Assembly (NCBI GenBank): GCA_024653485.1
Contig: JANLFY010000007.1
Coordinates: 1 to 64,000, forward strand
Reading direction: 5' to 3'
DNA: 64,000 nt
Origin: Bacillota bacterium
GTDB lineage: Bacteria > Bacillota > SHA-98 > UBA4971
Shown: positions 1 through 64,000 of the stretch, one piece after another
Position numbering within the stretch: the stretch's first letter is position 1
Layout of the letters: each line of letters opens with the position of its first letter
Translations under genes and position numbers: made by a program
The notes under the pieces: generated by a model
Seen by the model: the letters and a program-made list of their open reading frames with translations, nothing else
Databases searched by the model: none
What the model was told of the DNA's origin: nothing

Positions 1-209
1 CGGGAGGCGACCGTCGCTCATCTCATAACAAACCTCGGTAACCTTGTTTCAACCCACGCCTCCGCGCGGGAGGCGACCGTAGGTCTCCGTCTTGCCGAAA
101 TGTCTACCTAGGTTTCAACCCACGCCTCCGCGCGGGAGGCGACATGCGTAGCTTCTCCACCTGACGGCTCCCCTGAGGTTTCAACCCACGCCTCCGCGCG
201 GGAGGCGAC
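1..209 (-). CRISPR. Type I-C CRISPR array, leader-proximal end (continues off the left edge)
   Basis: Three identical 32-nt repeats lie at 46-77, 112-143 and 178-209, and the last 11 nt of a fourth at 1-11. The three spacers between them (12-45, 78-111, 144-177) are all 34 nt and unrelated to one another. Each repeat holds a 7-bp stem, CGCCTCC/GGAGGCG, around GCGCG. Read on the minus strand the repeat begins GTCGCC and ends GTTGAAAC, the usual form of type I-C repeats, so transcription runs leftward, the same way as the cas operon ending at 378. The repeat at 178-209 is then the newest one, next to the leader, and the older part of the array lies outside the window. Confidence 0.97.
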
Positions 210-377
210 TCATCGGGTGTCGAGACCTTGTCGCGCAAGGGTTTCAAGTCCCTCATGCGCGAACCTGATGTACCGAGATGTGTTCAGTCTCGCTGGCACA
301 GGCCCATTTATGCGACATACCTGGTAGAGCATAGAGCGCGAACCTCCCGGGATTCTCATGTGAGCTTCACCCTCGCG
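210..377 (-). promoter_or_regulatory. CRISPR leader between cas2 and the array
   Basis: This 168-nt non-coding stretch separates the cas2 stop from the first repeat and is in the leader position for minus-strand transcription. It carries the 10-mer GCGCGAACCT twice in direct orientation, at 257-266 and 336-345, 79 bp apart. At 241 it has a short match to the repeat end (GTTTCAA) that does not continue into a full repeat. No convincing -35/-10 pair could be assigned by eye. Leader function is inferred from position. Confidence 0.7.
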
Positions 378-677
378 CTACACGAGCATGACGCCCTCCA
401 GGTCATAGGATGGCTTTGCTCCGACATGCTCGATCCTGCTTTTCCAGTTGTTCCCCAAGTTGTAATACCTGAGGCTGTCCCTCTCGGGGTCAATGATGTT
501 TTCGAGCCTCAGCCTCAACTCTGCAAACTGAACGGGGTCTATAAGGCACTCAAATACCGAGTGCTGCACCCTCTGCCCGAAGTTGAGGCACTGTTTTGCG
601 ACTTGACGGAGCCTCTTCTTTCCTGCATCCGTTTCCGTATTGACGTCGTACGTTATCAACACCATCATCCTTCTCAC
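378..677 (-). CDS. cas2: CRISPR-associated endoribonuclease Cas2
   Basis: The 99-residue product has the length of the family. It starts near MMVLITYDV, the first beta strand carrying the conserved metal-binding Asp, and includes the RVQHSVFEC segment typical of type I-C Cas2. Cas2 is the dimeric core of the Cas1-Cas2 spacer integrase. The GTG start at 677 overlaps the cas1 TGA as GTGA, so translation is probably coupled; two ATG codons follow at residues 4 and 5 as alternatives. It is the last cas gene before the leader and array. Confidence 0.96.
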   Translation of the reverse strand: MRRMMVLITYDVNTETDAGKKRLRQVAKQCLNFGQRVQHSVFECLIDPVQFAELRLRLENIIDPERDSLRYYNLGNNWKSRIEHVGAKPSYDLEGVMLV

Positions 678-1705
678 CTCACGAGAAAGGGAGGATACCC
701 GTCGAGGTCACCACGCAAATGACGGGCGAGTAGGAGAGATTGCACATACGGAATCAAGCCGATGCTGATCTTCTCCTCCAGGAATGGATGAGTGATTTCT
801 TCCTGTTTCCTCTTTTGCCATTCGGTCAGGACAAGCTTTCTCGTGTCAGCGTCCATCAAGACACCGCCAGATTCCTTCTTAACGAAACCATTGGGGCTCA
901 CCTGCTTGTTGTTCACCAGCGTGAGTGCGAGCCGGTCCACTAGATACGGCCGTAGCTCCTCCATGAGGTCCAGTGCCAGGCTCAGTCGTCCGGGCCTGTC
1001 GCGGTGAAGGAATCCGACCTGAGGATCGAGCCCCACGGTCTCGAGGGCCGAGGCACAGTCCATCATGAGCAGTGTGTACAAGAACGAGAGAAGTGCGTTC
1101 ATGGGATCAAGCGGAGGACGGCGGCTTCGACCGCGGAACGCGAAGGACTCCTTCTGTTCTGTTATCAAGTGGCGAAAAACCTCATAGTATGCTCGCGCGG
1201 CATCTCCTTCAATCCCCCTGATCGCGTCGGCAGAGAGAGACCTGTCAAGGGCCCTGAAGTACACAAGAAGGCGTTCCGCGGCTTCAGCGACCTCCTGCGA
1301 GCCTTCCTTCTCATCGTGGTCGCGCGCAAAACGCATCAAGACGCTCCGGCAGTTCAGAACCTTCCCGGAGACGAACGCCTTCGCCAAGCCGGCCGTCTCC
1401 GCATCTGCGTCTGCTAATCGGTACTGCTTTCTGCGCAGGAGCACATTGCCTGAAACCCTCCCGCTCACACGAGCCAGAAATCGGCCGCTTTCGCTTAAAT
1501 AGCAGAGAGATACGCCTCTCTCACAGCAGAGAGACATGAGTGACGGGCTCGTCCCTGCGTAGTTGAAACACACTATTCCTTCTAGATTATGGATGGGCAC
1601 ACGAAACCTCTCTTGGTCGTCAACTGTTGCGACCAAGTTCTCTCCGTCGCGCGACAGATAGGCATGAGGCGTGGTCACGTAAAGGGTGTTCAGGAGTTTC
1701 CGCAT
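674..1705 (-). CDS. cas1: CRISPR-associated integrase Cas1 (type I-C)
   Basis: Cas1 is the metal-dependent integrase that inserts spacers at the leader-repeat junction together with Cas2. The N-terminus MRKLLNTLYVTTPHAYLS and the C-terminal GFLHRDRPGRLSLALDLMEE segment, which holds the catalytic His and following acidic residues, identify the I-C/I-B branch. I chose the ATG at 1705 (343 residues, normal length) because it lies 4 nt after the cas4 stop; a start at 1744 would add 13 unlike residues and overlap cas4. Its own stop overlaps the cas2 start. Confidence 0.97.
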   Translation of the reverse strand: MRKLLNTLYVTTPHAYLSRDGENLVATVDDQERFRVPIHNLEGIVCFNYAGTSPSLMSLCCERGVSLCYLSESGRFLARVSGRVSGNVLLRRKQYRLADADAETAGLAKAFVSGKVLNCRSVLMRFARDHDEKEGSQEVAEAAERLLVYFRALDRSLSADAIRGIEGDAARAYYEVFRHLITEQKESFAFRGRSRRPPLDPMNALLSFLYTLLMMDCASALETVGLDPQVGFLHRDRPGRLSLALDLMEELRPYLVDRLALTLVNNKQVSPNGFVKKESGGVLMDADTRKLVLTEWQKRKQEEITHPFLEEKISIGLIPYVQSLLLARHLRGDLDGYPPFLVR

Positions 1706-1709
1706 GCCG

Positions 1710-2399
1710 TCACTTCCTTGGTTCCTCGAGTGTACTAACCCCAAGATACCCCTTGCTACTCCTCCTAGACGCTATTCCCGGTAAACACACCTCGGCAAGG
1801 GAGCAAGATTCACACGCCGCTGTCTTGTGAGGAGGCGGGGTGACTCCCCCGTCATACAGTCGATGCATTTCACCAGCGAGATACTCTACCCGGGCGCGCA
1901 ATTCGGCGCCTATCTTGACAACCTGTCTCCTTCGAGTCTTGCCGTAGAATAGAGCTCCCTCATCCACCCTGACACCCAGCATTTCCTCGAGGCACATGGC
2001 CTGAGCGCATACTTGCACAGCGTCGCGGTCGTCCTGCTTGGGCCTTCCGCGCTTATACTCGACGGGGTAAGGTCTCCATAGCCCCTCTCTCCCCTCAAGA
2101 GAAACGCCCCCGAAGTCGCATTTACGGAACTCGACAACGTCGGCTACACCATAGATTCCTAGCTTGGTGGAGACGAGGGGGACAGCCCGCGTTATGAGCA
2201 CTGTCCCCCTGGCCTCATAGGAAAACGGGTCATCGGTGCTGTCGTGCATGGTCCGTCCATCGAATGTCAGAGCGTTCTCGAGCCACTGACACTCAATGTG
2301 AATCAGTGCGAATTGTCGCGGACAGAACGCGATGTGCTGTATACCGGAGAGCGGCAGGCATTCTTCCTCCAGGTACATGTGACTCACGCTTTCACTCAC
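1710..2399 (-). CDS. cas4: CRISPR-associated Cas4 exonuclease
   Basis: Cas4 is an iron-sulfur PD-(D/E)XK nuclease that trims prespacers and selects PAM-containing ends for Cas1-Cas2. The 229-residue protein has one N-terminal Cys (FCPRQF, about residue 26) and three C-terminal Cys (CESCSLAEVC), the usual four-Cys cluster. The nuclease motifs GVADVVEF and PVEYKRG supply the Asp and the Glu-X-Lys. The GTG start overlaps the cas7 stop as GTGA; an ATG at residue 8 is the alternative. It sits in the standard I-C order between cas7 and cas1. Confidence 0.96.
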   Translation of the reverse strand: MSESVSHMYLEEECLPLSGIQHIAFCPRQFALIHIECQWLENALTFDGRTMHDSTDDPFSYEARGTVLITRAVPLVSTKLGIYGVADVVEFRKCDFGGVSLEGREGLWRPYPVEYKRGRPKQDDRDAVQVCAQAMCLEEMLGVRVDEGALFYGKTRRRQVVKIGAELRARVEYLAGEMHRLYDGGVTPPPHKTAACESCSLAEVCLPGIASRRSSKGYLGVSTLEEPRK

Positions 2400-3256
2400 A
2401 CTCTCTCGATTAACGTGACTTGCGATGGAAGTGCTTGACGAGCGATGTCCACGACATAGTCGGCGAACGCGCGCGCGGGCCGGCTCGGATCCGCTCTGCG
2501 CACTTTGATGCAGTCAAAGAGCTCGTGTGCGTGCGCGTTGCCTAGAGCTGTCGAGTGTTCGAAGACAACGAGTTTGCGAGTGGACATCTTGCCCCGGGCG
2601 GCGGATCGATCGTGCTCGAACATGTTTTCAAGAGCTTGCCACAAGAGTTCCAGATCTTGCTTTGAGAAGCCGGTTTGAGCAGCAAGATGAGCTGAAACGT
2701 AGCCCTCCGCCCTGTAGAGCGCGTATGGCACGATGTGTTTGCGACCCATGGTTCGTTCTTTCCCAACATCGCGTTCGTTGGTAACGGCCAACCTCGTTAT
2801 GCTGATTTCCTGTGGCACGATAGGATCTACACTGCGGGCGAAAGTGAACTGGACTGGCCCGCGCACCTGTCCGCAGTTTACCTCAGTGGTCATGACCGCA
2901 CCGAACGTGCGGACGTCGTAGAAGTTATCGCACATGAACTTGGTCAGTTCCCTGGCTCTAACTCTCGCGTCCTTCTCGTTCTTCGGGTCAATTCCGAGCG
3001 TGTCATAGGCCCGCTTATTCTGCGAGTTCAACACCACGCCTTCGTGGACATAGATGTCGTATCCCTCCTCGCCGTCTTTGACCAGCTCCACATAGTTTCG
3101 CACCTTCCGCTTGAGACACACGTCGGTAACGATGCCGAAGTTGGTTTCAGCGTCTATGCGCGGCATGTTGCCGGCATCGGGATCTCCGTTGGGATTACCG
3201 TTCTCAACATCGAATAAGAGAACGAACTCGTAACGTCGGTCAATTGGGGTCATCAT
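2396..3256 (-). CDS. cas7c: Type I-C Cascade backbone protein Cas7 (Csd2)
   Basis: Cas7 polymerises along the crRNA to form the Cascade backbone. The product (286 residues from this start) has the N-terminal RRYEFVLLFDVENGNPNGDP signature and the LKRKVRNYVE segment of Csd2 proteins. I use the ATG at 3256 because AAAGGTGG lies 8 nt upstream; an in-frame GTG at 3268 sits inside that same ribosome binding site. The stop overlaps cas4. It is separated from cas8c by about 130 nt, the only sizeable gap between subunit genes in the operon. Confidence 0.96.
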   Translation of the reverse strand: MMTPIDRRYEFVLLFDVENGNPNGDPDAGNMPRIDAETNFGIVTDVCLKRKVRNYVELVKDGEEGYDIYVHEGVVLNSQNKRAYDTLGIDPKNEKDARVRARELTKFMCDNFYDVRTFGAVMTTEVNCGQVRGPVQFTFARSVDPIVPQEISITRLAVTNERDVGKERTMGRKHIVPYALYRAEGYVSAHLAAQTGFSKQDLELLWQALENMFEHDRSAARGKMSTRKLVVFEHSTALGNAHAHELFDCIKVRRADPSRPARAFADYVVDIARQALPSQVTLIERV

Positions 3257-3389
3257 CTCATACTCCACCTTTCCGCCTAATTTCGGTCTCGCATTTCGGT
3301 AACAGGTGCGTGCGCCTCACGTCGCCTCGCTTCGGTCATTGGTAACAAGGAGATCCAACAGCCCGCTTTGTGGTCGGACGACCGCTGAT
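3257..3389 (-). other. Non-coding gap between cas8c and cas7c
   Basis: This 133-nt gap stands out in an operon whose other genes mostly overlap or nearly touch. It contains the cas7 ribosome binding site and short echoes of TTTCGGT and GGTAACA, but no open frame of note and no clear terminator. It could carry an internal promoter or an RNA-processing site; nothing seen decides this. Confidence 0.4.
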
Positions 3390-5931
<2,542 letters not shown>

Positions 5932-8103
5932 CTATACTATCCAGCATGCATCACCTCTCTCCTTAGGTGCCGGTACGTGGAGGCCGTATCGGGAATCATA
6001 GAAGCTCATGTCACGCAAGACATCGACGCCACCTATGTTCTCGAGCGCTCCTGAATCCCAAAGCTGCTTGTATTCCCATACCTGGATCGACACCGTATAC
6101 GGCTGTATCCGCCGGGCGAGTGCACGATCAATCCCCTCAGCTCTCGCTTGAGCGATCGCACGCTTGCACTCATCATCGAAAGGAATCGAGATGCTGAAAG
6201 TGTCTTCCGCTATCACCCTGAACAGGCGCGCAATTTCGTCGAACGGGAAGTTGAGGCTCTTGGCACCCGCCTCCAGCCTTTGCATGATCTCTCGCTCGTC
6301 CAGTCGCGCTCCTTCGTAGAAATAGAGGTCCTGGAAATATCGTTCGACTGCTTCGAGGGCAAGAGGGTCGTTCGACGCTTCAACGATGCGAGCGGCGATA
6401 GCTGCCGTGCGTTTGAACCATACATGTCTCATACCTTCCCCGCCCGCAGGCCAGAAGACGATCACTTCCCCGCGATCACGAAGCCCCTCGCGGTTGCATC
6501 TTCCTGCCGCCTGGGCAATCGAGTCTATCCCCGCCATCGCGCGCATGACCACAGGAAAGTCCAAATCCACACCCGCCTCAACCAGCTGCGTAGAGATCAC
6601 GCGACAGGGCATAGCGCTGCGAAGTCGCTCCCGGATCTCGCCGAGCCGCTGAGCGCGGTGGACTGGACACATGGCGGCGCTGAGGTGATAGTGTCCGTCA
6701 TTCTCACCCAGTCGCTCGAAAAGCCTCCTCGCATGAGCGCGTGTGTTGACTATACAGAGAGCCTGCTTGCGACTCAAGATCTCCGCGGCGACTTCATCGT
6801 TTTCGAGCTTGCCCCCGTTTGAAACCACCACCCGCTTCAGCGCATTATAGAGAGAGCTCGGGTCAGGGACGATCTCCTTTACCTTTATGTCGGCCGGGAG
6901 CAGGCCTCCGAGCGCCGGCTGGGTTGCCGAGCATAGCAAGACTGTCGCGCGGTAATTGGTTACGAGCTCGGCCAAGGCGGCGACGCATGGTTGCAGGAGC
7001 TCCACCGGGAGCATCTGCGCCTCGTCGAGGATGACGACGCTCTTCGCGACGTTGTGTAGCTTGCGGCATCGGGAGCTCCTGTTGGAGAATAGAGACTCAA
7101 AGAACTGCACGTTCGTTGTCACTACTAGGGGCATGTCCCAGTTCTCCTCAGCAAGCTCCAGCCTTCTTACCAGCCCAGAGTCTTCGCCTTCCTGATGACG
7201 AACCACGTTCGAATGATGCTCGAGGACCGCATCCGCGCCCACGGCCTCCCGGAACACCGCGGCGTTTTGCTCTATGATGCTCGTAAAGGGAATTACGTAG
7301 ATGACCCGGTCGAGCCCGTGCATCACCGCATGTCTGAGCGCAAAGGCAAGTGACGAAAGGGTTTTCCCCCCGCCTGTGGGCACGGTCAAAGTGAACAGAC
7401 CAGGCTCGCTTTGTGCCGCCGCGATGCAAGCCTGAAGGACCTCAGCGCGTATCCTGTTTACACGAGTGTCGGGGGCTCCGGCGGTCTTCTGGCGCAGGTA
7501 GCGCTCAAGCCGGCAATGAAGCTCGGTCACCTTCGGGGATCTGGGACGCATCTTGTGCCTCACCGGGTCCATGAAGCGCTCAGTATCAAGGAAATCGGCG
7601 TCCACAAGACATGAGAAGAGCATCCTTATGAAGAAAGCTACGCCGAAGCCCGGATGGCCCGGTTGCGGCCTTATAGTGAGCCTCGGAGGCGGTGGCGGCA
7701 CTCCGAGCTTGCGCGCATAGTCGGAGCAATCAGGGACGTCCTTGGTCGTGAGCCTGTGAATTAGACTTCCTTCAGCTGCCTTGTTTCCTCCGTCTGGAAT
7801 CCCACCATGATGCCCAGCTACCGCGTACGCGATGACTAGACCGAGTGGACCGTACTCCTCAGCAGCGATACGCGCGCCTGCCGAAGAATGATCCACCCTC
7901 AGGCGCGGGTCCTCCAAGCGCAACTGGAAGTCTTTGGAGGCCTTGCCCACGTCATGTAAGATACCTGCAGCCCAGCCGAGTTCACCAGCACCGAAAGATG
8001 AAGCGAAGGACCGTGCTTGATCTGCTACTGCAATTAAGTGATCCTTGAGGGGTTGCCAGCAGGCCTTGTCCGCAGTTTCGAGTGAATGGGCATAGTAGTC
8101 CAT
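5932..8103 (-). CDS. cas3: Cas3 helicase-nuclease (HD + DExD/H)
   Basis: Cas3 is recruited by Cascade to nick and degrade target DNA. The 723-residue protein has the N-terminal HD nuclease (His22, His50-Asp51 in ILHDVGK, and AGHHGG near residue 98) followed by a superfamily 2 helicase with Walker A VPTGGGKT (241-248) and the DEAQ box (360-363). Motif VI-like AQAAGRCNREG is also present. The ATG is preceded by GGGAGGT at 7-nt spacing. It is the first gene of the cas operon, and the upstream 460 nt should hold the operon promoter. Confidence 0.97.
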   Translation of the reverse strand: MDYYAHSLETADKACWQPLKDHLIAVADQARSFASSFGAGELGWAAGILHDVGKASKDFQLRLEDPRLRVDHSSAGARIAAEEYGPLGLVIAYAVAGHHGGIPDGGNKAAEGSLIHRLTTKDVPDCSDYARKLGVPPPPPRLTIRPQPGHPGFGVAFFIRMLFSCLVDADFLDTERFMDPVRHKMRPRSPKVTELHCRLERYLRQKTAGAPDTRVNRIRAEVLQACIAAAQSEPGLFTLTVPTGGGKTLSSLAFALRHAVMHGLDRVIYVIPFTSIIEQNAAVFREAVGADAVLEHHSNVVRHQEGEDSGLVRRLELAEENWDMPLVVTTNVQFFESLFSNRSSRCRKLHNVAKSVVILDEAQMLPVELLQPCVAALAELVTNYRATVLLCSATQPALGGLLPADIKVKEIVPDPSSLYNALKRVVVSNGGKLENDEVAAEILSRKQALCIVNTRAHARRLFERLGENDGHYHLSAAMCPVHRAQRLGEIRERLRSAMPCRVISTQLVEAGVDLDFPVVMRAMAGIDSIAQAAGRCNREGLRDRGEVIVFWPAGGEGMRHVWFKRTAAIAARIVEASNDPLALEAVERYFQDLYFYEGARLDEREIMQRLEAGAKSLNFPFDEIARLFRVIAEDTFSISIPFDDECKRAIAQARAEGIDRALARRIQPYTVSIQVWEYKQLWDSGALENIGGVDVLRDMSFYDSRYGLHVPAPKERGDACWIV

Positions 8104-8565
8104 GGATGCTACCTCCCAATGCCTGGGTCCGTATCATCATCCACGGCACTGAAGGAGATTCGCTTTGAAACTAGGAACTCCTCCAAGGATCGACCTCGAA
8201 CGGGAATATCTGGAGTTCATGCCGCAACGACTTGGTGCCTTTCATACGATGTGTCCTTTTCTGCAAAGAAGCTGCGCCCAGGCTGACGCACGCAGGGTTG
8301 CCTCTCGCTCCGGGCCGGAAGGAACGAACGAGGAGAGAAAGAAGGAAGCGAGAAATGAAGGGAAGAAAGAACTGACACGAGGGCCGGGCAGGCCGGGCTC
8401 CCACGGCCAGATGAGCGGACGCGCGGACGCATTGATGCGAGGGCGCATTTGCGCGCAGACGGTCGAGGGAACGAACGGTCGGACGCTTGAACGCCGTGAC
8501 CCGAAACGGCGAGAGCTCTGTGGTGGAATGAGCCATTCTGGCATGAAAGGGGACGCGGGCGGGAG
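8104..8565. other. Non-coding region upstream of the cas operon, with a purine-rich tract
   Basis: These 462 nt separate the divergent cas3 and CPBP genes, so promoters for both should be here, but none could be assigned by eye. Positions about 8320-8375 form an almost pure A/G tract on the plus strand, built from short gaacga/gaagg-like words. Open frames crossing this stretch on both strands are low-complexity Arg/Ser/Glu-rich translations without family resemblance and were not accepted. Confidence 0.5.
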
Positions 8566-9507
8566 ATGAACGGTTCTATATGCGATGTGGAGAGGCTCGA
8601 CACAAGGCGAATAACGATTTACCTGGCGTTTTCGTTCGGCATAGCCTGGGCCGTCGCGCTCGCGATCTACCTGACGGGCGGTCTCTACAATAGTCCCCCG
8701 CTCATAAAGGGGACACCCTTTACGCTTGCACTGGTGCTCCTCTCGACCGGCTATATGTGGGCGCCTGCACTCGCGCACATACTGACCCGTGTGCTCACAC
8801 GCGAAGGATGGAACCGCACGCTTCTTGTGCCGGACTTCGGGCGGTCCTGGCGTTATTGGGTGGCGGCGTGGGTGGGTCCGGGCATCCTCACAGTTCTGGG
8901 GGCTGCCGTCTTCTTCGCGCTGTTTCCGGGGTACTTTGACAAGTCCCTCAGCGCAGTCAAGGCTATCCTTCAACAAGCCGAGAGCATGTCCGGGCGTCCT
9001 CTGCCCCTGAACCCCTGGGCCTTCATAGTGGTGCAGACGATTCAGGCGATCCTCATCGCGCCCGTCATCAACGGCCTCTTCACGTTCGGTGAGGAGTTCG
9101 GCTGGCGCGCGTACCTCCAACCGAAGCTGATGCCGCTCGGCGCGAGGAAAGCCCTCTTTCTGACGGGCCTGATTTGGGGTGTCTGGCATTGGCCCGTGAT
9201 AGCGATGGGGCACAACTACGGCTTGAGCTACCGCGGGGCGCCCTGGCTGGGGATGCTGGCGATGGTATGGTTCACTCTCATGGTGGGGACTTTCCTAGGG
9301 TGGACCACGCTCCGCGCCGGGAGCGTGTGGCCAGCCGTCATCGGCCACGGCGCGATAAACGGGATAGCGCAAATCGGGATGCTTTTCGTGAAAGGCACGC
9401 CGAACCCGCTGCTCGGGCCGATGCCAGTCGGGATCATCGGATCATTGCCGTGGGTGGTCGTAGTGTTCTTCATAGTCACGAGGAGACCCTCGCCGAAAAA
9501 CGGATGA
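8566..9507 (+). CDS. CPBP-family intramembrane glutamic endopeptidase
   Basis: This 313-residue, multi-helix membrane protein carries the three CPBP/Abi signatures in order: EEFGWRAYLQ (glutamate motif, about residue 184), WGVWHWP, and the His motif near HGAINGIAQ. Such proteins cleave prenylated or other membrane substrates and are sometimes linked to bacteriocin self-immunity. The ATG directly follows GGCGGGAG, an unusually short spacing, and a GTG at codon 8 is an alternative. No partner gene indicating a substrate is nearby. Confidence 0.88.
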   Translation: MNGSICDVERLDTRRITIYLAFSFGIAWAVALAIYLTGGLYNSPPLIKGTPFTLALVLLSTGYMWAPALAHILTRVLTREGWNRTLLVPDFGRSWRYWVAAWVGPGILTVLGAAVFFALFPGYFDKSLSAVKAILQQAESMSGRPLPLNPWAFIVVQTIQAILIAPVINGLFTFGEEFGWRAYLQPKLMPLGARKALFLTGLIWGVWHWPVIAMGHNYGLSYRGAPWLGMLAMVWFTLMVGTFLGWTTLRAGSVWPAVIGHGAINGIAQIGMLFVKGTPNPLLGPMPVGIIGSLPWVVVVFFIVTRRPSPKNG

Positions 9508-9535
9508 GACTAATCCTCGCAGAGATTCTCTATCT

Positions 9536-10450
9536 ATGATGCAGCGCATGACACCTTGTGTCAAACGTGATGAAGCCCTTATCGCGGGCATGTTCTTATC
9601 TAGGCCGAACCGCTTTCTCGCAGAGGTGGCGCTAGCAGGCGTGGGCGAAAAGGCGGATGGATCCTCGCGATCAGATCCGTTGCCAGAGCACCCGGAAGCC
9701 CGGATGCGGGGAAGTACAGAACAAGGAGGCACAGGCCGCGCGTCGCGGATCGTCCGTGCCCACGTGGCTGATCCCGGACGCCTGGAGGAACTCTTGGTGC
9801 CCGGCCGCTCGGTCTATCTCGCCAGGGCGCGCACAAAATCACGCGGCGGCTTCGAACCTCCCGCATCCGACCCCCCTGCGTCTCGGTCGGCGGCAGGGCG
9901 CCGCGGCCAGCGGGAACATTGCGGCTCTCGCCGCAAGACCGCGTACGACCTCGCGCTTGCTAACCACGATGGGCTTCTCGTGTCGGTGAACTCGAGGGTT
10001 GCCAACGGCCTCGTCTTTGCCGGGCTGCAGGCGGGCTTCTTTCCTGACCTTGCGATGTATCCGAAGGTCCGGCGGGAGTGCGGTCACGGTAAGAGTCGCA
10101 TCGACTTCCGGCTTTCAGGGGCAGCCACCGCAGCCGAGTGCCTTTTGGAGGTCAAATCTGTGACACTCGTGAGAGGCGGGCGGGCGCTGTTTCCCGACGC
10201 TCCGACTACGAGGGGGACGCGCCACGTGCGCGAGCTTGCCGGCGCCGTCGCCCAAGGGCTCAGGGCTACGGTGCTGTTCGTCATCCAGCGGGAGGACGCG
10301 GACTCGCTATCACCGAACGACGAGACCGACCCGGCCTTTGGGGCGGCCCTTCGCGAGGCGGCGCGGACGGGGGTCGAGGTGCATGCATACACGTGCAGGG
10401 TGGCACTGGACAGGGTTTGCTTGCACCAGGAGGTGCCCGTTGTTCTTTAG
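9536..10450 (+). CDS. sfsA: SfsA family DNA/RNA nuclease, with two low-complexity insertions
   Basis: The conserved SfsA blocks appear in order: RPNRFLAEV, AHVADPGRLEELL, RKTAYDLAL, VNSRVANGLV, SRIDFRL, LEVKSVTLV, ALFPDAPTTRG and GVEVHAYTC. They comprise an OB-like N-terminus and a PD-(D/E)XK nuclease core with E-X-K in LEVKSV. E. coli SfsA was named for sugar-fermentation stimulation and later shown to bind and cut nucleic acid. At 304 residues it exceeds the family's ~230 because of Arg/Gly/Ser-rich inserts at about residues 38-68 and 100-132. The start is uncertain (ATG 9536, or ATG at codon 6). Confidence 0.93.
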   Translation: MMQRMTPCVKRDEALIAGMFLSRPNRFLAEVALAGVGEKADGSSRSDPLPEHPEARMRGSTEQGGTGRASRIVRAHVADPGRLEELLVPGRSVYLARARTKSRGGFEPPASDPPASRSAAGRRGQREHCGSRRKTAYDLALANHDGLLVSVNSRVANGLVFAGLQAGFFPDLAMYPKVRRECGHGKSRIDFRLSGAATAAECLLEVKSVTLVRGGRALFPDAPTTRGTRHVRELAGAVAQGLRATVLFVIQREDADSLSPNDETDPAFGAALREAARTGVEVHAYTCRVALDRVCLHQEVPVVL

Positions 10451-10631
10451 GGAGAGGAAGGAGGCAAGGGGAGGGCGGGTCCGCGAGCTCGCGTGGGCTT
10501 TGCAGTCGGATCCAAGGACGTGTTGCAGGATTCTCGTCGCATCACGTCGAACAAAAGACTGCTCGGCGTCGTGCTGCCTCGTCGAACTCACCTGAGCACC
10601 GCGAAAGCGGGCGATTCCGAGGGCCGCGCAA

Positions 10632-10682
10632 GCGGGTGAAGGAGTCCGCCGTAACCGCCCGACAGGGCTGATGACTCCTGCC
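10632..10682 (+). promoter_or_regulatory. Fluoride (crcB-motif) riboswitch aptamer
   Basis: The stretch upstream of crcB fits the fluoride riboswitch consensus. P1: GGUG (10635-10638) pairs with CGCC (10647-10650). P2: GCCC (10657-10660) pairs with GGGC (10665-10668) around GACA. The loop of P1, GGAGUC (10641-10646), forms a perfect 6-bp pseudoknot with GACUCC (10673-10678), inside the conserved CUGAUGACUCCU element. Fluoride binding would stabilise this fold and switch on the fluoride channel gene. Downstream, an 11-nt unit (CAAGAGTAAGT) is tandemly duplicated at 10682-10703 before the crcB ribosome binding site. Confidence 0.9.
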
Positions 10683-10725
10683 AAGAGTAAGTCAAGAGTA
10701 AGTCACAGGGAGGGTCATCAGCGTA

Positions 10726-11109
10726 GTGGACATAGCGAGAATGTTGCTGATCGGGCTCGGCGGTTTTGTAGGAGCTGTGTTGCGGTACGCCCTTGGTGGG
10801 TTCGTGCACAGATACCTCGACGCAGCGCGGTTTCCATATGGCACATTCACGGTGAATCTGTTGGGTTGCCTGGCCATAGGGTTTCTAGCCGGCGTGGCTG
10901 ACGCGCGCGGGGCGTTTACGCCTGAGCTCCGCGTGTTCGTTTTTGTCGGCTTGATCGGTGCGTTCACCACGTTCTCCACTTTCAGCTACGAGACGATGAG
11001 CTTCCTGCGCGACGGGCAGGTTCCGGTGGCTCTTGTCAATGTCGCGCTCCATGTCCTGCTGGGCCTCGCTGCCGTATGGGGCGGCGATGCCCTGTCCCGA
11101 CGCCTATAG
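10726..11109 (+). CDS. crcB: Fluoride channel CrcB/Fluc
   Basis: CrcB proteins are small dual-topology membrane channels that export fluoride. The 127-residue product has four predicted helices with the family motifs GGFVGAVLRYALG, FPYGTFTVNLLGC, and FTTFSTFSYE, which contains the Phe/Thr/Ser residues of the conduction path. The GTG start at 10726 follows AGGGAGGG at about 11 nt. A fluoride riboswitch lies directly upstream, which independently confirms the assignment. Only one copy is present here, consistent with a homodimer. Confidence 0.96.
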   Translation: MDIARMLLIGLGGFVGAVLRYALGGFVHRYLDAARFPYGTFTVNLLGCLAIGFLAGVADARGAFTPELRVFVFVGLIGAFTTFSTFSYETMSFLRDGQVPVALVNVALHVLLGLAAVWGGDALSRRL

Positions 11110-11380
11110 AGTGAGAGTGACCTCCCGACGTCTCCAGGGCGATCACGATGGGGCCAGGCGCGTCCGCCAACCCGTGGGGCGCTCATGCAGGTGTCCCGAC
11201 GTCTGTGAAGACATCACGGTGGAGCCTCCGGAAGTGGAGCCTCCCGAATCAGTAGCGTCGACGGGAGAGCGCGAGCGACTGAGGCAGTCACTCCATAGGC
11301 ATTTCCCACCGCAGAGTGGGCATCATAGGTTAGGTGAAGCGCACCCCCACTCGGGGGTGGATGACACTCATCTGGGGTTG

Positions 11381-11590
11381 ATGCTCATGAATGCCAGAGA
11401 CGAACAGATAGACGAGATCATGCGCTTCGTTGCGGAGCACAAGGAGTCCCAGGCCGCGCGGGCCATATGCGGGCGCATACTCGGGCGCTACGACATGGAG
11501 GTCGGCAGCGAGTCGCTGCGCGAACTACGCGACGGCCTTGAGAAAGCTAGCGATGAGGAGGTTGAGTCCCTGTATTATATCGTGCGCTGA
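11381..11590 (+). CDS. Small hypothetical protein (69 aa)
   Basis: I do not recognise this protein. The predicted product is short, charged and helical, rich in Glu, Arg and Ala, with no membrane segment or signal peptide. The frame stays open upstream into crcB, but the upstream part is low complexity; the ATG at 11381, or the one at 11387, gives the compact part. The ribosome binding site is weak (GGGGTTG). A hairpin, CACCCCC/GGGGGTG at 11342-11359, lies just before it. It may be real, since its composition looks protein-like, but there is no family support. Confidence 0.35.
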   Translation: MLMNARDEQIDEIMRFVAEHKESQAARAICGRILGRYDMEVGSESLRELRDGLEKASDEEVESLYYIVR

Positions 11591-11751
11591 GTAGGGCGCA
11601 CCATGTCGTGCGTTGAGTGGACTGCGCACTACATGAGCTGACTTGCTTGTGGTCCCTCGGCGCGTTCATGCCTCCCCGCGGCGCCATGATCCGTTACCAC
11701 GCGTTGCCCTCCACATGCTCCAGCCTTGGTAGTTCGGTCCTCTGTAGGAAG

Positions 11752-11804
11752 GTGCACACTTCCTGTGCACCTGCACACCCGACGCGCGCACAAGAAGTGT
11801 GCAC
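11752..11804 (+). promoter_or_regulatory. Inverted-repeat pair, candidate upstream activating sequence
   Basis: GTGCACACTT at 11752-11761 has an exact reverse complement, AAGTGTGCAC, at 11795-11804. Inside it, GGTGCACA (11751-11758) is also mirrored by TGTGCACC (11764-11771). These sites lie about 130-185 bp upstream of a sigma-54 promoter, the usual distance for enhancer sites of NtrC-type activators. The operon downstream encodes such an activator, so this is the best candidate for its binding site. The repeats are seen; the binding is inferred. Confidence 0.6.
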
Positions 11805-11889
11805 ACGAAGCCGGCGCGAAGCCGGCGCTTCGCCTGGATTTCATGGCTCTTCTCCTAAAGATCCCAGGTCTATGAGCACTCCACGGGCC

Positions 11890-11926
11890 GCCTCTTGCCC
11901 CTGAAGGGCTGCCTCCTGCCCCTGAA
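11890..11926 (+). repeat. Direct repeat upstream of the sigma-54 promoter
   Basis: A 16-mer beginning GCCTC and ending TGCCCCTGAA occurs at 11890-11905 and, with one mismatch, at 11911-11926. The period is 21 bp, two helical turns, placing both copies on one DNA face just before the -24 element. It may be a regulator site or a simple duplication. Confidence 0.5.
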
Positions 11927-11934
11927 CGGTGATC

Positions 11935-11950
11935 TGGCACAGGACTTGCG
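11935..11950 (+). promoter_or_regulatory. Sigma-54 (RpoN) -24/-12 promoter of the sugar operon
   Basis: TGGCAC at 11935-11940 is followed after five bases by TTGCG at 11946-11950. This is a full match to the RpoN consensus, with the invariant GG (11936-11937) and GC (11948-11949) separated by 10 nt. Transcription would begin near 11961, giving a leader of about 215 nt before the binding-protein gene. The same operon encodes a GAFTGA-containing activator, the obligatory partner of sigma-54. Confidence 0.8.
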
Positions 11951-11970
11951 TCGTTTCTGAGCCGGAAAGA

Positions 11971-11984
11971 CCGTTGCGCAACGG
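11971..11984 (+). promoter_or_regulatory. Perfect 14-bp palindrome near the predicted transcription start
   Basis: CCGTTGC/GCAACGG is a gapless palindrome about 10-24 nt downstream of the predicted +1 of the sigma-54 promoter, a position where a repressor would block transcription. A separate hairpin, GACGCT-GGG-AGCGTC, follows at 12015-12029 in the leader. No regulator can be assigned from sequence alone. Confidence 0.4.
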
Positions 11985-12175
11985 CGTGATGAGAGGGAAG
12001 GGGAGACCAAGTGCGACGCTGGGAGCGTCCAGCCGGAAGCACTGAGTTCGAAGCTGAGCTCGAGGTGCCAGGCTGGAGACAGCAAGTAGCGAGTCTTGTA
12101 CGCCGGTCGGGAAACGAGGAGGCGACGAGGTAGTTACGCAATCAATATCGATGGCATGAAGGAGGTCCATCAGAG

Positions 12176-13087
12176 ATGAAGCGATGGCTATCGGCGATTA
12201 TCCTGGCGGTCATGGTTCTCGCGCTCATGGGCATGCAGGAGGCCTTCGCGGCCACGAAGTTGATCGGGGTGACGCTGCTCACGCGGGAGCACCAGTTCTA
12301 CAGGGATCTCGAGGCCGGGCTTCGCAGCGAGGCAGCGAAGCACGGGTTTGAGCTGCAGGTGGTGGCGGGTGAGTTCGACTTCGGGAAGCAAGCTGCGCAG
12401 ATCGACGATTTCATCTCCAAGAAAGTTGACGCGCTCATCATAGCCCCGTGTGACTCGCTCGCTGTCGGTGGCTCAATCGCAGAGGCGAACAAGGCAGGCA
12501 TACCGGTCTTCACCGTCGACATCATGAACCTGTCTCCCCAGGGCAAGGTCGTCTGCGCGGTGCAGTCCGACAACGTCGAAGGCGGCCGGCAGGCGGGCAG
12601 GCTCATGGCGCAGGCGCTCAAGGGCAAGGGCGGCAAGGTGGTCATAATCAACCACCCGGGTGTGACGTCGGTGCTCGACAGGGTGGAAGGCTTCCGCGAG
12701 ATCATCGCCCAGCATCCGGAGATCAAGATAATCGCGGACGTGCCGGCGTGGGGCCAGCGTGACAGGGCGATGGCCGCGATGGAGGACATTCTCCTTAGGG
12801 TGCCCGACGTTGCTGGCGTGTTCGGCATAAACGATGACTCGGCGCTGGGCGCGGTCGCGGCCATTGAGGCCGCTGGCAAGCTGGGCAAGATCGTGGTTGT
12901 GGGCTACGACGCGACGCCCGAGGCGAAAGATGCCATCAAGGCGGGCAAGATCTACGGTGACGCGATCCAGCATCCTACGCTGATAGGCGAGAAGGCCATC
13001 CAGGCAATAGCGGACTACTTCGCCGGCAAGAAAGTGCCCGCGAAGATCAACGTGGAGGTCGGTGTGTGGACGAAGGACAGTAAGTAG
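12176..13087 (+). CDS. Sugar ABC transporter substrate-binding protein (RbsB-like)
   Basis: This 303-residue protein belongs to the periplasmic-binding family of ribose/galactose type (Peripla_BP_4). It has a Sec signal peptide ending AFA, with no lipobox Cys. Typical binding-site segments are LLTREHQFY, APCDS, WGQRDRA, NDDSALG and YDATPEA. GGAGG lies about 10 nt before the ATG. It is the first gene of a six-gene operon under a sigma-54 promoter, followed by the matching ATPase and permease. The product of the fifth gene is a close paralogue. The substrate is probably a sugar or polyol, but cannot be specified. Confidence 0.92.
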   Translation: MKRWLSAIILAVMVLALMGMQEAFAATKLIGVTLLTREHQFYRDLEAGLRSEAAKHGFELQVVAGEFDFGKQAAQIDDFISKKVDALIIAPCDSLAVGGSIAEANKAGIPVFTVDIMNLSPQGKVVCAVQSDNVEGGRQAGRLMAQALKGKGGKVVIINHPGVTSVLDRVEGFREIIAQHPEIKIIADVPAWGQRDRAMAAMEDILLRVPDVAGVFGINDDSALGAVAAIEAAGKLGKIVVVGYDATPEAKDAIKAGKIYGDAIQHPTLIGEKAIQAIADYFAGKKVPAKINVEVGVWTKDSK

Positions 13088-13267
13088 TAGGCAGCAGCCA
13101 GGTGGCGGGCGTGAGGCGTAAGGCTGCAGCCAGCGGGTGGCTCACCGGCAGTGACGGAAGTGCGGAGCGCGGTGAAGCGATACCGGTGCCCGCACCCGCT
13201 CCGGCCAGGTGGGCCACTCCGCCCGCTTGTGCTTGTGAACGAGCGATTGCGGGAAGGGGGGCCTCGA

Positions 13268-14875
13268 ATGCCAGGCGAGGTAGAGCGGGGGGACGAGCGC
13301 GCGGCTCCGGCCGTCGGCACGGCGGAGGAAGCGCCGTATCTTCTTGAAATGCGCAACATCACCAAGGACTTTCCGGGGGTCAGGGCGCTCGACAACGTAA
13401 GCTTGACACTGGCTCCGGGAGAGGTTCATGCTCTCGCGGGGGAGAACGGCGCAGGGAAGTCCACGCTCATCAAGATACTCGCCGGCGCGGAGCGGATGAC
13501 CTCCGGGGAGATACTCATCGGCGGCGGCAAAGTGGACATCACCGGCCCCCTCCAGGCGAAGAAGCTCGGCATAAGCGTGATCTACCAGGAATTCGACCTC
13601 ATACCTTTCCTCTCGGTCGCGGAGAACATCCTCCTGGGGCGTGAGCCGCGCAAGGGTGCGTTCATCGATTGGCCTGCTCTTCATTCGCAGGCCGGCGATG
13701 CCATCCGGAGGCTCGGTATAGACCTCGACCTCCGGGCTGTCGTGAACAGTCTGAGCGTCGCCCAAAAGCAGATGACGGAGATCGCGAAGGCGGTGTCCAC
13801 TGACGCCCGAATCATAGTAATGGACGAACCCACTGCCACGCTCACCCTTCGGGAGCAGGCACATCTCTTCGACCTCGTGCGAACGCTCAAGAAGCAGGGG
13901 GTCGCCATCATCTACATTTCTCACCGGCTCGAGGAGCTCTTCGAGATAGCCGATCGCGTGACGGTGCTTCGGGACGGCAAGTGGGTCATGACGGCCCCGG
14001 TCAAAGAGGTCACCAGGGAACAACTCGTGAAACACATGGTGGGGCGGGAACTGACCGGTGACTATCCGAGGAGGACTCGCCGTCCGGGGAGAGAGATTCT
14101 CAGCGTGCGAGGGCTTTCTAGGCGAGGGGTCATCCACGATGTGAGTTTCTCGCTACGTGAGGGGGAAGTACTGGGCATCACGGGGCTTGTCGGGTCCGGC
14201 CGGACCGAGATCGCCCGCGCGATCTTCGGGGCGGACCCGGCGGATGCCGGCGAGGTGCGCCTTGCGGGTGAGCGGCTCTACATAAAGGATCCGCGTGCGG
14301 CCATCCGCGCTGGGATCAGCCTTGCGACGGAAGACCGCAAAGAGCAGGGGTTGGTTCTCATGATGAGCGTCCGGGAGAACGTGACCCTTGCGAACCTTCG
14401 TGCCCTTGTGCGGCGCGGATTCGTGAGCAGGAGGCGGGAAAGCGCCGAGGCGTCGCGGCTCGTCCACTCGCTTGCCATCAAGACATCCGGTCTCGAGCAG
14501 AAGGTGCAGAACCTGAGCGGCGGAAACCAACAGAAAGTGGTCCTGGCCAAGTGGCTCTTCACCAACTCAAGGGTTGTCATATTCGATGAGCCCACGCGGG
14601 GAATAGATGTCGGGGCGAAGCAAGAGATATATCGGCTCATGAACGACCTTGCGGAACAGGGTGTCGGGATAATCATGATCTCGTCAGAGCTCCCGGAGGT
14701 CCTCGGGATGAGCGACCGCATCCTCGTGATCCACGAAGGCAGGGTGCGGGCCGAGCTGACCCAGGACGAGGCCACCCAGGAGAAGATAATGAGTTATGCA
14801 ACGGGCGGGCCGGAGGCGGTGAGCGGAAGGGATTCAAGGGGGGACTGCGCATGTCGGACTTGCGTGAGGACCTGA
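13268..14875 (+). CDS. Sugar ABC transporter ATP-binding protein with two ATPase domains (RbsA/MglA-like)
   Basis: The 535-residue protein carries two ABC modules, as usual for CUT2 transporters. The first has Walker A GENGAGKST and signature-region LSVAQKQM. The second has the degenerate Walker A GLVGSGRTE and an intact LSGGNQQKV signature with Walker B VVIFDEPTRGID. The ATG at 13268 is chosen because GGGGGG lies 8 nt upstream; further in-frame sequence upstream is low-complexity. Its last codons overlap the permease start by 25 nt. The 180-nt gap after the binding-protein gene contains no other gene. Confidence 0.95.
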   Translation: MPGEVERGDERAAPAVGTAEEAPYLLEMRNITKDFPGVRALDNVSLTLAPGEVHALAGENGAGKSTLIKILAGAERMTSGEILIGGGKVDITGPLQAKKLGISVIYQEFDLIPFLSVAENILLGREPRKGAFIDWPALHSQAGDAIRRLGIDLDLRAVVNSLSVAQKQMTEIAKAVSTDARIIVMDEPTATLTLREQAHLFDLVRTLKKQGVAIIYISHRLEELFEIADRVTVLRDGKWVMTAPVKEVTREQLVKHMVGRELTGDYPRRTRRPGREILSVRGLSRRGVIHDVSFSLREGEVLGITGLVGSGRTEIARAIFGADPADAGEVRLAGERLYIKDPRAAIRAGISLATEDRKEQGLVLMMSVRENVTLANLRALVRRGFVSRRRESAEASRLVHSLAIKTSGLEQKVQNLSGGNQQKVVLAKWLFTNSRVVIFDEPTRGIDVGAKQEIYRLMNDLAEQGVGIIMISSELPEVLGMSDRILVIHEGRVRAELTQDEATQEKIMSYATGGPEAVSGRDSRGDCACRTCVRT

Positions 14876-15951
14876 CTCGGTTCGCACCCACGGAGGCGGT
14901 TGCGGCGGGTGGCGGCGTCGGTGGTGGCGGTGGCGCGGGTGTGAGCGCGGCCGCCGCCCGGCGCAGCGGCGGCTTGGGCGTGAGGGTCGGCCGCCTATTC
15001 GAGGACTACGGGATGGCCATCGTCTTTGCCGGGATATGTGTCCTCTTCACCATCTGGACGAAGGGCCTCTTCATCAGACCCGACAACATCGTGAACGTGC
15101 TGAGGCAGATCTCCATCAACGCGTGCATCGCGACGGGCATGACATTCGTGATAATCACCGGGGGCGTGGACCTGTCAGTGGGATCAGTCCTCGCTGTCGT
15201 CGGCATAGTCATCGCGAAACTCCTCACGAGACTGCCGGGGTTCATTCCGGTTCTGCCCGCGATCATCCTATCGTGCTTCGTGGGGCTGGTGATGGGCGGG
15301 GTCATGGGGGCGGTCAGCGGTTTTACCATCGCGCGGTTTCGCGTCCCACCGTTCGTGTCTACCCTCGCGATGATGACGGCCGCCCGAGGGGTCGCCTTTC
15401 TGCTTTCCGATGGCCGCCCGGTCTGGAACCTTCCGGTTCAGTTCAACTTCATCGGGAGGGGGTACGTCCTCGACAAAGTGTTCGGGCCGTGGATCCCGAT
15501 GCCGGTCGTCATCATGGTCGTGGTCATGGGCATTGCCCACGTCATCCTCGCCCATACGCAGATCGGTCGCTACGTATACGCGGTGGGAGGCAACGAGGAA
15601 GCGGCTAGGCTGTCGGGGATAAACGTCGGGCGGGTAAAGATGTTCACATACAGCTTGAGCGGCGTGACCGCAGCTCTGGGTGGCATCATCCTCATCTCCC
15701 GCCTGGCTTCCGGGCAGCCGGGGGCGGGGGAATCGTACGAGCTTTACGCGATCGCCGCGACAGTGTTGGGTGGCACGTCCATGTCAGGTGGGAAAGGCAC
15801 CATGATCGGCACGGCAATAGGCGCACTCATCATGGGAGTTCTGAACAACGGCCTAAACTTGGCTGGAGTGGAGTCGTACAGCCAGAACGTCATCCTCGGA
15901 GCGGTCATCCTGGGCGCAGTGCTCATAGATAAGCTGCGGAAGGCCGGCTGA
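14851..15951 (+). CDS. Sugar ABC transporter permease (RbsC-like)
   Basis: This 366-residue protein has about nine to ten hydrophobic segments and the CUT2 permease signatures GMTFVIITGGVDLSVGSVL and GRYVYAVGGNEEAARLSGI, followed by GGTSMSGGKGTMIGTAIGAL. A Gly/Ala-rich stretch of about 30 residues precedes the first membrane segment. The ATG follows AAGGGGGG at 7-8 nt and overlaps the ATPase gene. With the preceding two genes it completes a ribose-type importer. Confidence 0.95.
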   Translation: MSDLREDLTRFAPTEAVAAGGGVGGGGGAGVSAAAARRSGGLGVRVGRLFEDYGMAIVFAGICVLFTIWTKGLFIRPDNIVNVLRQISINACIATGMTFVIITGGVDLSVGSVLAVVGIVIAKLLTRLPGFIPVLPAIILSCFVGLVMGGVMGAVSGFTIARFRVPPFVSTLAMMTAARGVAFLLSDGRPVWNLPVQFNFIGRGYVLDKVFGPWIPMPVVIMVVVMGIAHVILAHTQIGRYVYAVGGNEEAARLSGINVGRVKMFTYSLSGVTAALGGIILISRLASGQPGAGESYELYAIAATVLGGTSMSGGKGTMIGTAIGALIMGVLNNGLNLAGVESYSQNVILGAVILGAVLIDKLRKAG

Positions 15952-16119
15952 GGAAGGCCGAGCGCTGGCAAGGTTGCGCCCGGACAGCGAAACGTGAATC
16001 GTAGAGGGGTGCTGCGGGGTGTGCGGCAGGGGGACGGGGGCGGGCGCTGGCGTCCGGCAACGGGGCAGGAATGTCCCCGATGGCGTCGAAGAACCGCAGC
16101 GGGGACCGCTCTGCGTTAC

Positions 16120-16136
16120 TGGGCTGGGGACTTGCC
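16120..16136 (+). promoter_or_regulatory. Weak sigma-54-like element upstream of the sensor kinase
   Basis: GG at 16122-16123 and TTGC ending at 16135 keep the GG-N10-GC spacing, but the -24 half (GGGCTG) fits the consensus poorly. It lies about 45 nt before the kinase gene in the 231-nt gap after the permease. It could be an internal promoter that boosts the regulators, or a chance match in GC-rich DNA. Confidence 0.2.
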
Positions 16137-16182
16137 CCGAGGACTGCGGCGGCTGATAGACGCTGGGTCTTGACTCTGAACA

Positions 16183-18249
16183 ATGAGTTGCGAGCAAGCA
16201 AGGGGGGCTTCGGTCGGTGTGGTGAAGCCGCTCCGCGCGAAGGCGCTCTCCGGTGCCACGAGCCTGCAGACGAGGATCATCCTCTATCTCATCCCGCTTC
16301 TTGCGGTGCTCATTTGCGCCGTGACAGTGCTCGGCATGGGCATGATCAGGCGGGGCATCATCGAACAGATGCAGCTCGACGGGGTCGCCCTCGCGCGCTC
16401 TTACGCCCTGAGCGCTGAAAACGCGATCATCCTAGGTTCAGGTCTCGGGCGCGTTACGGGGGAATCTTCGCGGTCGAGCGGGGTCCGGTATCTAAAGATA
16501 GTGGACGACAAGGGCGTGGTCATCGCCCATACCGACGTCTCGGCCATCGGAAAGCGCGATGTTGACTCGTGGGTCGAGGAGGCTCTCACAGGCCCCATCA
16601 CCGCCGTACAGGTGGGAAGCAGGCCTATATCCGGGATGAGCCGGGCCGAGGGCGATGTGGGCGGGGACCAGGTCTTCAGGGTGGTGGTGCCCCTCGTCGT
16701 GCTGGACTCGGTGGTCGGCGCGCTCGATCTTGGGCTCGATACGACCGGGGTGTTTGAAGCCCTCAGCCAGTCCGCACGCCAGGCCCTCGCCGTCGCCGCG
16801 GTGGGCTTGGTGTTCGGCGCCCTTTATGCTTGGTTCTTCGCGCGAGCCGTCACGCGGCCCATAGGCCGCCTTGCCCACGCGGCAGACATGATCGCCCGGG
16901 GGGACCTCGACCAGGAGGTGGCGCTCGACTCTGGGGACGAGATCGGGAGACTCGCGTTCTCGTTCAACCGGATGGCACGGAGTCTCAAGGAGTACACGGG
17001 GAACCTGCGGAGGGCGAACGCCGAGATCGAGGCGCGCGCAGAGACCATCCAGAAGCTGATGAGTTACACCGAAGACATCCTCGCGAATATCCCCGCGGGT
17101 GTGATCACCGTTGACCTGGACGGCAAGGTGACGGTCGCAAACGCGGCGGCCAGAAAGCTCCTGGCGGGGGCGACTGCGGGAAGCTCAAAGGCTGCACCTG
17201 CAGCGGCGCAGCCCGGCATCGATCCCGGCCAGGCAGGCCGCGAGCCTGCCGCGACCAGCGTAATCGGCACGCACTACCGCCAGGCCTTTTCAGCGACTCC
17301 TGCGATTGTGGCTCTCATCGATGATGCGCTCTCCCAGGGCCGCACGATGCGCGGCTGCGAGACCACGGTGCCAATCAGCGGCGTTTCAGTGACCCTAGTG
17401 GCGAGCACCAGCGTGCTGTCGGATAGGAGCCAGCAACCCCTCGGCGTGGCCGTCACTTTCGAGGACGTGACGGAGTTGAGGGCGTTGCAGCGACAGGTGC
17501 ACGAAGCCGCCAAACTCGCAGCGGTGGGTGAGCTTTCTGCCGGGCTCGCTCACGAGGTGCGTAATCCGCTGGGAGCGATAAAGGCGTGTTCGCAGTTTCT
17601 GGAGGACCGCGTTCCGGAGGATGAGTCGCTCGGGAAGTTCACGAGAATACTCGTCCGCGAGGTTGACAGGCTGGACCGTCTGGTGGAAAGGCTTCTCAGC
17701 TTCGCGAAACCGAGGGAGAGCGACATGCAGTACGTGGACGTCCACGAGATCCTTGACCGGATGGTGTCGCTCGTCGGTCTGAAGGCGAAACAGGCGAAAG
17801 TGGATGTCGTGCGGCGCTACCAGCCCAACCTGCCTAGGGTGTTCGCTGATCCCGAGAAGCTCCAACAGGCGTTCCTTAACATAATGCTCAACGCGATAGA
17901 CGCCATGCCTTGCGGCGGGGTCCTCGCCGTGGCCACGTCCATCTGCGGGGACTCGGAGCAGGTTGCCAACGGAAGGGTGAGGGTCGATTTTCGTGATACG
18001 GGAGTTGGCATCCCGCCGGACCAGCTCGACAAGGTCTTCACCCCGTTCTTCACGACGAGGGAGCGGGGGACGGGTCTAGGCCTTGCCATCGCGAGGCGGG
18101 TCGTATCCGAGCATGGTGGAGAGATAACCGTTGAGAGCATGCCCGGGGTCGGGACGGCTTTTTCCGTCTTCCTGCCCGCTGCCCAAGGCGCGACCGTCGA
18201 AATAGGCCAAGCAGTGGGCGGCGCCGCTCCGGATGACATGATGACATAA
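16183..18249 (+). CDS. Membrane sensor histidine kinase (NtrB/AtoS type)
   Basis: Domains in order: transmembrane helix (about 32-52), extracytoplasmic sensor region (about 53-198), second helix (about 199-220), HAMP (221-275), PAS-like domain (about 290-430) with a low-complexity insert, HisKA with the phospho-acceptor His457 in HEVRNPLGAI, and HATPase with N box NIMLNAIDAM, DTGVGIP and GTGLGLAI. It would autophosphorylate and pass phosphate to the NtrC-type regulator encoded two genes downstream. The binding protein encoded between them probably presents the sugar to its sensor domain. Start uncertain: ATG 16183 lacks a ribosome binding site, while GTG 16219 follows AGGGGGG. Confidence 0.93.
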   Translation: MSCEQARGASVGVVKPLRAKALSGATSLQTRIILYLIPLLAVLICAVTVLGMGMIRRGIIEQMQLDGVALARSYALSAENAIILGSGLGRVTGESSRSSGVRYLKIVDDKGVVIAHTDVSAIGKRDVDSWVEEALTGPITAVQVGSRPISGMSRAEGDVGGDQVFRVVVPLVVLDSVVGALDLGLDTTGVFEALSQSARQALAVAAVGLVFGALYAWFFARAVTRPIGRLAHAADMIARGDLDQEVALDSGDEIGRLAFSFNRMARSLKEYTGNLRRANAEIEARAETIQKLMSYTEDILANIPAGVITVDLDGKVTVANAAARKLLAGATAGSSKAAPAAAQPGIDPGQAGREPAATSVIGTHYRQAFSATPAIVALIDDALSQGRTMRGCETTVPISGVSVTLVASTSVLSDRSQQPLGVAVTFEDVTELRALQRQVHEAAKLAAVGELSAGLAHEVRNPLGAIKACSQFLEDRVPEDESLGKFTRILVREVDRLDRLVERLLSFAKPRESDMQYVDVHEILDRMVSLVGLKAKQAKVDVVRRYQPNLPRVFADPEKLQQAFLNIMLNAIDAMPCGGVLAVATSICGDSEQVANGRVRVDFRDTGVGIPPDQLDKVFTPFFTTRERGTGLGLAIARRVVSEHGGEITVESMPGVGTAFSVFLPAAQGATVEIGQAVGGAAPDDMMT

Positions 18250-18341
18250 CCCGACGCGTGGCGCGATAACGGTTGGGCTGAAGCGCGATCCTCGAACGAT
18301 GTCCGGCACTTCAGGGGTGCCGGTGCGAGGGAGGGGATGCT

Positions 18342-19295
18342 GTGGTGCGCAGAAGGCACGGATTGAGTCGCATTCTGGTTCTCATGTCCGGTCTTGCGGT
18401 CATGGCCGTCCTTGTCACTGGCTCTGATGTCTTGGCGGCGGGGCCCGCCCCTGCGAAGCGCCGCATAGCGGCGTCGCTTCTGACGAACAAGCATGGGTTC
18501 TACCAGGAGCTCGAGGACGGTCTCCTCACGGAGGGGCGCAAGTGCGGTTTCGAACTGGACATCACTTACGCCGAGTTCGATGCCGCAAAACAGGCCCGAC
18601 AAATCGAGGAGCTAATCTCCAGGAAGCCGGACGCGCTGATCATCTCCCCTTGCGACTCGACTGCTGTAGGTGAGAGTATCGTGAAGGCCAACAGAGCCTC
18701 GATCCCGGTGTTCACCGTGGACATCGCGAACCGATCGGGATACGGGAGCGTGGTCTCGCATATCGCGTCGGACAATTTCGAAGGAGGCCGGCTCGCCGGT
18801 CAGCTCATGGCAAGAGCCCTGGGCGGAACGGGCAAGGTCATCATCATAAACCATCCCAGCATTACGTCGGTGATGGACCGGGTCAGCGGGTTTCGCGACT
18901 ATCTCGAGCAGTACCCGGCAATTCAGATCGTGGCGGACATTCCTGCGTGGGGCCAGAGGAGCCGGGCGACTGCCATCATGGAGGACGTCCTCATGATGAT
19001 GCCGTACATCGACGGGGTCTTTGCTATAAACGATGACTCCGCGCTCGGAGCTCTCCAGGCCATCGAAGCGGCGCGCGTGAAGCGGCGCATCGTGGTGGTG
19101 GGTTACGACGGCACCCCCGAAGCCGTGGCGGCCATCCGAGCGTCGAAGATCTATGGAGATGTGGTCCAGTACCCTAGGCAAATAGGAGTGTTGGCCATTC
19201 AGACGATCCGCGATCACCTCAACGGGCTGCCGGTGAAGCCCCACATCGCGGTGGGAGTCGGGGTGGTGACCACGGACACTCTGGGAAGCCGGTGA
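18342..19295 (+). CDS. Second sugar-binding protein, probable sensory partner of the kinase
   Basis: This 317-residue RbsB-like protein is a clear paralogue of the product at 12176. It shares LLTN-HGFY, SPCDS, DNFEGGR, NHPSITSVMDR, PAWGQRSRA, NDDSALGAL and YDGTPEA at matching positions, so both should bind the same or very similar ligands. The signal peptide lacks a lipobox. It lies between the sensor kinase and response regulator rather than beside the transporter, suggesting that it loads the kinase sensor domain instead of, or as well as, the permease. The GTG start (18342, or the adjacent GTG 18345) follows GGGAGGGG. Confidence 0.9.
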   Translation: MVRRRHGLSRILVLMSGLAVMAVLVTGSDVLAAGPAPAKRRIAASLLTNKHGFYQELEDGLLTEGRKCGFELDITYAEFDAAKQARQIEELISRKPDALIISPCDSTAVGESIVKANRASIPVFTVDIANRSGYGSVVSHIASDNFEGGRLAGQLMARALGGTGKVIIINHPSITSVMDRVSGFRDYLEQYPAIQIVADIPAWGQRSRATAIMEDVLMMMPYIDGVFAINDDSALGALQAIEAARVKRRIVVVGYDGTPEAVAAIRASKIYGDVVQYPRQIGVLAIQTIRDHLNGLPVKPHIAVGVGVVTTDTLGSR

Positions 19296-19313
19296 GGCGC
19301 GTGCGTTCGAACC

Positions 19314-21002
19314 ATGTGGGCGGCGCATACGCGTGTGGCGCGCGTGCGCGCGGCCAAGACGCGGGCGGGGGACGCGCTCAAGCGACCCGGTTCGACGCAG
19401 GGAAGGGCAGGTGCATGTGAGGCTTTGGCTCCGGAGACGGCGGGTTTGAGAGACAAGGGAGACGCGAAGAAAGCGACTTCCGTCCTGATCGTGGACGATG
19501 ACGAAGGCATTAGGGAGACGCTCGAGGCCGTGCTCTCGGAGGAAGGTTACGAAGTGGCCGCGGCGGGCACCGGCAGGGACGCGCTGGAGCTCGCGCGAGG
19601 GCGCGAGTTTCACCTTGTCCTCCTCGATCTCCGAATGCCTGACATGAGTGGGCTCGAGATACTTCCGCGGCTGCGGAGCGAGCTTCCACGAACGCCGGTC
19701 ATCATCATGACGGCTTACGGAACGATCAAGACCGCTGTGGAGGCGGTGAAGCAGGGGGCTTACGATTTCGTCTCGAAACCTTTCGACCTCGATGAGATGC
19801 GCATCACCATAGAGAAGGCCCTTGCGCACGAACGCCTCAAGATGGAAAACGAGCGCCTCCGGACCATGCTCGAAGACGAGCTCGCGTTCCAGGAGATCGT
19901 CGGCAGGAGCGGCAAGATGCGGGCGGTATTCGAGCTCATCAGGAGGGTCATGAACCATGACGTGACCGTGCTGATCGTCGGGGAGAGCGGGACCGGGAAG
20001 GAGCTCGTCGCGAAAGCGATCCACTGCAACAGCCCCCGCCGCGCGGGGCCGTTCCTGAAGGTGAACTGCGCCGCGCTGCCCGACCCTCTTCTCGAAAGCG
20101 AGCTCTTCGGCTACGAGAAAGGCGCGTTCACCGGAGCCCAGACGCGCAAGCCAGGTCGTTTCGAGCTCGCCGACGGCGGGACGCTCTTCTTGGACGAGAT
20201 CGGTAATATGAGCCCGTCGATGCAGGTCAAGCTCCTGCGCGTGCTCCAAGAAAGGGAATTCGAGCGCGTGGGCGGCAAGAGCGCGGTCAAGGTGGATGTG
20301 AGGATACTGGCGGCGACCAACGCGAATCTCAAGTCTGAAGTGGCGAGAGGCGCCTTCCGGGAAGACCTGTACTACCGGCTGAACGTGGTTCAGATCCACG
20401 TGCCGCCCCTGCGCGAGCGGAAAGAGGACATCCCCCTGCTTGTCCAGCACTTCATCAAGGAGTTCAACGTGTCACTCGGGAAGGAGTTCGCTGGCGTCTC
20501 GCCTCAGGCCATGAACTGCCTCACGAGATACGACTGGCCCGGCAACGTGCGCGAGCTCAAGAACGCCATCGAAGCGGCGATGCTCCTTGGTGAGGGACCG
20601 TTCATCATGCCCGAGCACCTGCCCGAGGAAGTTGCCGACAGTGGCTCTGACACCAGGGGGGAACATGGGCAGGCTGCGCGGGGAGGGGCGACAGCTGCGG
20701 CGCAGGGGTCAGCTGGGTCGAGCCGGCTGGCTCAGCCGACCCAGCCGGCTCCGTGGAGAACGGGCGGAACCTCTCACGGCCTTGAGTCCGGCCCGAGAGC
20801 GTCTGCCACCGGCGGTTCGCCCCAAGTCCCCGCCGGTCATCCCTCAAGTGAGCCGCTTGAAGCGGTGGAGCGCGAGCACATCCTGCGCGTGCTGAGACAG
20901 TGCTCGTGGAATCAATCCAAAGCTGCTTGGGTGCTCGGCGTGCACCGCAACACGCTTCGCAAGAAGATAAGGGATTATAAGCTCACGAGGTCCGAGCCTT
21001 GA
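19314..21002 (+). CDS. NtrC-family sigma-54-dependent response regulator
   Basis: Domains in order: receiver (about 56-170) with acidic pocket VDDDE and phospho-acceptor Asp105 in LLDLRMPD; AAA+ domain with Walker A GESGTGKE (223-230) and the sigma-54-contacting GAFTGA loop (270-275); a 70-residue Gly/Ser/Pro-rich linker; and a Fis-type helix-turn-helix at the end (WNQSKAAWVLGVHRNTLRKKI). It would activate the sigma-54 promoter at 11935, closing a regulatory loop in its own operon. The first ~45 residues are Arg/Ala-rich; a TTG at 19446, preceded by GGAG, is an alternative start. Confidence 0.95.
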   Translation: MWAAHTRVARVRAAKTRAGDALKRPGSTQGRAGACEALAPETAGLRDKGDAKKATSVLIVDDDEGIRETLEAVLSEEGYEVAAAGTGRDALELARGREFHLVLLDLRMPDMSGLEILPRLRSELPRTPVIIMTAYGTIKTAVEAVKQGAYDFVSKPFDLDEMRITIEKALAHERLKMENERLRTMLEDELAFQEIVGRSGKMRAVFELIRRVMNHDVTVLIVGESGTGKELVAKAIHCNSPRRAGPFLKVNCAALPDPLLESELFGYEKGAFTGAQTRKPGRFELADGGTLFLDEIGNMSPSMQVKLLRVLQEREFERVGGKSAVKVDVRILAATNANLKSEVARGAFREDLYYRLNVVQIHVPPLRERKEDIPLLVQHFIKEFNVSLGKEFAGVSPQAMNCLTRYDWPGNVRELKNAIEAAMLLGEGPFIMPEHLPEEVADSGSDTRGEHGQAARGGATAAAQGSAGSSRLAQPTQPAPWRTGGTSHGLESGPRASATGGSPQVPAGHPSSEPLEAVEREHILRVLRQCSWNQSKAAWVLGVHRNTLRKKIRDYKLTRSEP

Positions 21003-21063
21003 GCGGAGCCTTGAGACGCCTCCGTACTTGGCCTGCGCTGCTTAGCCCGTGCGAGTCTATGCG

Positions 21064-21621
21064 CTACCGGGCGCTGCCGGCCTTCGGCCCGCCGCCCGGC
21101 TGCTTTGTTGCAGGCCAGCGGTGTTCGACCTTGTTCACGGCGAGCACAATCGGCGTGAGGACGACCGCGGCGAACACGGCCTCGGGTACGCCCTGCAGGA
21201 GCGCGATGGCAAGCGCCCCCTGCTTGCCGGAGAGCGGGATGTACCCGAACGCCACCGCAAGCCCAAGTGTGCCCACGGTATTCGTGGCGCTACCAGCTGC
21301 GGCAGCCACGGGTATGCCCCAGGCCTTCCTCCCGCAGGCGCGATACACGAGGTACGCCACGACTCCGATGAGGAGTCTGGCGGGAATGACGACGCGAGGG
21401 TCGCCCAAGAATCTCAAGGTGAACAAACCGAATATGAGACCCACGAGCGATCCCACTATGGGGCCTTCCAGGATTCCCGCGAGTTCGACCGGAAGGTGCA
21501 TCAGAGTTGCGGCGCCAGCGGGGGTGGGCACGGGGATGAAGCCCATCCCAGTCATGCCCAAGACGAGGGTCAGGGCCACGAGAAGCCCTGAGACAACGAC
21601 CTGCCTGGTATCAAGTTTCAC
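21064..21621 (-). CDS. ECF transporter S component (substrate-specific membrane subunit), substrate unknown
   Basis: The 185-residue hydrophobic protein has about six membrane segments and the ECF S-component pattern, including LGMTGMGFIPVPTP near the N-terminus and a conserved Gly-rich HLPVELAGILEGPIVG segment. S components bind a vitamin or similar micronutrient and use a shared EcfAA'T energising module, which is not in this window. The GTG start at 21621 is chosen because GGAGGTG lies 7 nt upstream; an earlier in-frame start adds 50 low-complexity residues. It converges with the response-regulator gene and lies downstream of the P1 peptidase on the same strand. Confidence 0.85.
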   Translation of the reverse strand: MKLDTRQVVVSGLLVALTLVLGMTGMGFIPVPTPAGAATLMHLPVELAGILEGPIVGSLVGLIFGLFTLRFLGDPRVVIPARLLIGVVAYLVYRACGRKAWGIPVAAAAGSATNTVGTLGLAVAFGYIPLSGKQGALAIALLQGVPEAVFAAVVLTPIVLAVNKVEHRWPATKQPGGGPKAGSAR

Positions 21622-22106
21622 GATACGACACCTCCGTTCCAGCCCCTTCTCGGGTGCCGGACGATTTTGGGGGGCCGGCCCTCCGCCTGCCGGCAGTCTG
21701 GTCGCTTGTCGGGCACCTGTCCTGCGCGGGCCGGGCACGTGCCAGCGAGGTGTGAGGCACGCGTCGGGCATGTGCCCAGCATGTGTCGGTCGCGAGTTCC
21801 AGGTCCGATGGGATCCTGGTCTCTAACCTATCAACAAGCTTGATCTGAGGTTTCGCGTAACGCAGGGGAAAACCCTGCATGAACCGCTGTGTTTTGTCGG
21901 AGCGCTTCATCGCGTCAGCGCCATCGCCGTTTCCATCGCTCTCACTACTATGACTATGCCGCACCGCGCGGCCGAATGTGGTGCCCGCAAGTCGCAGACG
22001 GCAGCCGTGTTAATCGGGCACGGTGGAGGACGGGACAGGGGGAGGGGAAGGGGGAGCGCAAGCCCTCACGTTCCTCCAAGCCGCGGGAAGACGCGAGGTG
22101 CGGCGC
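21622..22106. other. Non-coding region between the P1 peptidase and ECF S-component genes
   Basis: These 485 nt are upstream of the minus-strand S-component gene. They include a hairpin-forming sequence, GCAGGG/CCCTGC around an A/T tetraloop near 21860-21876, and several GGCA(C/T)GTGCC-like words. I looked for TPP, cobalamin, THF and preQ1 riboswitch cores and saw none that matched. Promoters were not assigned. Confidence 0.4.
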
Positions 22107-23117
22107 CTAGCCTCGCCCTCCGGAGGCCACGTCTCGAGCTGCGGGCACTCCGGCTGCGGTGGTGGCGGCTCCTACGGCACGCAGCACCGACACTGCCACC
22201 ACTTCAGCCGCCGCGGCCCCGAGCACGGTGACATCCGTCGCCTTGTCACCCGTAAGTGGTTTGTCACCTGTGGACAACGCGAATACCACGTCTCCGTCGT
22301 ACATCGTGTGTATGGGACGAATCACGCGCGCGAGGCCGTCGTGGGCCATCTGGGCCAGCTTGTTGGCCCCTTCCTTGTCGAGGCGCGCGTCCGTCGCTAC
22401 GACAGCAAGGGTTGTGTTGCCGGATGGGAACACGTCGGCTACGGCACCCGCGGCAGCCGACGAAATGTCCGGCTGCAGGAAACGCCGGGTGTCCCTATCG
22501 TACGCACCCGCTATGACCCGCGCGGAATCCGGATCCACCACGTCGCCCAAGGCGTTCACCACCACAATCGCGCCGACCACGACGGGCTCAAGAGCACCGC
22601 CGGGCCTCGGCAGTCTCACTGACCACGTTCCGGTGCCCCCCTTCATTGAGCATCGAGCCCCCCGTGTCTTGCCGACGGTGGCGCCGAGACCCGCCCCGGA
22701 GTTCCCCTCGGCCGGCGGACCCGCGGACGCCGCTGCGCACGCCGCGTATCCCATGCGCTTGTCCGGCCGCACCTTAGGGTCGCCGATGTCGAGATCGAAT
22801 ATCACCGCGGCGCCCACGATGGGCACGACGCCGTAGCCTGTGTCGAATCCGACAGCGCGCTCCTCGAGGAACTGCATGGCGCCGCATGCGGCGTCGAGGC
22901 CGAAGGCGCTGCCCCCGGCCAGCATGACGGCGTGGATCCGCTCGACCAGGTTGCACGGGCGCATGAGGTCGGTTTCGCGAGTCCCCGGCGCTGACCCTCG
23001 CACGTCCACGCCCGCCACGGCGCCGCCCATCGCCAGCACCGCCGTGCATCCTGTCAGCGCCGAATCGTCCTGCGCATGTCCTACTAGAATTCCTCGCACG
23101 TCAGTGATGCCGGGCAA
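22107..23117 (-). CDS. P1-family peptidase (S58; DmpA/BapA-like aminopeptidase)
   Basis: The 336-residue protein starts PGITDVRGILVGHA and contains LAGGSAFGLDAA, PIVGAAVIFDL and SGNTTLAVVATDA. In this family an autocatalytic cut before a Ser/Thr in the last block exposes the N-terminal nucleophile. Members act as aminopeptidases or esterases on short or beta-amino peptides; physiological roles are mostly unknown. The TTG start at 23117 is preceded by GAGGAG at 7 nt. It is divergent from the ROK regulator and may share its regulatory region. Confidence 0.9.
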   Translation of the reverse strand: MPGITDVRGILVGHAQDDSALTGCTAVLAMGGAVAGVDVRGSAPGTRETDLMRPCNLVERIHAVMLAGGSAFGLDAACGAMQFLEERAVGFDTGYGVVPIVGAAVIFDLDIGDPKVRPDKRMGYAACAAASAGPPAEGNSGAGLGATVGKTRGARCSMKGGTGTWSVRLPRPGGALEPVVVGAIVVVNALGDVVDPDSARVIAGAYDRDTRRFLQPDISSAAAGAVADVFPSGNTTLAVVATDARLDKEGANKLAQMAHDGLARVIRPIHTMYDGDVVFALSTGDKPLTGDKATDVTVLGAAAAEVVAVSVLRAVGAATTAAGVPAARDVASGGRG

Positions 23118-23441
23118 AGCCGCACTCCTCCTCGATTCTCACCTTGACTCCGCCTTGGCTGTGGCCCTACCTTGACCGTTACCCGTAGGCCACGACCGAC
23201 TTCTGCGCCACAGCCTGCTTCTTTGCAGGTCACTTCCGGGGCAGCCTCTTCCTATGCAATACGCCGGCGCCGTCAGGTTTCCTGCAACCCCGGGAGGGCG
23301 GGGGAGGGCACTAGAGGTAGGGAGGAAACGCCTGAAGCGACGGTTTGTCGGCCGGACCAAGGTTTTCGGTCCACGGGATCTTTTTGTTGTTCACTTGTGG
23401 TTGAGAGGAAGGAATCACGCGAGGGGCGTCGTAGTATGACA

Positions 23442-23462
23442 TTAGTTAGGTAGACTAACTAA
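23442..23462 (+). promoter_or_regulatory. Perfect inverted repeat, candidate ROK/XylR-type operator
   Basis: TTAGTTAG (23442-23449) and CTAACTAA (23455-23462) form a perfect 8-bp inverted repeat around GTAGA. The outer TTAGTT...AACTAA with a 9-bp interior resembles operators of XylR-type ROK repressors, and it stands out as AT-rich in GC-rich surroundings. It lies about 145 nt upstream of the ROK gene and on the P1 peptidase's upstream side, so autoregulation is likely. Confidence 0.65.
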
Positions 23463-23606
23463 CCATATCGAGATGTGCCGACAAGCTTCGCCGAGCGACG
23501 AGCGCCGAGCCACCCTGAATGACACTGTGAAGCGAGCCGGCAAAGCGCGCGTGGTTGCTCATGGTTGAACGTTGAATGCAACTCGAGCGCGAAGGGACGA
23601 GCGCTA

Positions 23607-24869
23607 GTGAAAGGGGACAGCACACTGGTGGAGCGAGGTCATAGCCCGCAGGCTGCAAGGGATCACAACAGGGCGCTCATACTCCGTCTCATCCGTGACG
23701 CCGGCCCGACTTCCAGGGCGGAGCTCGCGCGGTTGAGCAGGCTGAGCAAACCCGTCGTGACTGACATCGTCGACGGCTTGTTGCACTGCCAGCTCGTCAG
23801 GGAGACGACCAAGGGCGAGGCTGTCCTTGGGCGCAAGCCGATCCTCCTTGACATCAACCGTGAGGCCCTCTGGGTCATGGGCATCGACCTCTCCCGCAAC
23901 CATGTAGACCTGCTCATTACGGATCTCCTTGGAAAGCCACAGCGCAAGATGTCCCGGCGAGTGTCGTTCGAGGACGAGGACTCCGGCTACCCGGAGCGGG
24001 TCGTCAAGTACGTCACCGACATCATCCGCGACTCCGGCGTTGATCAGTCTCGCATAGCGGGGATCGGCATCGGCTACCCCCTTCCTCTCAGCCACGCGCA
24101 GCGCATGATCGTGTCCGACGGCCAGGTCGTTGGCTGGAAAACGGTCAGGCTGAAGGAACTGATTCAGAGCGAGTTCAATGTCCCCGTGTACCTGGAGAAC
24201 GACGCTAACGTCGCCGCGCTCTACGAGAAGTGGTACGGCGAGGCGACGGACTTCAAGGATTTCTTGTTCGTTTTGGTAGGCAACGGAGTCGGCTGCGGCA
24301 TCATGATCGGCGGGAGCATCTACCGGGGGACCCACGGAATCGCCGGAGAGATCGGTCACATGAGCATCGATCCGAACGGCCCGAGATGCCTCTGCGGGAG
24401 CCGGGGCTGCCTCGAGACCTTGGTGTCGGTGCCCCGCCTCGCGTCACAGGTGTTGGAGGAAGACGTGAAGACGGGCCGTGCCGGCGACGGGCTACCCACA
24501 CTGGATGAGATATGCAAGCGTGCGGTGCGCGGCGACTCTGTCGTTGCGGAGAAGATCCACGAAATGTCGGAGTATCTTGCCATAGGCATCACCAACCTCG
24601 TGAACACTTTCAACCCGGAGGCGGTGGTGATCGGTGGGACCATAGCCAAGCTGGGCGACTCGCTGAAGGAGCCTCTCATGAATGCTCTAGTCGCGCGGGC
24701 CCACCCGCTGTTCGCGGACAAGACGAAGGTGGTCCTGTCCCACCACTCTGAGGACGCCGTGGCAAGGGGAGCGGCCGTGCTAGTGATCGAGAGCTTCTTC
24801 CAAAATCCCCAGAGATACGTGCCGGAGCTCGCGAATGGGCCCAGGTCTCGCGCCACCTCAGAGGGTTGA
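23607..24869 (+). CDS. ROK-family transcriptional regulator
   Basis: An N-terminal winged helix-turn-helix (TSRAELARLSRLSKPVVTDIVDGL) is followed by a ROK sugar-kinase-like domain. The ROK part has the ATP/sugar-site segment VYLENDANVAALYE and the zinc-binding block GEIGHMSIDPNGPRCLCGSRGCLE with one His and three Cys. Such NagC/XylR/Mlc-like proteins repress sugar genes and respond to sugars. I use the GTG at 23607 (about 420 residues), with AAGGGAC upstream; a TTG at 23565 would add 14 residues. It precedes a CUT1 importer and glycosidase genes, which it probably controls. Confidence 0.93.
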   Translation: MKGDSTLVERGHSPQAARDHNRALILRLIRDAGPTSRAELARLSRLSKPVVTDIVDGLLHCQLVRETTKGEAVLGRKPILLDINREALWVMGIDLSRNHVDLLITDLLGKPQRKMSRRVSFEDEDSGYPERVVKYVTDIIRDSGVDQSRIAGIGIGYPLPLSHAQRMIVSDGQVVGWKTVRLKELIQSEFNVPVYLENDANVAALYEKWYGEATDFKDFLFVLVGNGVGCGIMIGGSIYRGTHGIAGEIGHMSIDPNGPRCLCGSRGCLETLVSVPRLASQVLEEDVKTGRAGDGLPTLDEICKRAVRGDSVVAEKIHEMSEYLAIGITNLVNTFNPEAVVIGGTIAKLGDSLKEPLMNALVARAHPLFADKTKVVLSHHSEDAVARGAAVLVIESFFQNPQRYVPELANGPRSRATSEG

Positions 24870-25372
24870 GGGGTCGAGGCGTTGCAAGCGCAGTGGCCGA
24901 TGAGTAGGGCCGCGGCCGCCGACGAGAAGGGGGCACGGCGGCTGACCAACGTGCACGGTCGTCGACGAACGGGGTGCGGCCGTCGACGCGTGAGTCCCCG
25001 GCCTCGGCTCGCCTTGGCGAAGGGGCGCGCACGTGCCGCAGCGCGGAGGCACGCCGTTCCGCGGACGGCCCGTGGGATGACCGCGGACGCTGAAAGCAGG
25101 GCTCCTCGGGTGAAGGGAGGGGAGAGCGCGCAGTTCACAAAGTGGAGGGGGTATTTCTCCTGACAAGGTGAAGCGGTACCGAATGTGCGAGGGGAGCGCA
25201 GGCTTTGAGGCGCGGGGCGCTCGGTGCCTGGCTTCTGTTGTGTTCCGTTCCAGAGCGCTCACGCGGAGTAGTGGTGTGGTCTGTATGCGTCAAGGCGGTT
25301 TTGGGATTGACCTGGCCAGATCCCATGTGCGGGACACAATCCGATTGACCCGATACGGAAGGAGGAAACCCA
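24870..25372 (+). promoter_or_regulatory. Regulatory region upstream of the CUT1 operon
   Basis: No credible gene lies in these 503 nt. The palindrome CGTCGACG occurs twice, at 24960-24967 and 24981-24988, exactly 21 bp apart, which suits a dimeric regulator binding one DNA face. A nested inverted repeat (GGGAT...ATCCC around CTGGCCAG) lies at 25304-25325. The region ends in a strong ribosome binding site, GGAAGGAGG, before the binding-protein ATG. Confidence 0.45.
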
Positions 25373-26734
25373 ATGAAAGCCTCATGGATTCGGAGAGTCT
25401 CCTTGGCCTGTGTCTTAGTGCTCCTCCTCTGCCTGTCGGCAGCCGAAGCCGCGCCGGTGACCCTGCGGATCATGGCGAACGCCGTGAAAGGCGGCAAGAA
25501 CACTCAGGATGCCGAGTGGATCGAGAAGATGATCCCCGAGTTTGAGAGCGAGATGAAGGCCCAAGGCCAGGATGTGCGCGTGGAGTTCGTGCCGTCTGGA
25601 ATCAACGACGAAGATTACAAAGCCAGGCTCGCTTTGGACATCAAGGGCGGAGGCGGTCCTGACGTCATCGCGTTCGACCATTTCTGGGTGCCGGAGTTCG
25701 CCGAGGCCAAGTTCCTCCTGCCCTTGGACTCCTACCTCAAGACGTGGCCCGACTGGAGCCAGTACTTCGACACCATGAAGGCGATGGGCTCGTACCAGGG
25801 CAAGACTTACCTGGTCATGGCCGGGACCGACGTGCGGATGATCTATTACAACAAGGAGCTATTCAAGAAAGCCGGTATCCCGGTTCCGTGGCAGCCCAAG
25901 AACTGGGAGGAGCTCCTCCAGGCTTGCCGAACCATTAAGCAGAAGCTGCCGGGCGTGACTCCCATCCAGCTTAACGCGGGGGTGGAGATGGGCGAGGCCA
26001 CGAGCATGCAAGGCTTCTACATGGCCCTCTGCTCGGCGGGCGGATGGATATACAACTGGGACACCGGAAAGTGGATCGTGAAGAGCCCTGAGCTGCTGGA
26101 CGCTCTCAAGCTCTACAAGACCATCTATGTAGACGAAAAACTCGGCGATGCCATGCTGCAGGTATCGCCGAAGGCTCGCGACAAGTCGTTCGCGCTGTAC
26201 TCCACCGAGAAGATAGCGATGTACGTCGAGGGCACTTGGATGTGGTCGTCGGTCATCGCGCCAAACGGCGCGTGGGCCATCCCGGACCGCGACACCAGGA
26301 TCGGGTGGGCCGCATTCCCCGGCAGTGGCAAGCCCGGGGCTCCCGCTTTCGCGTCCGTGTCAGGCGGGACGGGCTGGGTGGTGAATCCCAACACGAAGCA
26401 CCCCGACCTTGCATTCAAGCTCCTGGCGAAGCTGAACTCCGCCCAGGCGCGGGTGGCCTACTGGAAGCTGAAACCGGGCATACCGGCCAGGAAGGATCTT
26501 GCCGACATGCCCGAGGTCAAGGCCAATGAGTTCATCTCGGAGACCACGAAGAAGCTCGTTCCCTACACGACGTACCGTCCCGGACAGCCCGCCTATCCTC
26601 AGGTGTCCTATCAGGTGCAGCTCCTGACGGAGCGGGTGGTGACGGGGCAGATGACTCCCGAGCAAGCTCTCGACGCCTACGCGAAGGCCATGACGGAGAT
26701 CGTGGGCGAAGCGAACGTCGAGATCAAGAAGTAG
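25373..26734 (+). CDS. Carbohydrate ABC transporter substrate-binding protein (CUT1, MalE/UgpB-like)
   Basis: The 453-residue protein has a signal peptide (cleavage likely after AEA, about residue 26) and the extracellular solute-binding family 1 pattern, including GGGPDVIAFDHFWVPEFAE, YYNKELFKKAGI and WEELLQACRTIK. No lipobox (LS[AG]C) is present although a Cys occurs in the hydrophobic stretch. AGGAGG precedes the ATG at 7-8 nt. It is the first gene of an importer operon with two permeases and an ATPase, followed by glycosidases, which suggests an oligosaccharide ligand, possibly derived from N-glycans. Confidence 0.94.
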   Translation: MKASWIRRVSLACVLVLLLCLSAAEAAPVTLRIMANAVKGGKNTQDAEWIEKMIPEFESEMKAQGQDVRVEFVPSGINDEDYKARLALDIKGGGGPDVIAFDHFWVPEFAEAKFLLPLDSYLKTWPDWSQYFDTMKAMGSYQGKTYLVMAGTDVRMIYYNKELFKKAGIPVPWQPKNWEELLQACRTIKQKLPGVTPIQLNAGVEMGEATSMQGFYMALCSAGGWIYNWDTGKWIVKSPELLDALKLYKTIYVDEKLGDAMLQVSPKARDKSFALYSTEKIAMYVEGTWMWSSVIAPNGAWAIPDRDTRIGWAAFPGSGKPGAPAFASVSGGTGWVVNPNTKHPDLAFKLLAKLNSAQARVAYWKLKPGIPARKDLADMPEVKANEFISETTKKLVPYTTYRPGQPAYPQVSYQVQLLTERVVTGQMTPEQALDAYAKAMTEIVGEANVEIKK

Positions 26735-26754
26735 CGTCCGCGCACGCGACGCGA

Positions 26755-26798
26755 CGCCGGGCGGTCGCCGCTGCTTACGGGCCGGCCACCGCCCGGCG
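26755..26798 (+). terminator. Strong stem-loop after the binding-protein gene
   Basis: CGCCGGGCGGT (26755-26765) pairs perfectly with ACCGCCCGGCG (26788-26798), an 11-bp GC stem with a 22-nt loop and no following T-run. In this position it probably protects the upstream binding-protein mRNA or causes partial termination, so that more binding protein than permease is made. A GGTC-rich low-complexity stretch follows up to 26878. Confidence 0.55.
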
Positions 26799-26974
26799 GG
26801 CGCGCCGAACCGGTCGGTTCGGTCGACTCGGTCCGTCAGGTCCGCTCAGTCAGTCCGGCCGGGTCGGGTGGGGTCGGGATGTCTCACAACGATGCGAGCC
26901 GTCCCGTCTCTCGCGCCTTCGTCTCGCGCGCCTGTGCGCTTGGCACTGCGTTGAACCGAAAGGGGAGCCCTAGA

Positions 26975-27859
26975 GTGCAGCATGACAACCCCATCATATC
27001 GCGCCGGACCGCGATGGCGTTCATGTCTCCGGCCTTGGTCTTCGTTGGAGTGTTTCTCGCGTTCCCGGCCTTCTGGGCGATATACATCGGCCTCACGAAC
27101 CTCACTCTCACAGGGCGGGCGGCCATAGAGCCGAAGGTCGTCTGGCTCGCGAACTTCGCAGCCATCCTGCGCGATCCCCTCTTTCGAAGCTCGCTGTGGA
27201 TAACGCTGCAGTTCGTGTTAGGATCCGCCATCGTAGGACAGATGGGTCTGGGGCTCGCCCTGGCGCTCCTCTTGCACGGCAGAAGGGGCATCCTCAGAGA
27301 CATCGCCTCGAGCGTCGTGATCCTGGCCTGGATCATCCCTGAGGTCGTGGTAGCCTACCTCTGGGTCGCTTTCCTCGATAGTGACTTCGGCCTCCTCAAC
27401 TCGATACGGAGTGCCGTAGGTCTCAGGCCGGTCAACTGGTTCTTCGAGCATCCGGTGCTGTCGATAGTCCTCTTCAATGCCTGGAGGGGAACGGCGTTCT
27501 CAATGCTTCTTTTCGGGGCGGCTCTCCAGACCATCCCACCGTCCTATATAGAGACGGCCGACGTGATCGGCGCTTCAGGTTGGAGGAAGTTCCGGGACAT
27601 CATCTTGCCGCTCATACGCCCTCACATCGTAACCGGGGCAGTCCTGGTCACCATTTGGACCTTCAACGTGTTCACTCCGTTCCTTCTGACCGGGGGCGGG
27701 CCCGCGTTCAAGACCGAGCTCGTGTCCATATACACCTATCGCAACGCGTTCAAGTATTTCAAGCTCGGGTACGGCAGCGCCATTTCCACCTTGATATTGC
27801 TCATCAATTTCGCCCTCGCCACGGTGTACATGAGGCTGGCGCGGGCAAGGAGGGCGTGA
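26975..27859 (+). CDS. Carbohydrate ABC transporter permease 1 (MalF-like)
   Basis: The 294-residue protein has six hydrophobic segments and the CUT1 permease EAA-type loop, ADVIGASGWRKFRDIILPLIRPHI, that docks on the ATPase. The GTG at 26975 is preferred because AAAGGGGAG lies 7-8 nt upstream; in-frame sequence before it is Arg/Ser-rich and unlike the family. Its TGA overlaps a GTG (27856) of the next gene. It pairs with the following MalG-like permease. Confidence 0.92.
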   Translation: MQHDNPIISRRTAMAFMSPALVFVGVFLAFPAFWAIYIGLTNLTLTGRAAIEPKVVWLANFAAILRDPLFRSSLWITLQFVLGSAIVGQMGLGLALALLLHGRRGILRDIASSVVILAWIIPEVVVAYLWVAFLDSDFGLLNSIRSAVGLRPVNWFFEHPVLSIVLFNAWRGTAFSMLLFGAALQTIPPSYIETADVIGASGWRKFRDIILPLIRPHIVTGAVLVTIWTFNVFTPFLLTGGGPAFKTELVSIYTYRNAFKYFKLGYGSAISTLILLINFALATVYMRLARARRA

Positions 27860-27861
27860 CC

Positions 27862-28665
27862 GTGAGGAGAGTGCTTTCCGCAGTCGCTCTCATGGCACTG
27901 GCCGCGGCGTTCGCTTTGCCAATCATGTGGCTCGTCACGGCGCCCTTCAACGCCAAGCCTTCCCTGGCGCTTTCGCTCACCAAGCCGACGTTGGAGAACT
28001 TCTACGGCGTGTTCAAGAACCCCGCGGCAGTCACCGGCCTCAAGAACAGCCTGGTTCTGTCCACATCCACGATGCTCGTCGCCACCATCGCGGCGACGAT
28101 GGCGGCTTACGCCTTCTCACGGGCGTGTTTCCGGGGCCGAGAGACCATACTCTACATCCTGATCCTTCTTTCGAGCGTGGTCTCGGGCGTGTCAGCCATG
28201 GTGCCTCTCTACGTGCTCATGCAGTCGCTTGGCCTTCTCGACACACACCTCGGAGTCATACTCGTGTATGTGGGGGGCCTTCTTCCAACCAACATGTTCA
28301 TCATGAAGGACTTCGTGGACTCGATTCCGCGTTCGTACGAGGAAGCGGCCCTCGTAGACGGGAGCACGCCGGCCCAGGTGCTCGCGAACATAGCCTTCCC
28401 CCTGTGCAGGCCGGGTATGGCCGTCATCGCAGTGCTGATCTTCGTGAATACCTGGAGCAACTTCTTGGTTCCGTTCATCCTTCTGCGGTCACCGTCCAAG
28501 GCCCCCGCGTCGGTTGCGATATACTCTTTCTTCAACGAGGTCGGAATTCCGATTCTCGGGCTCATCGCGGCTTACTCATTCATTTACACGATCCCCGTGG
28601 TGACTCTGTACATCATAGTGAACCGGAAGTTCGGGTTCAGATTCTACGGGGGCATCAAGAGCTAG
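27862..28665 (+). CDS. Carbohydrate ABC transporter permease 2 (MalG-like)
   Basis: The 267-residue membrane protein starts VRRVLSAVALMALAAAF and carries the EAA loop EEAALVDGSTPAQVLANIAFPLCRPG. GTG 27862 is chosen because AGGAGG lies 8 nt upstream; the GTG at 27856, which overlaps the upstream stop, is an alternative. It forms the heterodimeric channel with the preceding permease. Confidence 0.93.
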   Translation: MRRVLSAVALMALAAAFALPIMWLVTAPFNAKPSLALSLTKPTLENFYGVFKNPAAVTGLKNSLVLSTSTMLVATIAATMAAYAFSRACFRGRETILYILILLSSVVSGVSAMVPLYVLMQSLGLLDTHLGVILVYVGGLLPTNMFIMKDFVDSIPRSYEEAALVDGSTPAQVLANIAFPLCRPGMAVIAVLIFVNTWSNFLVPFILLRSPSKAPASVAIYSFFNEVGIPILGLIAAYSFIYTIPVVTLYIIVNRKFGFRFYGGIKS

Positions 28666-28676
28666 GGGGAGTCTCT

Positions 28677-29798
28677 ATGGCCGAGGTTCGCCTCGTCAAC
28701 GTATCGAAGACGTTCGACAGGGTCGACGCCGTGAGCGACGTCACGATCGCTATTGAGGACGGTGAGTTCTTCACCCTCCTCGGGCCGTCCGGGTGCGGGA
28801 AGACCACCACGCTCAGAATGATCGCCGGCCTCGAAAGGCCGACGTCAGGAAAGGTTTTCATCGGTGATCGGGATGTGACTGACCTTCCCCCCAAGGCGCG
28901 CAACGTGGCGATGGTTTTCCAGAACTACGCTCTGTACCCGCACATGACGGTGGCGGAGAACATCGGCTACCCCTTGCGAATCCGCAACAAACCCCGCAAG
29001 GAGATCGAAGAGCGCACGATGGAGGTCGCCCGCAGCCTGGCGATCGCGGACCTAGTGCAGCGAAGGCCTGCTGAGATAAGCGGTGGCCAGCAGCAAAGGG
29101 CCGCGCTCGCAAGAGCGATAGTGCACGAACCGAACGTGTTCCTCTTCGACGAGCCCCTGTCTAATCTCGATGCGAAGCTCAGGACCGACGCAAGGACGTT
29201 CCTGAAGCACCTCCGGGAAACCCTGGGAATAACCACGGTGTACGTTACCCATGATCAGTCCGAAGCAATGGCGATGTCCGATCGGATCGCCGTCATGGAC
29301 AGGGGGAAGGTCGTCCAGGTCGGACCGCCCCTCGAAGTGTACAGACATCCCGCCAACACGTTCGTGGCCGAGTTTCTTGGAAACCCACCGATGAACCTCA
29401 TCCGGGGCACGTACCAGCTGGTAGACGGAAAGCCGGCCGTCGTAGTGGACGGCTCCAGCGTGCCGCTAGCGGACGCTCAGCCCGCCCTGGATCGCCTCGT
29501 GCCCGGAAGCGAGGTCATCCTCGGGATCCGGCCTGAGGACCTCGCCATCGACCTCGAAGCGGAAGAGAGCGAGCCGGACGGGGAGCCCCGTCAGCTGCGT
29601 CAGGGGATCGCGGGCGAAGTGTTCGTGGTGGAGCCTCTCGGCTACGAGACACTCGTGAGCGTTAGGACACGCGCAGGCACAGTGAAGGTCAAGAGGTTCG
29701 AAGACCTCGACGTCCTCCCTGGGCGCCGGGTGCGGCTTACCCCCAATGCGCGAAGAATGCGCCTGTTCGACGCCAGAGGCGAGCGAATTCCATGCTGA
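28677..29798 (+). CDS. Carbohydrate ABC transporter ATPase (UgpC/MsmK-like)
   Basis: The 373-residue protein has Walker A GPSGCGKTT (about 37-45), Q-loop FQNYALYPHM, signature SGGQQQR, Walker B VFLFDEPLSNLD and the switch THD, followed by a C-terminal regulatory (TOBE/OB) domain of about 130 residues. Such ATPases energise CUT1 importers, and some are shared among several. Having its own ATPase inside the operon is less common for Bacillota CUT1 systems, which often rely on one distant MsmX-type subunit. The ATG follows GGGGGAG at 5 nt. Confidence 0.95.
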   Translation: MAEVRLVNVSKTFDRVDAVSDVTIAIEDGEFFTLLGPSGCGKTTTLRMIAGLERPTSGKVFIGDRDVTDLPPKARNVAMVFQNYALYPHMTVAENIGYPLRIRNKPRKEIEERTMEVARSLAIADLVQRRPAEISGGQQQRAALARAIVHEPNVFLFDEPLSNLDAKLRTDARTFLKHLRETLGITTVYVTHDQSEAMAMSDRIAVMDRGKVVQVGPPLEVYRHPANTFVAEFLGNPPMNLIRGTYQLVDGKPAVVVDGSSVPLADAQPALDRLVPGSEVILGIRPEDLAIDLEAEESEPDGEPRQLRQGIAGEVFVVEPLGYETLVSVRTRAGTVKVKRFEDLDVLPGRRVRLTPNARRMRLFDARGERIPC

Positions 29799-29902
29799 GG
29801 CGTGAGACGGGGGCGCGCGACTCAGGCAATCCGCGTTTCGGCGCTTGAAAGCCTCCGAGCCGTGCTCTCTACGGCCTACTCGTAGGATGGTGATCTAGCA
29901 CG

Positions 29903-31531
29903 ATGAACGTCGGTACAGGGTATTCACAAGTCTATTCCGGGGTCCTGACCAGGGACGACTCGCGCAGCCTCAGGAGGTTTGACTTCTTCGTCCCGCCCGG
30001 CGCCACGGACGTCTTCGTCATGCTCGTGTACAGCCCGCGTCGCGAGGACGAGCGGGGTGCTTTGGGGCCGCGGGACTTCAGACGGCGATGGGCGGCGGAA
30101 ATCGATCGCTACCGTGGGAAACTCGAGCGTGTGGGCGATCAAGACCTCCTTGCCTTCTTCGAGCGATTCGTTGACGGGGCGTGCACGCGCGTCCAGCCCC
30201 TTCAAAACCTCCTCAACCTCGCGATCTTCGACTCACAAGACCATTTCCGCGGACGGTGGGACTCCCCTCAGCACTTCGGGGAATGGGTGAGGATCGGCGA
30301 GGTGAGCGCCACACGGGGCTTCGTGGCGGGCGACGTTCCGCCAGGCCGGTGGACCATCGTTCTGGAATGTCACGCTGTCGTGACAGACGTGTGTTCTTTC
30401 GAGATAGGCGTGAGGTGCGCGGTCTCCGACGGACTCTGGCTCCGCGGGGAGCTCCACGCCCACACGAACCACAGCGACGGCGCGCTCACCCCGGCAGGGC
30501 TGGTTGAGGCTGCGCGCGAAGCCGGGCTTGATTTCATCGCGATCACCGACCACAATACGGTGAGCGGGTTGGCGGAGCTCGGTTCGGCAAGCGATTCGGC
30601 TGCCAAGCCGATCGTCATCCCCGGCATGGAGCTCACCACTTTCTACGGTCACGCGGTCGCCCTCGGTGTGTGCGAGTTCATACCGTGGCACGATGCGTCT
30701 AAGGGCGACGGCCTGAATCGGCAGGCGAGAGAAGTCCGCAGGCTCGGGGGGCTCTTTTCGGTCGCCCATCCCTTCAGCGTGGGCTATCCGGTGTGCGCGG
30801 GGTGTGAGTGGGAGTACGAGGACACCGACCCGGGACTCGTGGATCTCATGGAAGTGTGGTCGGGCCCTTGGACGAGCCACGTCATGTGGAATGTCCCGGC
30901 GATGCGCTGGTGGGACGATCTCCTGTGCAAAGGCTATCGCGTGACGGGCGTGGCGGCGCGCGACGCCCACAAGCGGGAGCAGCTCTTCGAAAGGGAGACC
31001 GCAGACACATACGTGTGGGCCCGGTCACTTACGGTGCGCGACGTGCTCGAAGGTTTGAGGAGCGGCCGAGTGTACATTAGTTCCGGTCCGCGCCTGAACT
31101 TCTCATTGACCGTTTCCGGCGATGGCGGGCGCTTTCTCCCGGGCGATCGCGCTCGGATCCCGAGCGGCGCGAGATTAGCACTGCGGGTTGAGCTTGCAGA
31201 CCCAGCGGGCGAGCTTAGGAAGAGCGCACGATGGGGCGACCTCCTGGCCCGCGTCGTCAAGGGCACGAGGGAGCACGGGGCACATGCGGTGTTCACCTCG
31301 CAGGTTCGCTGTAGTGGCGACCGCGGCGATCGCGGCGGCAGGGGCGACTGCGACGGCGCCCGCGACTGCGACGGCAGCGCTGAGCCCATCGAGTTCGAGG
31401 ACACGACGGTCGGCGACGCTTGGTATCGGTGCGAGATCCTCGTGGACGGCAAGTCCAGGCTCCCGGGTCCTCATTTCATCGCTCTCACGAACCCCATATT
31501 CGTCGAGGTGATTTCGAGTGAAGCACATTGA
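29903..31531 (+). CDS. PHP-domain metallohydrolase (CehA/McbA family)
   Basis: The 542-residue protein has an N-terminal beta-rich domain of about 180 residues and then a PHP domain with its metal motifs: GELHAHTNHSDG, FIAITDHNT, PGMELTTFYGHAVALG, FSVAHPF and GVAARDAHK. CehA/McbA relatives hydrolyse esters or carbamates, but most members near sugar genes are uncharacterised and may be phosphoesterases. A low-complexity Gly/Asp/Arg stretch interrupts the C-terminal part near 31310-31380. It sits between the transporter ATPase and the GH38 gene and overlaps the latter by 14 nt. Confidence 0.85.
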   Translation: MNVGTGYSQVYSGVLTRDDSRSLRRFDFFVPPGATDVFVMLVYSPRREDERGALGPRDFRRRWAAEIDRYRGKLERVGDQDLLAFFERFVDGACTRVQPLQNLLNLAIFDSQDHFRGRWDSPQHFGEWVRIGEVSATRGFVAGDVPPGRWTIVLECHAVVTDVCSFEIGVRCAVSDGLWLRGELHAHTNHSDGALTPAGLVEAAREAGLDFIAITDHNTVSGLAELGSASDSAAKPIVIPGMELTTFYGHAVALGVCEFIPWHDASKGDGLNRQAREVRRLGGLFSVAHPFSVGYPVCAGCEWEYEDTDPGLVDLMEVWSGPWTSHVMWNVPAMRWWDDLLCKGYRVTGVAARDAHKREQLFERETADTYVWARSLTVRDVLEGLRSGRVYISSGPRLNFSLTVSGDGGRFLPGDRARIPSGARLALRVELADPAGELRKSARWGDLLARVVKGTREHGAHAVFTSQVRCSGDRGDRGGRGDCDGARDCDGSAEPIEFEDTTVGDAWYRCEILVDGKSRLPGPHFIALTNPIFVEVISSEAH

Positions 31532-34500
31532 GGCCGTGGTCGTATCCCACACACACTGGGACCGCGAATGGTACTTGCCGTTCCAGCAGTTCAGAGCGAG
31601 GCTCGTCGCCCTGGTTGATTACGTGATAGACCTGCTGGAGCGAAAGGAGTCCTTCAGGTGTTTCACCCTGGACGGCCAGGCGATAGTGCTCGACGACTAC
31701 CTCGAGATTCGTCCCGAAAACGAGGAGCGTCTAGGGCGCCTCATTCGCGAGCGAAGGCTCCTCGTGGGTCCGTGGTACGTGCTTCCTGATGAGTTCCTTT
31801 CAACAGAGGAAGCATTGGTACGAAACCTCCTCGTCGGGGGCAGGGTGGCGAGGCGGTTTGGCGCGGTCATGGGAGTCGGGTATGTCCCGGATCCGTTCGG
31901 CCACATCGGCCAGCTGCCGCAGATTCTTCGGGGTTTCGGGATCTCCTCGGCGGTTTTCTCGCGTGGGATGGGGGATGAGGGGGAGGCTCTGGGCGCGGAG
32001 TTCAGGTGGCGCTCGCCTGACGGCAGCGAGGTGCTGGGAATCTGGCTGCCGGCTCATTACGGGTGTCTCACCCCTGTCGGAAGCTTCAACCCTTGGGAGT
32101 CCGACGCGAGGTTCGCGGTGGGTGGACATGCAGCCTTGCCGCTAGATGAGGCGGTGCGGTTCACGCGCAACCTCGTTGAGCATCTCGCGGCACGCTCGAG
32201 AACGGGAGTCGTGCTTCTAGACACCGGCTCGGACCACCTCGCTCCGAGGCAGGATCTTCCCGAGATCATCGAACGGCTACAGGCAGCGCTGAGGGAGGTC
32301 GAACGCGCCCCGGCAGATGTCCTGGGTGTTCGGCTAGTGCAGGGAAGCCTCGAGGACTACGTGCAGAAGGTGCGCGAGCGAATTGGACACTCAGGCCGTG
32401 CGGCTGGAGAGAGCGAGGCCGCTGGCCACGAAGCACTTCCTGCGGGTCAAGCGCTCTCTGCGCACGATGAGCTCCCCGTGCACGAGGGGGAATTCAGGGG
32501 CAGTCGCTACCAAAACATGCTCTACAGCGTGCTGTCGTCGCGGATCCCGCTCAAGCAGCTCAACTACGAGGTCGACGCCTGGCTCACTCACTACGCGGAG
32601 CCGCTGGCGTGTGCTGCGTGGTTATTCGCGGGGCGTAGGTACCCCACCGAGATGCTGAAGCTGGCGTGGAGACTCTACCTTCAAAACCAGGCCCATGACA
32701 GCATCTGCGGGTGTTCCACAGACGAGGTCGCGGTGGAGATGACGGCCAGGTACACTCAGGCGCGCGAGATCGCCGCCGCGGTTGCCGCCGAGAGTCTCGC
32801 GAGCCTCGCAAACCTCGTGCGGCATGTTGGTCCGGTAGCCGCGAGCGACACAGATGGCACAGGCGACACCGCCCCCATGGCCGACACCGCCCGCGAGGCC
32901 GAGACAGCCCGCGAGGCCGACGCGGCCGGCACGGCCGACAGGACAGACAGGGCCGATAGGGCTGATAGGGCCGACAGGGTGAACACAGACCACTCCGCCG
33001 CCGGGACCGTCGCGGAAGCCTCGACTGCTGTAACCGGGGCGGCGGCGACCCCGAGCGCCCTGAGAAAGACAGCGGCCGCGGGAAGCGCAGCCCTGCCGCT
33101 GCTAGTTTACAACCCCAATCCGTGGCCTGTGAGCGGCGTTGTGATCGCACACGTCCCGTTGAGAGAGATCGCGTGCGATGGCGCACACGACGAAGCGGGC
33201 AGGGAGTCACGTGGAGAGCCGGGCGGGGAGCCGGGCGAGGCATCCCACGGACGATTGGGGTCAGAACCTGGCACGGAGGAGGGCACCGCCAGCACGCGTT
33301 TCGCCGTGACCGACGGAAGTGGAAGAGCTGTGGGCGCTCAGACGCTTGGCCTGACCCGAGCTGCTGGCGCGACAGGGCTGGGATACGGTTTCGATCCGTC
33401 GGCCGCGCTGAGCGACGCGGTGCGCCGAGGCGAGCCCGCCATCGACATAGCTTTCCCGGTGAGGGACTTGCCGGCTACCGGGTATCGCGTGTACGGCCTC
33501 GCCTCAGCCGCCGTTCAGCCGCCGTCTGACCACGCCGATGAGCTGGTCGGGCGCGTCATGGCGGGCGACAGGTATCTCGAAAACGAGTTCTTGAGAGTGC
33601 AGGTCTCTCAGTGCGGGGCGCTCGACGTATGCGACAAGCGCACGGGGTTCGTGTACAGAGGGCTCAATGTGTTCGAGGATTCGGGGGATGCAGGTGATGA
33701 ATACGATTACTCCCCTGTTGCCGACGAGCCAACGGTGACAAGAGGCGTTGCGGCCTGCGAAGTCACGATCGAGCACCAGGGGCCTTACCTCGGGACGTTG
33801 CGGGTCGAGATGCCCTGGGAGATCCCTGCTTCCATTGACCCTGGGCGGAAACGGCGTGCCGCCAAGACTGCGCCGCTCGTCATCGTGACGCGTGTCACGC
33901 TCGCGGCAGGCGCGTCCTACGTGGAGATAAGCACGGAGATCGAAAACACCGCTCGCGACCACCGGCTGCGGGCGCTCTTTCCGACGGGAGCGAGGGTCGA
34001 CCGGGTGTATGCCCGGGGACAGTTCGACGTGGTGGAACGCGACCCGAGGCCGCGTCACGACCAGGAAGGAGCCGGAGGGGCCGCAGGGGCCGGGTGGTTC
34101 CAGCCGGCAGCCACGGTCGCTCCGCACCAGGGGTTCGTGGACGCGAACGATGGAGTTCGTGGTTTGGCTGTGGCCACGCGCGGACTCCCCGAGTACGAAT
34201 GCCTCGTGGAGCGCGACGGGACGGCCACCATCGCGGTGACCCTCTTGCGCTGCGTTGAAAGGATCTCGCGGGATGACCTGGCCACGAGGAAGGGCCACGC
34301 AGGTCCGCCAGTATTCACGCCAGGGGCACAGTGCCTCGGCAGGCACGTATTTGAGTACGTTGTGGTGCCTCACGCTGGTTGCTGGTCGACGGGCGACGTC
34401 GGATCGATCGTGCAGCGATACATGTACCCCTGCGCGGCTTACTTGAGCACTTGTCATGCGTGGGCTTTGCCGGCGGAATTCGATCTTTCCCGAGCGGAAC

Positions 34501-35150
34501 TGAGCCTCCTCGGGCTGAGAGACGACTGTAGGGGCGAGGACGGAGACAGGTGTGGAGATGGGTGTGCGGCTGAGTGCGGAGATGGAGATGGAGATGGAGG
34601 CGGCTGGTGCAAGGCGAGCGTCTTGGTGGTGAGTGCCGTCAAGAAGGCGGAGGATGGCGGCGACCTCATCGTGAGGCTTCATAATCCTAGTGAGCGGGAG
34701 ATCAGCGCGCGGCTGACAACCGGCGTGCGCCTGGACGAAGCGCGCCTCGTAAGGCTCGACGAGACACCGGTTGAACCTGTGGCTTCGGAGCTCGCTCACG
34801 GAGGCGACGAGCGCGCTCTCGGCCCCTTCAGCTCTTCGGGCAGTCCTGGTGACCCGGGCAACCCGGGCGACCTAGACCTCGGCCACCAGAGCCAGCTAGG
34901 CCGGCAGGGCCAACAAGGCCGGCAGGGCCGGCCAAGTCAGCAAGGCCAGCAAGACCGGCAGGGCCAGCAAGGTCAGCAGAGCCAACAGGGACTCGGCAGC
35001 GCGTGTGACCCAGACGATCCGAGCTGCGCGCGCTACCTGTGCGACCCTTGTGTCCTGCGCGGCCCTTACGAGCTCGGGCTTCGCGTGAAGCCCAAACAGG
35101 TAGTCACCCTTGCCCTCGCCGCGCGTCCTTTTGTGCCGCGTTTAGGCTAA
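31518..35150 (+). CDS. Glycoside hydrolase family 38 alpha-mannosidase, with long low-complexity inserts
   Basis: The N-terminal catalytic domain has the GH38 zinc site HTHWDREWY (His13, Asp15), the candidate nucleophile Asp125 in DPFGHIGQLP, and the later zinc His in NQAHDSICGCSTDE. The mid and C-terminal beta domains of the family follow. At 1210 residues it exceeds the usual 850-1050 for bacterial members. Extra length comes from an Ala/Asp/Arg repeat (about residues 445-500), an Asp/Gly stretch near 1010-1025, and a Gln/Gly repeat near 1125-1160. It would release mannose from imported alpha-mannosides; no signal peptide, so cytoplasmic. The GTG start overlaps the PHP gene. Confidence 0.94.
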   Translation: MKHIEAVVVSHTHWDREWYLPFQQFRARLVALVDYVIDLLERKESFRCFTLDGQAIVLDDYLEIRPENEERLGRLIRERRLLVGPWYVLPDEFLSTEEALVRNLLVGGRVARRFGAVMGVGYVPDPFGHIGQLPQILRGFGISSAVFSRGMGDEGEALGAEFRWRSPDGSEVLGIWLPAHYGCLTPVGSFNPWESDARFAVGGHAALPLDEAVRFTRNLVEHLAARSRTGVVLLDTGSDHLAPRQDLPEIIERLQAALREVERAPADVLGVRLVQGSLEDYVQKVRERIGHSGRAAGESEAAGHEALPAGQALSAHDELPVHEGEFRGSRYQNMLYSVLSSRIPLKQLNYEVDAWLTHYAEPLACAAWLFAGRRYPTEMLKLAWRLYLQNQAHDSICGCSTDEVAVEMTARYTQAREIAAAVAAESLASLANLVRHVGPVAASDTDGTGDTAPMADTAREAETAREADAAGTADRTDRADRADRADRVNTDHSAAGTVAEASTAVTGAAATPSALRKTAAAGSAALPLLVYNPNPWPVSGVVIAHVPLREIACDGAHDEAGRESRGEPGGEPGEASHGRLGSEPGTEEGTASTRFAVTDGSGRAVGAQTLGLTRAAGATGLGYGFDPSAALSDAVRRGEPAIDIAFPVRDLPATGYRVYGLASAAVQPPSDHADELVGRVMAGDRYLENEFLRVQVSQCGALDVCDKRTGFVYRGLNVFEDSGDAGDEYDYSPVADEPTVTRGVAACEVTIEHQGPYLGTLRVEMPWEIPASIDPGRKRRAAKTAPLVIVTRVTLAAGASYVEISTEIENTARDHRLRALFPTGARVDRVYARGQFDVVERDPRPRHDQEGAGGAAGAGWFQPAATVAPHQGFVDANDGVRGLAVATRGLPEYECLVERDGTATIAVTLLRCVERISRDDLATRKGHAGPPVFTPGAQCLGRHVFEYVVVPHAGCWSTGDVGSIVQRYMYPCAAYLSTCHAWALPAEFDLSRAELSLLGLRDDCRGEDGDRCGDGCAAECGDGDGDGGGWCKASVLVVSAVKKAEDGGDLIVRLHNPSEREISARLTTGVRLDEARLVRLDETPVEPVASELAHGGDERALGPFSSSGSPGDPGNPGDLDLGHQSQLGRQGQQGRQGRPSQQGQQDRQGQQGQQSQQGLGSACDPDDPSCARYLCDPCVLRGPYELGLRVKPKQVVTLALAARPFVPRLG
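34888..34994 (+). repeat. Imperfect tandem repeats encoding a Gln/Gly-rich segment in GH38
   Basis: Degenerate 9- to 18-nt units of the form ggccagcaaggc repeat across about 107 nt and are translated as QGQQ/RQGR-type collagen-like Gln-Gly repeats near the C-terminus of the mannosidase. A second coding repeat (gacaggg/gccgac units) lies at about 32870-32985. Such tracts probably arise by replication slippage and vary between strains. Confidence 0.75.
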
Positions 35151-35223
35151 GGGTCATCCGGAAGGCCTAGCCGTCCAGCCGTCTGGCGGCGCGTTGCCGT
35201 GGAGGTGTCGTTGCGTGCACGGC

Positions 35224-36600
35224 TCAACTCACCCGCCTGAGGACGTCCACGGCGAAGTCAAGAACGATGTTCCCGCATGTACGCGTCTTGAACCGCAGGC
35301 TTCGCGAGAGCCGTCGGACAAGGCGCGACCTCGTCCTTATGATTGGCAGAGCGCGCAGAAACCGTGCCACGCGCGAGCTTCCTCCCGCCGTTCCGATGTA
35401 GGCCCGCGCCATCTCTATGAGTTTCGACGCGTCGAGGCCCACTTCCGCCCACGACGAAAACTCGTCGAGCCAGGGCTTCACTTCCTCTACGAACTTACGG
35501 TTGGGATTGCCTGTCAGCATGGCGGCGGCAGCCTTCATCTCCAGCATGTACGAGGACAGAATGCCCGCAGCTTCGCCCAGCTCGCCGCTTTGCGCTCGCT
35601 TTCGCGCCCTTTCGAGGACGGACGCGATCCCCGGCGGATCGTCCTGGTGAAGCGGGCTCATGGCGCACGCATCGGCAAAGAGGGCGCACGCACCGAGGGC
35701 GTCGCGGCCAAGGACGCGGGCCACGGCGTCCTCCCAGGCCGACTGCGGGTCATATCGCACGGGGTCATCTAGGTAGCGCGCGGCGGCGGCGAGCGGGATC
35801 TTGGAGGCCTCGGCCTGGTTCATTGGGTTCAGGAAGACTCCTTTGGCCGCCTCGGGAAGGTAAGGGCTTCGGCCTGTATACGGCCCGATGTGGAGCTCGG
35901 ACTTCATGGGACCGTCGTTCACGGGATAGTTGTCCCAGTACGTCACCGGCCTCTTCAGAGACTCGGCCACGGCCTTCGTGTGTTCCAGCGTGAGCTCCTT
36001 CGAACACACCACCGGCCCGGTCCACATGACGTCGATGGCGGGATCCAAACCCTCTCCTATCTCGCGGACGTATTCGGTGGCCGGGTCGCCGCAGTACTGC
36101 GTCGGGCACACCATGAGCGAGGCTTCGGCCGAAAGCTCCTTGAGACGGGCGTACACGGCGTTCGTGAACGAGACCTGGGCGGCAGCGAGATCGCCGAAGG
36201 CCTTCCGGTCCTCGTCATGGCGCAGCTCAGCCGGGATGTCATCGAAGAACAGGGCGAATGCCCGCACTCCCGCGTCGTGCATTGCCTTCAACTTCTCCAC
36301 AAGGGCATCGAGGTCGCGCTTCTCAGAGTAGCGCAGCGATAGCCCCGGGCTCACCGCGAAGATGAAGGTGATACCGCGCTTGCGCGCGTGCGAGGCAAGC
36401 TCGGAAAGTCGAACGAGGATGTCCCCGGGATACGGCGCGCGCCACCTGTGCCTGTGGTAGGGATCGTCCTTGGGCGCGTAGATGTATGCGTTCATCCCGA
36501 TTTCCGGCATGAAAGAGAGCATGTCCTTTCGCTCGTCGTGGGTCCACGGCTTACCGTAAAACCCCTCCACCACACCTCTCCAGGCGAAGGCTTCGGACAT
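35224..36600 (-). CDS. Glycoside hydrolase family 84 beta-N-acetylhexosaminidase (hyaluronidase/O-GlcNAcase type)
   Basis: The 458-residue protein starts FAWRGVVEGFYGKPWTHDER, the GH84 signature, and carries the catalytic Asp pair at 120-121 in FALFFDDIP. GH84 enzymes cleave beta-linked GlcNAc by substrate-assisted catalysis. Later segments TYWDNYPVND and GVFLNPMNQAEASKIPL also fit. There is no signal peptide, so it should act in the cytoplasm. GGGGGTG precedes the ATG at 6 nt. It converges with GH38; together they suggest breakdown of mannose- and GlcNAc-containing glycans. Confidence 0.93.
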   Translation of the reverse strand: MSEAFAWRGVVEGFYGKPWTHDERKDMLSFMPEIGMNAYIYAPKDDPYHRHRWRAPYPGDILVRLSELASHARKRGITFIFAVSPGLSLRYSEKRDLDALVEKLKAMHDAGVRAFALFFDDIPAELRHDEDRKAFGDLAAAQVSFTNAVYARLKELSAEASLMVCPTQYCGDPATEYVREIGEGLDPAIDVMWTGPVVCSKELTLEHTKAVAESLKRPVTYWDNYPVNDGPMKSELHIGPYTGRSPYLPEAAKGVFLNPMNQAEASKIPLAAAARYLDDPVRYDPQSAWEDAVARVLGRDALGACALFADACAMSPLHQDDPPGIASVLERARKRAQSGELGEAAGILSSYMLEMKAAAAMLTGNPNRKFVEEVKPWLDEFSSWAEVGLDASKLIEMARAYIGTAGGSSRVARFLRALPIIRTRSRLVRRLSRSLRFKTRTCGNIVLDFAVDVLRRVS

Positions 36601-37087
36601 GTCAACACCCCCGTGGTGCGTGGGCAGTTCGCGTGGTCTAGCGTCGACCCGCTGTCGATCGCCCGGCTAACGGCGGCAGCGCCATTCGCTCGGGTCCCCG
36701 GAGGGTTACTGGACCTGCTTCTGCCACCCGCCCCTTCTGTGGAGTCTTTCGTTGTGCGCAGTGCCATACTGAAGATTCAGCGAAAAACGACGGATTCCTC
36801 CCCGCGCTGACGCGGTAGGCGGTCAGGCCGGCGGTCGTTCCCTGTTTTCCCTGGTACCCGGTTGCCAGGGTGTGCGAAAGCCTGCGCGTGATGTACGGAA
36901 CGGGTGCGTCGCGATAGGTGCCACACATCAGGCGCCCTCACGGAGGTGTGCCAGCAGGTGACGGACGTCACGTCTCTCGCCCGCACGCGATCTGCGCCGT
37001 CCCGGCGACCGCGGGTTCGGTCGTCCTTCATCTGTTGTTCATCTTCGTTCACGCGCATGTCTTCGTCCAGCGTGCAAACCTTCGGAC
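36601..37087. other. Structured non-coding region upstream of GH84
   Basis: These 487 nt contain no accepted gene. At about 36855-36880 CCCTGG pairs with CCAGGG around a loop containing ACCCGGTT, and at 36809-36828 CTGAC/GTCAG close a further GC stem. A GGTGCC...GGTGTGCC segment follows near 36918-36952. The closely packed stems suggest a structured leader or small RNA, but none of the riboswitch classes I know fits. Confidence 0.35.
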
Positions 37088-38956
37088 CTACGCCGGCGGG
37101 CGAAGGTCCACCGGCCAGTACAAGTACTCCGCCTTCGCCCCGGAAGCGTCGCTCGCGTCAACGAAGATGTCGTATCTCCCTGGGCGGAACGCCCGCCCGA
37201 ACTTGAGCCTTACCAGAAGCGGCGACGTAGTGGCGTTGGACTCGAAACCTATGGCGAGTTCGGCGAATTCGGGGTGCTCGCGGACAGGGTAGCCGTTGAC
37301 GTTCACCCGAACTGAGTTGATGTCCAAAGACTTGAGAGCCGCGAGTTCGCGCCCCCCGCGCGGAATGGCGGGCCAGACCTTGAAGACGAGCTCGCGATGG
37401 CCGAACACCATGTGGGTCAGCTCTTCTTGCGTGGGCATCTCGCGACCTCCCGGAAGGTCGCTTCCATCGCGGTTGACGACCGTTATGACCGGCTTCATCG
37501 AAGCCGCGAAGTCCTTGCGCGCCGCCTCGACCGACCGCTTCTTGAGGAGCACGGCGTTGGCGAAGGCGAGGATGGCTTCTTGCACGGGCGCGCGACCGTC
37601 TTTGGCCGTCGCGCCGATGCTGTCGAAGCTGTTCGTGATGAAGGCGTCCACCGACGGCTTTGCGACCTTGTTCCAAAGTGCGTCAGCGATGAGATCGGAT
37701 CTCAGCAGGGGTCCTATCACGGGAGCGCCATCCAGTGCCCGAAGGGGATTCTCGATGATGTCCACGGTGCGTTCCACCGTCTTCGTGCCGATGCTGCCGT
37801 CCGGCGAGGACAGCGATGACGCCAGGGAGTATGCGATCTTGAATATCACGGTTCCGGGATACTTCACCCCCGTGGTATCGAGCGGGCCGATGGGCCGGTC
37901 CGATGGACGGGGCCGCCGTCCCATGCGCGCGAGGTGGGCTATCTCTTCGAAGCTCTTGTAGAAGAGCCCGCTCAGCACCCGTTCCACGGACAAGTCGATG
38001 TAGTCCGACTGCACGACCTTGGCGGCCTCCCGCCGGATCTGGGGCTGGCGGAGCCGCACGAGATGTTGCATCACGTGCATGCCCAGGAGGATGAGGTTCA
38101 TGTTACTCCACAGGACGGGGATGTGGTCCTCCGGCAGGCGCACCGCGCCGTCGAAATCCTCAGACGCCAGTGTGATGATGTTCGTGTTGCCGTTCTTGAG
38201 GGTTGACAGGCGAGGGAGCGAGATGTTCTCTAGACTGTGGCCGTCCGGCCCGAAGACGAGAAGGCTGTCCACGAGAAACTCCGTGAGCCCGTGGTCGGCC
38301 AAGTTGTAGCGCCTGAGAAACAGCGCCGGGTAGTCGTGACCGAGGACACGGTGGGAGTCGGAATACCCCGAGAACGTTGTAAGCTCGTCGGCTATGGCGT
38401 CGGGCGGGTCACAGAGACGCCCTCGGCCGTCGGTGCAAGCGTAGTGGGCGTGCCAGTCAGCAAGCTGGTGCGACAGCCACCCGCACGCCACGGCGAGGTC
38501 ACGCAGCCGATCTTCCTTGCTGTGCCAAGCATCCTCGGGAAGACGGCGCCAGGTGTCGATGAGCGTGTACCCGAAGTTCGGGATGCCCTGCGCGTGGTCG
38601 GGGATGGAGTTGTGGGTATAGTCGTACGCTGTGAAGTTGTTGAGCGTGTGGTAGCTCGAGATGGCGTCGGCGCTGTTGGCGGCGAGTATGTACGCGTTCT
38701 CCACCTCAGGCGACGAGGTGAGGAGGGCGAGGAGTTCCTGGTTGATAGTGCGCTCGCCGCGCTCGGGGTGAGCCTCATCGCCGCACGCGTTTCCGCTGAG
38801 TTCGGCGTCGCCGCCACGGTCGGCGTCGAGTTCCTTCGCCCTTTGGAGGGCGGTTCTATTGATGTGGACGTGTGTAAAAGGCCCCCACATGAAAGCGGGG
38901 AATATGGGACCTAGGAGGGCTCCAAGGGCGATGCGCCGGAATCGAGACACGGTCAT
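37088..38956 (-). CDS. Zinc-dependent phospholipase C-family protein, with long C-terminal extension
   Basis: The N-terminal half resembles the Zn_dep_PLPC domain: a Trp right after the hydrophobic signal (FMWGPFTHVHI), then SADAISSYHTLNNFTAYDYTH and GWLSHQLADWHAHY, with the spaced His and Asp residues that bind zinc. A signal peptide or anchor is present at the start. The remaining ~350 residues, ending in a beta-rich domain with Pro/Tyr motifs, are not recognised. The start is unsure: ATG 38956 has GGGAGG only 2 nt away, and GTG 38950 is better spaced. It lies about 20 nt downstream of the radical SAM gene, so co-transcription is likely. Confidence 0.75.
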   Translation of the reverse strand: MTVSRFRRIALGALLGPIFPAFMWGPFTHVHINRTALQRAKELDADRGGDAELSGNACGDEAHPERGERTINQELLALLTSSPEVENAYILAANSADAISSYHTLNNFTAYDYTHNSIPDHAQGIPNFGYTLIDTWRRLPEDAWHSKEDRLRDLAVACGWLSHQLADWHAHYACTDGRGRLCDPPDAIADELTTFSGYSDSHRVLGHDYPALFLRRYNLADHGLTEFLVDSLLVFGPDGHSLENISLPRLSTLKNGNTNIITLASEDFDGAVRLPEDHIPVLWSNMNLILLGMHVMQHLVRLRQPQIRREAAKVVQSDYIDLSVERVLSGLFYKSFEEIAHLARMGRRPRPSDRPIGPLDTTGVKYPGTVIFKIAYSLASSLSSPDGSIGTKTVERTVDIIENPLRALDGAPVIGPLLRSDLIADALWNKVAKPSVDAFITNSFDSIGATAKDGRAPVQEAILAFANAVLLKKRSVEAARKDFAASMKPVITVVNRDGSDLPGGREMPTQEELTHMVFGHRELVFKVWPAIPRGGRELAALKSLDINSVRVNVNGYPVREHPEFAELAIGFESNATTSPLLVRLKFGRAFRPGRYDIFVDASDASGAKAEYLYWPVDLRPPA

Positions 38957-38976
38957 CCCCTCCCTGTGGATCGCGA

Positions 38977-40023
38977 CTATCGTGGCCGTGCAGATGCTGC
39001 ACAATTACAGTATGCGGATCGTCGCGTGACGGCGCCAGACCCATCATCAGCGAGGCTTCCCAGCCCCTCCAGCCCGGTAAGGTCGAACTCCGGCGTGAAC
39101 GACGAGTCTTGAGACGCGAAATCCTGCATGAAGCCGTTCTCCAGCCCGATCTCATCGAAGTGGTCCAGAACCTCATCATACTCTTCAGGAGTAAGACGGC
39201 GGTTGAGCTCCACGTGCCGTGGCGAGAGGTGCGCCGGCACGTACTGAGACATCACACTGACGTAGGTGTCCCTAGGGAGGTTCGCTCCGATCCAGTCGAG
39301 CACCTTCTTGCTGTCCTCGGCAAGGCCCGGTAGGACGAGGTGCCTGACCAGAAGGCCGCGGGCCATGATCCCTTCCGACGAAAACATTGCGGAGCCGACC
39401 TGTCTCTGCATCTCGAGGATCGCGCTCGTCGCGCGGGCGAAGTAGTCGCGCGCCGCCGAGTAGTGACTCGCCGGCGCCTCGCCGGAGTACTTTAGGTCGG
39501 GCAGGTAAACGTCCACAATGCCCTCGAGCAGCGCAAGAGACTCTGGGAGCTCGTACGCATTGGTGTTGTATACGACGGGGATCGCGAGACCCTGGTCGCG
39601 TGCCATGCGAACGGCCCACGCCACCTGCGGCAGAAAGTGCGATGGCGTCACGAGATTGATGTTGTGCGCTCCTTTGCGGGCGAGTCTCGAGAAGACCTCG
39701 GCGAGCTCCGGCACGGTGATGTCTTTGCCGAATCCTCCGTGGCTTATGGTGTGGTTTTGGCAGAAGACGCAGCGGAGGTTGCAGTGGGAGAAGAACACGG
39801 CACCCGAGCCGTTGGTCCCGCTCACACAAGGCTCCTCCCAATGGTGAAGCGACGCTAGGGCCACCCTTGGCAAGGCGCCGGCGCCGCAGAAACCCGTCTC
39901 CCCGGCAAGGCGGTCTTTCCCGCACAGCCGCGGGCACAAGCGGCAGTTGCGGAGCATTCTCAAGAGGTGCTCCGGCATGCCGCCGAAGGCGTCTTGAGAC
40001 GATGACCCGCCGGTGAGGTTCAT
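38977..40023 (-). CDS. Radical SAM protein, PflA-like
   Basis: The protein has a Cys-rich N-terminal segment (NCRLCPRLCGKDRLAGETGFCGAG) and the radical SAM cluster motif CNLRCVFC followed by QNHTISHGG, plus the later NTNAYELPE and LPDLKYSGEAPA segments of the family annotated as pyruvate formate-lyase activating enzyme-like. No glycyl radical enzyme is nearby, so its true substrate is unknown. I chose ATG 40023 (348 residues); sequence upstream is Arg/Ser/Thr-rich and overlaps YjbQ. The C-terminus ends AYCNCAASARPR, with two further Cys. Confidence 0.88.
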   Translation of the reverse strand: MNLTGGSSSQDAFGGMPEHLLRMLRNCRLCPRLCGKDRLAGETGFCGAGALPRVALASLHHWEEPCVSGTNGSGAVFFSHCNLRCVFCQNHTISHGGFGKDITVPELAEVFSRLARKGAHNINLVTPSHFLPQVAWAVRMARDQGLAIPVVYNTNAYELPESLALLEGIVDVYLPDLKYSGEAPASHYSAARDYFARATSAILEMQRQVGSAMFSSEGIMARGLLVRHLVLPGLAEDSKKVLDWIGANLPRDTYVSVMSQYVPAHLSPRHVELNRRLTPEEYDEVLDHFDEIGLENGFMQDFASQDSSFTPEFDLTGLEGLGSLADDGSGAVTRRSAYCNCAASARPR

Positions 40024-40129
40024 GTGGCCCTGGGAGCGAAGTCCACGGGGGTGTCCGGGCGGGTCACACGCGCGGCGCGCGGCCCGTGATGTAGAGAGAT
40101 TCGATGGAGTGCTGGGAGTGTCGCGTGCG

Positions 40130-40534
40130 CTACTCACACCGCAACACCCGAACATTGACCCTTCGCGAGCGCGGGCCGTCGAACTCGCAGAAGAACACCC
40201 CCTGCCAGGTGCCGAGCGCGAGATCGCCGCCTTCGACCGGAATGGTTGCGGAAGATCCCACCAGCGTCGCCCTGATGTGAGCGGCGGCGTTCCCCTCCGC
40301 GTGGCGGTAAGCCCCGTGCCTCGGTACCATCCTCGTCAGCGCTTCGAGGATGTCGCGCGCCACGTCGGGATCGGCGCTCTCGTTGACGGTCACGCCCGCC
40401 GTGGTATGCGGCACATATACCAGGCACACGCCGCGTTCGACTCCCGACTCGCGAACGAGCCTCCGCACGTCCGCGGTTATGTCAACCAACTCATCCTGGG
40501 CTTTCGTTCTGATGCCTAAGGTGCTCACTGTCAT
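40130..40534 (-). CDS. YjbQ/UPF0047 family protein (secondary thiamine-phosphate synthase-like)
   Basis: The 134-residue protein shows the full UPF0047 pattern: DELVDITADVRRLV, GVCLVYVPHTTAGVTVNE, DPDVARDILEAL, YRHAEGNAAAHIRATLVG and GDLALGTWQGVFFCEFDGPR. E. coli YjbQ has been linked to residual thiamine phosphate synthase activity; the general role is unclear. The ATG at 40534 follows GGAG at 10 nt. It is the first of a row of minus-strand genes with the radical SAM and phospholipase-like genes. Confidence 0.95.
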   Translation of the reverse strand: MTVSTLGIRTKAQDELVDITADVRRLVRESGVERGVCLVYVPHTTAGVTVNESADPDVARDILEALTRMVPRHGAYRHAEGNAAAHIRATLVGSSATIPVEGGDLALGTWQGVFFCEFDGPRSRRVNVRVLRCE

Positions 40535-40906
40535 GACACTCAACTCCAATCGCCATGATCCGACGGCCTCTTTCTACCGCTCCCGTGTTTCCCTCACGTT
40601 TCTCCTTCTTTGCCGCGCCTAGGGGCCGGCCGGAGCTTCGCCCCGGGGCGTTCATTGCGGTGGGCCACGCCGAGCTGGAGGCGCTTCGCGCACTTGCCGT
40701 CTTATCGCGCCCCCTGGCGCGTCCGTAAACCCCCACACGCGCGCGCACACGCTCGGCCTCGGCCGCATGATAGGGCGGCTGCACGTCGGGTTGTCTGCCG
40801 TGCGCCTCGCGCCGCTGTCTTATGCGATGAACTCCCGGACGGCACGGTGTATTCGCTTCAGTGCATGCGCTTCAGTGTACGTGCTTCGCGCGCACGCGAC
40901 ACACCG
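40535..40906. other. Non-coding gap between the YuiD-like and yjbQ genes
   Basis: No gene is supported in these 372 nt. The part nearest yjbQ carries its GGAG ribosome binding site and a pyrimidine-rich plus strand (about 40568-40615). No promoter was assigned. Confidence 0.4.
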
Positions 40907-40956
40907 CCCTCGGCTGAGGACGCGCCTTCAACCGAGGGCGCGCCTTCAGCCGAGGG
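40907..40956 (-). terminator. Nested inverted repeat at the end of the YuiD-like gene
   Basis: CCCTCGGCTGA (40907-40917) pairs exactly with TCAGCCGAGGG (40946-40956). Inside, CGCGCC (40921-40926) pairs with GGCGCG (40937-40942). The stem begins at the gene's TGA stop codon. There is no T-run, so it is either a non-canonical terminator or an RNA 3'-end stabiliser. The unit also reads as two tandem copies of a 19-20 nt word, which suggests a duplication. Confidence 0.5.
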
Positions 40957-41431
40957 GCCAACCGAACGCCACCGCCGCGCCAAGCCCGACTCCCGCGAGC
41001 ACCTCTAGGGGAGTGTGGCCGAGGAGCTCGCGGAGGCGCTCCTCACGGACACGGTGTGTCTTGTAGAGGTCATTGACTATTCTGTTGATGACCCGCGCCT
41101 GCCTCCCGGCGGCGCGCCTGATTCCGGCCGCGTCATACAGCACTATCAATGAAAGCACCGAAGCCACGGCGAATATGGGCGAGTTCCAGCCGGATATGCG
41201 CCCGACCATGATTGACATGCCCGAGACCAGGCTCGAGTGTGAGCTCGGCATGCCCCCGGGGTTCACCAGGCGCGTGAAATCCGGTCTGCGATTAATCGCA
41301 TAGTCCACGGCGAACTTCAGCACCTGTGACATGACCCAAGCCAGAAGCGGTGCGAGAAGCGCTGGGTTTCGCAAGACCAACCCTTTCACCTCGGATTCAG
41401 ATGATTGGGACCCCGACCGTTGTCCCGTCAC
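40946..41431 (-). CDS. YuiD/DUF212 divergent PAP2-family membrane protein
   Basis: The 161-residue protein has several membrane segments and the DUF212 pattern: NPALLAPLLAWVMSQVLKF, RLVNPGGMPSSHSSLVSGM, LYDAAGIRRAAGRQA and LGHTPLEVLAG. The PSSH and GIRRAAGRQA segments correspond to the phosphatase motifs of PAP2-type acid phosphatases. The physiological substrate is unknown, perhaps a lipid phosphate. The GTG start at 41431 has no strong ribosome binding site; a GTG at codon 16 is also possible. Confidence 0.9.
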   Translation of the reverse strand: MTGQRSGSQSSESEVKGLVLRNPALLAPLLAWVMSQVLKFAVDYAINRRPDFTRLVNPGGMPSSHSSLVSGMSIMVGRISGWNSPIFAVASVLSLIVLYDAAGIRRAAGRQARVINRIVNDLYKTHRVREERLRELLGHTPLEVLAGVGLGAAVAFGWPLG

Positions 41432-41550
41432 CTATTGGAAGTTGGAGGCCTCCTCATGAGATCCCCCGTCATGAGATCTCCCGTCCGTCGCGCTGTGACG
41501 GACGTCAGGGCAGCCCGGCCGGGCGGTGTCCCCGCGTGGAGTCATGTCAA

Positions 41551-41841
41551 TCATACTTGCCCGCGCGGCGCCTCCGCGACATCCGCAACGACGGCACCGG
41601 TTATGCGGACCAGATTCGTGGGAGCGATCGAAAACAGGCTTTTGGGCGTGCCTGCCGCTGCCCATATCTTGTCATACCGGAGCAGATCGCGGTCTAGGAA
41701 GATCTCCAGGGCCGACTTGAGTCCGACGGGAGGAACGCCGCCAATTGAGAAACCCGTGATCTCGCGCACTGGTTCCGCGTCCACCTTTTCCACGGGCGCG
41801 TTCGTAAGGGCTGAGAGTTTTCCGATCCACGGACGGCTGTG
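41551..41841 (-). pseudogene. Truncated YbaK/ProX-type aminoacyl-tRNA editing domain
   Basis: The frame encodes about 95 residues matching the C-terminal half of YbaK-family deacylases: EPVREITGFSIGGVPPVG, LEIFLDRDLLRYDKIWAAAGTPKSLFSI and LVRITGAVVADVAE. The N-terminal half, with the TAEDAA-like and KSL-like segments, is missing. The frame is closed by a TGA at 41873-41875, and no other frame upstream supplies the missing part. The possible GTG start at 41793 gives only 80 residues. It is probably a decayed gene; full-length members are about 155 residues. Confidence 0.75.
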
Positions 41842-42268
41842 CGCTCGATTACATCTTAGTTTTCAGGTTCGCGAGTGTCAACGTTTGTCCCGCCGAGGGT
41901 ACACCGGGCTGCGGCCGTCGTTCTGCGCCTGCAGTCCGGCCTCCATCCCGAGATTCGTTTGACGCGGGCGTGAGAACGCCCGAAGCTGGGCTAGGCTCGC
42001 ATTGGTCTCGTTATCGTCGTGATGGTATGTTCATCCATGCGTGGTATAATGATACCGGAATGTTCCGAAGAATTGGCTTCCGAAGGGTCGACGAATTCCG
42101 TTCCAGGGGCGGGCAAGGCCCAACGCCCAGAGCGGAAGGCACGAGCGGAATTCCTGGCGAGAAAGCGTTGCGACCTTTGTTGCGCGTGGTTTGAGGAGCG
42201 CAGCGACACAGAGAGCCGGGCGACCCGATGCCCAGTGGGACGAGCCCAGTAGAACGACTAGATAGGCG
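41842..42268. promoter_or_regulatory. Upstream region of the SCP2-exporter operon
   Basis: No gene is supported here. A perfect TATAAT occurs at 42045-42050 inside a small inverted repeat, GGTAT/ATACC (42043-42056), but there is no good -35 box at 17 nt. If used as a -10 box it would give a leader of about 210 nt. The region separates the YbaK remnant from the SCP2 gene. Confidence 0.4.
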
Positions 42269-42676
42269 GTGATACTGGTGGCCGGTTACGAGTCTGCGGG
42301 ACAGTTTCGGAGCGTGTTCCGTCTGATGGTGGATCTCATGAGGTCAGACCCAAGAGTCCTTGGGGCGAGCCAGGGGCTGAGCCTCACGGTCGGCTTCGCC
42401 ATCACGGACCTGGACGAGACCTTCCTTCTCACCTTCCAGGGTGGCGAGATACGCGGCGAAGCTGGTGCGGACATCACGTCCGCCCAGATCAAGCTAACCA
42501 TGGATAGCGAGACTTTCGATGGTGTGTTCAGCGGCGAGGTGGACCCGATGGGCGCGGCCATGTCGGGCAAGATCGCATTCTCCGGAGACCTGGGCCTTGC
42601 CATGAACCTCCTTGGAGTGGTGGAGGACCTGCGAAGGATGTACAAGGCGGCCAGGGCGCAGGCTGAGACCGCCTGA
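42269..42676 (+). CDS. SCP2 sterol-binding domain protein
   Basis: The 135-residue protein is a stand-alone SCP2 domain. The last half, IKLTMDSETFDGVFSGEVDPMGAAMSGKI-AFSGD (seen as a continuous block), is the hallmark of bacterial SCP2/alkyl-binding proteins, which hold lipids in a hydrophobic tunnel. There is no signal peptide. GTG 42269 or, better spaced from AGGCGG, GTG 42278 starts it. It is the first gene before a MacAB-like exporter, 82 nt ahead of the first permease, which suggests a lipid-related role for that exporter. Confidence 0.88.
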   Translation: MILVAGYESAGQFRSVFRLMVDLMRSDPRVLGASQGLSLTVGFAITDLDETFLLTFQGGEIRGEAGADITSAQIKLTMDSETFDGVFSGEVDPMGAAMSGKIAFSGDLGLAMNLLGVVEDLRRMYKAARAQAETA

Positions 42677-42758
42677 GTGCATCCTCATCCGAGAGCTTAG
42701 TCAAAGTGACCAGGGACCCCACGTGCCAACCTCATGCGTCTACCAGGGGGGTGATGCC

Positions 42759-44120
42759 ATGAGAGTCCGGGATCTGCTGTTCGTGGCGTTGCGCAACTCG
42801 CACGTGCGGCTTGCAGAGTCGTTCCTCATAGTCCTCGGCATAGCCCTGGGGGTCGCCGTCGTAGCGGCGTTCGGCGGCCTGATTGGGAGCGTTGGGGTGC
42901 AGACCCGTATGTTCGCCGAAAGCCCTGTGGCTTGGGAAATAGCGGTAATTCCGCGGGAAGAGGCGTACTCGGCACTCTGGGAAGGGGGCACCGGACGGGT
43001 ACCTGCCGTGCCGGTAGGTCCTGCAGGCACGCCGCCTGCCCGCCTCACCATGCGCGACCTCGAGCGGTTCAGGGACGCCGTGGCTTCCGCGAAATGGGTG
43101 TACGTGTGCGAGCACATCGGCTTGCCGCTGCGGCCCGCGCTTCCCTCTCCGGAGAACACGCAGGACCCGCAGGGAGAGATGGCTCGGCCTCCATGGAGAG
43201 GATTCGTGGAACTCGTGGCCACGGTTCCCGAGTACTTCCAGGCGTATGGCCTGAAGTTGCGCGAAGGCTCGTTCTTCGTTGACGAAGATGTCGCGTCAGG
43301 GGCTAGGGTAATGGTCGTCGGGGATAGGCTTGCGAGGCACCTTGCAGGCGACGCGTCTCCGCTCGGGCAAGAGCTGGTGCTGATAACGGGATCGCGGGGC
43401 GGTGGTGGTGAGCAGAGCACACCTAGGTATACGGTGATAGGAATGCTCGAGCCCGTTTCGACGCCGATCGATGGGGAGCGAAGCGGAGGTTCGGCCCTGC
43501 CGGGGCCCCTCAGCCAACTCGACACGTTTGGGTTCATCCCAGTGACCTCCGCGCCGGGCTATGGAGGCGAAGATGAGGAACTGCAGGAGATCCGGGTCAT
43601 GCCAGCATCGGCAGATGCGGTAGCGACCACCCTTGATGAGTTGAGGCGGTTCATCGAGCGGGAGTATCACGGGAGTCTCACGATCCGATCGGAAATCGAC
43701 GACATGAGATGCGCCATGCGCCAGATGCGCAGTCTCGCAGCAGGTGTCCTGGTCATCGCCTCAGCCGGGATCGTGATCGCCTCCATCAACATCCTCAACC
43801 TGATGATGGCCCGCGTTCTCCGGCGTACGAAGGCCATCGGGCTATCCCTCGCGCTCGGCGCGAGCCGTCGGGACGTGTTCGCGCAACTCCTCGCCGAGTC
43901 GTTGGCTCTCGGGATCGTCGGGGGCGTCACAGGGATTGGACTTGCGTGCGTTGCGGTGGGGCTCGTCTCCAAGGTGACTCGGGGACTGACGGTGACTGTC
44001 GGCCCATGGGGCATCCTTGCGGGGGCCGGAGCGTCTCTCGCGGCGAGCGTGGTGTTTGGGCTGTATCCGGCTCACCTCGCCGCCAGGACGGTTGCGGCGG
44101 ACGCGCTTCGGGGGGACTAA
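42759..44120 (+). CDS. ABC exporter permease 1 (FtsX/MacB-like)
   Basis: The 453-residue protein has an N-terminal helix (SFLIVLGIALGVAVVAAFGG), a large extracytoplasmic domain of about 320 residues and three C-terminal helices within the FtsX domain (VLRRTKAIGLSLALGASRRDVFAQLLAES). This is the MacB permease topology without the ATPase domain. GGGGGG precedes the ATG at 42759 at about 8 nt. It is followed after 4 nt by a second permease of the same type, so the channel is probably a heterodimer. Confidence 0.92.
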   Translation: MRVRDLLFVALRNSHVRLAESFLIVLGIALGVAVVAAFGGLIGSVGVQTRMFAESPVAWEIAVIPREEAYSALWEGGTGRVPAVPVGPAGTPPARLTMRDLERFRDAVASAKWVYVCEHIGLPLRPALPSPENTQDPQGEMARPPWRGFVELVATVPEYFQAYGLKLREGSFFVDEDVASGARVMVVGDRLARHLAGDASPLGQELVLITGSRGGGGEQSTPRYTVIGMLEPVSTPIDGERSGGSALPGPLSQLDTFGFIPVTSAPGYGGEDEELQEIRVMPASADAVATTLDELRRFIEREYHGSLTIRSEIDDMRCAMRQMRSLAAGVLVIASAGIVIASINILNLMMARVLRRTKAIGLSLALGASRRDVFAQLLAESLALGIVGGVTGIGLACVAVGLVSKVTRGLTVTVGPWGILAGAGASLAASVVFGLYPAHLAARTVAADALRGD

Positions 44121-44124
44121 GGCC

Positions 44125-45519
44125 ATGCTCTCGATAGCCCTCACGTCCGCGTATCACAACGTCAGGCGTCGCCCGCTTCGGGCCGTCCTCACTATTCTGC
44201 AGATCGGCGTCGGGATCGCGTGCGTGGTGTCGGTCTTGAGCTACAGGATGAACGTCTCGGCGTGGATAGGCCGCATGATGCGCGAGGGAGAAGACATGGT
44301 GGTCGCCACCGGAGGCAGAGAGGGACGAAACGAGTACGGTGGATGGACCCGCGAAATCTATGCACTGTTCTCGAACGAGGACGTCTCCGAGATCGCCTCT
44401 TTGCCTGACGTTGAGGGAGTATCGCCGTTCACGCCGAGACCGTTGTTGACGGTAGACGCCGCCAACACCCGTTACCTCGTGAACGGTGGGGCATCGGTCG
44501 GGCCCGACTATGCCCGGGTCTGCGGGCTCGAGACGGTAGAGGGCGCGTTCATCACCCAATCGGACGTGGAGAGCGGGTCGAGTGTGGTCGTCATATCGGA
44601 GAACCTAGCGAAGATCCTGTTCGGCACGGCACCGTACGTTGGCAGAACCATCGAGGTTGTTTCCGCGCAACGCGGAGCGTCACCTAAGGCGGGGGGTGGG
44701 CGTTCCGCGGCTATGCCGACCTACCGGGTGATCGGCGTGTTCCGAGAGAACCGCATTCATGCGGGGACTCCCTTCCTCGTGTCGTACTGGGAGGCTCCGC
44801 AGATCCTGTGGCCGGCCACGGTGGATCCGCTGAGCCCAATGGGCATCTCGTTTCGCAGTGCCGTGTCATCCCCAGGAAATGCATACCCCTACACGACTCT
44901 GGTGATCAGGGCGAAGGCCGGCCGGGGAGCGGCCGTGAGAGAGCACGTGAGGGCTATGGTGTCCGGTCGCGGCGGGCCTCGGGACCCGTGGGCGGGCTCG
45001 GCGACGCTCGACAACGGCAACGGAGACGACGATGCCTCCGAGGCGTCGGTCATGTTCGAGTCCTCCGCGGAGACGGCGCGGATGCTCACCCGGTCGATGT
45101 CAGATCTTACGCTGCTTCTGGGGGGCGCGGTCTTCATCGCCCTCGTGGTAAGCGCCATCGGCATACTCAGCATAATGATGGTCGGCGTGGTCGAGAGGTC
45201 GAGGGAGGTGGGCCTACGGCGAGCGTTCGGGGCATCGCGCGGGTCCATCGTCCTGCAGTTCACGTTCGACTCCGTTGCGATGTCTCTGGCCGGAGGAGTC
45301 CTGGGCGTCCTCGCATCCCTGTGGCTTTATCCCTTCCTGGATACCACGGTGTTCACGAGGATGAGCATCTTTTCAGACGCCCGAGTGGGCGGCGGCCTGT
45401 CTCCCGTGGCGGTGCTCGCGGGTCTCGGTCTTGCTATCGTGTTCGGAGCGGTATTCGGGTTCGTGCCGGCGCTCCAAGCCGCAAGGGTGGAGCCGGCCGA
45501 GATCCTGAGGGAGTTGTAA
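44125..45519 (+). CDS. ABC exporter permease 2 (FtsX/MacB-like)
   Basis: The 464-residue protein repeats the layout of its neighbour: N-terminal helix (AVLTILQIGVGIACVVSVLSY), MacB-type periplasmic domain, and a C-terminal FtsX domain with VVERSREVGLRRAFGASRGSIVLQF. The ATG at 44125 is just after the upstream stop, with its ribosome binding site (GGGGGGAC) inside the previous gene, so translation is probably coupled. The two permeases are similar in plan but clearly diverged. Confidence 0.93.
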   Translation: MLSIALTSAYHNVRRRPLRAVLTILQIGVGIACVVSVLSYRMNVSAWIGRMMREGEDMVVATGGREGRNEYGGWTREIYALFSNEDVSEIASLPDVEGVSPFTPRPLLTVDAANTRYLVNGGASVGPDYARVCGLETVEGAFITQSDVESGSSVVVISENLAKILFGTAPYVGRTIEVVSAQRGASPKAGGGRSAAMPTYRVIGVFRENRIHAGTPFLVSYWEAPQILWPATVDPLSPMGISFRSAVSSPGNAYPYTTLVIRAKAGRGAAVREHVRAMVSGRGGPRDPWAGSATLDNGNGDDDASEASVMFESSAETARMLTRSMSDLTLLLGGAVFIALVVSAIGILSIMMVGVVERSREVGLRRAFGASRGSIVLQFTFDSVAMSLAGGVLGVLASLWLYPFLDTTVFTRMSIFSDARVGGGLSPVAVLAGLGLAIVFGAVFGFVPALQAARVEPAEILREL

Positions 45520-45550
45520 GAAGCTCAACACCGACGTGGGAGGGCGAACC

Positions 45551-46882
45551 ATGGGACATGACGAGCGGCAGACCGACGCCAGTGCCAAGCGGTTCGATCC
45601 CATAGTGAGACGGCCGCCGGCGGTGCGTGGCGGGCGGTTTCGGAGGGACGCCGGGCTCATCGCGTTTGTCGTGGTCGTGCTCGGCGTCGTGGTGGCGGTG
45701 CCCGCGTATCTCCTCATCCCTCGGGAGAGGCCATATGTGCTTGCGAACTACACGTATGCCGAGGTTAGGCTCGGGGAATTCCATGACGAGGTCGGCGCTC
45801 CGGGCACGGTTGTGCCTGCCCGCACTGTGGAGGTGAGAGCAGGTTCCGGAGGCATAGTTCAGGAGATCATGGTGGCACCGGGCGAACGGGTAGACTTGGG
45901 CGCTCCCGTCTGTCAGCTCCACTCCCCGGAGCTCGTCACGAAGCGAGAGGACGCTCGTCACCAGGTGCTTTCGGCCGAGGACAGCCTTGCGAAGGCGCGG
46001 CTGGACGCGTCCCTGACCGAGAAGCGCCTCGAGCGCGAGCTCGCTGAGGCAAGGAAGACGCTCGCCGCGGCGCAGGCGAAGCACGCGGATGCGCGGCAGC
46101 TTTACGAGGCGGGTGCCATCCCGAGAAGGCAGGTGGATGAGGCCCAAACCGAGGTGGACCGGGCGCAGTCGCAGGTCGAGACAAGGGAGTTGGAGTTATC
46201 CGCGGCGAAGTCGGTGGGTGCGCTCCAGATCGATACCTGCGCGCGGCAGCTCGAGGCGGCGCGATCGAGCCTGAAAAGCATAGAGGACGCCATCGCCGGT
46301 CTCGTGCTGCGGTCGCCCATCCAGGGGACGGTGCTTGACGTTCCCGTGGTGCCAGGTGCGATGGTAGGCCAAGGTACCGTAGTCGCTCAGGTGGCGGACC
46401 TCAAGCGTCTTGTGGTAAAGGCGAAGGTCAGATCGTTCGACGTGCAGCACGTCACCGTCGGCCAGCGGGCCACGGTCATCATCGGCGGGGCGAGCCTTGG
46501 CGGGCGAGTGCATACCGTGGCGCCCAAGGCCGATGAGAGCGGGGAGGGTACCACAGTGGAGGTCGTTGTCGAGCTTGACTCTCCGTCCAAGGACGTGCTG
46601 CCCAATAGCGCGGCGTACGTCGAGATCCAGGTGAGAGAGCGCCGCGGAGTGTCGTACCTTCCGCGCGGGGCATACCTGGCTAGCGGGCAGGAGATGTTCG
46701 TCTATGTGGTAGAAGGCAATCGGGCGTATCAGCGGGACGTGCGGTTCGGCAAGGCCTACGACAACGCCGTAGAGGTCTTGGACGGGCTTTCCGCGGGCGA
46801 GAAGGTAATCACGTCCTCATACGAGGAATTCAAACACAGGCGTGAGATCAAGGTGCTGCCTGAGGGGGGAAGGGCGCAGTGA
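45551..46882 (+). CDS. Membrane-fusion/adaptor protein of an ABC exporter (MacA/HlyD-like)
   Basis: A single N-terminal membrane helix (LIAFVVVVLGVVVAVPAYLLI, about residues 33-53) is followed by a split biotinyl-lipoyl domain (VRAGSGGIVQEIMVAPGERV and VLRSPIQGTVLDVPVVPG), a long coiled coil between them (about 125-240), and beta-barrel domains. The coiled-coil hairpin is long enough to reach an outer partner or the cell wall. GGGAGG precedes the ATG by 7 nt. It lies between the permeases and the ATPase; the stop overlaps the ATPase start as GTGA. Confidence 0.93.
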   Translation: MGHDERQTDASAKRFDPIVRRPPAVRGGRFRRDAGLIAFVVVVLGVVVAVPAYLLIPRERPYVLANYTYAEVRLGEFHDEVGAPGTVVPARTVEVRAGSGGIVQEIMVAPGERVDLGAPVCQLHSPELVTKREDARHQVLSAEDSLAKARLDASLTEKRLERELAEARKTLAAAQAKHADARQLYEAGAIPRRQVDEAQTEVDRAQSQVETRELELSAAKSVGALQIDTCARQLEAARSSLKSIEDAIAGLVLRSPIQGTVLDVPVVPGAMVGQGTVVAQVADLKRLVVKAKVRSFDVQHVTVGQRATVIIGGASLGGRVHTVAPKADESGEGTTVEVVVELDSPSKDVLPNSAAYVEIQVRERRGVSYLPRGAYLASGQEMFVYVVEGNRAYQRDVRFGKAYDNAVEVLDGLSAGEKVITSSYEEFKHRREIKVLPEGGRAQ

Positions 46883-47592
46883 GCGGACACGGCGAGAACA
46901 CCGGGAAATGGCCTTTCATCCAGCTTCGAGATGTTGCCAAGGTATACGCCATGGGCAGGGTGGATGTAGCCGCTCTGTTCAGAGTGACGCTCGATGTGGA
47001 GCGCGGAGAATACGTGGCGGTGATGGGCCCATCCGGCTCGGGTAAGTCCACACTCCTGAACATACTAGGAGGGCTTGACGTGCCGACTTCAGGCAGGTAC
47101 TTGCTTGAGTCAGTGGACATATCGAGACTGCCAGACAGGGAGCTCGCCAGAATCCGTTGTCGCCACTTCGGGTTCGTATTCCAGAGCTACAACCTCTTCC
47201 CCGAGTTCAACGCTCTCGAGAACGTGATGGTGCCCATGATGTATGCGAACATTGGCGCCGCTGAACGGAGAAGGCGAGCGGCGGGATTGCTCGAGTCGCT
47301 CGGCATGGGCCCGAGGATGCGGCACTATCCGAGCCAGCTCTCCGGAGGCGAGCAACAGCGCGTTGCCATCGCGAGGGCGCTTGCCAACGACCCCGATGTC
47401 ATCCTGGCGGATGAGCCCACAGGGAACCTCGCTACTCAGCAAGGCAGGGAGATCCTTGCCATATTCGATGACCTCAATTCACGGGGCGTCACGATAGTGA
47501 TGGTGACGCATGACGAAGGCGTTGCGACCCATGCAAAGAGGCTTGTGCTCCTTCGAGATGGACGAGTCGAGAGCGATCGGCGAGTGGCGTAG
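46879..47592 (+). CDS. ABC exporter ATPase (MacB/LolD type)
   Basis: The 237-residue ATPase has Walker [12 protein letters not shown]-loop [12 protein letters not shown], signature LSGGEQQR, Walker [12 protein letters not shown] and the His switch VTHD, matching the LolD/MacB subfamily that works with FtsX-type permeases. The GTG start overlaps the adaptor gene. It closes a five-gene unit: SCP2 protein, two permeases, adaptor, ATPase. Confidence 0.95.
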
Positions 47593-47617
47593 CAAGCGAG
47601 CACCAAGGCCCCGAGTC

Positions 47618-47649
47618 ACAGTGCGGGAGCGCTACAGTGCGGGAGCGCT
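47618..47649 (+). repeat. Perfect 16-bp tandem duplication
   Basis: ACAGTGCGGGAGCGCT occurs twice back to back (47618-47633, 47634-47649), and a 7-mer, ACTTGTG, is also doubled just after it. It lies between the exporter ATPase and the RlmD gene and looks like recent replication slippage. Confidence 0.8.
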
Positions 47650-47812
47650 TAGGACTTGTGACTTGTGAGAGGAGCGCGGTCTACCGAAGCGGATGGCCAA
47701 AGGGGGCGAGTGCAGCGCCGGCCACGGAGAAGTCATTGGAAAGGAAAGGGAACAAGGATTGACGCGTGTTTGCATGAGCCATGCAGATCCGTCCGGAAGG
47801 CGTAGCAAGGCA

Positions 47813-49291
47813 ATGGAGCAAGACCAGGTTCTTCGCATCAGCATCACGGATCTGAACCACTCGGGGGAGGGCGTCGGCAGGAAGGACGGGCGCGTGGTCT
47901 TCGTGCCGTACGCGGCGCCTAGCGATGAGGCCCTCGTCAGGATAGTTGAGGAGCGGCGGGGATTCGCCAGGGCGGAGCTCCTCTCGCTCGAAAGGGAGTC
48001 CCCCAACAGGGTGCTGCCGCCGTGTCCCGTGTACCTCCAGTGCGGCGGATGCCAGCTCCAGCACATCTCGTACGACGCGCAGCTGGCCTACAAGAAGCGC
48101 CGTGTGGAGCAGGCCTTGAGGCGTATAGGCAAGTTCGACGGCGTTCTCGTCAAGGATTGTCTCGCCGCGCCTTCGACCTTCCATTACCGCAACAAGGCCA
48201 AGTTCTCGTATTCCTCCCGCGGCGGCGGCGCGGACGTGCCGGACTTTGTGTCCGGGTTCTACGGCCGTCGGACCCACGACGTGGTCGACCTCAACGAGTG
48301 CTTGATCCAAAGCGACACGAACAACGAGGTGTTCCAGGCGCTGAACGCCATAATCGCGCGCGGGGGCGTACGCGTGTGGCAAGGCGGGGCGGCGAAATGC
48401 GCTGGAGCGGGTGGAAGGGCGGCCGCTGGCGGGGCGATCAAGCACCTCGTGGCTAGGTGCGGCCGCGAAGGCGCGCAGGCCATAGCGGTGCTGGTGACCG
48501 CCGAAGGACGTCTTCGCGGGATCGAGCGAGTTGCCGATGAACTCATGCTTGCCGTTCCCAAGCTGGCAGGGGTGGTTGAGGAGGTCGAGCCGGCGAAAGG
48601 CCGTGGCAGCGGGGGGAGGGACGAGGAGAGCGCGTGCGGTGGCCACAGAGACGACGGAGAGGGGGTCCAAGGCTCCGGAGCAAGGCCCCTGCGCGACGAC
48701 GCTCCCAGGGTGGTGAGGGGCGTGGGCTTTTTCCGTGATCGCGTGCTCGGCCTCGAGTTCACCGTGAACGCGGCCTCGTTCTTCCAGGTCAACGCGGAAG
48801 GCATGGAGGTGCTCTACGAAGAGGTGTTGCAAGCCGCGGACCTCTCCGGGGGTGAGGTGGCCCTCGACGCATACTGCGGCGTTGGGACCATTACCCTTGC
48901 TCTCGCGCGCCAATGCAGGCACGTGTACGGCGTAGAGGAGTCGCCGTCGGCGGTTGCCGACGCTAGAGTGAACGCGACACACAATCGCGTAACGAATTGC
49001 TCTTTCGTGGCGGGACGGGTGGAGGACGTGCTCACGGCGAAGATTCTTCCACGCCACGTGCACACGGTGGTGCTGGATCCCCCGCGCGCGGGATGCGACC
49101 CCAGGGCCCTTCATGCGCTGTCCCTGCTCGGCCCCGGTCGTATAGTGTACGTGTCGTGCGATCCGGAGACCCTCGCCCGCGACTTGAGGATTCTGGCAGA
49201 CAGTGGTTACGAGGTGGCAAGCGTGCAGCCGGTGGACATGTTTCCGCAGACTTCCCACGTTGAAACGGTCGTCCTGTTGTTGGCCGGCTAG
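47813..49291 (+). CDS. 23S rRNA (uracil-C5)-methyltransferase, RlmD/RumA-TrmA family
   Basis: Domains in order: N-terminal TRAM RNA-binding domain, iron-sulfur cluster region (PVYLQCGGCQLQH with further Cys), and a SAM-methyltransferase domain with ALDAYCGVGTITLALA, VLDPPRAGCD and the catalytic Cys in YVSCDPETLARDL. It methylates U to m5U in 23S rRNA, most likely at U1939 or a neighbouring site. A Gly/Glu/Arg-rich insert of about 35 residues (near 48600-48700) breaks the middle of the protein. Start uncertain: ATG 47813 (492 residues) best fits the TRAM boundary; ATG 47774 is possible. Confidence 0.93.
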   Translation: MEQDQVLRISITDLNHSGEGVGRKDGRVVFVPYAAPSDEALVRIVEERRGFARAELLSLERESPNRVLPPCPVYLQCGGCQLQHISYDAQLAYKKRRVEQALRRIGKFDGVLVKDCLAAPSTFHYRNKAKFSYSSRGGGADVPDFVSGFYGRRTHDVVDLNECLIQSDTNNEVFQALNAIIARGGVRVWQGGAAKCAGAGGRAAAGGAIKHLVARCGREGAQAIAVLVTAEGRLRGIERVADELMLAVPKLAGVVEEVEPAKGRGSGGRDEESACGGHRDDGEGVQGSGARPLRDDAPRVVRGVGFFRDRVLGLEFTVNAASFFQVNAEGMEVLYEEVLQAADLSGGEVALDAYCGVGTITLALARQCRHVYGVEESPSAVADARVNATHNRVTNCSFVAGRVEDVLTAKILPRHVHTVVLDPPRAGCDPRALHALSLLGPGRIVYVSCDPETLARDLRILADSGYEVASVQPVDMFPQTSHVETVVLLLAG

Positions 49292-49304
49292 CCAGGTAGG
49301 CCGA

Positions 49305-49577
49305 TTGCGCAGGAAAACGGACCGACCGATTCCCGGACACCTCCTCTTGAGGGTCGCGAGGCAGCTCGCAGACGAATGCGTCAGCCCGCCGGTGAAGGCC
49401 GGCGATGTCCTTGTCCGCGATGTCATGGGAACGGGCGCCAACGTGGTGGCCACCAGCGATCTTGACGACTCCTGCGACTCGCCGACCCCCGGAATCAGGG
49501 GAGGGACGTGTGGCCTCATTGAGGCTCGCGTCTCGCGGGGCGAGGGTGCTATTGACATCCGCTTTCCCCCACGGTAA
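49305..49577 (+). pseudogene. N-terminally truncated DUF1667-family remnant
   Basis: The frame reads RKTDRPIPGHLLLRVARQL, then PPVKAGDVLVRDVMGTGANVVATSDL, which is the C-terminal half of DUF1667 proteins (their typical text is TDKPIPKE...APVKIGDVIIKNVLGTGVDVVATR). The N-terminal half with its CxxC Cys motifs is absent, as are the FAD oxidoreductase and glycerol-3-phosphate dehydrogenase-like genes that normally accompany it. A TTG at 49305 with AGGTAGG 4 nt upstream could still start a 90-residue product. The last ~40 residues are unlike the family. Confidence 0.65.
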
Positions 49578-49609
49578 TCTGGTTGCAAACCACATTGGGG
49601 GCATCGGCG

Positions 49610-50830
49610 ATGGTCAGCGCAACGATCGAACTCTCGGGCCACATCATCGACTCTCGGATCCTCCCGAGGGTGATGGACGCAATCATGGACATGGGCGGAG
49701 ACTTCCACATCGAGGAGATCAGGGTCGGTCGAACGAAGCAGGACACGAGCTACGCGAGAATCGAGATCAAGGCGTCGACGCCTCAGGCTCTGGAGGACAT
49801 CGTCGAAAAGGTGCAGAGCCTCGGCGCGACCGTCGCGGACCAGGAGGAAGTGGTCTTGGAGGCGGCGACGAAGGACGGAGTATTCCCGGAAGGTTTCTAT
49901 TCCACGACGAATCTCGACACTTTCGTGAGGGTGGCGGGGTCGTGGGTGCCAGTACGCGACATCGAGATGGACTGCGGTATTGTGGTCGACGCCACCTGCG
50001 CGCCGCCGGTAGCGCGCTGCGTGCCGCTCCACCGTGCCAGAGCTGGCGACCTCTTTGTCGTGGGATCCAGGGGCGTAAAGGTCGTGCCGCTCGAGAGGGC
50101 GAGGCATCGCGAGATATTCAGCTTCATGGGGAGCGCCGTGTCGAGTGAACGGCCGAAGGCCCTGGTCGTCGAGGAGATCGCCAGGGCCATGAAAGACGTC
50201 AGGACTCGCGGCAAGAAGGTTCTCGCCGTTGCGGGCCCCGCGGTCATTCACACGGGCGCAGGCAAACATCTTTCCGCCTTGATCCAGGCCGGCTACGTGA
50301 ACGTGCTTTTCGCGGGAAACGCCGTAGCGGTCCACGACGTCGAATCCGCGCTCCACGGCACTTCCCTCGGCGTGTACCTCGAGAACGGCGCGGCGGCCGC
50401 GGAAGGTCACGCCCATCACCTCCGCACGATCAATACCATACGCAGGTTGGGCGGGCTTCGCGCTGCAGTGGAGGCCGGGGTGCTCAAGAAGGGCGTCATG
50501 CACTCGTGCATCACTCATGGGGTGGACTACGTGCTCGCGGGCTCTATCCGGGATGACGGGCCGCTCCCAGATGTGATCACCGATACTGTGAAGGCCCAGG
50601 ACGAGATGCGCCTCAGGCTGAAAGACGTCGAGCTGGCGCTCATGCTGGCCACCATGCTCCATTCCATCGCCACCGGGAACCTGCTCCCGAGCCGGGTCAA
50701 GACCGTGTGCGTGGACATAAACCCCGCCACCGTCACCAAGCTGGCAGATAGGGGGAGTCTTCAGGCCGTGGGAATAGTGAGCGACGTGGAGTGGTTCCTC
50801 AAAGAGCTGGTCGCGCGGCTGGTGGCTTGA
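49610..50830 (+). CDS. TIGR00300/LOR-SDH family protein, archaeal-type ornithine cyclodeaminase-like
   Basis: The 406-residue protein matches the LOR/SDH-type family in archaea and some bacteria: SATIELSGHIIDSRILPRVMD, DMGGDFHIEEIRVG, then AGPAVIHTGAGKHLSALIQAGYVNVLFAGNA-type Rossmann segments and GVYLENGAAAAEGHAHHLRTIN. A methanogen member has been reported as an ornithine cyclodeaminase (ornithine to proline), and related domains occur in cyanobacterial ArgZ/AgrE. GGGGG lies 7-9 nt before the ATG at 49610. No other arginine or proline genes are adjacent, so the reaction here is inference. Confidence 0.85.
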   Translation: MVSATIELSGHIIDSRILPRVMDAIMDMGGDFHIEEIRVGRTKQDTSYARIEIKASTPQALEDIVEKVQSLGATVADQEEVVLEAATKDGVFPEGFYSTTNLDTFVRVAGSWVPVRDIEMDCGIVVDATCAPPVARCVPLHRARAGDLFVVGSRGVKVVPLERARHREIFSFMGSAVSSERPKALVVEEIARAMKDVRTRGKKVLAVAGPAVIHTGAGKHLSALIQAGYVNVLFAGNAVAVHDVESALHGTSLGVYLENGAAAAEGHAHHLRTINTIRRLGGLRAAVEAGVLKKGVMHSCITHGVDYVLAGSIRDDGPLPDVITDTVKAQDEMRLRLKDVELALMLATMLHSIATGNLLPSRVKTVCVDINPATVTKLADRGSLQAVGIVSDVEWFLKELVARLVA

Positions 50831-51204
50831 GGGCGTGTGGACGGCACCGGGGCAGCGGCCGCGGCACTTGCCAAGATGTTCGCGGAGCATTTCTCGCGGT
50901 TTTCGGACATCCCCGAAGCTGTGAGGGCCGCTGGGCCCAGGGTGTAGCTGGAGGCCCATCGAGGAGGCCGGGGATGGCGCCGCCCCGCGCCGAGGGCCGT
51001 TTCGCGTGCCGAGCCTGAAGGAGCGCGTGTGGCGCCGTCGAAACATAGCGCTGAGGTCTTGAGAATATCGTGAGAAGGGGCGCACGGTGTGCAGCCGGCC
51101 TGCGGCTTCGGTTGGGGAGCGAAAGGCGGGTAGGCCGGGGAAGCAAGCCGCAGAGTCGGGCAATCGCCCCAGGGTTGGGCTGACGCCAAGGGGGTGGGGA
51201 CGCG
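50831..51204 (+). other. Mostly non-coding gap before sppA
   Basis: A 36-codon frame (GTG 50837 to TAG 50947) begins right after the preceding gene, with GAGGG 3 nt before its start and a protein-like helical sequence, but it is too short to judge. The rest shows GC-rich short inverted repeats and no gene. The sppA ribosome binding site (AAGGGGG) lies at the right end. Confidence 0.4.
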
Positions 51205-52140
51205 GTGCGAAAGAAGGTCGTGGTCCTCGGCGTCGTCGGGCTGGCCGTCATCTCCCTGGCAGTGCTCCTTCGCATGGGGCCGCCGTCCGGAGAGGGCGAC
51301 GCCGCGAGCGTCCGCCAAGGAGCTACCGGCAACAGGATCGCCATCGCTTACCTGCAGGGGCCCATCGCCGAAGGGCGCTCCTACATGTCCACCACCGGTA
51401 CGGTAACGCCGAGGCTTGTGGCTAGGTACCTTGAGAAGCTCGAAGCAGACCCTTCGGTGAGGGCGGCCGTGATCAGAATAGACAGCCCGGGCGGCTCCGT
51501 GGCCGCGTCCCAGGCGATAGCCGGAATGATCGAGGAGTTCTCCAAACCGATCGTCGTGTCCATGGGGGATATCGCTGCCTCGGGCGGTTACTACATATCT
51601 GCTCCGGCGGACCGCATCTTCGCCATGCCCGGCACCATGACCGGATCCATCGGCGTGATAACGAGCGTGATGGATCTCCACGGACTGTACGAGAAGCTGG
51701 GCATAAAGGACCAGATAATCAAGTCCGGCCGTCACAAGGACATGTACCAGCGTACACTCACACCGGAGGAACGTGATCTCATTCAGGGTCTGCTGGACGA
51801 CGCGTACGAGCAGTTCGTGACCTACGTTGCCGTTCATCGCGGCCTGACGGTGGAGAGAGTCCGGGAGCTTGCCACGGGCGAGCTGTTCTTGGGGAGCAGG
51901 GCGGTGGAGCTCGGGCTAGTGGACGCTGTGGGCGATCTTGACGACGCGGTGGCTGCGGCTGCGGAGCTGGCGGGCGTGAAGTCTCCGACGGTGTACGAGG
52001 TCCCTCCGCCCATCTTCGTCGTAGATCTCTGGAGCTTGCTCGGCGATGTGGGCGCTCTCATGGACAGTCTCATCATGAGCCCGGAGGAACGCCTCCTCTT
52101 GCGGCTGCGAGATGATCCCTTGCCGGAACTGCGTTACTAG
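51205..52140 (+). CDS. sppA: Signal peptide peptidase SppA (short form)
   Basis: The 311-residue protein has one N-terminal membrane helix and a single S49 peptidase domain. The Ser126 in DIAASGGYY and Lys178 in KSGRHKDM keep the 52-residue spacing of the Ser-Lys dyad in Bacillus SppA. Other family segments are AVIRIDSPGG and GTMTGSIGVI. It degrades cleaved signal peptides at the membrane, with the active site outside. GTG start with GGGGG upstream. It is followed by a Yip1-domain gene with a 23-nt gap. Confidence 0.95.
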   Translation: MRKKVVVLGVVGLAVISLAVLLRMGPPSGEGDAASVRQGATGNRIAIAYLQGPIAEGRSYMSTTGTVTPRLVARYLEKLEADPSVRAAVIRIDSPGGSVAASQAIAGMIEEFSKPIVVSMGDIAASGGYYISAPADRIFAMPGTMTGSIGVITSVMDLHGLYEKLGIKDQIIKSGRHKDMYQRTLTPEERDLIQGLLDDAYEQFVTYVAVHRGLTVERVRELATGELFLGSRAVELGLVDAVGDLDDAVAAAAELAGVKSPTVYEVPPPIFVVDLWSLLGDVGALMDSLIMSPEERLLLRLRDDPLPELRY

Positions 52141-52163
52141 GTGGGAGCGAGGGGAGGATGGAC

Positions 52164-52772
52164 ATGTCTGACGGAGTCTTCGACTGGCTGTACGGGGTCC
52201 TCGCGGAACCGTCGGAGGCGCTTCGAGCGGTGGCAGCGAGAAAACCCGTCGGCTGGGCGCTCGCGGTCATCGTCGGGACCGCGACGCTCCTAGCCGCGGC
52301 GGGGGTCTCCCAGACCAACTTCGCCGCATTGACGGGGGCGACGTTCGACGAGTTAGCGCGCATCGAGCTTACCGTCGCCGTCATCCTTTCAGTCGCGGGC
52401 TGTTTCGTCATCGTCGGGCTTCTCCATCTCGTCGCTCGCCTCTTCGGGGGTCGAGGGAGCTTCCCAGGGCTTCTCTCTGCCATGGGATTCGCCCAGTTTC
52501 CCTCTTTGCTGTGGCTGCCTTTCATGGCGCTCGCGCGCGTCGACGGGCCGGTGGCGGCGGGCCTGTCGACCGTGGGGTTCATCGGGATCGCTATCTGGGT
52601 GGCGGCTCTGTGTGTAGTCTCTTTGCGGGAGACCCACGGGTTGTCGACCGGCGCCGCCGTCGGCGTGTGCGTGTTTGGCGCAATGATTCCGGTGGTGGCG
52701 GTGGCAGGGTTGATCCTCCTGGGGATCGTGCTTGCCGGCGCCATCGGCGCGGCGTGGCTCGGTGCATTCTGA
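52164..52772 (+). CDS. YIP1-family integral membrane protein
   Basis: The 202-residue protein has five hydrophobic segments and the Yip1-type N-terminal signature FDWLYGVLAEPSEALRAVA, followed by a helix-rich domain with a conserved Gly/Pro pattern (GFAQFPSLLWLP). The bacterial function is unknown. ATG 52164 is chosen because GGGGAGG then sits 6-7 nt away; the ATG at 52158 would touch it. It converges with lemA. Confidence 0.82.
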   Translation: MSDGVFDWLYGVLAEPSEALRAVAARKPVGWALAVIVGTATLLAAAGVSQTNFAALTGATFDELARIELTVAVILSVAGCFVIVGLLHLVARLFGGRGSFPGLLSAMGFAQFPSLLWLPFMALARVDGPVAAGLSTVGFIGIAIWVAALCVVSLRETHGLSTGAAVGVCVFGAMIPVVAVAGLILLGIVLAGAIGAAWLGAF

Positions 52773-52809
52773 ACGATGTGGGAGCGGGGCTCGCCCTCGC
52801 GTCGCCTGG

Positions 52810-53445
52810 TCAGTCTTCGGGCGCGAGGGAATCCATGTCAAGCCTCGCCTTCTCCGCCTCGTAGTAGTCGTACGAGGCAGGGAAGCCCAGCATCCCGCCC
52901 ACGAAGCTTTGCGGCCACTGAGACCTGAAGGTGTTGTAGTTCCTTATGGCTACCTGCCAATCGTCGAGGGCAGTGCGTATCTCGTTGACGGCTTCCTCCA
53001 GACCTCTCATGGTTTGCTGCACTATGGGCGGCGAGAAAAGCTGAGGGTACGCCTCGCGCAGGGCGTTCACGTTGACCGAGAGAGCGAGGCCCTCCGCAGC
53101 TTCGCGGAACTGCGTCGCCGCCTGCACCGTCTTCTGAGGGTCCCCCTCTGTCGTCGCCGCTGCGAACTCTTGGGCAGCTCTATCCACTGCCTCGGCGCGC
53201 GCCCTTATGACGTCAGTGAGCGTGTCTTTCTCATGTTCCAGGAAGTCCTTCTCTATCGCCCACAGTCCTTTGATCTTCTCGCTCAACGTCTCGAGTGCGG
53301 CGCCGTATCGTCCTTCCTGCGCCAACACGCCCTGCTGTAACCCGACCAAGCCGCGCTGAGTCTTCATGATCCAAGAGAATCCCGCAATCACCACAAAGCC
53401 GATGGCGACCAAGCCCGCGATCCCGAAAAGGCATCCTCTTCTCAA
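52810..53445 (-). CDS. LemA family protein
   Basis: The 211-residue protein has one N-terminal membrane helix (CLFGIAGLVAIGFVVIAGFSWI) and a helical-bundle domain of LemA type, ending SFVGGMLGFPASYDYYEAEK. LemA proteins are membrane-anchored helical bundles of unknown function, often encoded with TPM-domain proteins, as here. TTG 53445 is chosen because it overlaps the upstream stop as TTGA and has GGGAG 5-6 nt ahead; longer in-frame starts add Arg-rich sequence. It is the last gene of a tight three-gene set. Confidence 0.9.
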   Translation of the reverse strand: MRRGCLFGIAGLVAIGFVVIAGFSWIMKTQRGLVGLQQGVLAQEGRYGAALETLSEKIKGLWAIEKDFLEHEKDTLTDVIRARAEAVDRAAQEFAAATTEGDPQKTVQAATQFREAAEGLALSVNVNALREAYPQLFSPPIVQQTMRGLEEAVNEIRTALDDWQVAIRNYNTFRSQWPQSFVGGMLGFPASYDYYEAEKARLDMDSLAPED

Positions 53446-55283
53446 TGCTCTCCCTCCCCGTAGACCTTCCGAACTATGTCGTCGATGTTTCTTGCGATGG
53501 ACACCACGGCCCCGTCGATGTCGTCGGCGTTCGCGTAGGAGGCTGCTTCCTCCACGACCGGCCCGAGGTCGGAAGACGTGAGGCGCGGCAGTCCTCGCCC
53601 AACGCTGTACCAAACCCGTCCCCCCTCGGGACGGGCGTCAGGTATGATCAGAAACACGAGGCCGTTGTTTTGTCGGGGACCTTCACGTGCTCCCAGCATG
53701 AGCCAGCGCCCGTAATGAGTGGACCATTCCGCGGGGTGCCTCACGCCGCGCTGCACGACTATCACGGTTTCCGCGAGGCCGTCGGATCTCAGGGATTCAA
53801 GCGTTTGGTCAGCGGCCTTGACCGCCTCCTGCCCCACGAGGCCATCGGGGTCGACCACCCAGTATCGGTCCAGGGCCGGAAACGGTGGATCGCCCGCAGG
53901 AACGTCGACGTTTTCATCGTACGGCCTCGCGCCTGAGGACGCAGCTGGAGACCTCGCGCCCGCACCAGAGCCCACGGTCGCGCGCGCATCCGGACCCGTG
54001 CTCAAGCCCCCGCCGCGGCATCCCGCTGCGGCTGAAAGGAGCCAGACGCACATGGCGGCCGTCAGGAGCACGCGCACCATGGAGCTGAACTGCAGGATCC
54101 GCACCCTTCCGCCGCTCGCGCAAAGGCCGTCCGTCCGTGGGATCTCGCCCGAGCTCGAGGGCTCCGACACGCCCCGGAGGCGTTCCGCCGCCCCCCGCGA
54201 CGAAGGGGCTGCGCCGTCGAACTTGCGGGCGCAGCCGGCCCCTCCTCCACCCGCGCACGCGCACGCACACGCGCAAGAGACGCACGCGCACGCGCATGAC
54301 ACGCACGCACATCCGATGGAGCGCCCCCCGAACCCGCCACCGCCGCCGGACTTGCGAGGTCCCGAGGAGGCCTGCCTTCCACTCGTCGGCGAGGATCCCG
54401 ACCTCGACCCCCACGCTGACCGGCCCACAGGAGGAATGGGTAGGTAGGTGCCGTAGTATATCCCACGTCTACCTGTATATCCTCCGCGAGAGGCCGCGCC
54501 AAGGATGATCATGGTGAGGACCAGGACCACAGCGATGACGATCAAGACGAATACCGCGGCCGACGCAGCGGATGCTGCCCGATCGGCTCTCTCATCTGCC
54601 GTCCCTGCTCCCCCTGCGTGTGGACCGCGCCTTGCTTGCATGTCTGGAAAGAGGTCGGAAGAGAAAGCGAAAGTCAGCTTGAGACGTTCGCCCGGTTGAA
54701 GCCGAGCGGTCCAGACCACTTCGCCACCGGTCTTCTGAGAGGGCTCCGGCGAGGCATAGAGGAGATCCGCATCATCGCCAGGGTTGTCGAGACGCACTTC
54801 CAGTCGCTCCGTCACGGCGCGGTCATACCAGCCAGGAATGAACACGAAAGTGACGGCGTCGCCCTTGCGGTAGCCCATCCCCTCCTGTCGCACCCGGAAG
54901 GTGAACCTGAAGGTCTCGCCCGCCGAGTACTCGCGGTCTAGATCAACCCTTACCCCACTCCAAGAGCCGAAGTCCGCTCGAGATACTCGTGCTGCTGCTC
55001 CTTCCCCTGAAAGGATCGTGTAACCGTGACCTGGAAGTCCTACGGTGACCCACGGAATACGGCCACCGGTCACCCGCCATTCCTGGGAGTAGTCGGCTAT
55101 CCAGCTTCCGTCCGGTTGCGGGGATATGGTCACGATGTAGTTGAGTATCCGGTATGTGCCGGTATCCTCGGCCGCGAACGCACGACTCGCCACGGCGCCT
55201 GGAAGACCGCCGGGACCGGCCGCGGCGCCGGCGACGCACACCAGCACCATCACAGCGATCGCCCAGAGTGGCGTCTTCGTCAT
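53442..55283 (-). CDS. Membrane protein with Cys-Ala repeat, joined in frame to a TPM-domain lipoprotein
   Basis: Layout of the 613 residues: signal peptide; extracytoplasmic beta-rich domain (about 40-235, DUF2207-like in plan); membrane helix (about 241-263); Gly/Ser linker; a Cys-Ala repeat with ten Cys (residues 325-351, bases 54231-54311); Arg/Ser linker; a second hydrophobic segment with a perfect lipobox, LLSAAAGC, at about 402-422; then a TPM domain (about 460-605). Two proteins that are usually separate appear joined. The internal ATG at 54080 has no ribosome binding site. As one chain, the topology still works, with the Cys repeat in the cytoplasm. The ATG overlaps the radical SAM gene as ATGA. 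Confidence 0.8.
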   Translation of the reverse strand: MTKTPLWAIAVMVLVCVAGAAAGPGGLPGAVASRAFAAEDTGTYRILNYIVTISPQPDGSWIADYSQEWRVTGGRIPWVTVGLPGHGYTILSGEGAAARVSRADFGSWSGVRVDLDREYSAGETFRFTFRVRQEGMGYRKGDAVTFVFIPGWYDRAVTERLEVRLDNPGDDADLLYASPEPSQKTGGEVVWTARLQPGERLKLTFAFSSDLFPDMQARRGPHAGGAGTADERADRAASAASAAVFVLIVIAVVLVLTMIILGAASRGGYTGRRGIYYGTYLPIPPVGRSAWGSRSGSSPTSGRQASSGPRKSGGGGGFGGRSIGCACVSCACACVSCACACACAGGGGAGCARKFDGAAPSSRGAAERLRGVSEPSSSGEIPRTDGLCASGGRVRILQFSSMVRVLLTAAMCVWLLSAAAGCRGGGLSTGPDARATVGSGAGARSPAASSGARPYDENVDVPAGDPPFPALDRYWVVDPDGLVGQEAVKAADQTLESLRSDGLAETVIVVQRGVRHPAEWSTHYGRWLMLGAREGPRQNNGLVFLIIPDARPEGGRVWYSVGRGLPRLTSSDLGPVVEEAASYANADDIDGAVVSIARNIDDIVRKVYGEGEH

Positions 55284-56866
55284 CTCGACCGCCTCCCGTC
55301 TCCGGCTTCCTCTGTGCGCCGTGCGCCGCGTCGCGCGCAGCTCTTTGCGCCGTTCCTTGCGCCGCCTCTGGCGGGGTCTCGCGTGGCGTCACTTGTGCTT
55401 GTATCCCCGGAGCGGCCCTCGTTCGAGCGACCTTCAGGGATGATGCGCGCCACTGCGGCTGGCCTTTGCGGCGACTTGTTCGCGCCGAGCCTTTCCAAGG
55501 GACACCCGCCGCCGCACACCGAGAAGTGCTGGCATTGCTTGCACTCGGACGGGGCGAAGCCGTGCGCTCTGATCCTTCGGGCGAGCGGGTGGTCGAATAT
55601 GCGCTTCCACGGCATGGTGAGAATGTTCCCGAGACCTTCGTCGTGGAGCCACGACTGGCATGGCACGACGACCCCGTCGGGCCTCACGGCCATGTTAGTG
55701 TGGCACGCCGAGCACGATTTCGCTCCGAGGCCCATCGCTACGGGGTTGAGGTCATTGTAGCACGTCGGTGTGAACCAATTGAACTCCAGACCGAGCCCTT
55801 CCGCGATCGCTGCGGCGTTTGCAAGCACCGACGCAAGGTCGCGCGTCTTCAGGGCTTCGGGATGTCCTACGCCACGTCCGGCAGGGATGAGCGTGTTGCA
55901 CCCGACGTACCTCACGCCTCTGGACGCAAGGAATCTGAGGAGATCGGGAAACCCCTCGGCGTTGGATCTCGTCAGCGTCGTGTTGGTTGAGACGTACATG
56001 CCCTCGCCCAGGGCCGCCTCGATACCTGCTACCGTTTCCTTCCATGCGCCTTGCGAGCCGACGATGGACTCGTGCACCGCGGGATCGGCGGATTCTATGC
56101 TGACCTGCACGTAATCCAAGCTGGCCGCTTTGAGCTTCGATGCGAGCCTGGCCAGCGCCCTGCCGTTGGTGATGAGGCCCGTCACGAACTTCTCGGCGTA
56201 GCGCACGAGCTCCACAAGGTCGGGCCTCATCGTGGGCTCGCCCCCGGTGAAGTTCACCATGGGGACCCCAGCGTTCCACAACCTATCGAGCACGCGCTTC
56301 CACGACTCAGCATCGAGTTCTCGAACTGCCGGCATGTCTGCAGCGTAGCACCAGGCGCACGCGTTCTGGCATCCTGAGACGCCCATGGACGAGATCATCA
56401 GATCCATGCGCGCGGGCGCCCGCCACTCCATCTCCGTCATCACGCGACCGGGAACGCCGCGGTCTTTCGGACACGCGCCTCGCGCAAGCTCGACGATCAG
56501 CCCGTATAAGTAATCGATGTCCTCTTCCACCTCGGCAAGGGGCACCCTCGGATACAACGTGCGAACTCGCCCAGCCGTCTCGCGTTTGACCTCGTCCCAG
56601 GCTTGCCTGGACACCTCCGCTCCCGGTCTGGTGCCCTCCTGCGCGACCTCCATCAGAGCTTGCACTATGTCGGCGTTGCTCTCGTCCAGGAGCAGGAGCT
56701 GGCTGCCGTTTATCCACAAGAGGTTTCTGGGTCGTCTTGCGAAGGCCGGCACCACCGGCCCGCCCGCGCGCCTGAGATGGAGGCGGATCACGCCCGGCCC
56801 CTCCGGGTCAATCGTTATGTGGAACATCCCGGGCGCCCTGGAAAATCGGCGGAGTCTTCCAGCCAA
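55280..56866 (-). CDS. Radical SAM/SPASM domain protein
   Basis: The N-terminal ~130 residues are unassigned. They are followed by a radical SAM domain with cluster motif CQNACAWC, a NFTGGEPTMRPDLVELV segment, and a SPASM-type Cys-rich end (CSACH, CQSW, CKQCQHFSVCGGGCPLE). SPASM enzymes bind extra iron-sulfur clusters and often modify ribosomal peptides or proteins. TTG 56866 is chosen because AAAGGAGG lies 7 nt upstream; ATGs further up (57004, 56944) have poor sites. The tail is Arg/Ala-rich. Its stop overlaps the start of the Cys-Ala-repeat gene, making that protein the first candidate substrate. Confidence 0.9.
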   Translation of the reverse strand: MAGRLRRFSRAPGMFHITIDPEGPGVIRLHLRRAGGPVVPAFARRPRNLLWINGSQLLLLDESNADIVQALMEVAQEGTRPGAEVSRQAWDEVKRETAGRVRTLYPRVPLAEVEEDIDYLYGLIVELARGACPKDRGVPGRVMTEMEWRAPARMDLMISSMGVSGCQNACAWCYAADMPAVRELDAESWKRVLDRLWNAGVPMVNFTGGEPTMRPDLVELVRYAEKFVTGLITNGRALARLASKLKAASLDYVQVSIESADPAVHESIVGSQGAWKETVAGIEAALGEGMYVSTNTTLTRSNAEGFPDLLRFLASRGVRYVGCNTLIPAGRGVGHPEALKTRDLASVLANAAAIAEGLGLEFNWFTPTCYNDLNPVAMGLGAKSCSACHTNMAVRPDGVVVPCQSWLHDEGLGNILTMPWKRIFDHPLARRIRAHGFAPSECKQCQHFSVCGGGCPLERLGANKSPQRPAAVARIIPEGRSNEGRSGDTSTSDATRDPARGGARNGAKSCARRGARRTEEAGDGRRSR

Positions 56867-57189
56867 CCGACTCCCTCCTTTCTGGATCAGAATGACGCAA
56901 TTGGCGCCGCGAGTCAAGGGCAAATCGCCCTCGTCCTCCGCCATCGCCTCACGAGACCGCGATATCCCAAGGTGAAGGATTTTGTGGAGCCACAAGGAAA
57001 ACATAATCTAAGACGCCAATCTCAGGCGACTCTGCCAGGAAACATCTTGGGGCCGTGCGGATTCGGCGCGGGGTCGAGCGCAACGGCTTGGTTACTTGAC
57101 CGAATGGCGAGACGAAATGCAGCAACGCGGGGTTCGCGAGTGCATAGCCAGCCGGTCGGGATTACGAGGGTGGAGAGAGGTGCGGCGTT
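56867..57189. promoter_or_regulatory. Divergent promoter region between the radical SAM gene and addB
   Basis: These 323 nt should hold promoters for both directions. TTGTGG (56982-56987) and CCACAA (56990-56995) form a perfect inverted repeat with a 2-bp gap, a possible operator. Slightly AT-richer sequence follows at 56996-57012. No -35/-10 pair was clear. Confidence 0.4.
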
Positions 57190-60100
57190 GTGAGCCTCAG
57201 GTTCGTCATCGGGCGGGCGGGGACGGGGAAGACCGCGTTGTGCTTGGATGAAGTCCGCGCGGCCCTTCGCGAGGCGCCGTGCGGCCCTCCCATGATTCTC
57301 CTCGTCCCGGAACAGGCTACTTTCCAAGTTGAGCGCGCCCTCGTGAACACCCCCGACCTCCCGGGTTTCATGAGAGTCCACGTACTGAGCTTCAAGAGAC
57401 TTGCCGGGAGGCTGCTCCAAGAGCTCGGCGGCGGGGCGCGCCGTGAGATCGGCGAGCTCGGCAAGCTGATGGTTCTGCGTTCGCTCGTGCTGGAGAGATC
57501 GAACGAGCTCTCCATTCTTGCGGCAGGGGCTCGCCGGTACGGATTGGCAGAATGTCTCGCAGGCGCCCTCAAGGAGCTCACGATGTACGGAGTCGGTCCC
57601 GCGGACCTTGAGGCGGGCGCTGCAAAGCTCGAGCGAGAGGGCCGCGGCGCGACAGCCCTGGCCCTCAAGCTGAGAGACCTCGCGTTGATTGCAAGGGCGT
57701 ACCGCGAGTACCTCGGCGAGAGGTTCCAGGATCCGGACGATCACCTCTCGGTGGCCGCCGAGAAGGTGTCACGCTCCTCTTTGACCAGGGGCTCCCTGGT
57801 GTGGGTGGACGGGTTCAGGGATTTCACGCCACAGCAATACTCCATCCTTGAGGCTCTTCTGCCTGTGGCGAGCCGAGTCAGCGTGGCGCTGTGTTTGGAC
57901 CCGAAGACCATGGGCCGACCGACCCACGATACGGAGCTCTTCCTTCCGACGCTGGAGACGCACCGGAAGCTGACAGAACTTGCGCGGAGACTGTCCGTCG
58001 AGATCGAAGATCCCGTAATCCTTTCGGACTCTGACTCCTGTGGCGGGAGCGTCTCCTACCGCGGACCAGGCATCGCCGTCTCTTGCGACGTCAAGACGCT
58101 GTGCGGTAACGAGATCGGAGCTCAGCGCGCCGCCGCGCCGGGATCGAGTGCGCCCCACAGCGGCGCTGGCACATCCGAGTGCCACCAGCCCGGCACCGGA
58201 AAGCGCTCCGCGCCTCTTCAGCATCTTGAGCGAGAGTTTGGAACAAGACGCCCGTCACCGTTCGATGGGGAGCCCGATGGTGTGCGCCTCGTAGCCGCGG
58301 CGAACCCTCGCGCGGAGGTGCAGGCAGCGGCGCGCGAGATCCTCAGGCTCGTACGTGAGGAAGGCATGAGGTTCAGAGACATAGGAGTGATAGTGGCAGG
58401 CCTCGAGACGTACCACGACTTGATTCAGCCGATCTTCAGGGACCACGGCATACCGTTCTTCATAGATCGCAGGCGCCCGGTTGGCCATCATCCCCTTGTG
58501 GAGCTCATCAGGTCCGCGCTGGACGTCGTGTGCGACGGGTGGTCCTACGATTCAGTGTTCCGATATCTCAAGACCGACCTCGTTCCTGTCTCTCGCCACG
58601 AGGTGGATCTCCTCGAGAACTACGTGCTCGCACGAGGCATCCGGGGCAAGCGGTGGCTTGACCCGCGGCCATGGAAGTATCGGCGCGCCCCTGGCCTCGA
58701 GACACCGGGGGACGCCGAGGATGACGTGTCACCCTGCCCGGAAGATGAAGAGATGACACGCCTCATAGACGAGTCTCGTTTGAAAGCCACTTCTGCCCTC
58801 CGCGCGTTCCACGGCAAGGTCGCTGGCGACTCAGGGAGAGGAAGAGGAGAGGAACAAGCTGCGGCGAATGTCGGCGTGGGCGAGGCGAGACGTGTGCGCG
58901 ACATGGCAAGAGCCCTTTTCGAACTGCTGACCGATCTAGGTGTGCGTGCACGACTGGAACAGTGGACGAAGGAGGCAGCGGAGTCGGGCGACGTCGAGGC
59001 TGCACGGGAACACCAACAGGTATGGAATGCAGTCATTGGCCTGCTCGACGAGGCCGTGGAGGCCCTAGGGGAACAAGCCGTTGACGCGCCGGCGTTCCGG
59101 GAACTGATCGAAGCGGGGCTCGAAGGCATGACGCTCGGCTTGATACCCCCCGCCCTGGATCAGGTGATCGTCGGATCCGTGGAGAGGTCGAGGCACTCGG
59201 GCCTGCGTGCGGCCTTCGTTATCGGGGCGACGTACGATGCCTTCCCGCGGCGTGTGTCTGAGGAGACCATGTTCTCCGACTACGAGCGAGAGAGGCTTGG
59301 CGATAAGGGCCTCATTCTCGCGCCTAGCAGCCGGGTCGCGCAGTTTCACGAGCAGTACAACGTGTATGTGGCTCTCACTAGGGCGCGCGAACGCCTTTGG
59401 GTGAGCTACCCGATGGCAGACGGCGAAGGACGCGCGATCCGCCCTTCGCCGGTCAGGGCCCAGCTCAAGGCGATGTTCCCGAAGCTGGTCGAGGAGTTCG
59501 CATCTGACGAACTGCCTTCCTCACCACAGGAGGTCCTCGACGCCATCACATCTATCAAATCAGATGAGCGGGCGGCCGCATCAGAGGAGCGGGCGGCCGC
59601 CATGATAGTCCGCCACTTCCGCACTCCTCTCGCGCCGCCGGTCTCGGGGGACGCCTGCACGGCAGCTGGGGGCGCAGCTGGGTGTGGAGATGATTTCTGG
59701 CTGGACCTGTACGAGTGGCTCGTCGAGGACCCGGACCGCCGAGCGCGGGCCTTGAACGTGCTCAGGAGCCTCTCGTTTACGAACCACGTCGAGAAGCTGG
59801 ACGCATCCACGGCGCGAGCCCTTTATCCCGATTCCATGTGGACCAGCGTCTCGCGGTTGGAGGCTTTCGCGCGCTGCCCGTTCGCCCATTTCGCCGGAAA
59901 TGTCCTGGGCCTGACGGAGCGGGAACTCTTCAAGTTAGAGCCCCCAGGCATGGGAACCTTCATTCACGAAGCCCTCCGCAGGCTCGTTGACGGTCTGGGG
60001 GACGAGCGTGGGCTTGCAGACATGAGCGACAACGAGATAGAGGCGCGAGTCGGGCAAATAGTGGAGAAGCTCGCCCCGAGCCTCCAAGACGAAATTCTGC

Positions 60101-60993
60101 GGTCATCCGCGAGGTACCGTTATATCGAAAGGGTCCTGACCAGGATTCTCAAGCGTTCGGCGATGGTCCTGCGAGAGCACGCGAGGCGCAGCGAGTTCAG
60201 GTCGATCAGGCGTGAGCTGGTGTTCGGCCGCGACGGCGACGGCGACGGACGCCATACCATTCCTTGCCTAGCTATAGACGTCGGAGACGGCCGGCGCGTT
60301 TCACTTGCAGGACGGATAGACAGGGTGGACTTGGCAAAGACCGAGGGCGCGTCCTATCTGCGGGTCATCGATTACAAGAGTGGACAGCGCTCCTTCGACC
60401 TTTCCGACGTATACTACGGTCTCGCTCTTCAGCTCCTGGTGTACCTCGCGGTCATCGAGGAGCATTCGACCAGGCTCGCGGACGTGCCCGCCGAGCCGGC
60501 CGGGGCGTTCTACTTTCCCACGGTCGATCCGATCATCAGCGCACCTGAACCCTTGGACCACGAAGCGCTCGAGAAAAAGCGGCGACGTAAACTCAGGATG
60601 GCCGGTCTCATCGTGGGCGATGCATACGTGGTGAGGCTCATGGACGCCGAGGTCCAGGGCGTCTCGGATATCGTGACGGCCCGGCTTACAAGGGACGGGG
60701 AGGTTGCGAAGGGCTCTCGAAACAGCGTGATCGACCGCGACAAGTACAGAGTCCTGCGCGAGTTCCTTCTCGCCAAGGTGAGGGAGCTCTCGTCGAGGAT
60801 AATGTCGGGGGAGGTCTCGCCGAGGCCCTACAGACGGGGCAAGCTCAGAGCGTGTCAGAGATGCAGCTTCAAGCCGGTGTGCGGCTTCGACGTCCTCGTG
60901 CCCGGCAACGAGTACAGGGCCGTCATCCGCCTGAAAGACGACGAGTTCTGGGCGGCGGTTGAGAGCGGGCTTTCTGGAGGGACGATGTCATGA
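57190..60993 (+). CDS. addB: ATP-dependent helicase/nuclease subunit B (AddB)
   Basis: AddB is the Chi-recognising, nuclease-bearing partner of AddA in double-strand-break end resection. The 1267-residue protein has the N-terminal GRAGTGKT Walker-like motif, the degenerate helicase core, and a C-terminal RecB-type nuclease with VIDYKSGQRSFDLSD and GLALQLLVYL. Four Cys of the iron-sulfur clamp are split between FARCPFAHF and CQRCSFKPVCGFD. A Gly/Ser/Ala-rich insert of about 45 residues occurs near 58090-58240. The GTG start follows AGAGAGG at about 9-12 nt. Its TGA overlaps the addA ATG. Confidence 0.96.
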   Translation: MSLRFVIGRAGTGKTALCLDEVRAALREAPCGPPMILLVPEQATFQVERALVNTPDLPGFMRVHVLSFKRLAGRLLQELGGGARREIGELGKLMVLRSLVLERSNELSILAAGARRYGLAECLAGALKELTMYGVGPADLEAGAAKLEREGRGATALALKLRDLALIARAYREYLGERFQDPDDHLSVAAEKVSRSSLTRGSLVWVDGFRDFTPQQYSILEALLPVASRVSVALCLDPKTMGRPTHDTELFLPTLETHRKLTELARRLSVEIEDPVILSDSDSCGGSVSYRGPGIAVSCDVKTLCGNEIGAQRAAAPGSSAPHSGAGTSECHQPGTGKRSAPLQHLEREFGTRRPSPFDGEPDGVRLVAAANPRAEVQAAAREILRLVREEGMRFRDIGVIVAGLETYHDLIQPIFRDHGIPFFIDRRRPVGHHPLVELIRSALDVVCDGWSYDSVFRYLKTDLVPVSRHEVDLLENYVLARGIRGKRWLDPRPWKYRRAPGLETPGDAEDDVSPCPEDEEMTRLIDESRLKATSALRAFHGKVAGDSGRGRGEEQAAANVGVGEARRVRDMARALFELLTDLGVRARLEQWTKEAAESGDVEAAREHQQVWNAVIGLLDEAVEALGEQAVDAPAFRELIEAGLEGMTLGLIPPALDQVIVGSVERSRHSGLRAAFVIGATYDAFPRRVSEETMFSDYERERLGDKGLILAPSSRVAQFHEQYNVYVALTRARERLWVSYPMADGEGRAIRPSPVRAQLKAMFPKLVEEFASDELPSSPQEVLDAITSIKSDERAAASEERAAAMIVRHFRTPLAPPVSGDACTAAGGAAGCGDDFWLDLYEWLVEDPDRRARALNVLRSLSFTNHVEKLDASTARALYPDSMWTSVSRLEAFARCPFAHFAGNVLGLTERELFKLEPPGMGTFIHEALRRLVDGLGDERGLADMSDNEIEARVGQIVEKLAPSLQDEILRSSARYRYIERVLTRILKRSAMVLREHARRSEFRSIRRELVFGRDGDGDGRHTIPCLAIDVGDGRRVSLAGRIDRVDLAKTEGASYLRVIDYKSGQRSFDLSDVYYGLALQLLVYLAVIEEHSTRLADVPAEPAGAFYFPTVDPIISAPEPLDHEALEKKRRRKLRMAGLIVGDAYVVRLMDAEVQGVSDIVTARLTRDGEVAKGSRNSVIDRDKYRVLREFLLAKVRELSSRIMSGEVSPRPYRRGKLRACQRCSFKPVCGFDVLVPGNEYRAVIRLKDDEFWAAVESGLSGGTMS

Positions 60994-63900
60994 CCGCTGC
61001 GGCCGAGGCCGTGGAGAGCCTTGTGGAGAAAAGCACTGTCTGGACAGCGGAGCAGTGGGAGGCCATAATCGCACGGGGACGTAACCTCCTTGTATCAGCG
61101 GCTGCCGGTTCAGGCAAGACGTCTGTCTTGGTGCAACGGATCGTCGAGCTCGTGACTGACGGCGAGCGGCCGGTGGACATCGACAGACTTCTCGTGGTTA
61201 CGTTCACCGAATCCGCTGCGTCTGAAATGCGAGAACGAATCACCGCCGCCTTGGATGACCTACTTGTGAGAGACTCCGGATGCGACGCGGCGAGGCTCGC
61301 ACGGCAACTCGCCCTCGTCAAGAAGGCTGACATATCCACGGTCCACTCGTTTTGCCACAAAGTAGTGCGCCAGCACTTCTACCGCCTGGACATCGACCCC
61401 ACTTTCCGCGTCATGGACGAAGTGGAGGCCGCCCTCATGCGCCTCGAGGTGGCGGATGAGTTGTTCGAGGAAGGTTACGCGAACAAGGCGAGCGGGCGAT
61501 TCATCGACCTCGTGGACGCGTACGGCGGCGCCCGCGGGGATGAGGCCCTGCGGGACCTCGTGATCCGCGTATATGACCGCTCTCGCGGCCAGCCGAGACC
61601 TGATTGGTGGTTCGACAGAATCACCAAAGCTTTTGTCATAGAACCTGGGGCGTGCGTGGACGCGCTTCCGTGGACCGCTGTGGTCCTCAAGTCTGTCTTG
61701 CGCGACCTCGAGAGGGCCCGTCGCCTCCTCAGCCGCGCTCTCGAGCTTGCGGGTTCACCGGGAGGGCCGAGCGCGTACGGCGCTGCGTTGCAGGGAGACC
61801 TGTGCGCGTGCTCGAGAATTCTGGAGGCCGCACGTCAGGGCGGATTTGAGGGGCTCTACGAGGCCTTTACCGGATTTGCTTTCGAGAAGACCCCGCGCGT
61901 GAGGGCGGGCTCCTGCGACGGAGCGCTCAAGGCGAGGGTGAAGGCCCTTCGCGACGAGGCGAAGAAGCTCATAGTAGCGGCGAGGGACACGTACTTCTCC
62001 CGTCCACCGGAGGATCTCGTTGCCGATCTCCGAAGAACTGCTCCGCTAATGGAAGAACTCGTGAGGATCGTGAGGGAGTTCTCGAGGAGATACGCAGAGG
62101 CAAAACGCGCCCGCGGCCTGGCCGATTTCTCAGACCTCGAGCACCTGTGCCTCCAAGCGTTGGGTGCCTGGGACGAGGCGAAAGGCCGGTTTGAGCCTTC
62201 GGACATCGCTCGCGAGCTGGCCGAGAGGTATGAGGAGGTCCTCGTGGACGAATACCAGGACATCAACCCGGTTCAGGACGCCATCATTTCTCTGGTCTCG
62301 CGAGGCGACAACACGTTCATGGTCGGTGACGTGAAGCAGAGCATTTACGGGTTCCGCCTTGCGGAGCCGTGTCTGTTCGCGGAGAAGTACCGGGCGTACT
62401 CAAGTTCAACTTCGGATTGCGGGCGCAGGATAGATCTCTCGAAGAACTTCCGGAGCAGGAAGGCGATCGTGGATGCAGTGAACTTCGTGTTCCGGCAGGT
62501 GTTCTCGGAGGATCTTGCCGGGATCTCTTACGACCGCTCTGCAGAGCTTTCGTACGGTGCGGATTTCCCCGATGACGGTGGCGCGGTCGATGCTCCTGTT
62601 GAGCTTCACATCATCGACACGAAGGGCGGCTTCGCTCACGGGACGGACGCCGCCGAAGATTCGAATTCTGAAGAGACGGGCGTGCGGCGCAGTCCGCAAG
62701 CCCCTCTGCCGGTTGAAAGCGCCGCAGGCGGAGAGGGGGTGGCGCCGGAGGAAAACGCGGGAGAGGACACTGACACGGGAGAGGCCGATGAGCCCGAAAC
62801 TCCATGGAACGAGCGAGGGAGCGAGCGGAGAGGCGAAGGCGAGCCCACGCTGGAGGAAGCCGAAAACCTCGAGCTCGAGGGCCGTCTAATCGCAAACCGG
62901 ATCTCGAGGATGGTGCGGGGCGCGCCTGATGCACCGGGACCGGAGTTCAGGGTCTGGGATAGGAGGGCGAAAGCGTACCGACCGGTATCCTATCGGGACA
63001 TCGTCGTGCTCATGAGAGTTACCCGGCATCGCGCCAACCTCCTCCTCGAGGTGTTCAGACAGGCGGGCGTGCCCGCGTACGCGGAGCTTGGCACCGGGTA
63101 TTTCGAGGCGACTGAGGTAGAGGTCATGCTTTCGCTGCTTAGGGTGATAGACAACCCGATGCAGGACATCCCGCTGGCCGCTGTGTTGAGGTCTCCGATA
63201 GGCGGGTTTACCGCTGACGACCTCGCGCGCATCCGGATGTGTAGGCGCGACGAAGACTTCTATTCCGCGCTCAAGGCCGCGAGCGAGCACGGGACCGTCC
63301 AACCCGCTGAAGACGGTGCGAGCCCAGCCGTCTGTCCCGAAGACCTTGTGGAGAGGATCCGCAGGTTCCTTGGAGACCTGGAGCGCTGGCGGACCTTGGC
63401 CAGAAGAGTGCCCTTGTCGACTCTCATCTGGACCCTGTATCGAGAGACCAGGTACCTTGACTTCGTGGGCGGTATGCCCGGGGGGGCGCAGCGTCAGGCG
63501 AACCTCAGAGCACTTCACGAGCGGGCAAGGCAGTTCGACAAGTTCTCGCGGCAAGGGTTGTTCAGATTCCTGAGGTTCGTGGAGAGGCTTCGGGATGCGG
63601 AAGGCGATCTAGGCACCGCGCGGGCGCTTGGTGAAGCGGAGGATGTGGTCAGGATCATGAGCGTCCACAAGAGCAAGGGTCTGGAATTCCCGGTGGTGTT
63701 CGTGGCCGACCTAGGCAAGGAGCTCAATTTGAGGGACACCGTGGGCGACGTGCTTCTTCACGCCGACGCGGGGCTGGGGCCCGTTTTCTACGATGCGGAC
63801 CGCAGGATGAAGTACCCGACCCTCGCTCACCATGCCACCAGAGAGCGGGTGAGGCTGGACGCGCTTGCGGAGGAGATGCGCATCTTGTACGTAGCGATGA

Positions 63901-64000
63901 CGCGCGCGAAAGAGAGGCTCATACTGGTGGGATCCGCACAGGACCTGACGAAACAGGCCTCTCGCTGGTGTGAAGGGGTCCAAGAGGTGGGTTGGCTGCT
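60990..64000 (+). CDS. addA: ATP-dependent helicase/nuclease subunit A (AddA), 3' part outside the window
   Basis: The frame is open from ATG 60990 to the window end (about 1003 codons, no stop). It has UvrD-type helicase motifs: Walker A SAAAGSGKT (Lys43), TFTESAASEMRERI, STVHSFC, Walker B VLVDEYQDINPVQ, VGDVKQSIYGFR, the MSVHKSKGLEFPVVF block, and motif VI ILYVAMTRAKERL near the right edge. The C-terminal nuclease domain would follow. A Glu/Gly/Pro-rich insert of about 80 residues (62640-62880) separates helicase subdomains. ATGA overlap with addB and GGAGG 9 nt upstream support the start. Confidence 0.96.
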   Translation, partial: MTAAAEAVESLVEKSTVWTAEQWEAIIARGRNLLVSAAAGSGKTSVLVQRIVELVTDGERPVDIDRLLVVTFTESAASEMRERITAALDDLLVRDSGCDAARLARQLALVKKADISTVHSFCHKVVRQHFYRLDIDPTFRVMDEVEAALMRLEVADELFEEGYANKASGRFIDLVDAYGGARGDEALRDLVIRVYDRSRGQPRPDWWFDRITKAFVIEPGACVDALPWTAVVLKSVLRDLERARRLLSRALELAGSPGGPSAYGAALQGDLCACSRILEAARQGGFEGLYEAFTGFAFEKTPRVRAGSCDGALKARVKALRDEAKKLIVAARDTYFSRPPEDLVADLRRTAPLMEELVRIVREFSRRYAEAKRARGLADFSDLEHLCLQALGAWDEAKGRFEPSDIARELAERYEEVLVDEYQDINPVQDAIISLVSRGDNTFMVGDVKQSIYGFRLAEPCLFAEKYRAYSSSTSDCGRRIDLSKNFRSRKAIVDAVNFVFRQVFSEDLAGISYDRSAELSYGADFPDDGGAVDAPVELHIIDTKGGFAHGTDAAEDSNSEETGVRRSPQAPLPVESAAGGEGVAPEENAGEDTDTGEADEPETPWNERGSERRGEGEPTLEEAENLELEGRLIANRISRMVRGAPDAPGPEFRVWDRRAKAYRPVSYRDIVVLMRVTRHRANLLLEVFRQAGVPAYAELGTGYFEATEVEVMLSLLRVIDNPMQDIPLAAVLRSPIGGFTADDLARIRMCRRDEDFYSALKAASEHGTVQPAEDGASPAVCPEDLVERIRRFLGDLERWRTLARRVPLSTLIWTLYRETRYLDFVGGMPGGAQRQANLRALHERARQFDKFSRQGLFRFLRFVERLRDAEGDLGTARALGEAEDVVRIMSVHKSKGLEFPVVFVADLGKELNLRDTVGDVLLHADAGLGPVFYDADRRMKYPTLAHHATRERVRLDALAEEMRILYVAMTRAKERLILVGSAQDLTKQASRWCEGVQEVGWL

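Follow-up and report, generated by a model that had tools for sequence, protein, structure and literature searches.

A radical SAM/SPASM enzyme paired with repetitive Cys-Ala tails of membrane proteins: a candidate protein-modification system in bacteria and archaea

Introduction

SPASM enzymes commonly cross-link Cys-rich peptides and, to our knowledge, the substrates of nearly all SPASM cross-linking maturases characterised so far are small, secreted peptides. The 64,000-nucleotide stretch of DNA analysed here (hereafter, the window) carries a radical SAM/SPASM gene that overlaps the gene of a much larger protein, a membrane protein with a dense tract of alternating Cys and Ala residues. The locus thus raises the question of whether that tract is the substrate of the enzyme, what would be made of it, and whether the pair belongs to any system already described.

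Organization of the locus

Three genes overlap head to tail on the minus strand of the window, in the order radical SAM/SPASM enzyme, 613-residue carrier protein and LemA. The enzyme gene (55280..56866, minus strand) encodes a product of about 528 residues with a profile score of 587 bits. Its reading frame stays open up to an ATG at 57004, and the probable start is the TTG at 56866, which has AAGGAGG upstream and is the better match to the starts of homologues. The TGA stop of the enzyme (55282-55280) overlaps the carrier ATG (55283-55281) as ATGA, with GGGAGG lying 8 nt before that ATG, and the carrier gene (53442..55283, minus strand) overlaps in turn the LemA family gene (52810..53445, minus strand) by TTGA at about 53445. 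Pfam assigns Radical_SAM (E 1.7e-24) and SPASM (E 3.1e-8) to the enzyme, TPM (E 2.8e-7) to the carrier and LemA (E 4.3e-17) to the next gene. A preliminary description of the locus had reported the ATGA overlap between a radical SAM/SPASM gene and a Cys-Ala gene, ten Cys in 27 residues, and TPM and LemA domains nearby; all of this is borne out by the sequence and by the Pfam assignments, the tract reading CACVSCACACVSCACACACAGGGGAGC over carrier residues 325-351 (54231..54311, minus strand).

The carrier consists, in order, of a signal peptide, a beta-sandwich, a single transmembrane helix, a Gly/Ser linker, the tract and a TPM domain (PF04536; 53478..53858, minus strand). The beta-sandwich (residues 43-208; 54660..55157, minus strand), modelled at a pLDDT of ~92 and predicted to be extracytoplasmic, is kept in the Thermoplasmatota carriers (L150-L153), each of which also bears two Zn_ribbon_TFIIB domains. 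Searched with Foldseek, the carrier gives weak matches only, to the M1-aminopeptidase/OST1 beta-domain, and its candidate assignment to DUF2207 was dropped when Pfam gave no confirmation. Positive charges flank the C-terminal side of the transmembrane helix (residues 229-265; 54489..54599, minus strand) and therefore place the tail in the cytosol. The tract, which is disordered in the structure model, would thus face the cytosol in a protein that crosses the membrane once, a topology read from hydropathy and charge only and ambiguous in L014, where two hydrophobic segments lie close together.

Across the relatives, the tails are borne by membrane proteins of 370-700 residues with a signal peptide. 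The tail protein and the lipoprotein-like TPM protein form a single reading frame in the window, L009 and L054, and two genes in close relatives. They are separate genes in L010, L011, L051 and L052, and the single frame of the window is therefore read as a fusion or a lost stop codon; its product may be one polypeptide or may arise by internal re-initiation. A further arrangement is seen at L012, where a protein kinase/ATPase-like frame (978-4406, plus strand) continues in frame into a Cys-Ala tail. We do not count it as a second carrier type, because the junction leads into a C-terminus resembling that of the carriers and may be the product of a chimeric assembly.

The radical SAM/SPASM enzyme

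The CX3CX2C motif of the enzyme (C212, C216 and C219, numbered from the ATG at 57004, within a core at 55928..56377, minus strand) is invariant in 26 of 26 sequences and, together with a PF04055 match of 87 bits, places it in the radical SAM superfamily. The SPASM region (55502..55714, minus strand) reads C431-X12-G-X4-C449 followed by C488-X2-C491-X5-C497-X3-C501, in agreement with the pattern CX9-15GX4C ... CX2CX5CX3C, and matches PF13186 with 34 bits; its six Cys columns are invariant or nearly so, and the alignment contains no conserved seventh SPASM Cys. In the structure model the N-terminus (56483..56830, minus strand) forms strands followed by three helices, in an RRE-like arrangement. 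The alignment to SkfB starts at SkfB residue 22 and so reaches into the N-terminal domain of that enzyme, and PqqD (PF05402) is matched in a sister clade (E 2.1e-9) and near the cut-off in a degenerate paralogue, both described below. Pfam does not call PqqD in the window enzyme itself, in which we count a predicted PqqD-like recognition domain as present on the strength of the model and these relatives.

The nearest solved structures are SkfB (E 1.6e-33) and then PqqE by sequence, and SkfB, SuiB, PqqE and CteB by fold. No maturase model of NCBIfam comes near its cut-off, the best being NirJ2 (109.5 bits against 500), with the SkfB model at 59.9 bits against 300. The RRE-like N-terminus, the nearest structures and the NCBIfam scores thus describe a maturase of the RiPP kind that lies outside every named family. 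A role in a defence system was also considered and set aside, as PADLOC returned generic viperin cross-matches only, at the level of the radical SAM core.

Co-occurrence of enzyme and tail

An initial scan of genome contigs with the enzyme yielded six relatives, five of which adjoin Cys-Ala tails; the sixth contig begins at the enzyme gene. The systematic survey covered 794 genomes from three phyla (the window's own, Chloroflexota and Thermoplasmatota), which were searched separately with a DNA pattern for CACACACA and with an enzyme profile built from 26 sequences. Profile scores are bimodal: 39 genomes reach at least 548 bits and the remainder score no higher than 340 bits, and in all 39 enzyme-bearing genomes a tail gene adjoins the enzyme. 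Adjacency is constant and gene order is variable, the tail gene either preceding or following that of the enzyme. The DNA pattern alone recovered 36 of these 39 genomes; in G206 the contig breaks off partway through the tract, and G462 and G534 carry CACACAGCACACAGGGR, a 3+3 repeat that falls one repeat below the reach of the pattern.

No in-frame tail was found in the enzyme-lacking genomes of the three phyla. The tail at L136 is in frame with no enzyme nearby, and its genome (G300) encodes the enzyme on a different contig; likewise, L161 is a contig fragment of a genome (G301) that also bears the enzyme. As a control, tails were sought within 1.5 kb of 17 other radical SAM loci of the same genomes and were found at none of them, as against 38 of 39 for the enzyme studied here. 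Fisher p-values of 1.8e-13 and 4e-67 take no account of common descent and are inflated by phylogenetic non-independence; lineages make better independent units, and these comprise three families in the window's phylum, Chloroflexota and two separate Thermoplasmatota clades. Both genes are absent from the window's genus-mates G088 and G181. Plasmid records contained no relative, and a collection of viral contigs gave one weak partial match.

Selection on the tract

A GC-rich hexanucleotide microsatellite might by chance fall in frame beside an unrelated radical SAM gene, and TGCGCN microsatellites do exist: about 19 spurious matches to the tract pattern were found without the enzyme across the three phyla. 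These matches are microsatellite reads that are antisense, out of frame or in a short ORF, and none of them has the enzyme or forms a C-terminal tail after a Gly-rich linker. The real tracts, in contrast, differ at synonymous sites and keep an identical peptide across domains of life. Summed over all pairs of the seven window-type tracts, 346 codon differences are synonymous and 23 change the amino acid. In 41 tracts the two Cys codons are used evenly (152 TGC and 152 TGT), and Ala is encoded by all four of its codons. Moreover, in a carrier alignment extending from Bacillota to archaea no other part is as well conserved as the tract, the flanks of which vary. As judged from these codon and alignment data, the tract peptide is under purifying selection, and the chance reading is refuted because synonymous sites vary while the peptide is constant.

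Tail alphabets and the enzyme tree

Five groups can be distinguished by tail type and enzyme. The first, in Chloroflexota and Thermoplasmatota, has CACACACAGCACACAGGGR or CACACACACACAGGGR at the extreme C-terminus and the tail gene before the enzyme gene, and the second, in two families of the window's phylum, has SCACACACACASSGGCT tails. The third is the CACVSC type of the window, with the enzyme gene before the tail gene, and is found in Bacillota and in the four Thermoplasmatota with two-zinc-ribbon carriers. The fourth is a sister enzyme clade whose members, in Chloroflexota and in the window's phylum, adjoin (CHSA)n tails, with carriers at L229 (3663-5129, plus strand), L230 (6655-8349, minus strand), L231 (6624-8210, minus strand), L234 (7093-8847, minus strand) and L235 (4052-5824, minus strand). 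One such carrier ends in CHSACHDACHSAC...CVSGGAR, a second tail alphabet that follows the same logic. The fifth group is the clade of the degenerate paralogue.

On a maximum-likelihood tree of the enzyme, these five groups can be mapped with 4 changes, the fewest that five groups allow, and the window-type CACVS clade unites Bacillota and Thermoplasmatota with a support of 100/99. The tree thus sorts by tail type across host phyla, and it is therefore the enzyme, and not the host, that the tail alphabet tracks, as would be expected of an enzyme and its substrate. Taken together at the level of sequence, adjacency and co-evolution show a functional linkage between the two genes, as distinct from the chemistry involved. 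We strongly infer that this linkage is one of enzyme and substrate, which we regard as highly probable.

Neighbouring genes

A second radical SAM-like gene is present in 14 of the Chloroflexota CA loci sampled, near that of the active enzyme (for instance at 3357-4529, minus strand, in L126 and at 7468-8640, plus strand, in L127). Its product keeps the RRE-like N-terminus and lacks CX3CX2C and the SPASM Cys in 15 of 15 sequences, the copy of the Chloroflexota genome G398 included, and is probably a catalytically dead partner or scaffold. In G398 this paralogue stands alone (L236), with no tail found within 9 kb. A gene for a class I SAM methyltransferase lies beside the cassette or close to it in 16 Chloroflexota and Thermoplasmatota loci, and 11 loci have, immediately upstream of the tail gene, one for a small, zinc-ribbon-like membrane protein (these loci fall among L124-L135, L154-L160, L232 and L233). 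LemA and TPM accompany the window's family only, and neighbourhood clustering of the loci revealed no conserved peptidase, exporter or transporter.

The zinc-ribbon-like protein of the Chloroflexota and Thermoplasmatota cassettes and the two Zn_ribbon_TFIIB domains of carriers L150-L153 bring to mind a tail that is mainly a metal-binding or iron-sulfur carrier, akin to metallothionein, which the enzyme would use as a cluster or electron donor, or whose metal site it would mature, with no covalent change. Alternating Cys residues are indeed well suited to metal thiolates. We nevertheless consider such a role improbable: the enzyme belongs with the maturases that combine an RRE and SPASM and its nearest structures modify peptides, the CA, CACVS and CHSA variants follow the enzyme clade, as expected for substrate recognition, and Ala is as strictly conserved as Cys in CA tails.

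A proposed modification of the tail

The account that we favour, and hold to be probable as a whole, is that the enzyme makes multiple Cys-based, likely thioether, modifications on a tail that stays on its carrier. The RRE-like N-terminal domain of the enzyme would bind the membrane protein in the cytosol, where the tail would be within reach of an oxygen-sensitive radical SAM enzyme, and the Cys-Ala tract would then be modified at many positions. The likeliest products would be thioethers of the sactionine or ranthionine type, joining the sulfur of Cys to carbon atoms in neighbouring residues, with the alpha-carbons of Ala as the leading acceptor. For the RumC thioether enzyme, Ala has been proven to serve as the acceptor, in Ruminococcin C (PMC8188230). 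Since all tail variants contain Cys and almost all contain Ala, multiple Cys-to-Ala thioethers become the leading chemistry; for the thioether type as such, we see the balance as even.

SPASM maturases are chemically diverse (SuiB, PqqE and the epimerases are cases in point), and the methyltransferase conserved in 16 loci of two phyla could take part in a different reaction. Epimerisation of Ala or Cys, C-C cross-links, S-methylation by the neighbouring methyltransferase or decarboxylation might thus take the place of thioethers on the tract. This we deem somewhat unlikely, given that the nearest match by both structure and sequence is the thioether-forming SkfB and that Cys is constant throughout the tail variants, as expected for sulfur chemistry.

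Returning to the thioether account, the system has no leader peptide or protease of the type usual in RiPPs, which counts against it, as does the lone degenerate paralogue of G398; the large carrier might supply its own recognition sequence in place of a leader peptide. The absence of a conserved peptidase or transporter gene among the neighbours makes it most likely that the product stays on the protein. The tail would then be neither cut off nor exported, and would remain on a single-pass protein with its beta-sandwich outside the cell, possibly as a rigid Cys-derived or metal-binding signalling element. In its broadest form, the proposal is that radical SAM enzymes turn the repetitive Cys-Ala or Cys-His-Ser-Ala tails of single-pass membrane proteins into permanently attached, multi-thioether cytosolic structures, constituting a new class of protein, and not peptide, modification in bacteria and archaea, in which every tail alphabet is served by a separate enzyme clade, with a catalytically dead paralogue and a methyltransferase as additions in Chloroflexota. 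On this wider formulation our judgement is evenly divided.

Relation to known systems

The maturases SkfB, CteB, AlbA and RumMC resemble the window enzyme in their RRE-like N-terminus, radical SAM core, SPASM Cys and location beside a gene for a Cys-rich substrate. Sactipeptide and ranthipeptide (SCIFF) systems act on a short secreted peptide, whereas here the putative substrate is a membrane-protein tail with about ten Cys strictly alternating with Ala, and the window system has no short precursor with separate leader and core. QhpD is a radical SAM enzyme that forms intra-protein Cys thioethers in a functional protein that is not a RiPP (PMC8326336). The enzyme proposed here would resemble it in this, but QhpD joins Cys to Asp or Glu in a subunit of quinohaemoprotein amine dehydrogenase, and the repetitive Cys-Ala membrane tail of the window has no conserved acidic acceptors. 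Membrane proteins of the TIGR04222 family have a Cys/Gly-rich C-terminal tail that is thought to be modified by an adjacent MNIO (DUF692) oxidative iron enzyme; those tails are predicted to be periplasmic and are loosely linked to the enzyme, and the MNIO is absent from 490 of 1,372 genomes (PMC12452194). The system described here differs in enzyme superfamily, tail sequence and carrier, in its 39/39 pairing and in the predicted cytosolic location of its tails, and no TIGR04222 domain was found in its carriers, as NCBIfam gave no match at all for carrier P0001 at E<=1, nor for four others at E<=1e-20.

The preliminary description had proposed the tract as a possible SPASM substrate that would give a membrane protein with thioether cross-links, with metal binding by the tract as the alternative, and knew of no system with this combination. 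The first proposal gains support from the pairing in every enzyme-bearing genome, from the tracking of the enzyme tree by tail type and from nearest structures that are RiPP maturases, and the homologues of the Cys-Ala protein do not, as would have told against it, usually lack a SPASM neighbour. The second agrees with our searches of NCBIfam, Pfam and the literature, in which no description of the pair was found; most subscription journals lay outside their scope, and we use the term undescribed provisionally. The kind of enzyme is already known, and the novelty lies in the kind of substrate (a repetitive membrane-protein tail), the perfect pairing and the tail alphabets.

More generally, a maturase-type enzyme appears to be locked to a conserved membrane-protein tail, with no exception to the pairing found in three phyla, one of them archaeal, and the co-variation of tail alphabet and enzyme clade offers a natural series for studying how radical SAM enzymes read repetitive substrates. 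The pair is also encoded on a 7.4-kb scaffold from human faeces filed as 'Bacteriophage sp.' (L241, MT837216.1), on which the enzyme gene precedes a tail of sequence CASSCACACASSCACACACAGGGRAGC that ends in CASSCACACASSCACACACAGGGRAGCSVKDFY. Its neighbours, by eye, are of bacterial type (peptide chain release factor-like and YitT-like reading frames), and we regard it as a misfiled bacterial contig and not as a phage. The conserved pairing in three phyla, together with this occurrence in human faeces, argues for a housekeeping or signalling role, and not for an antibiotic one, and the faecal contig suggests that a cultured host may exist.
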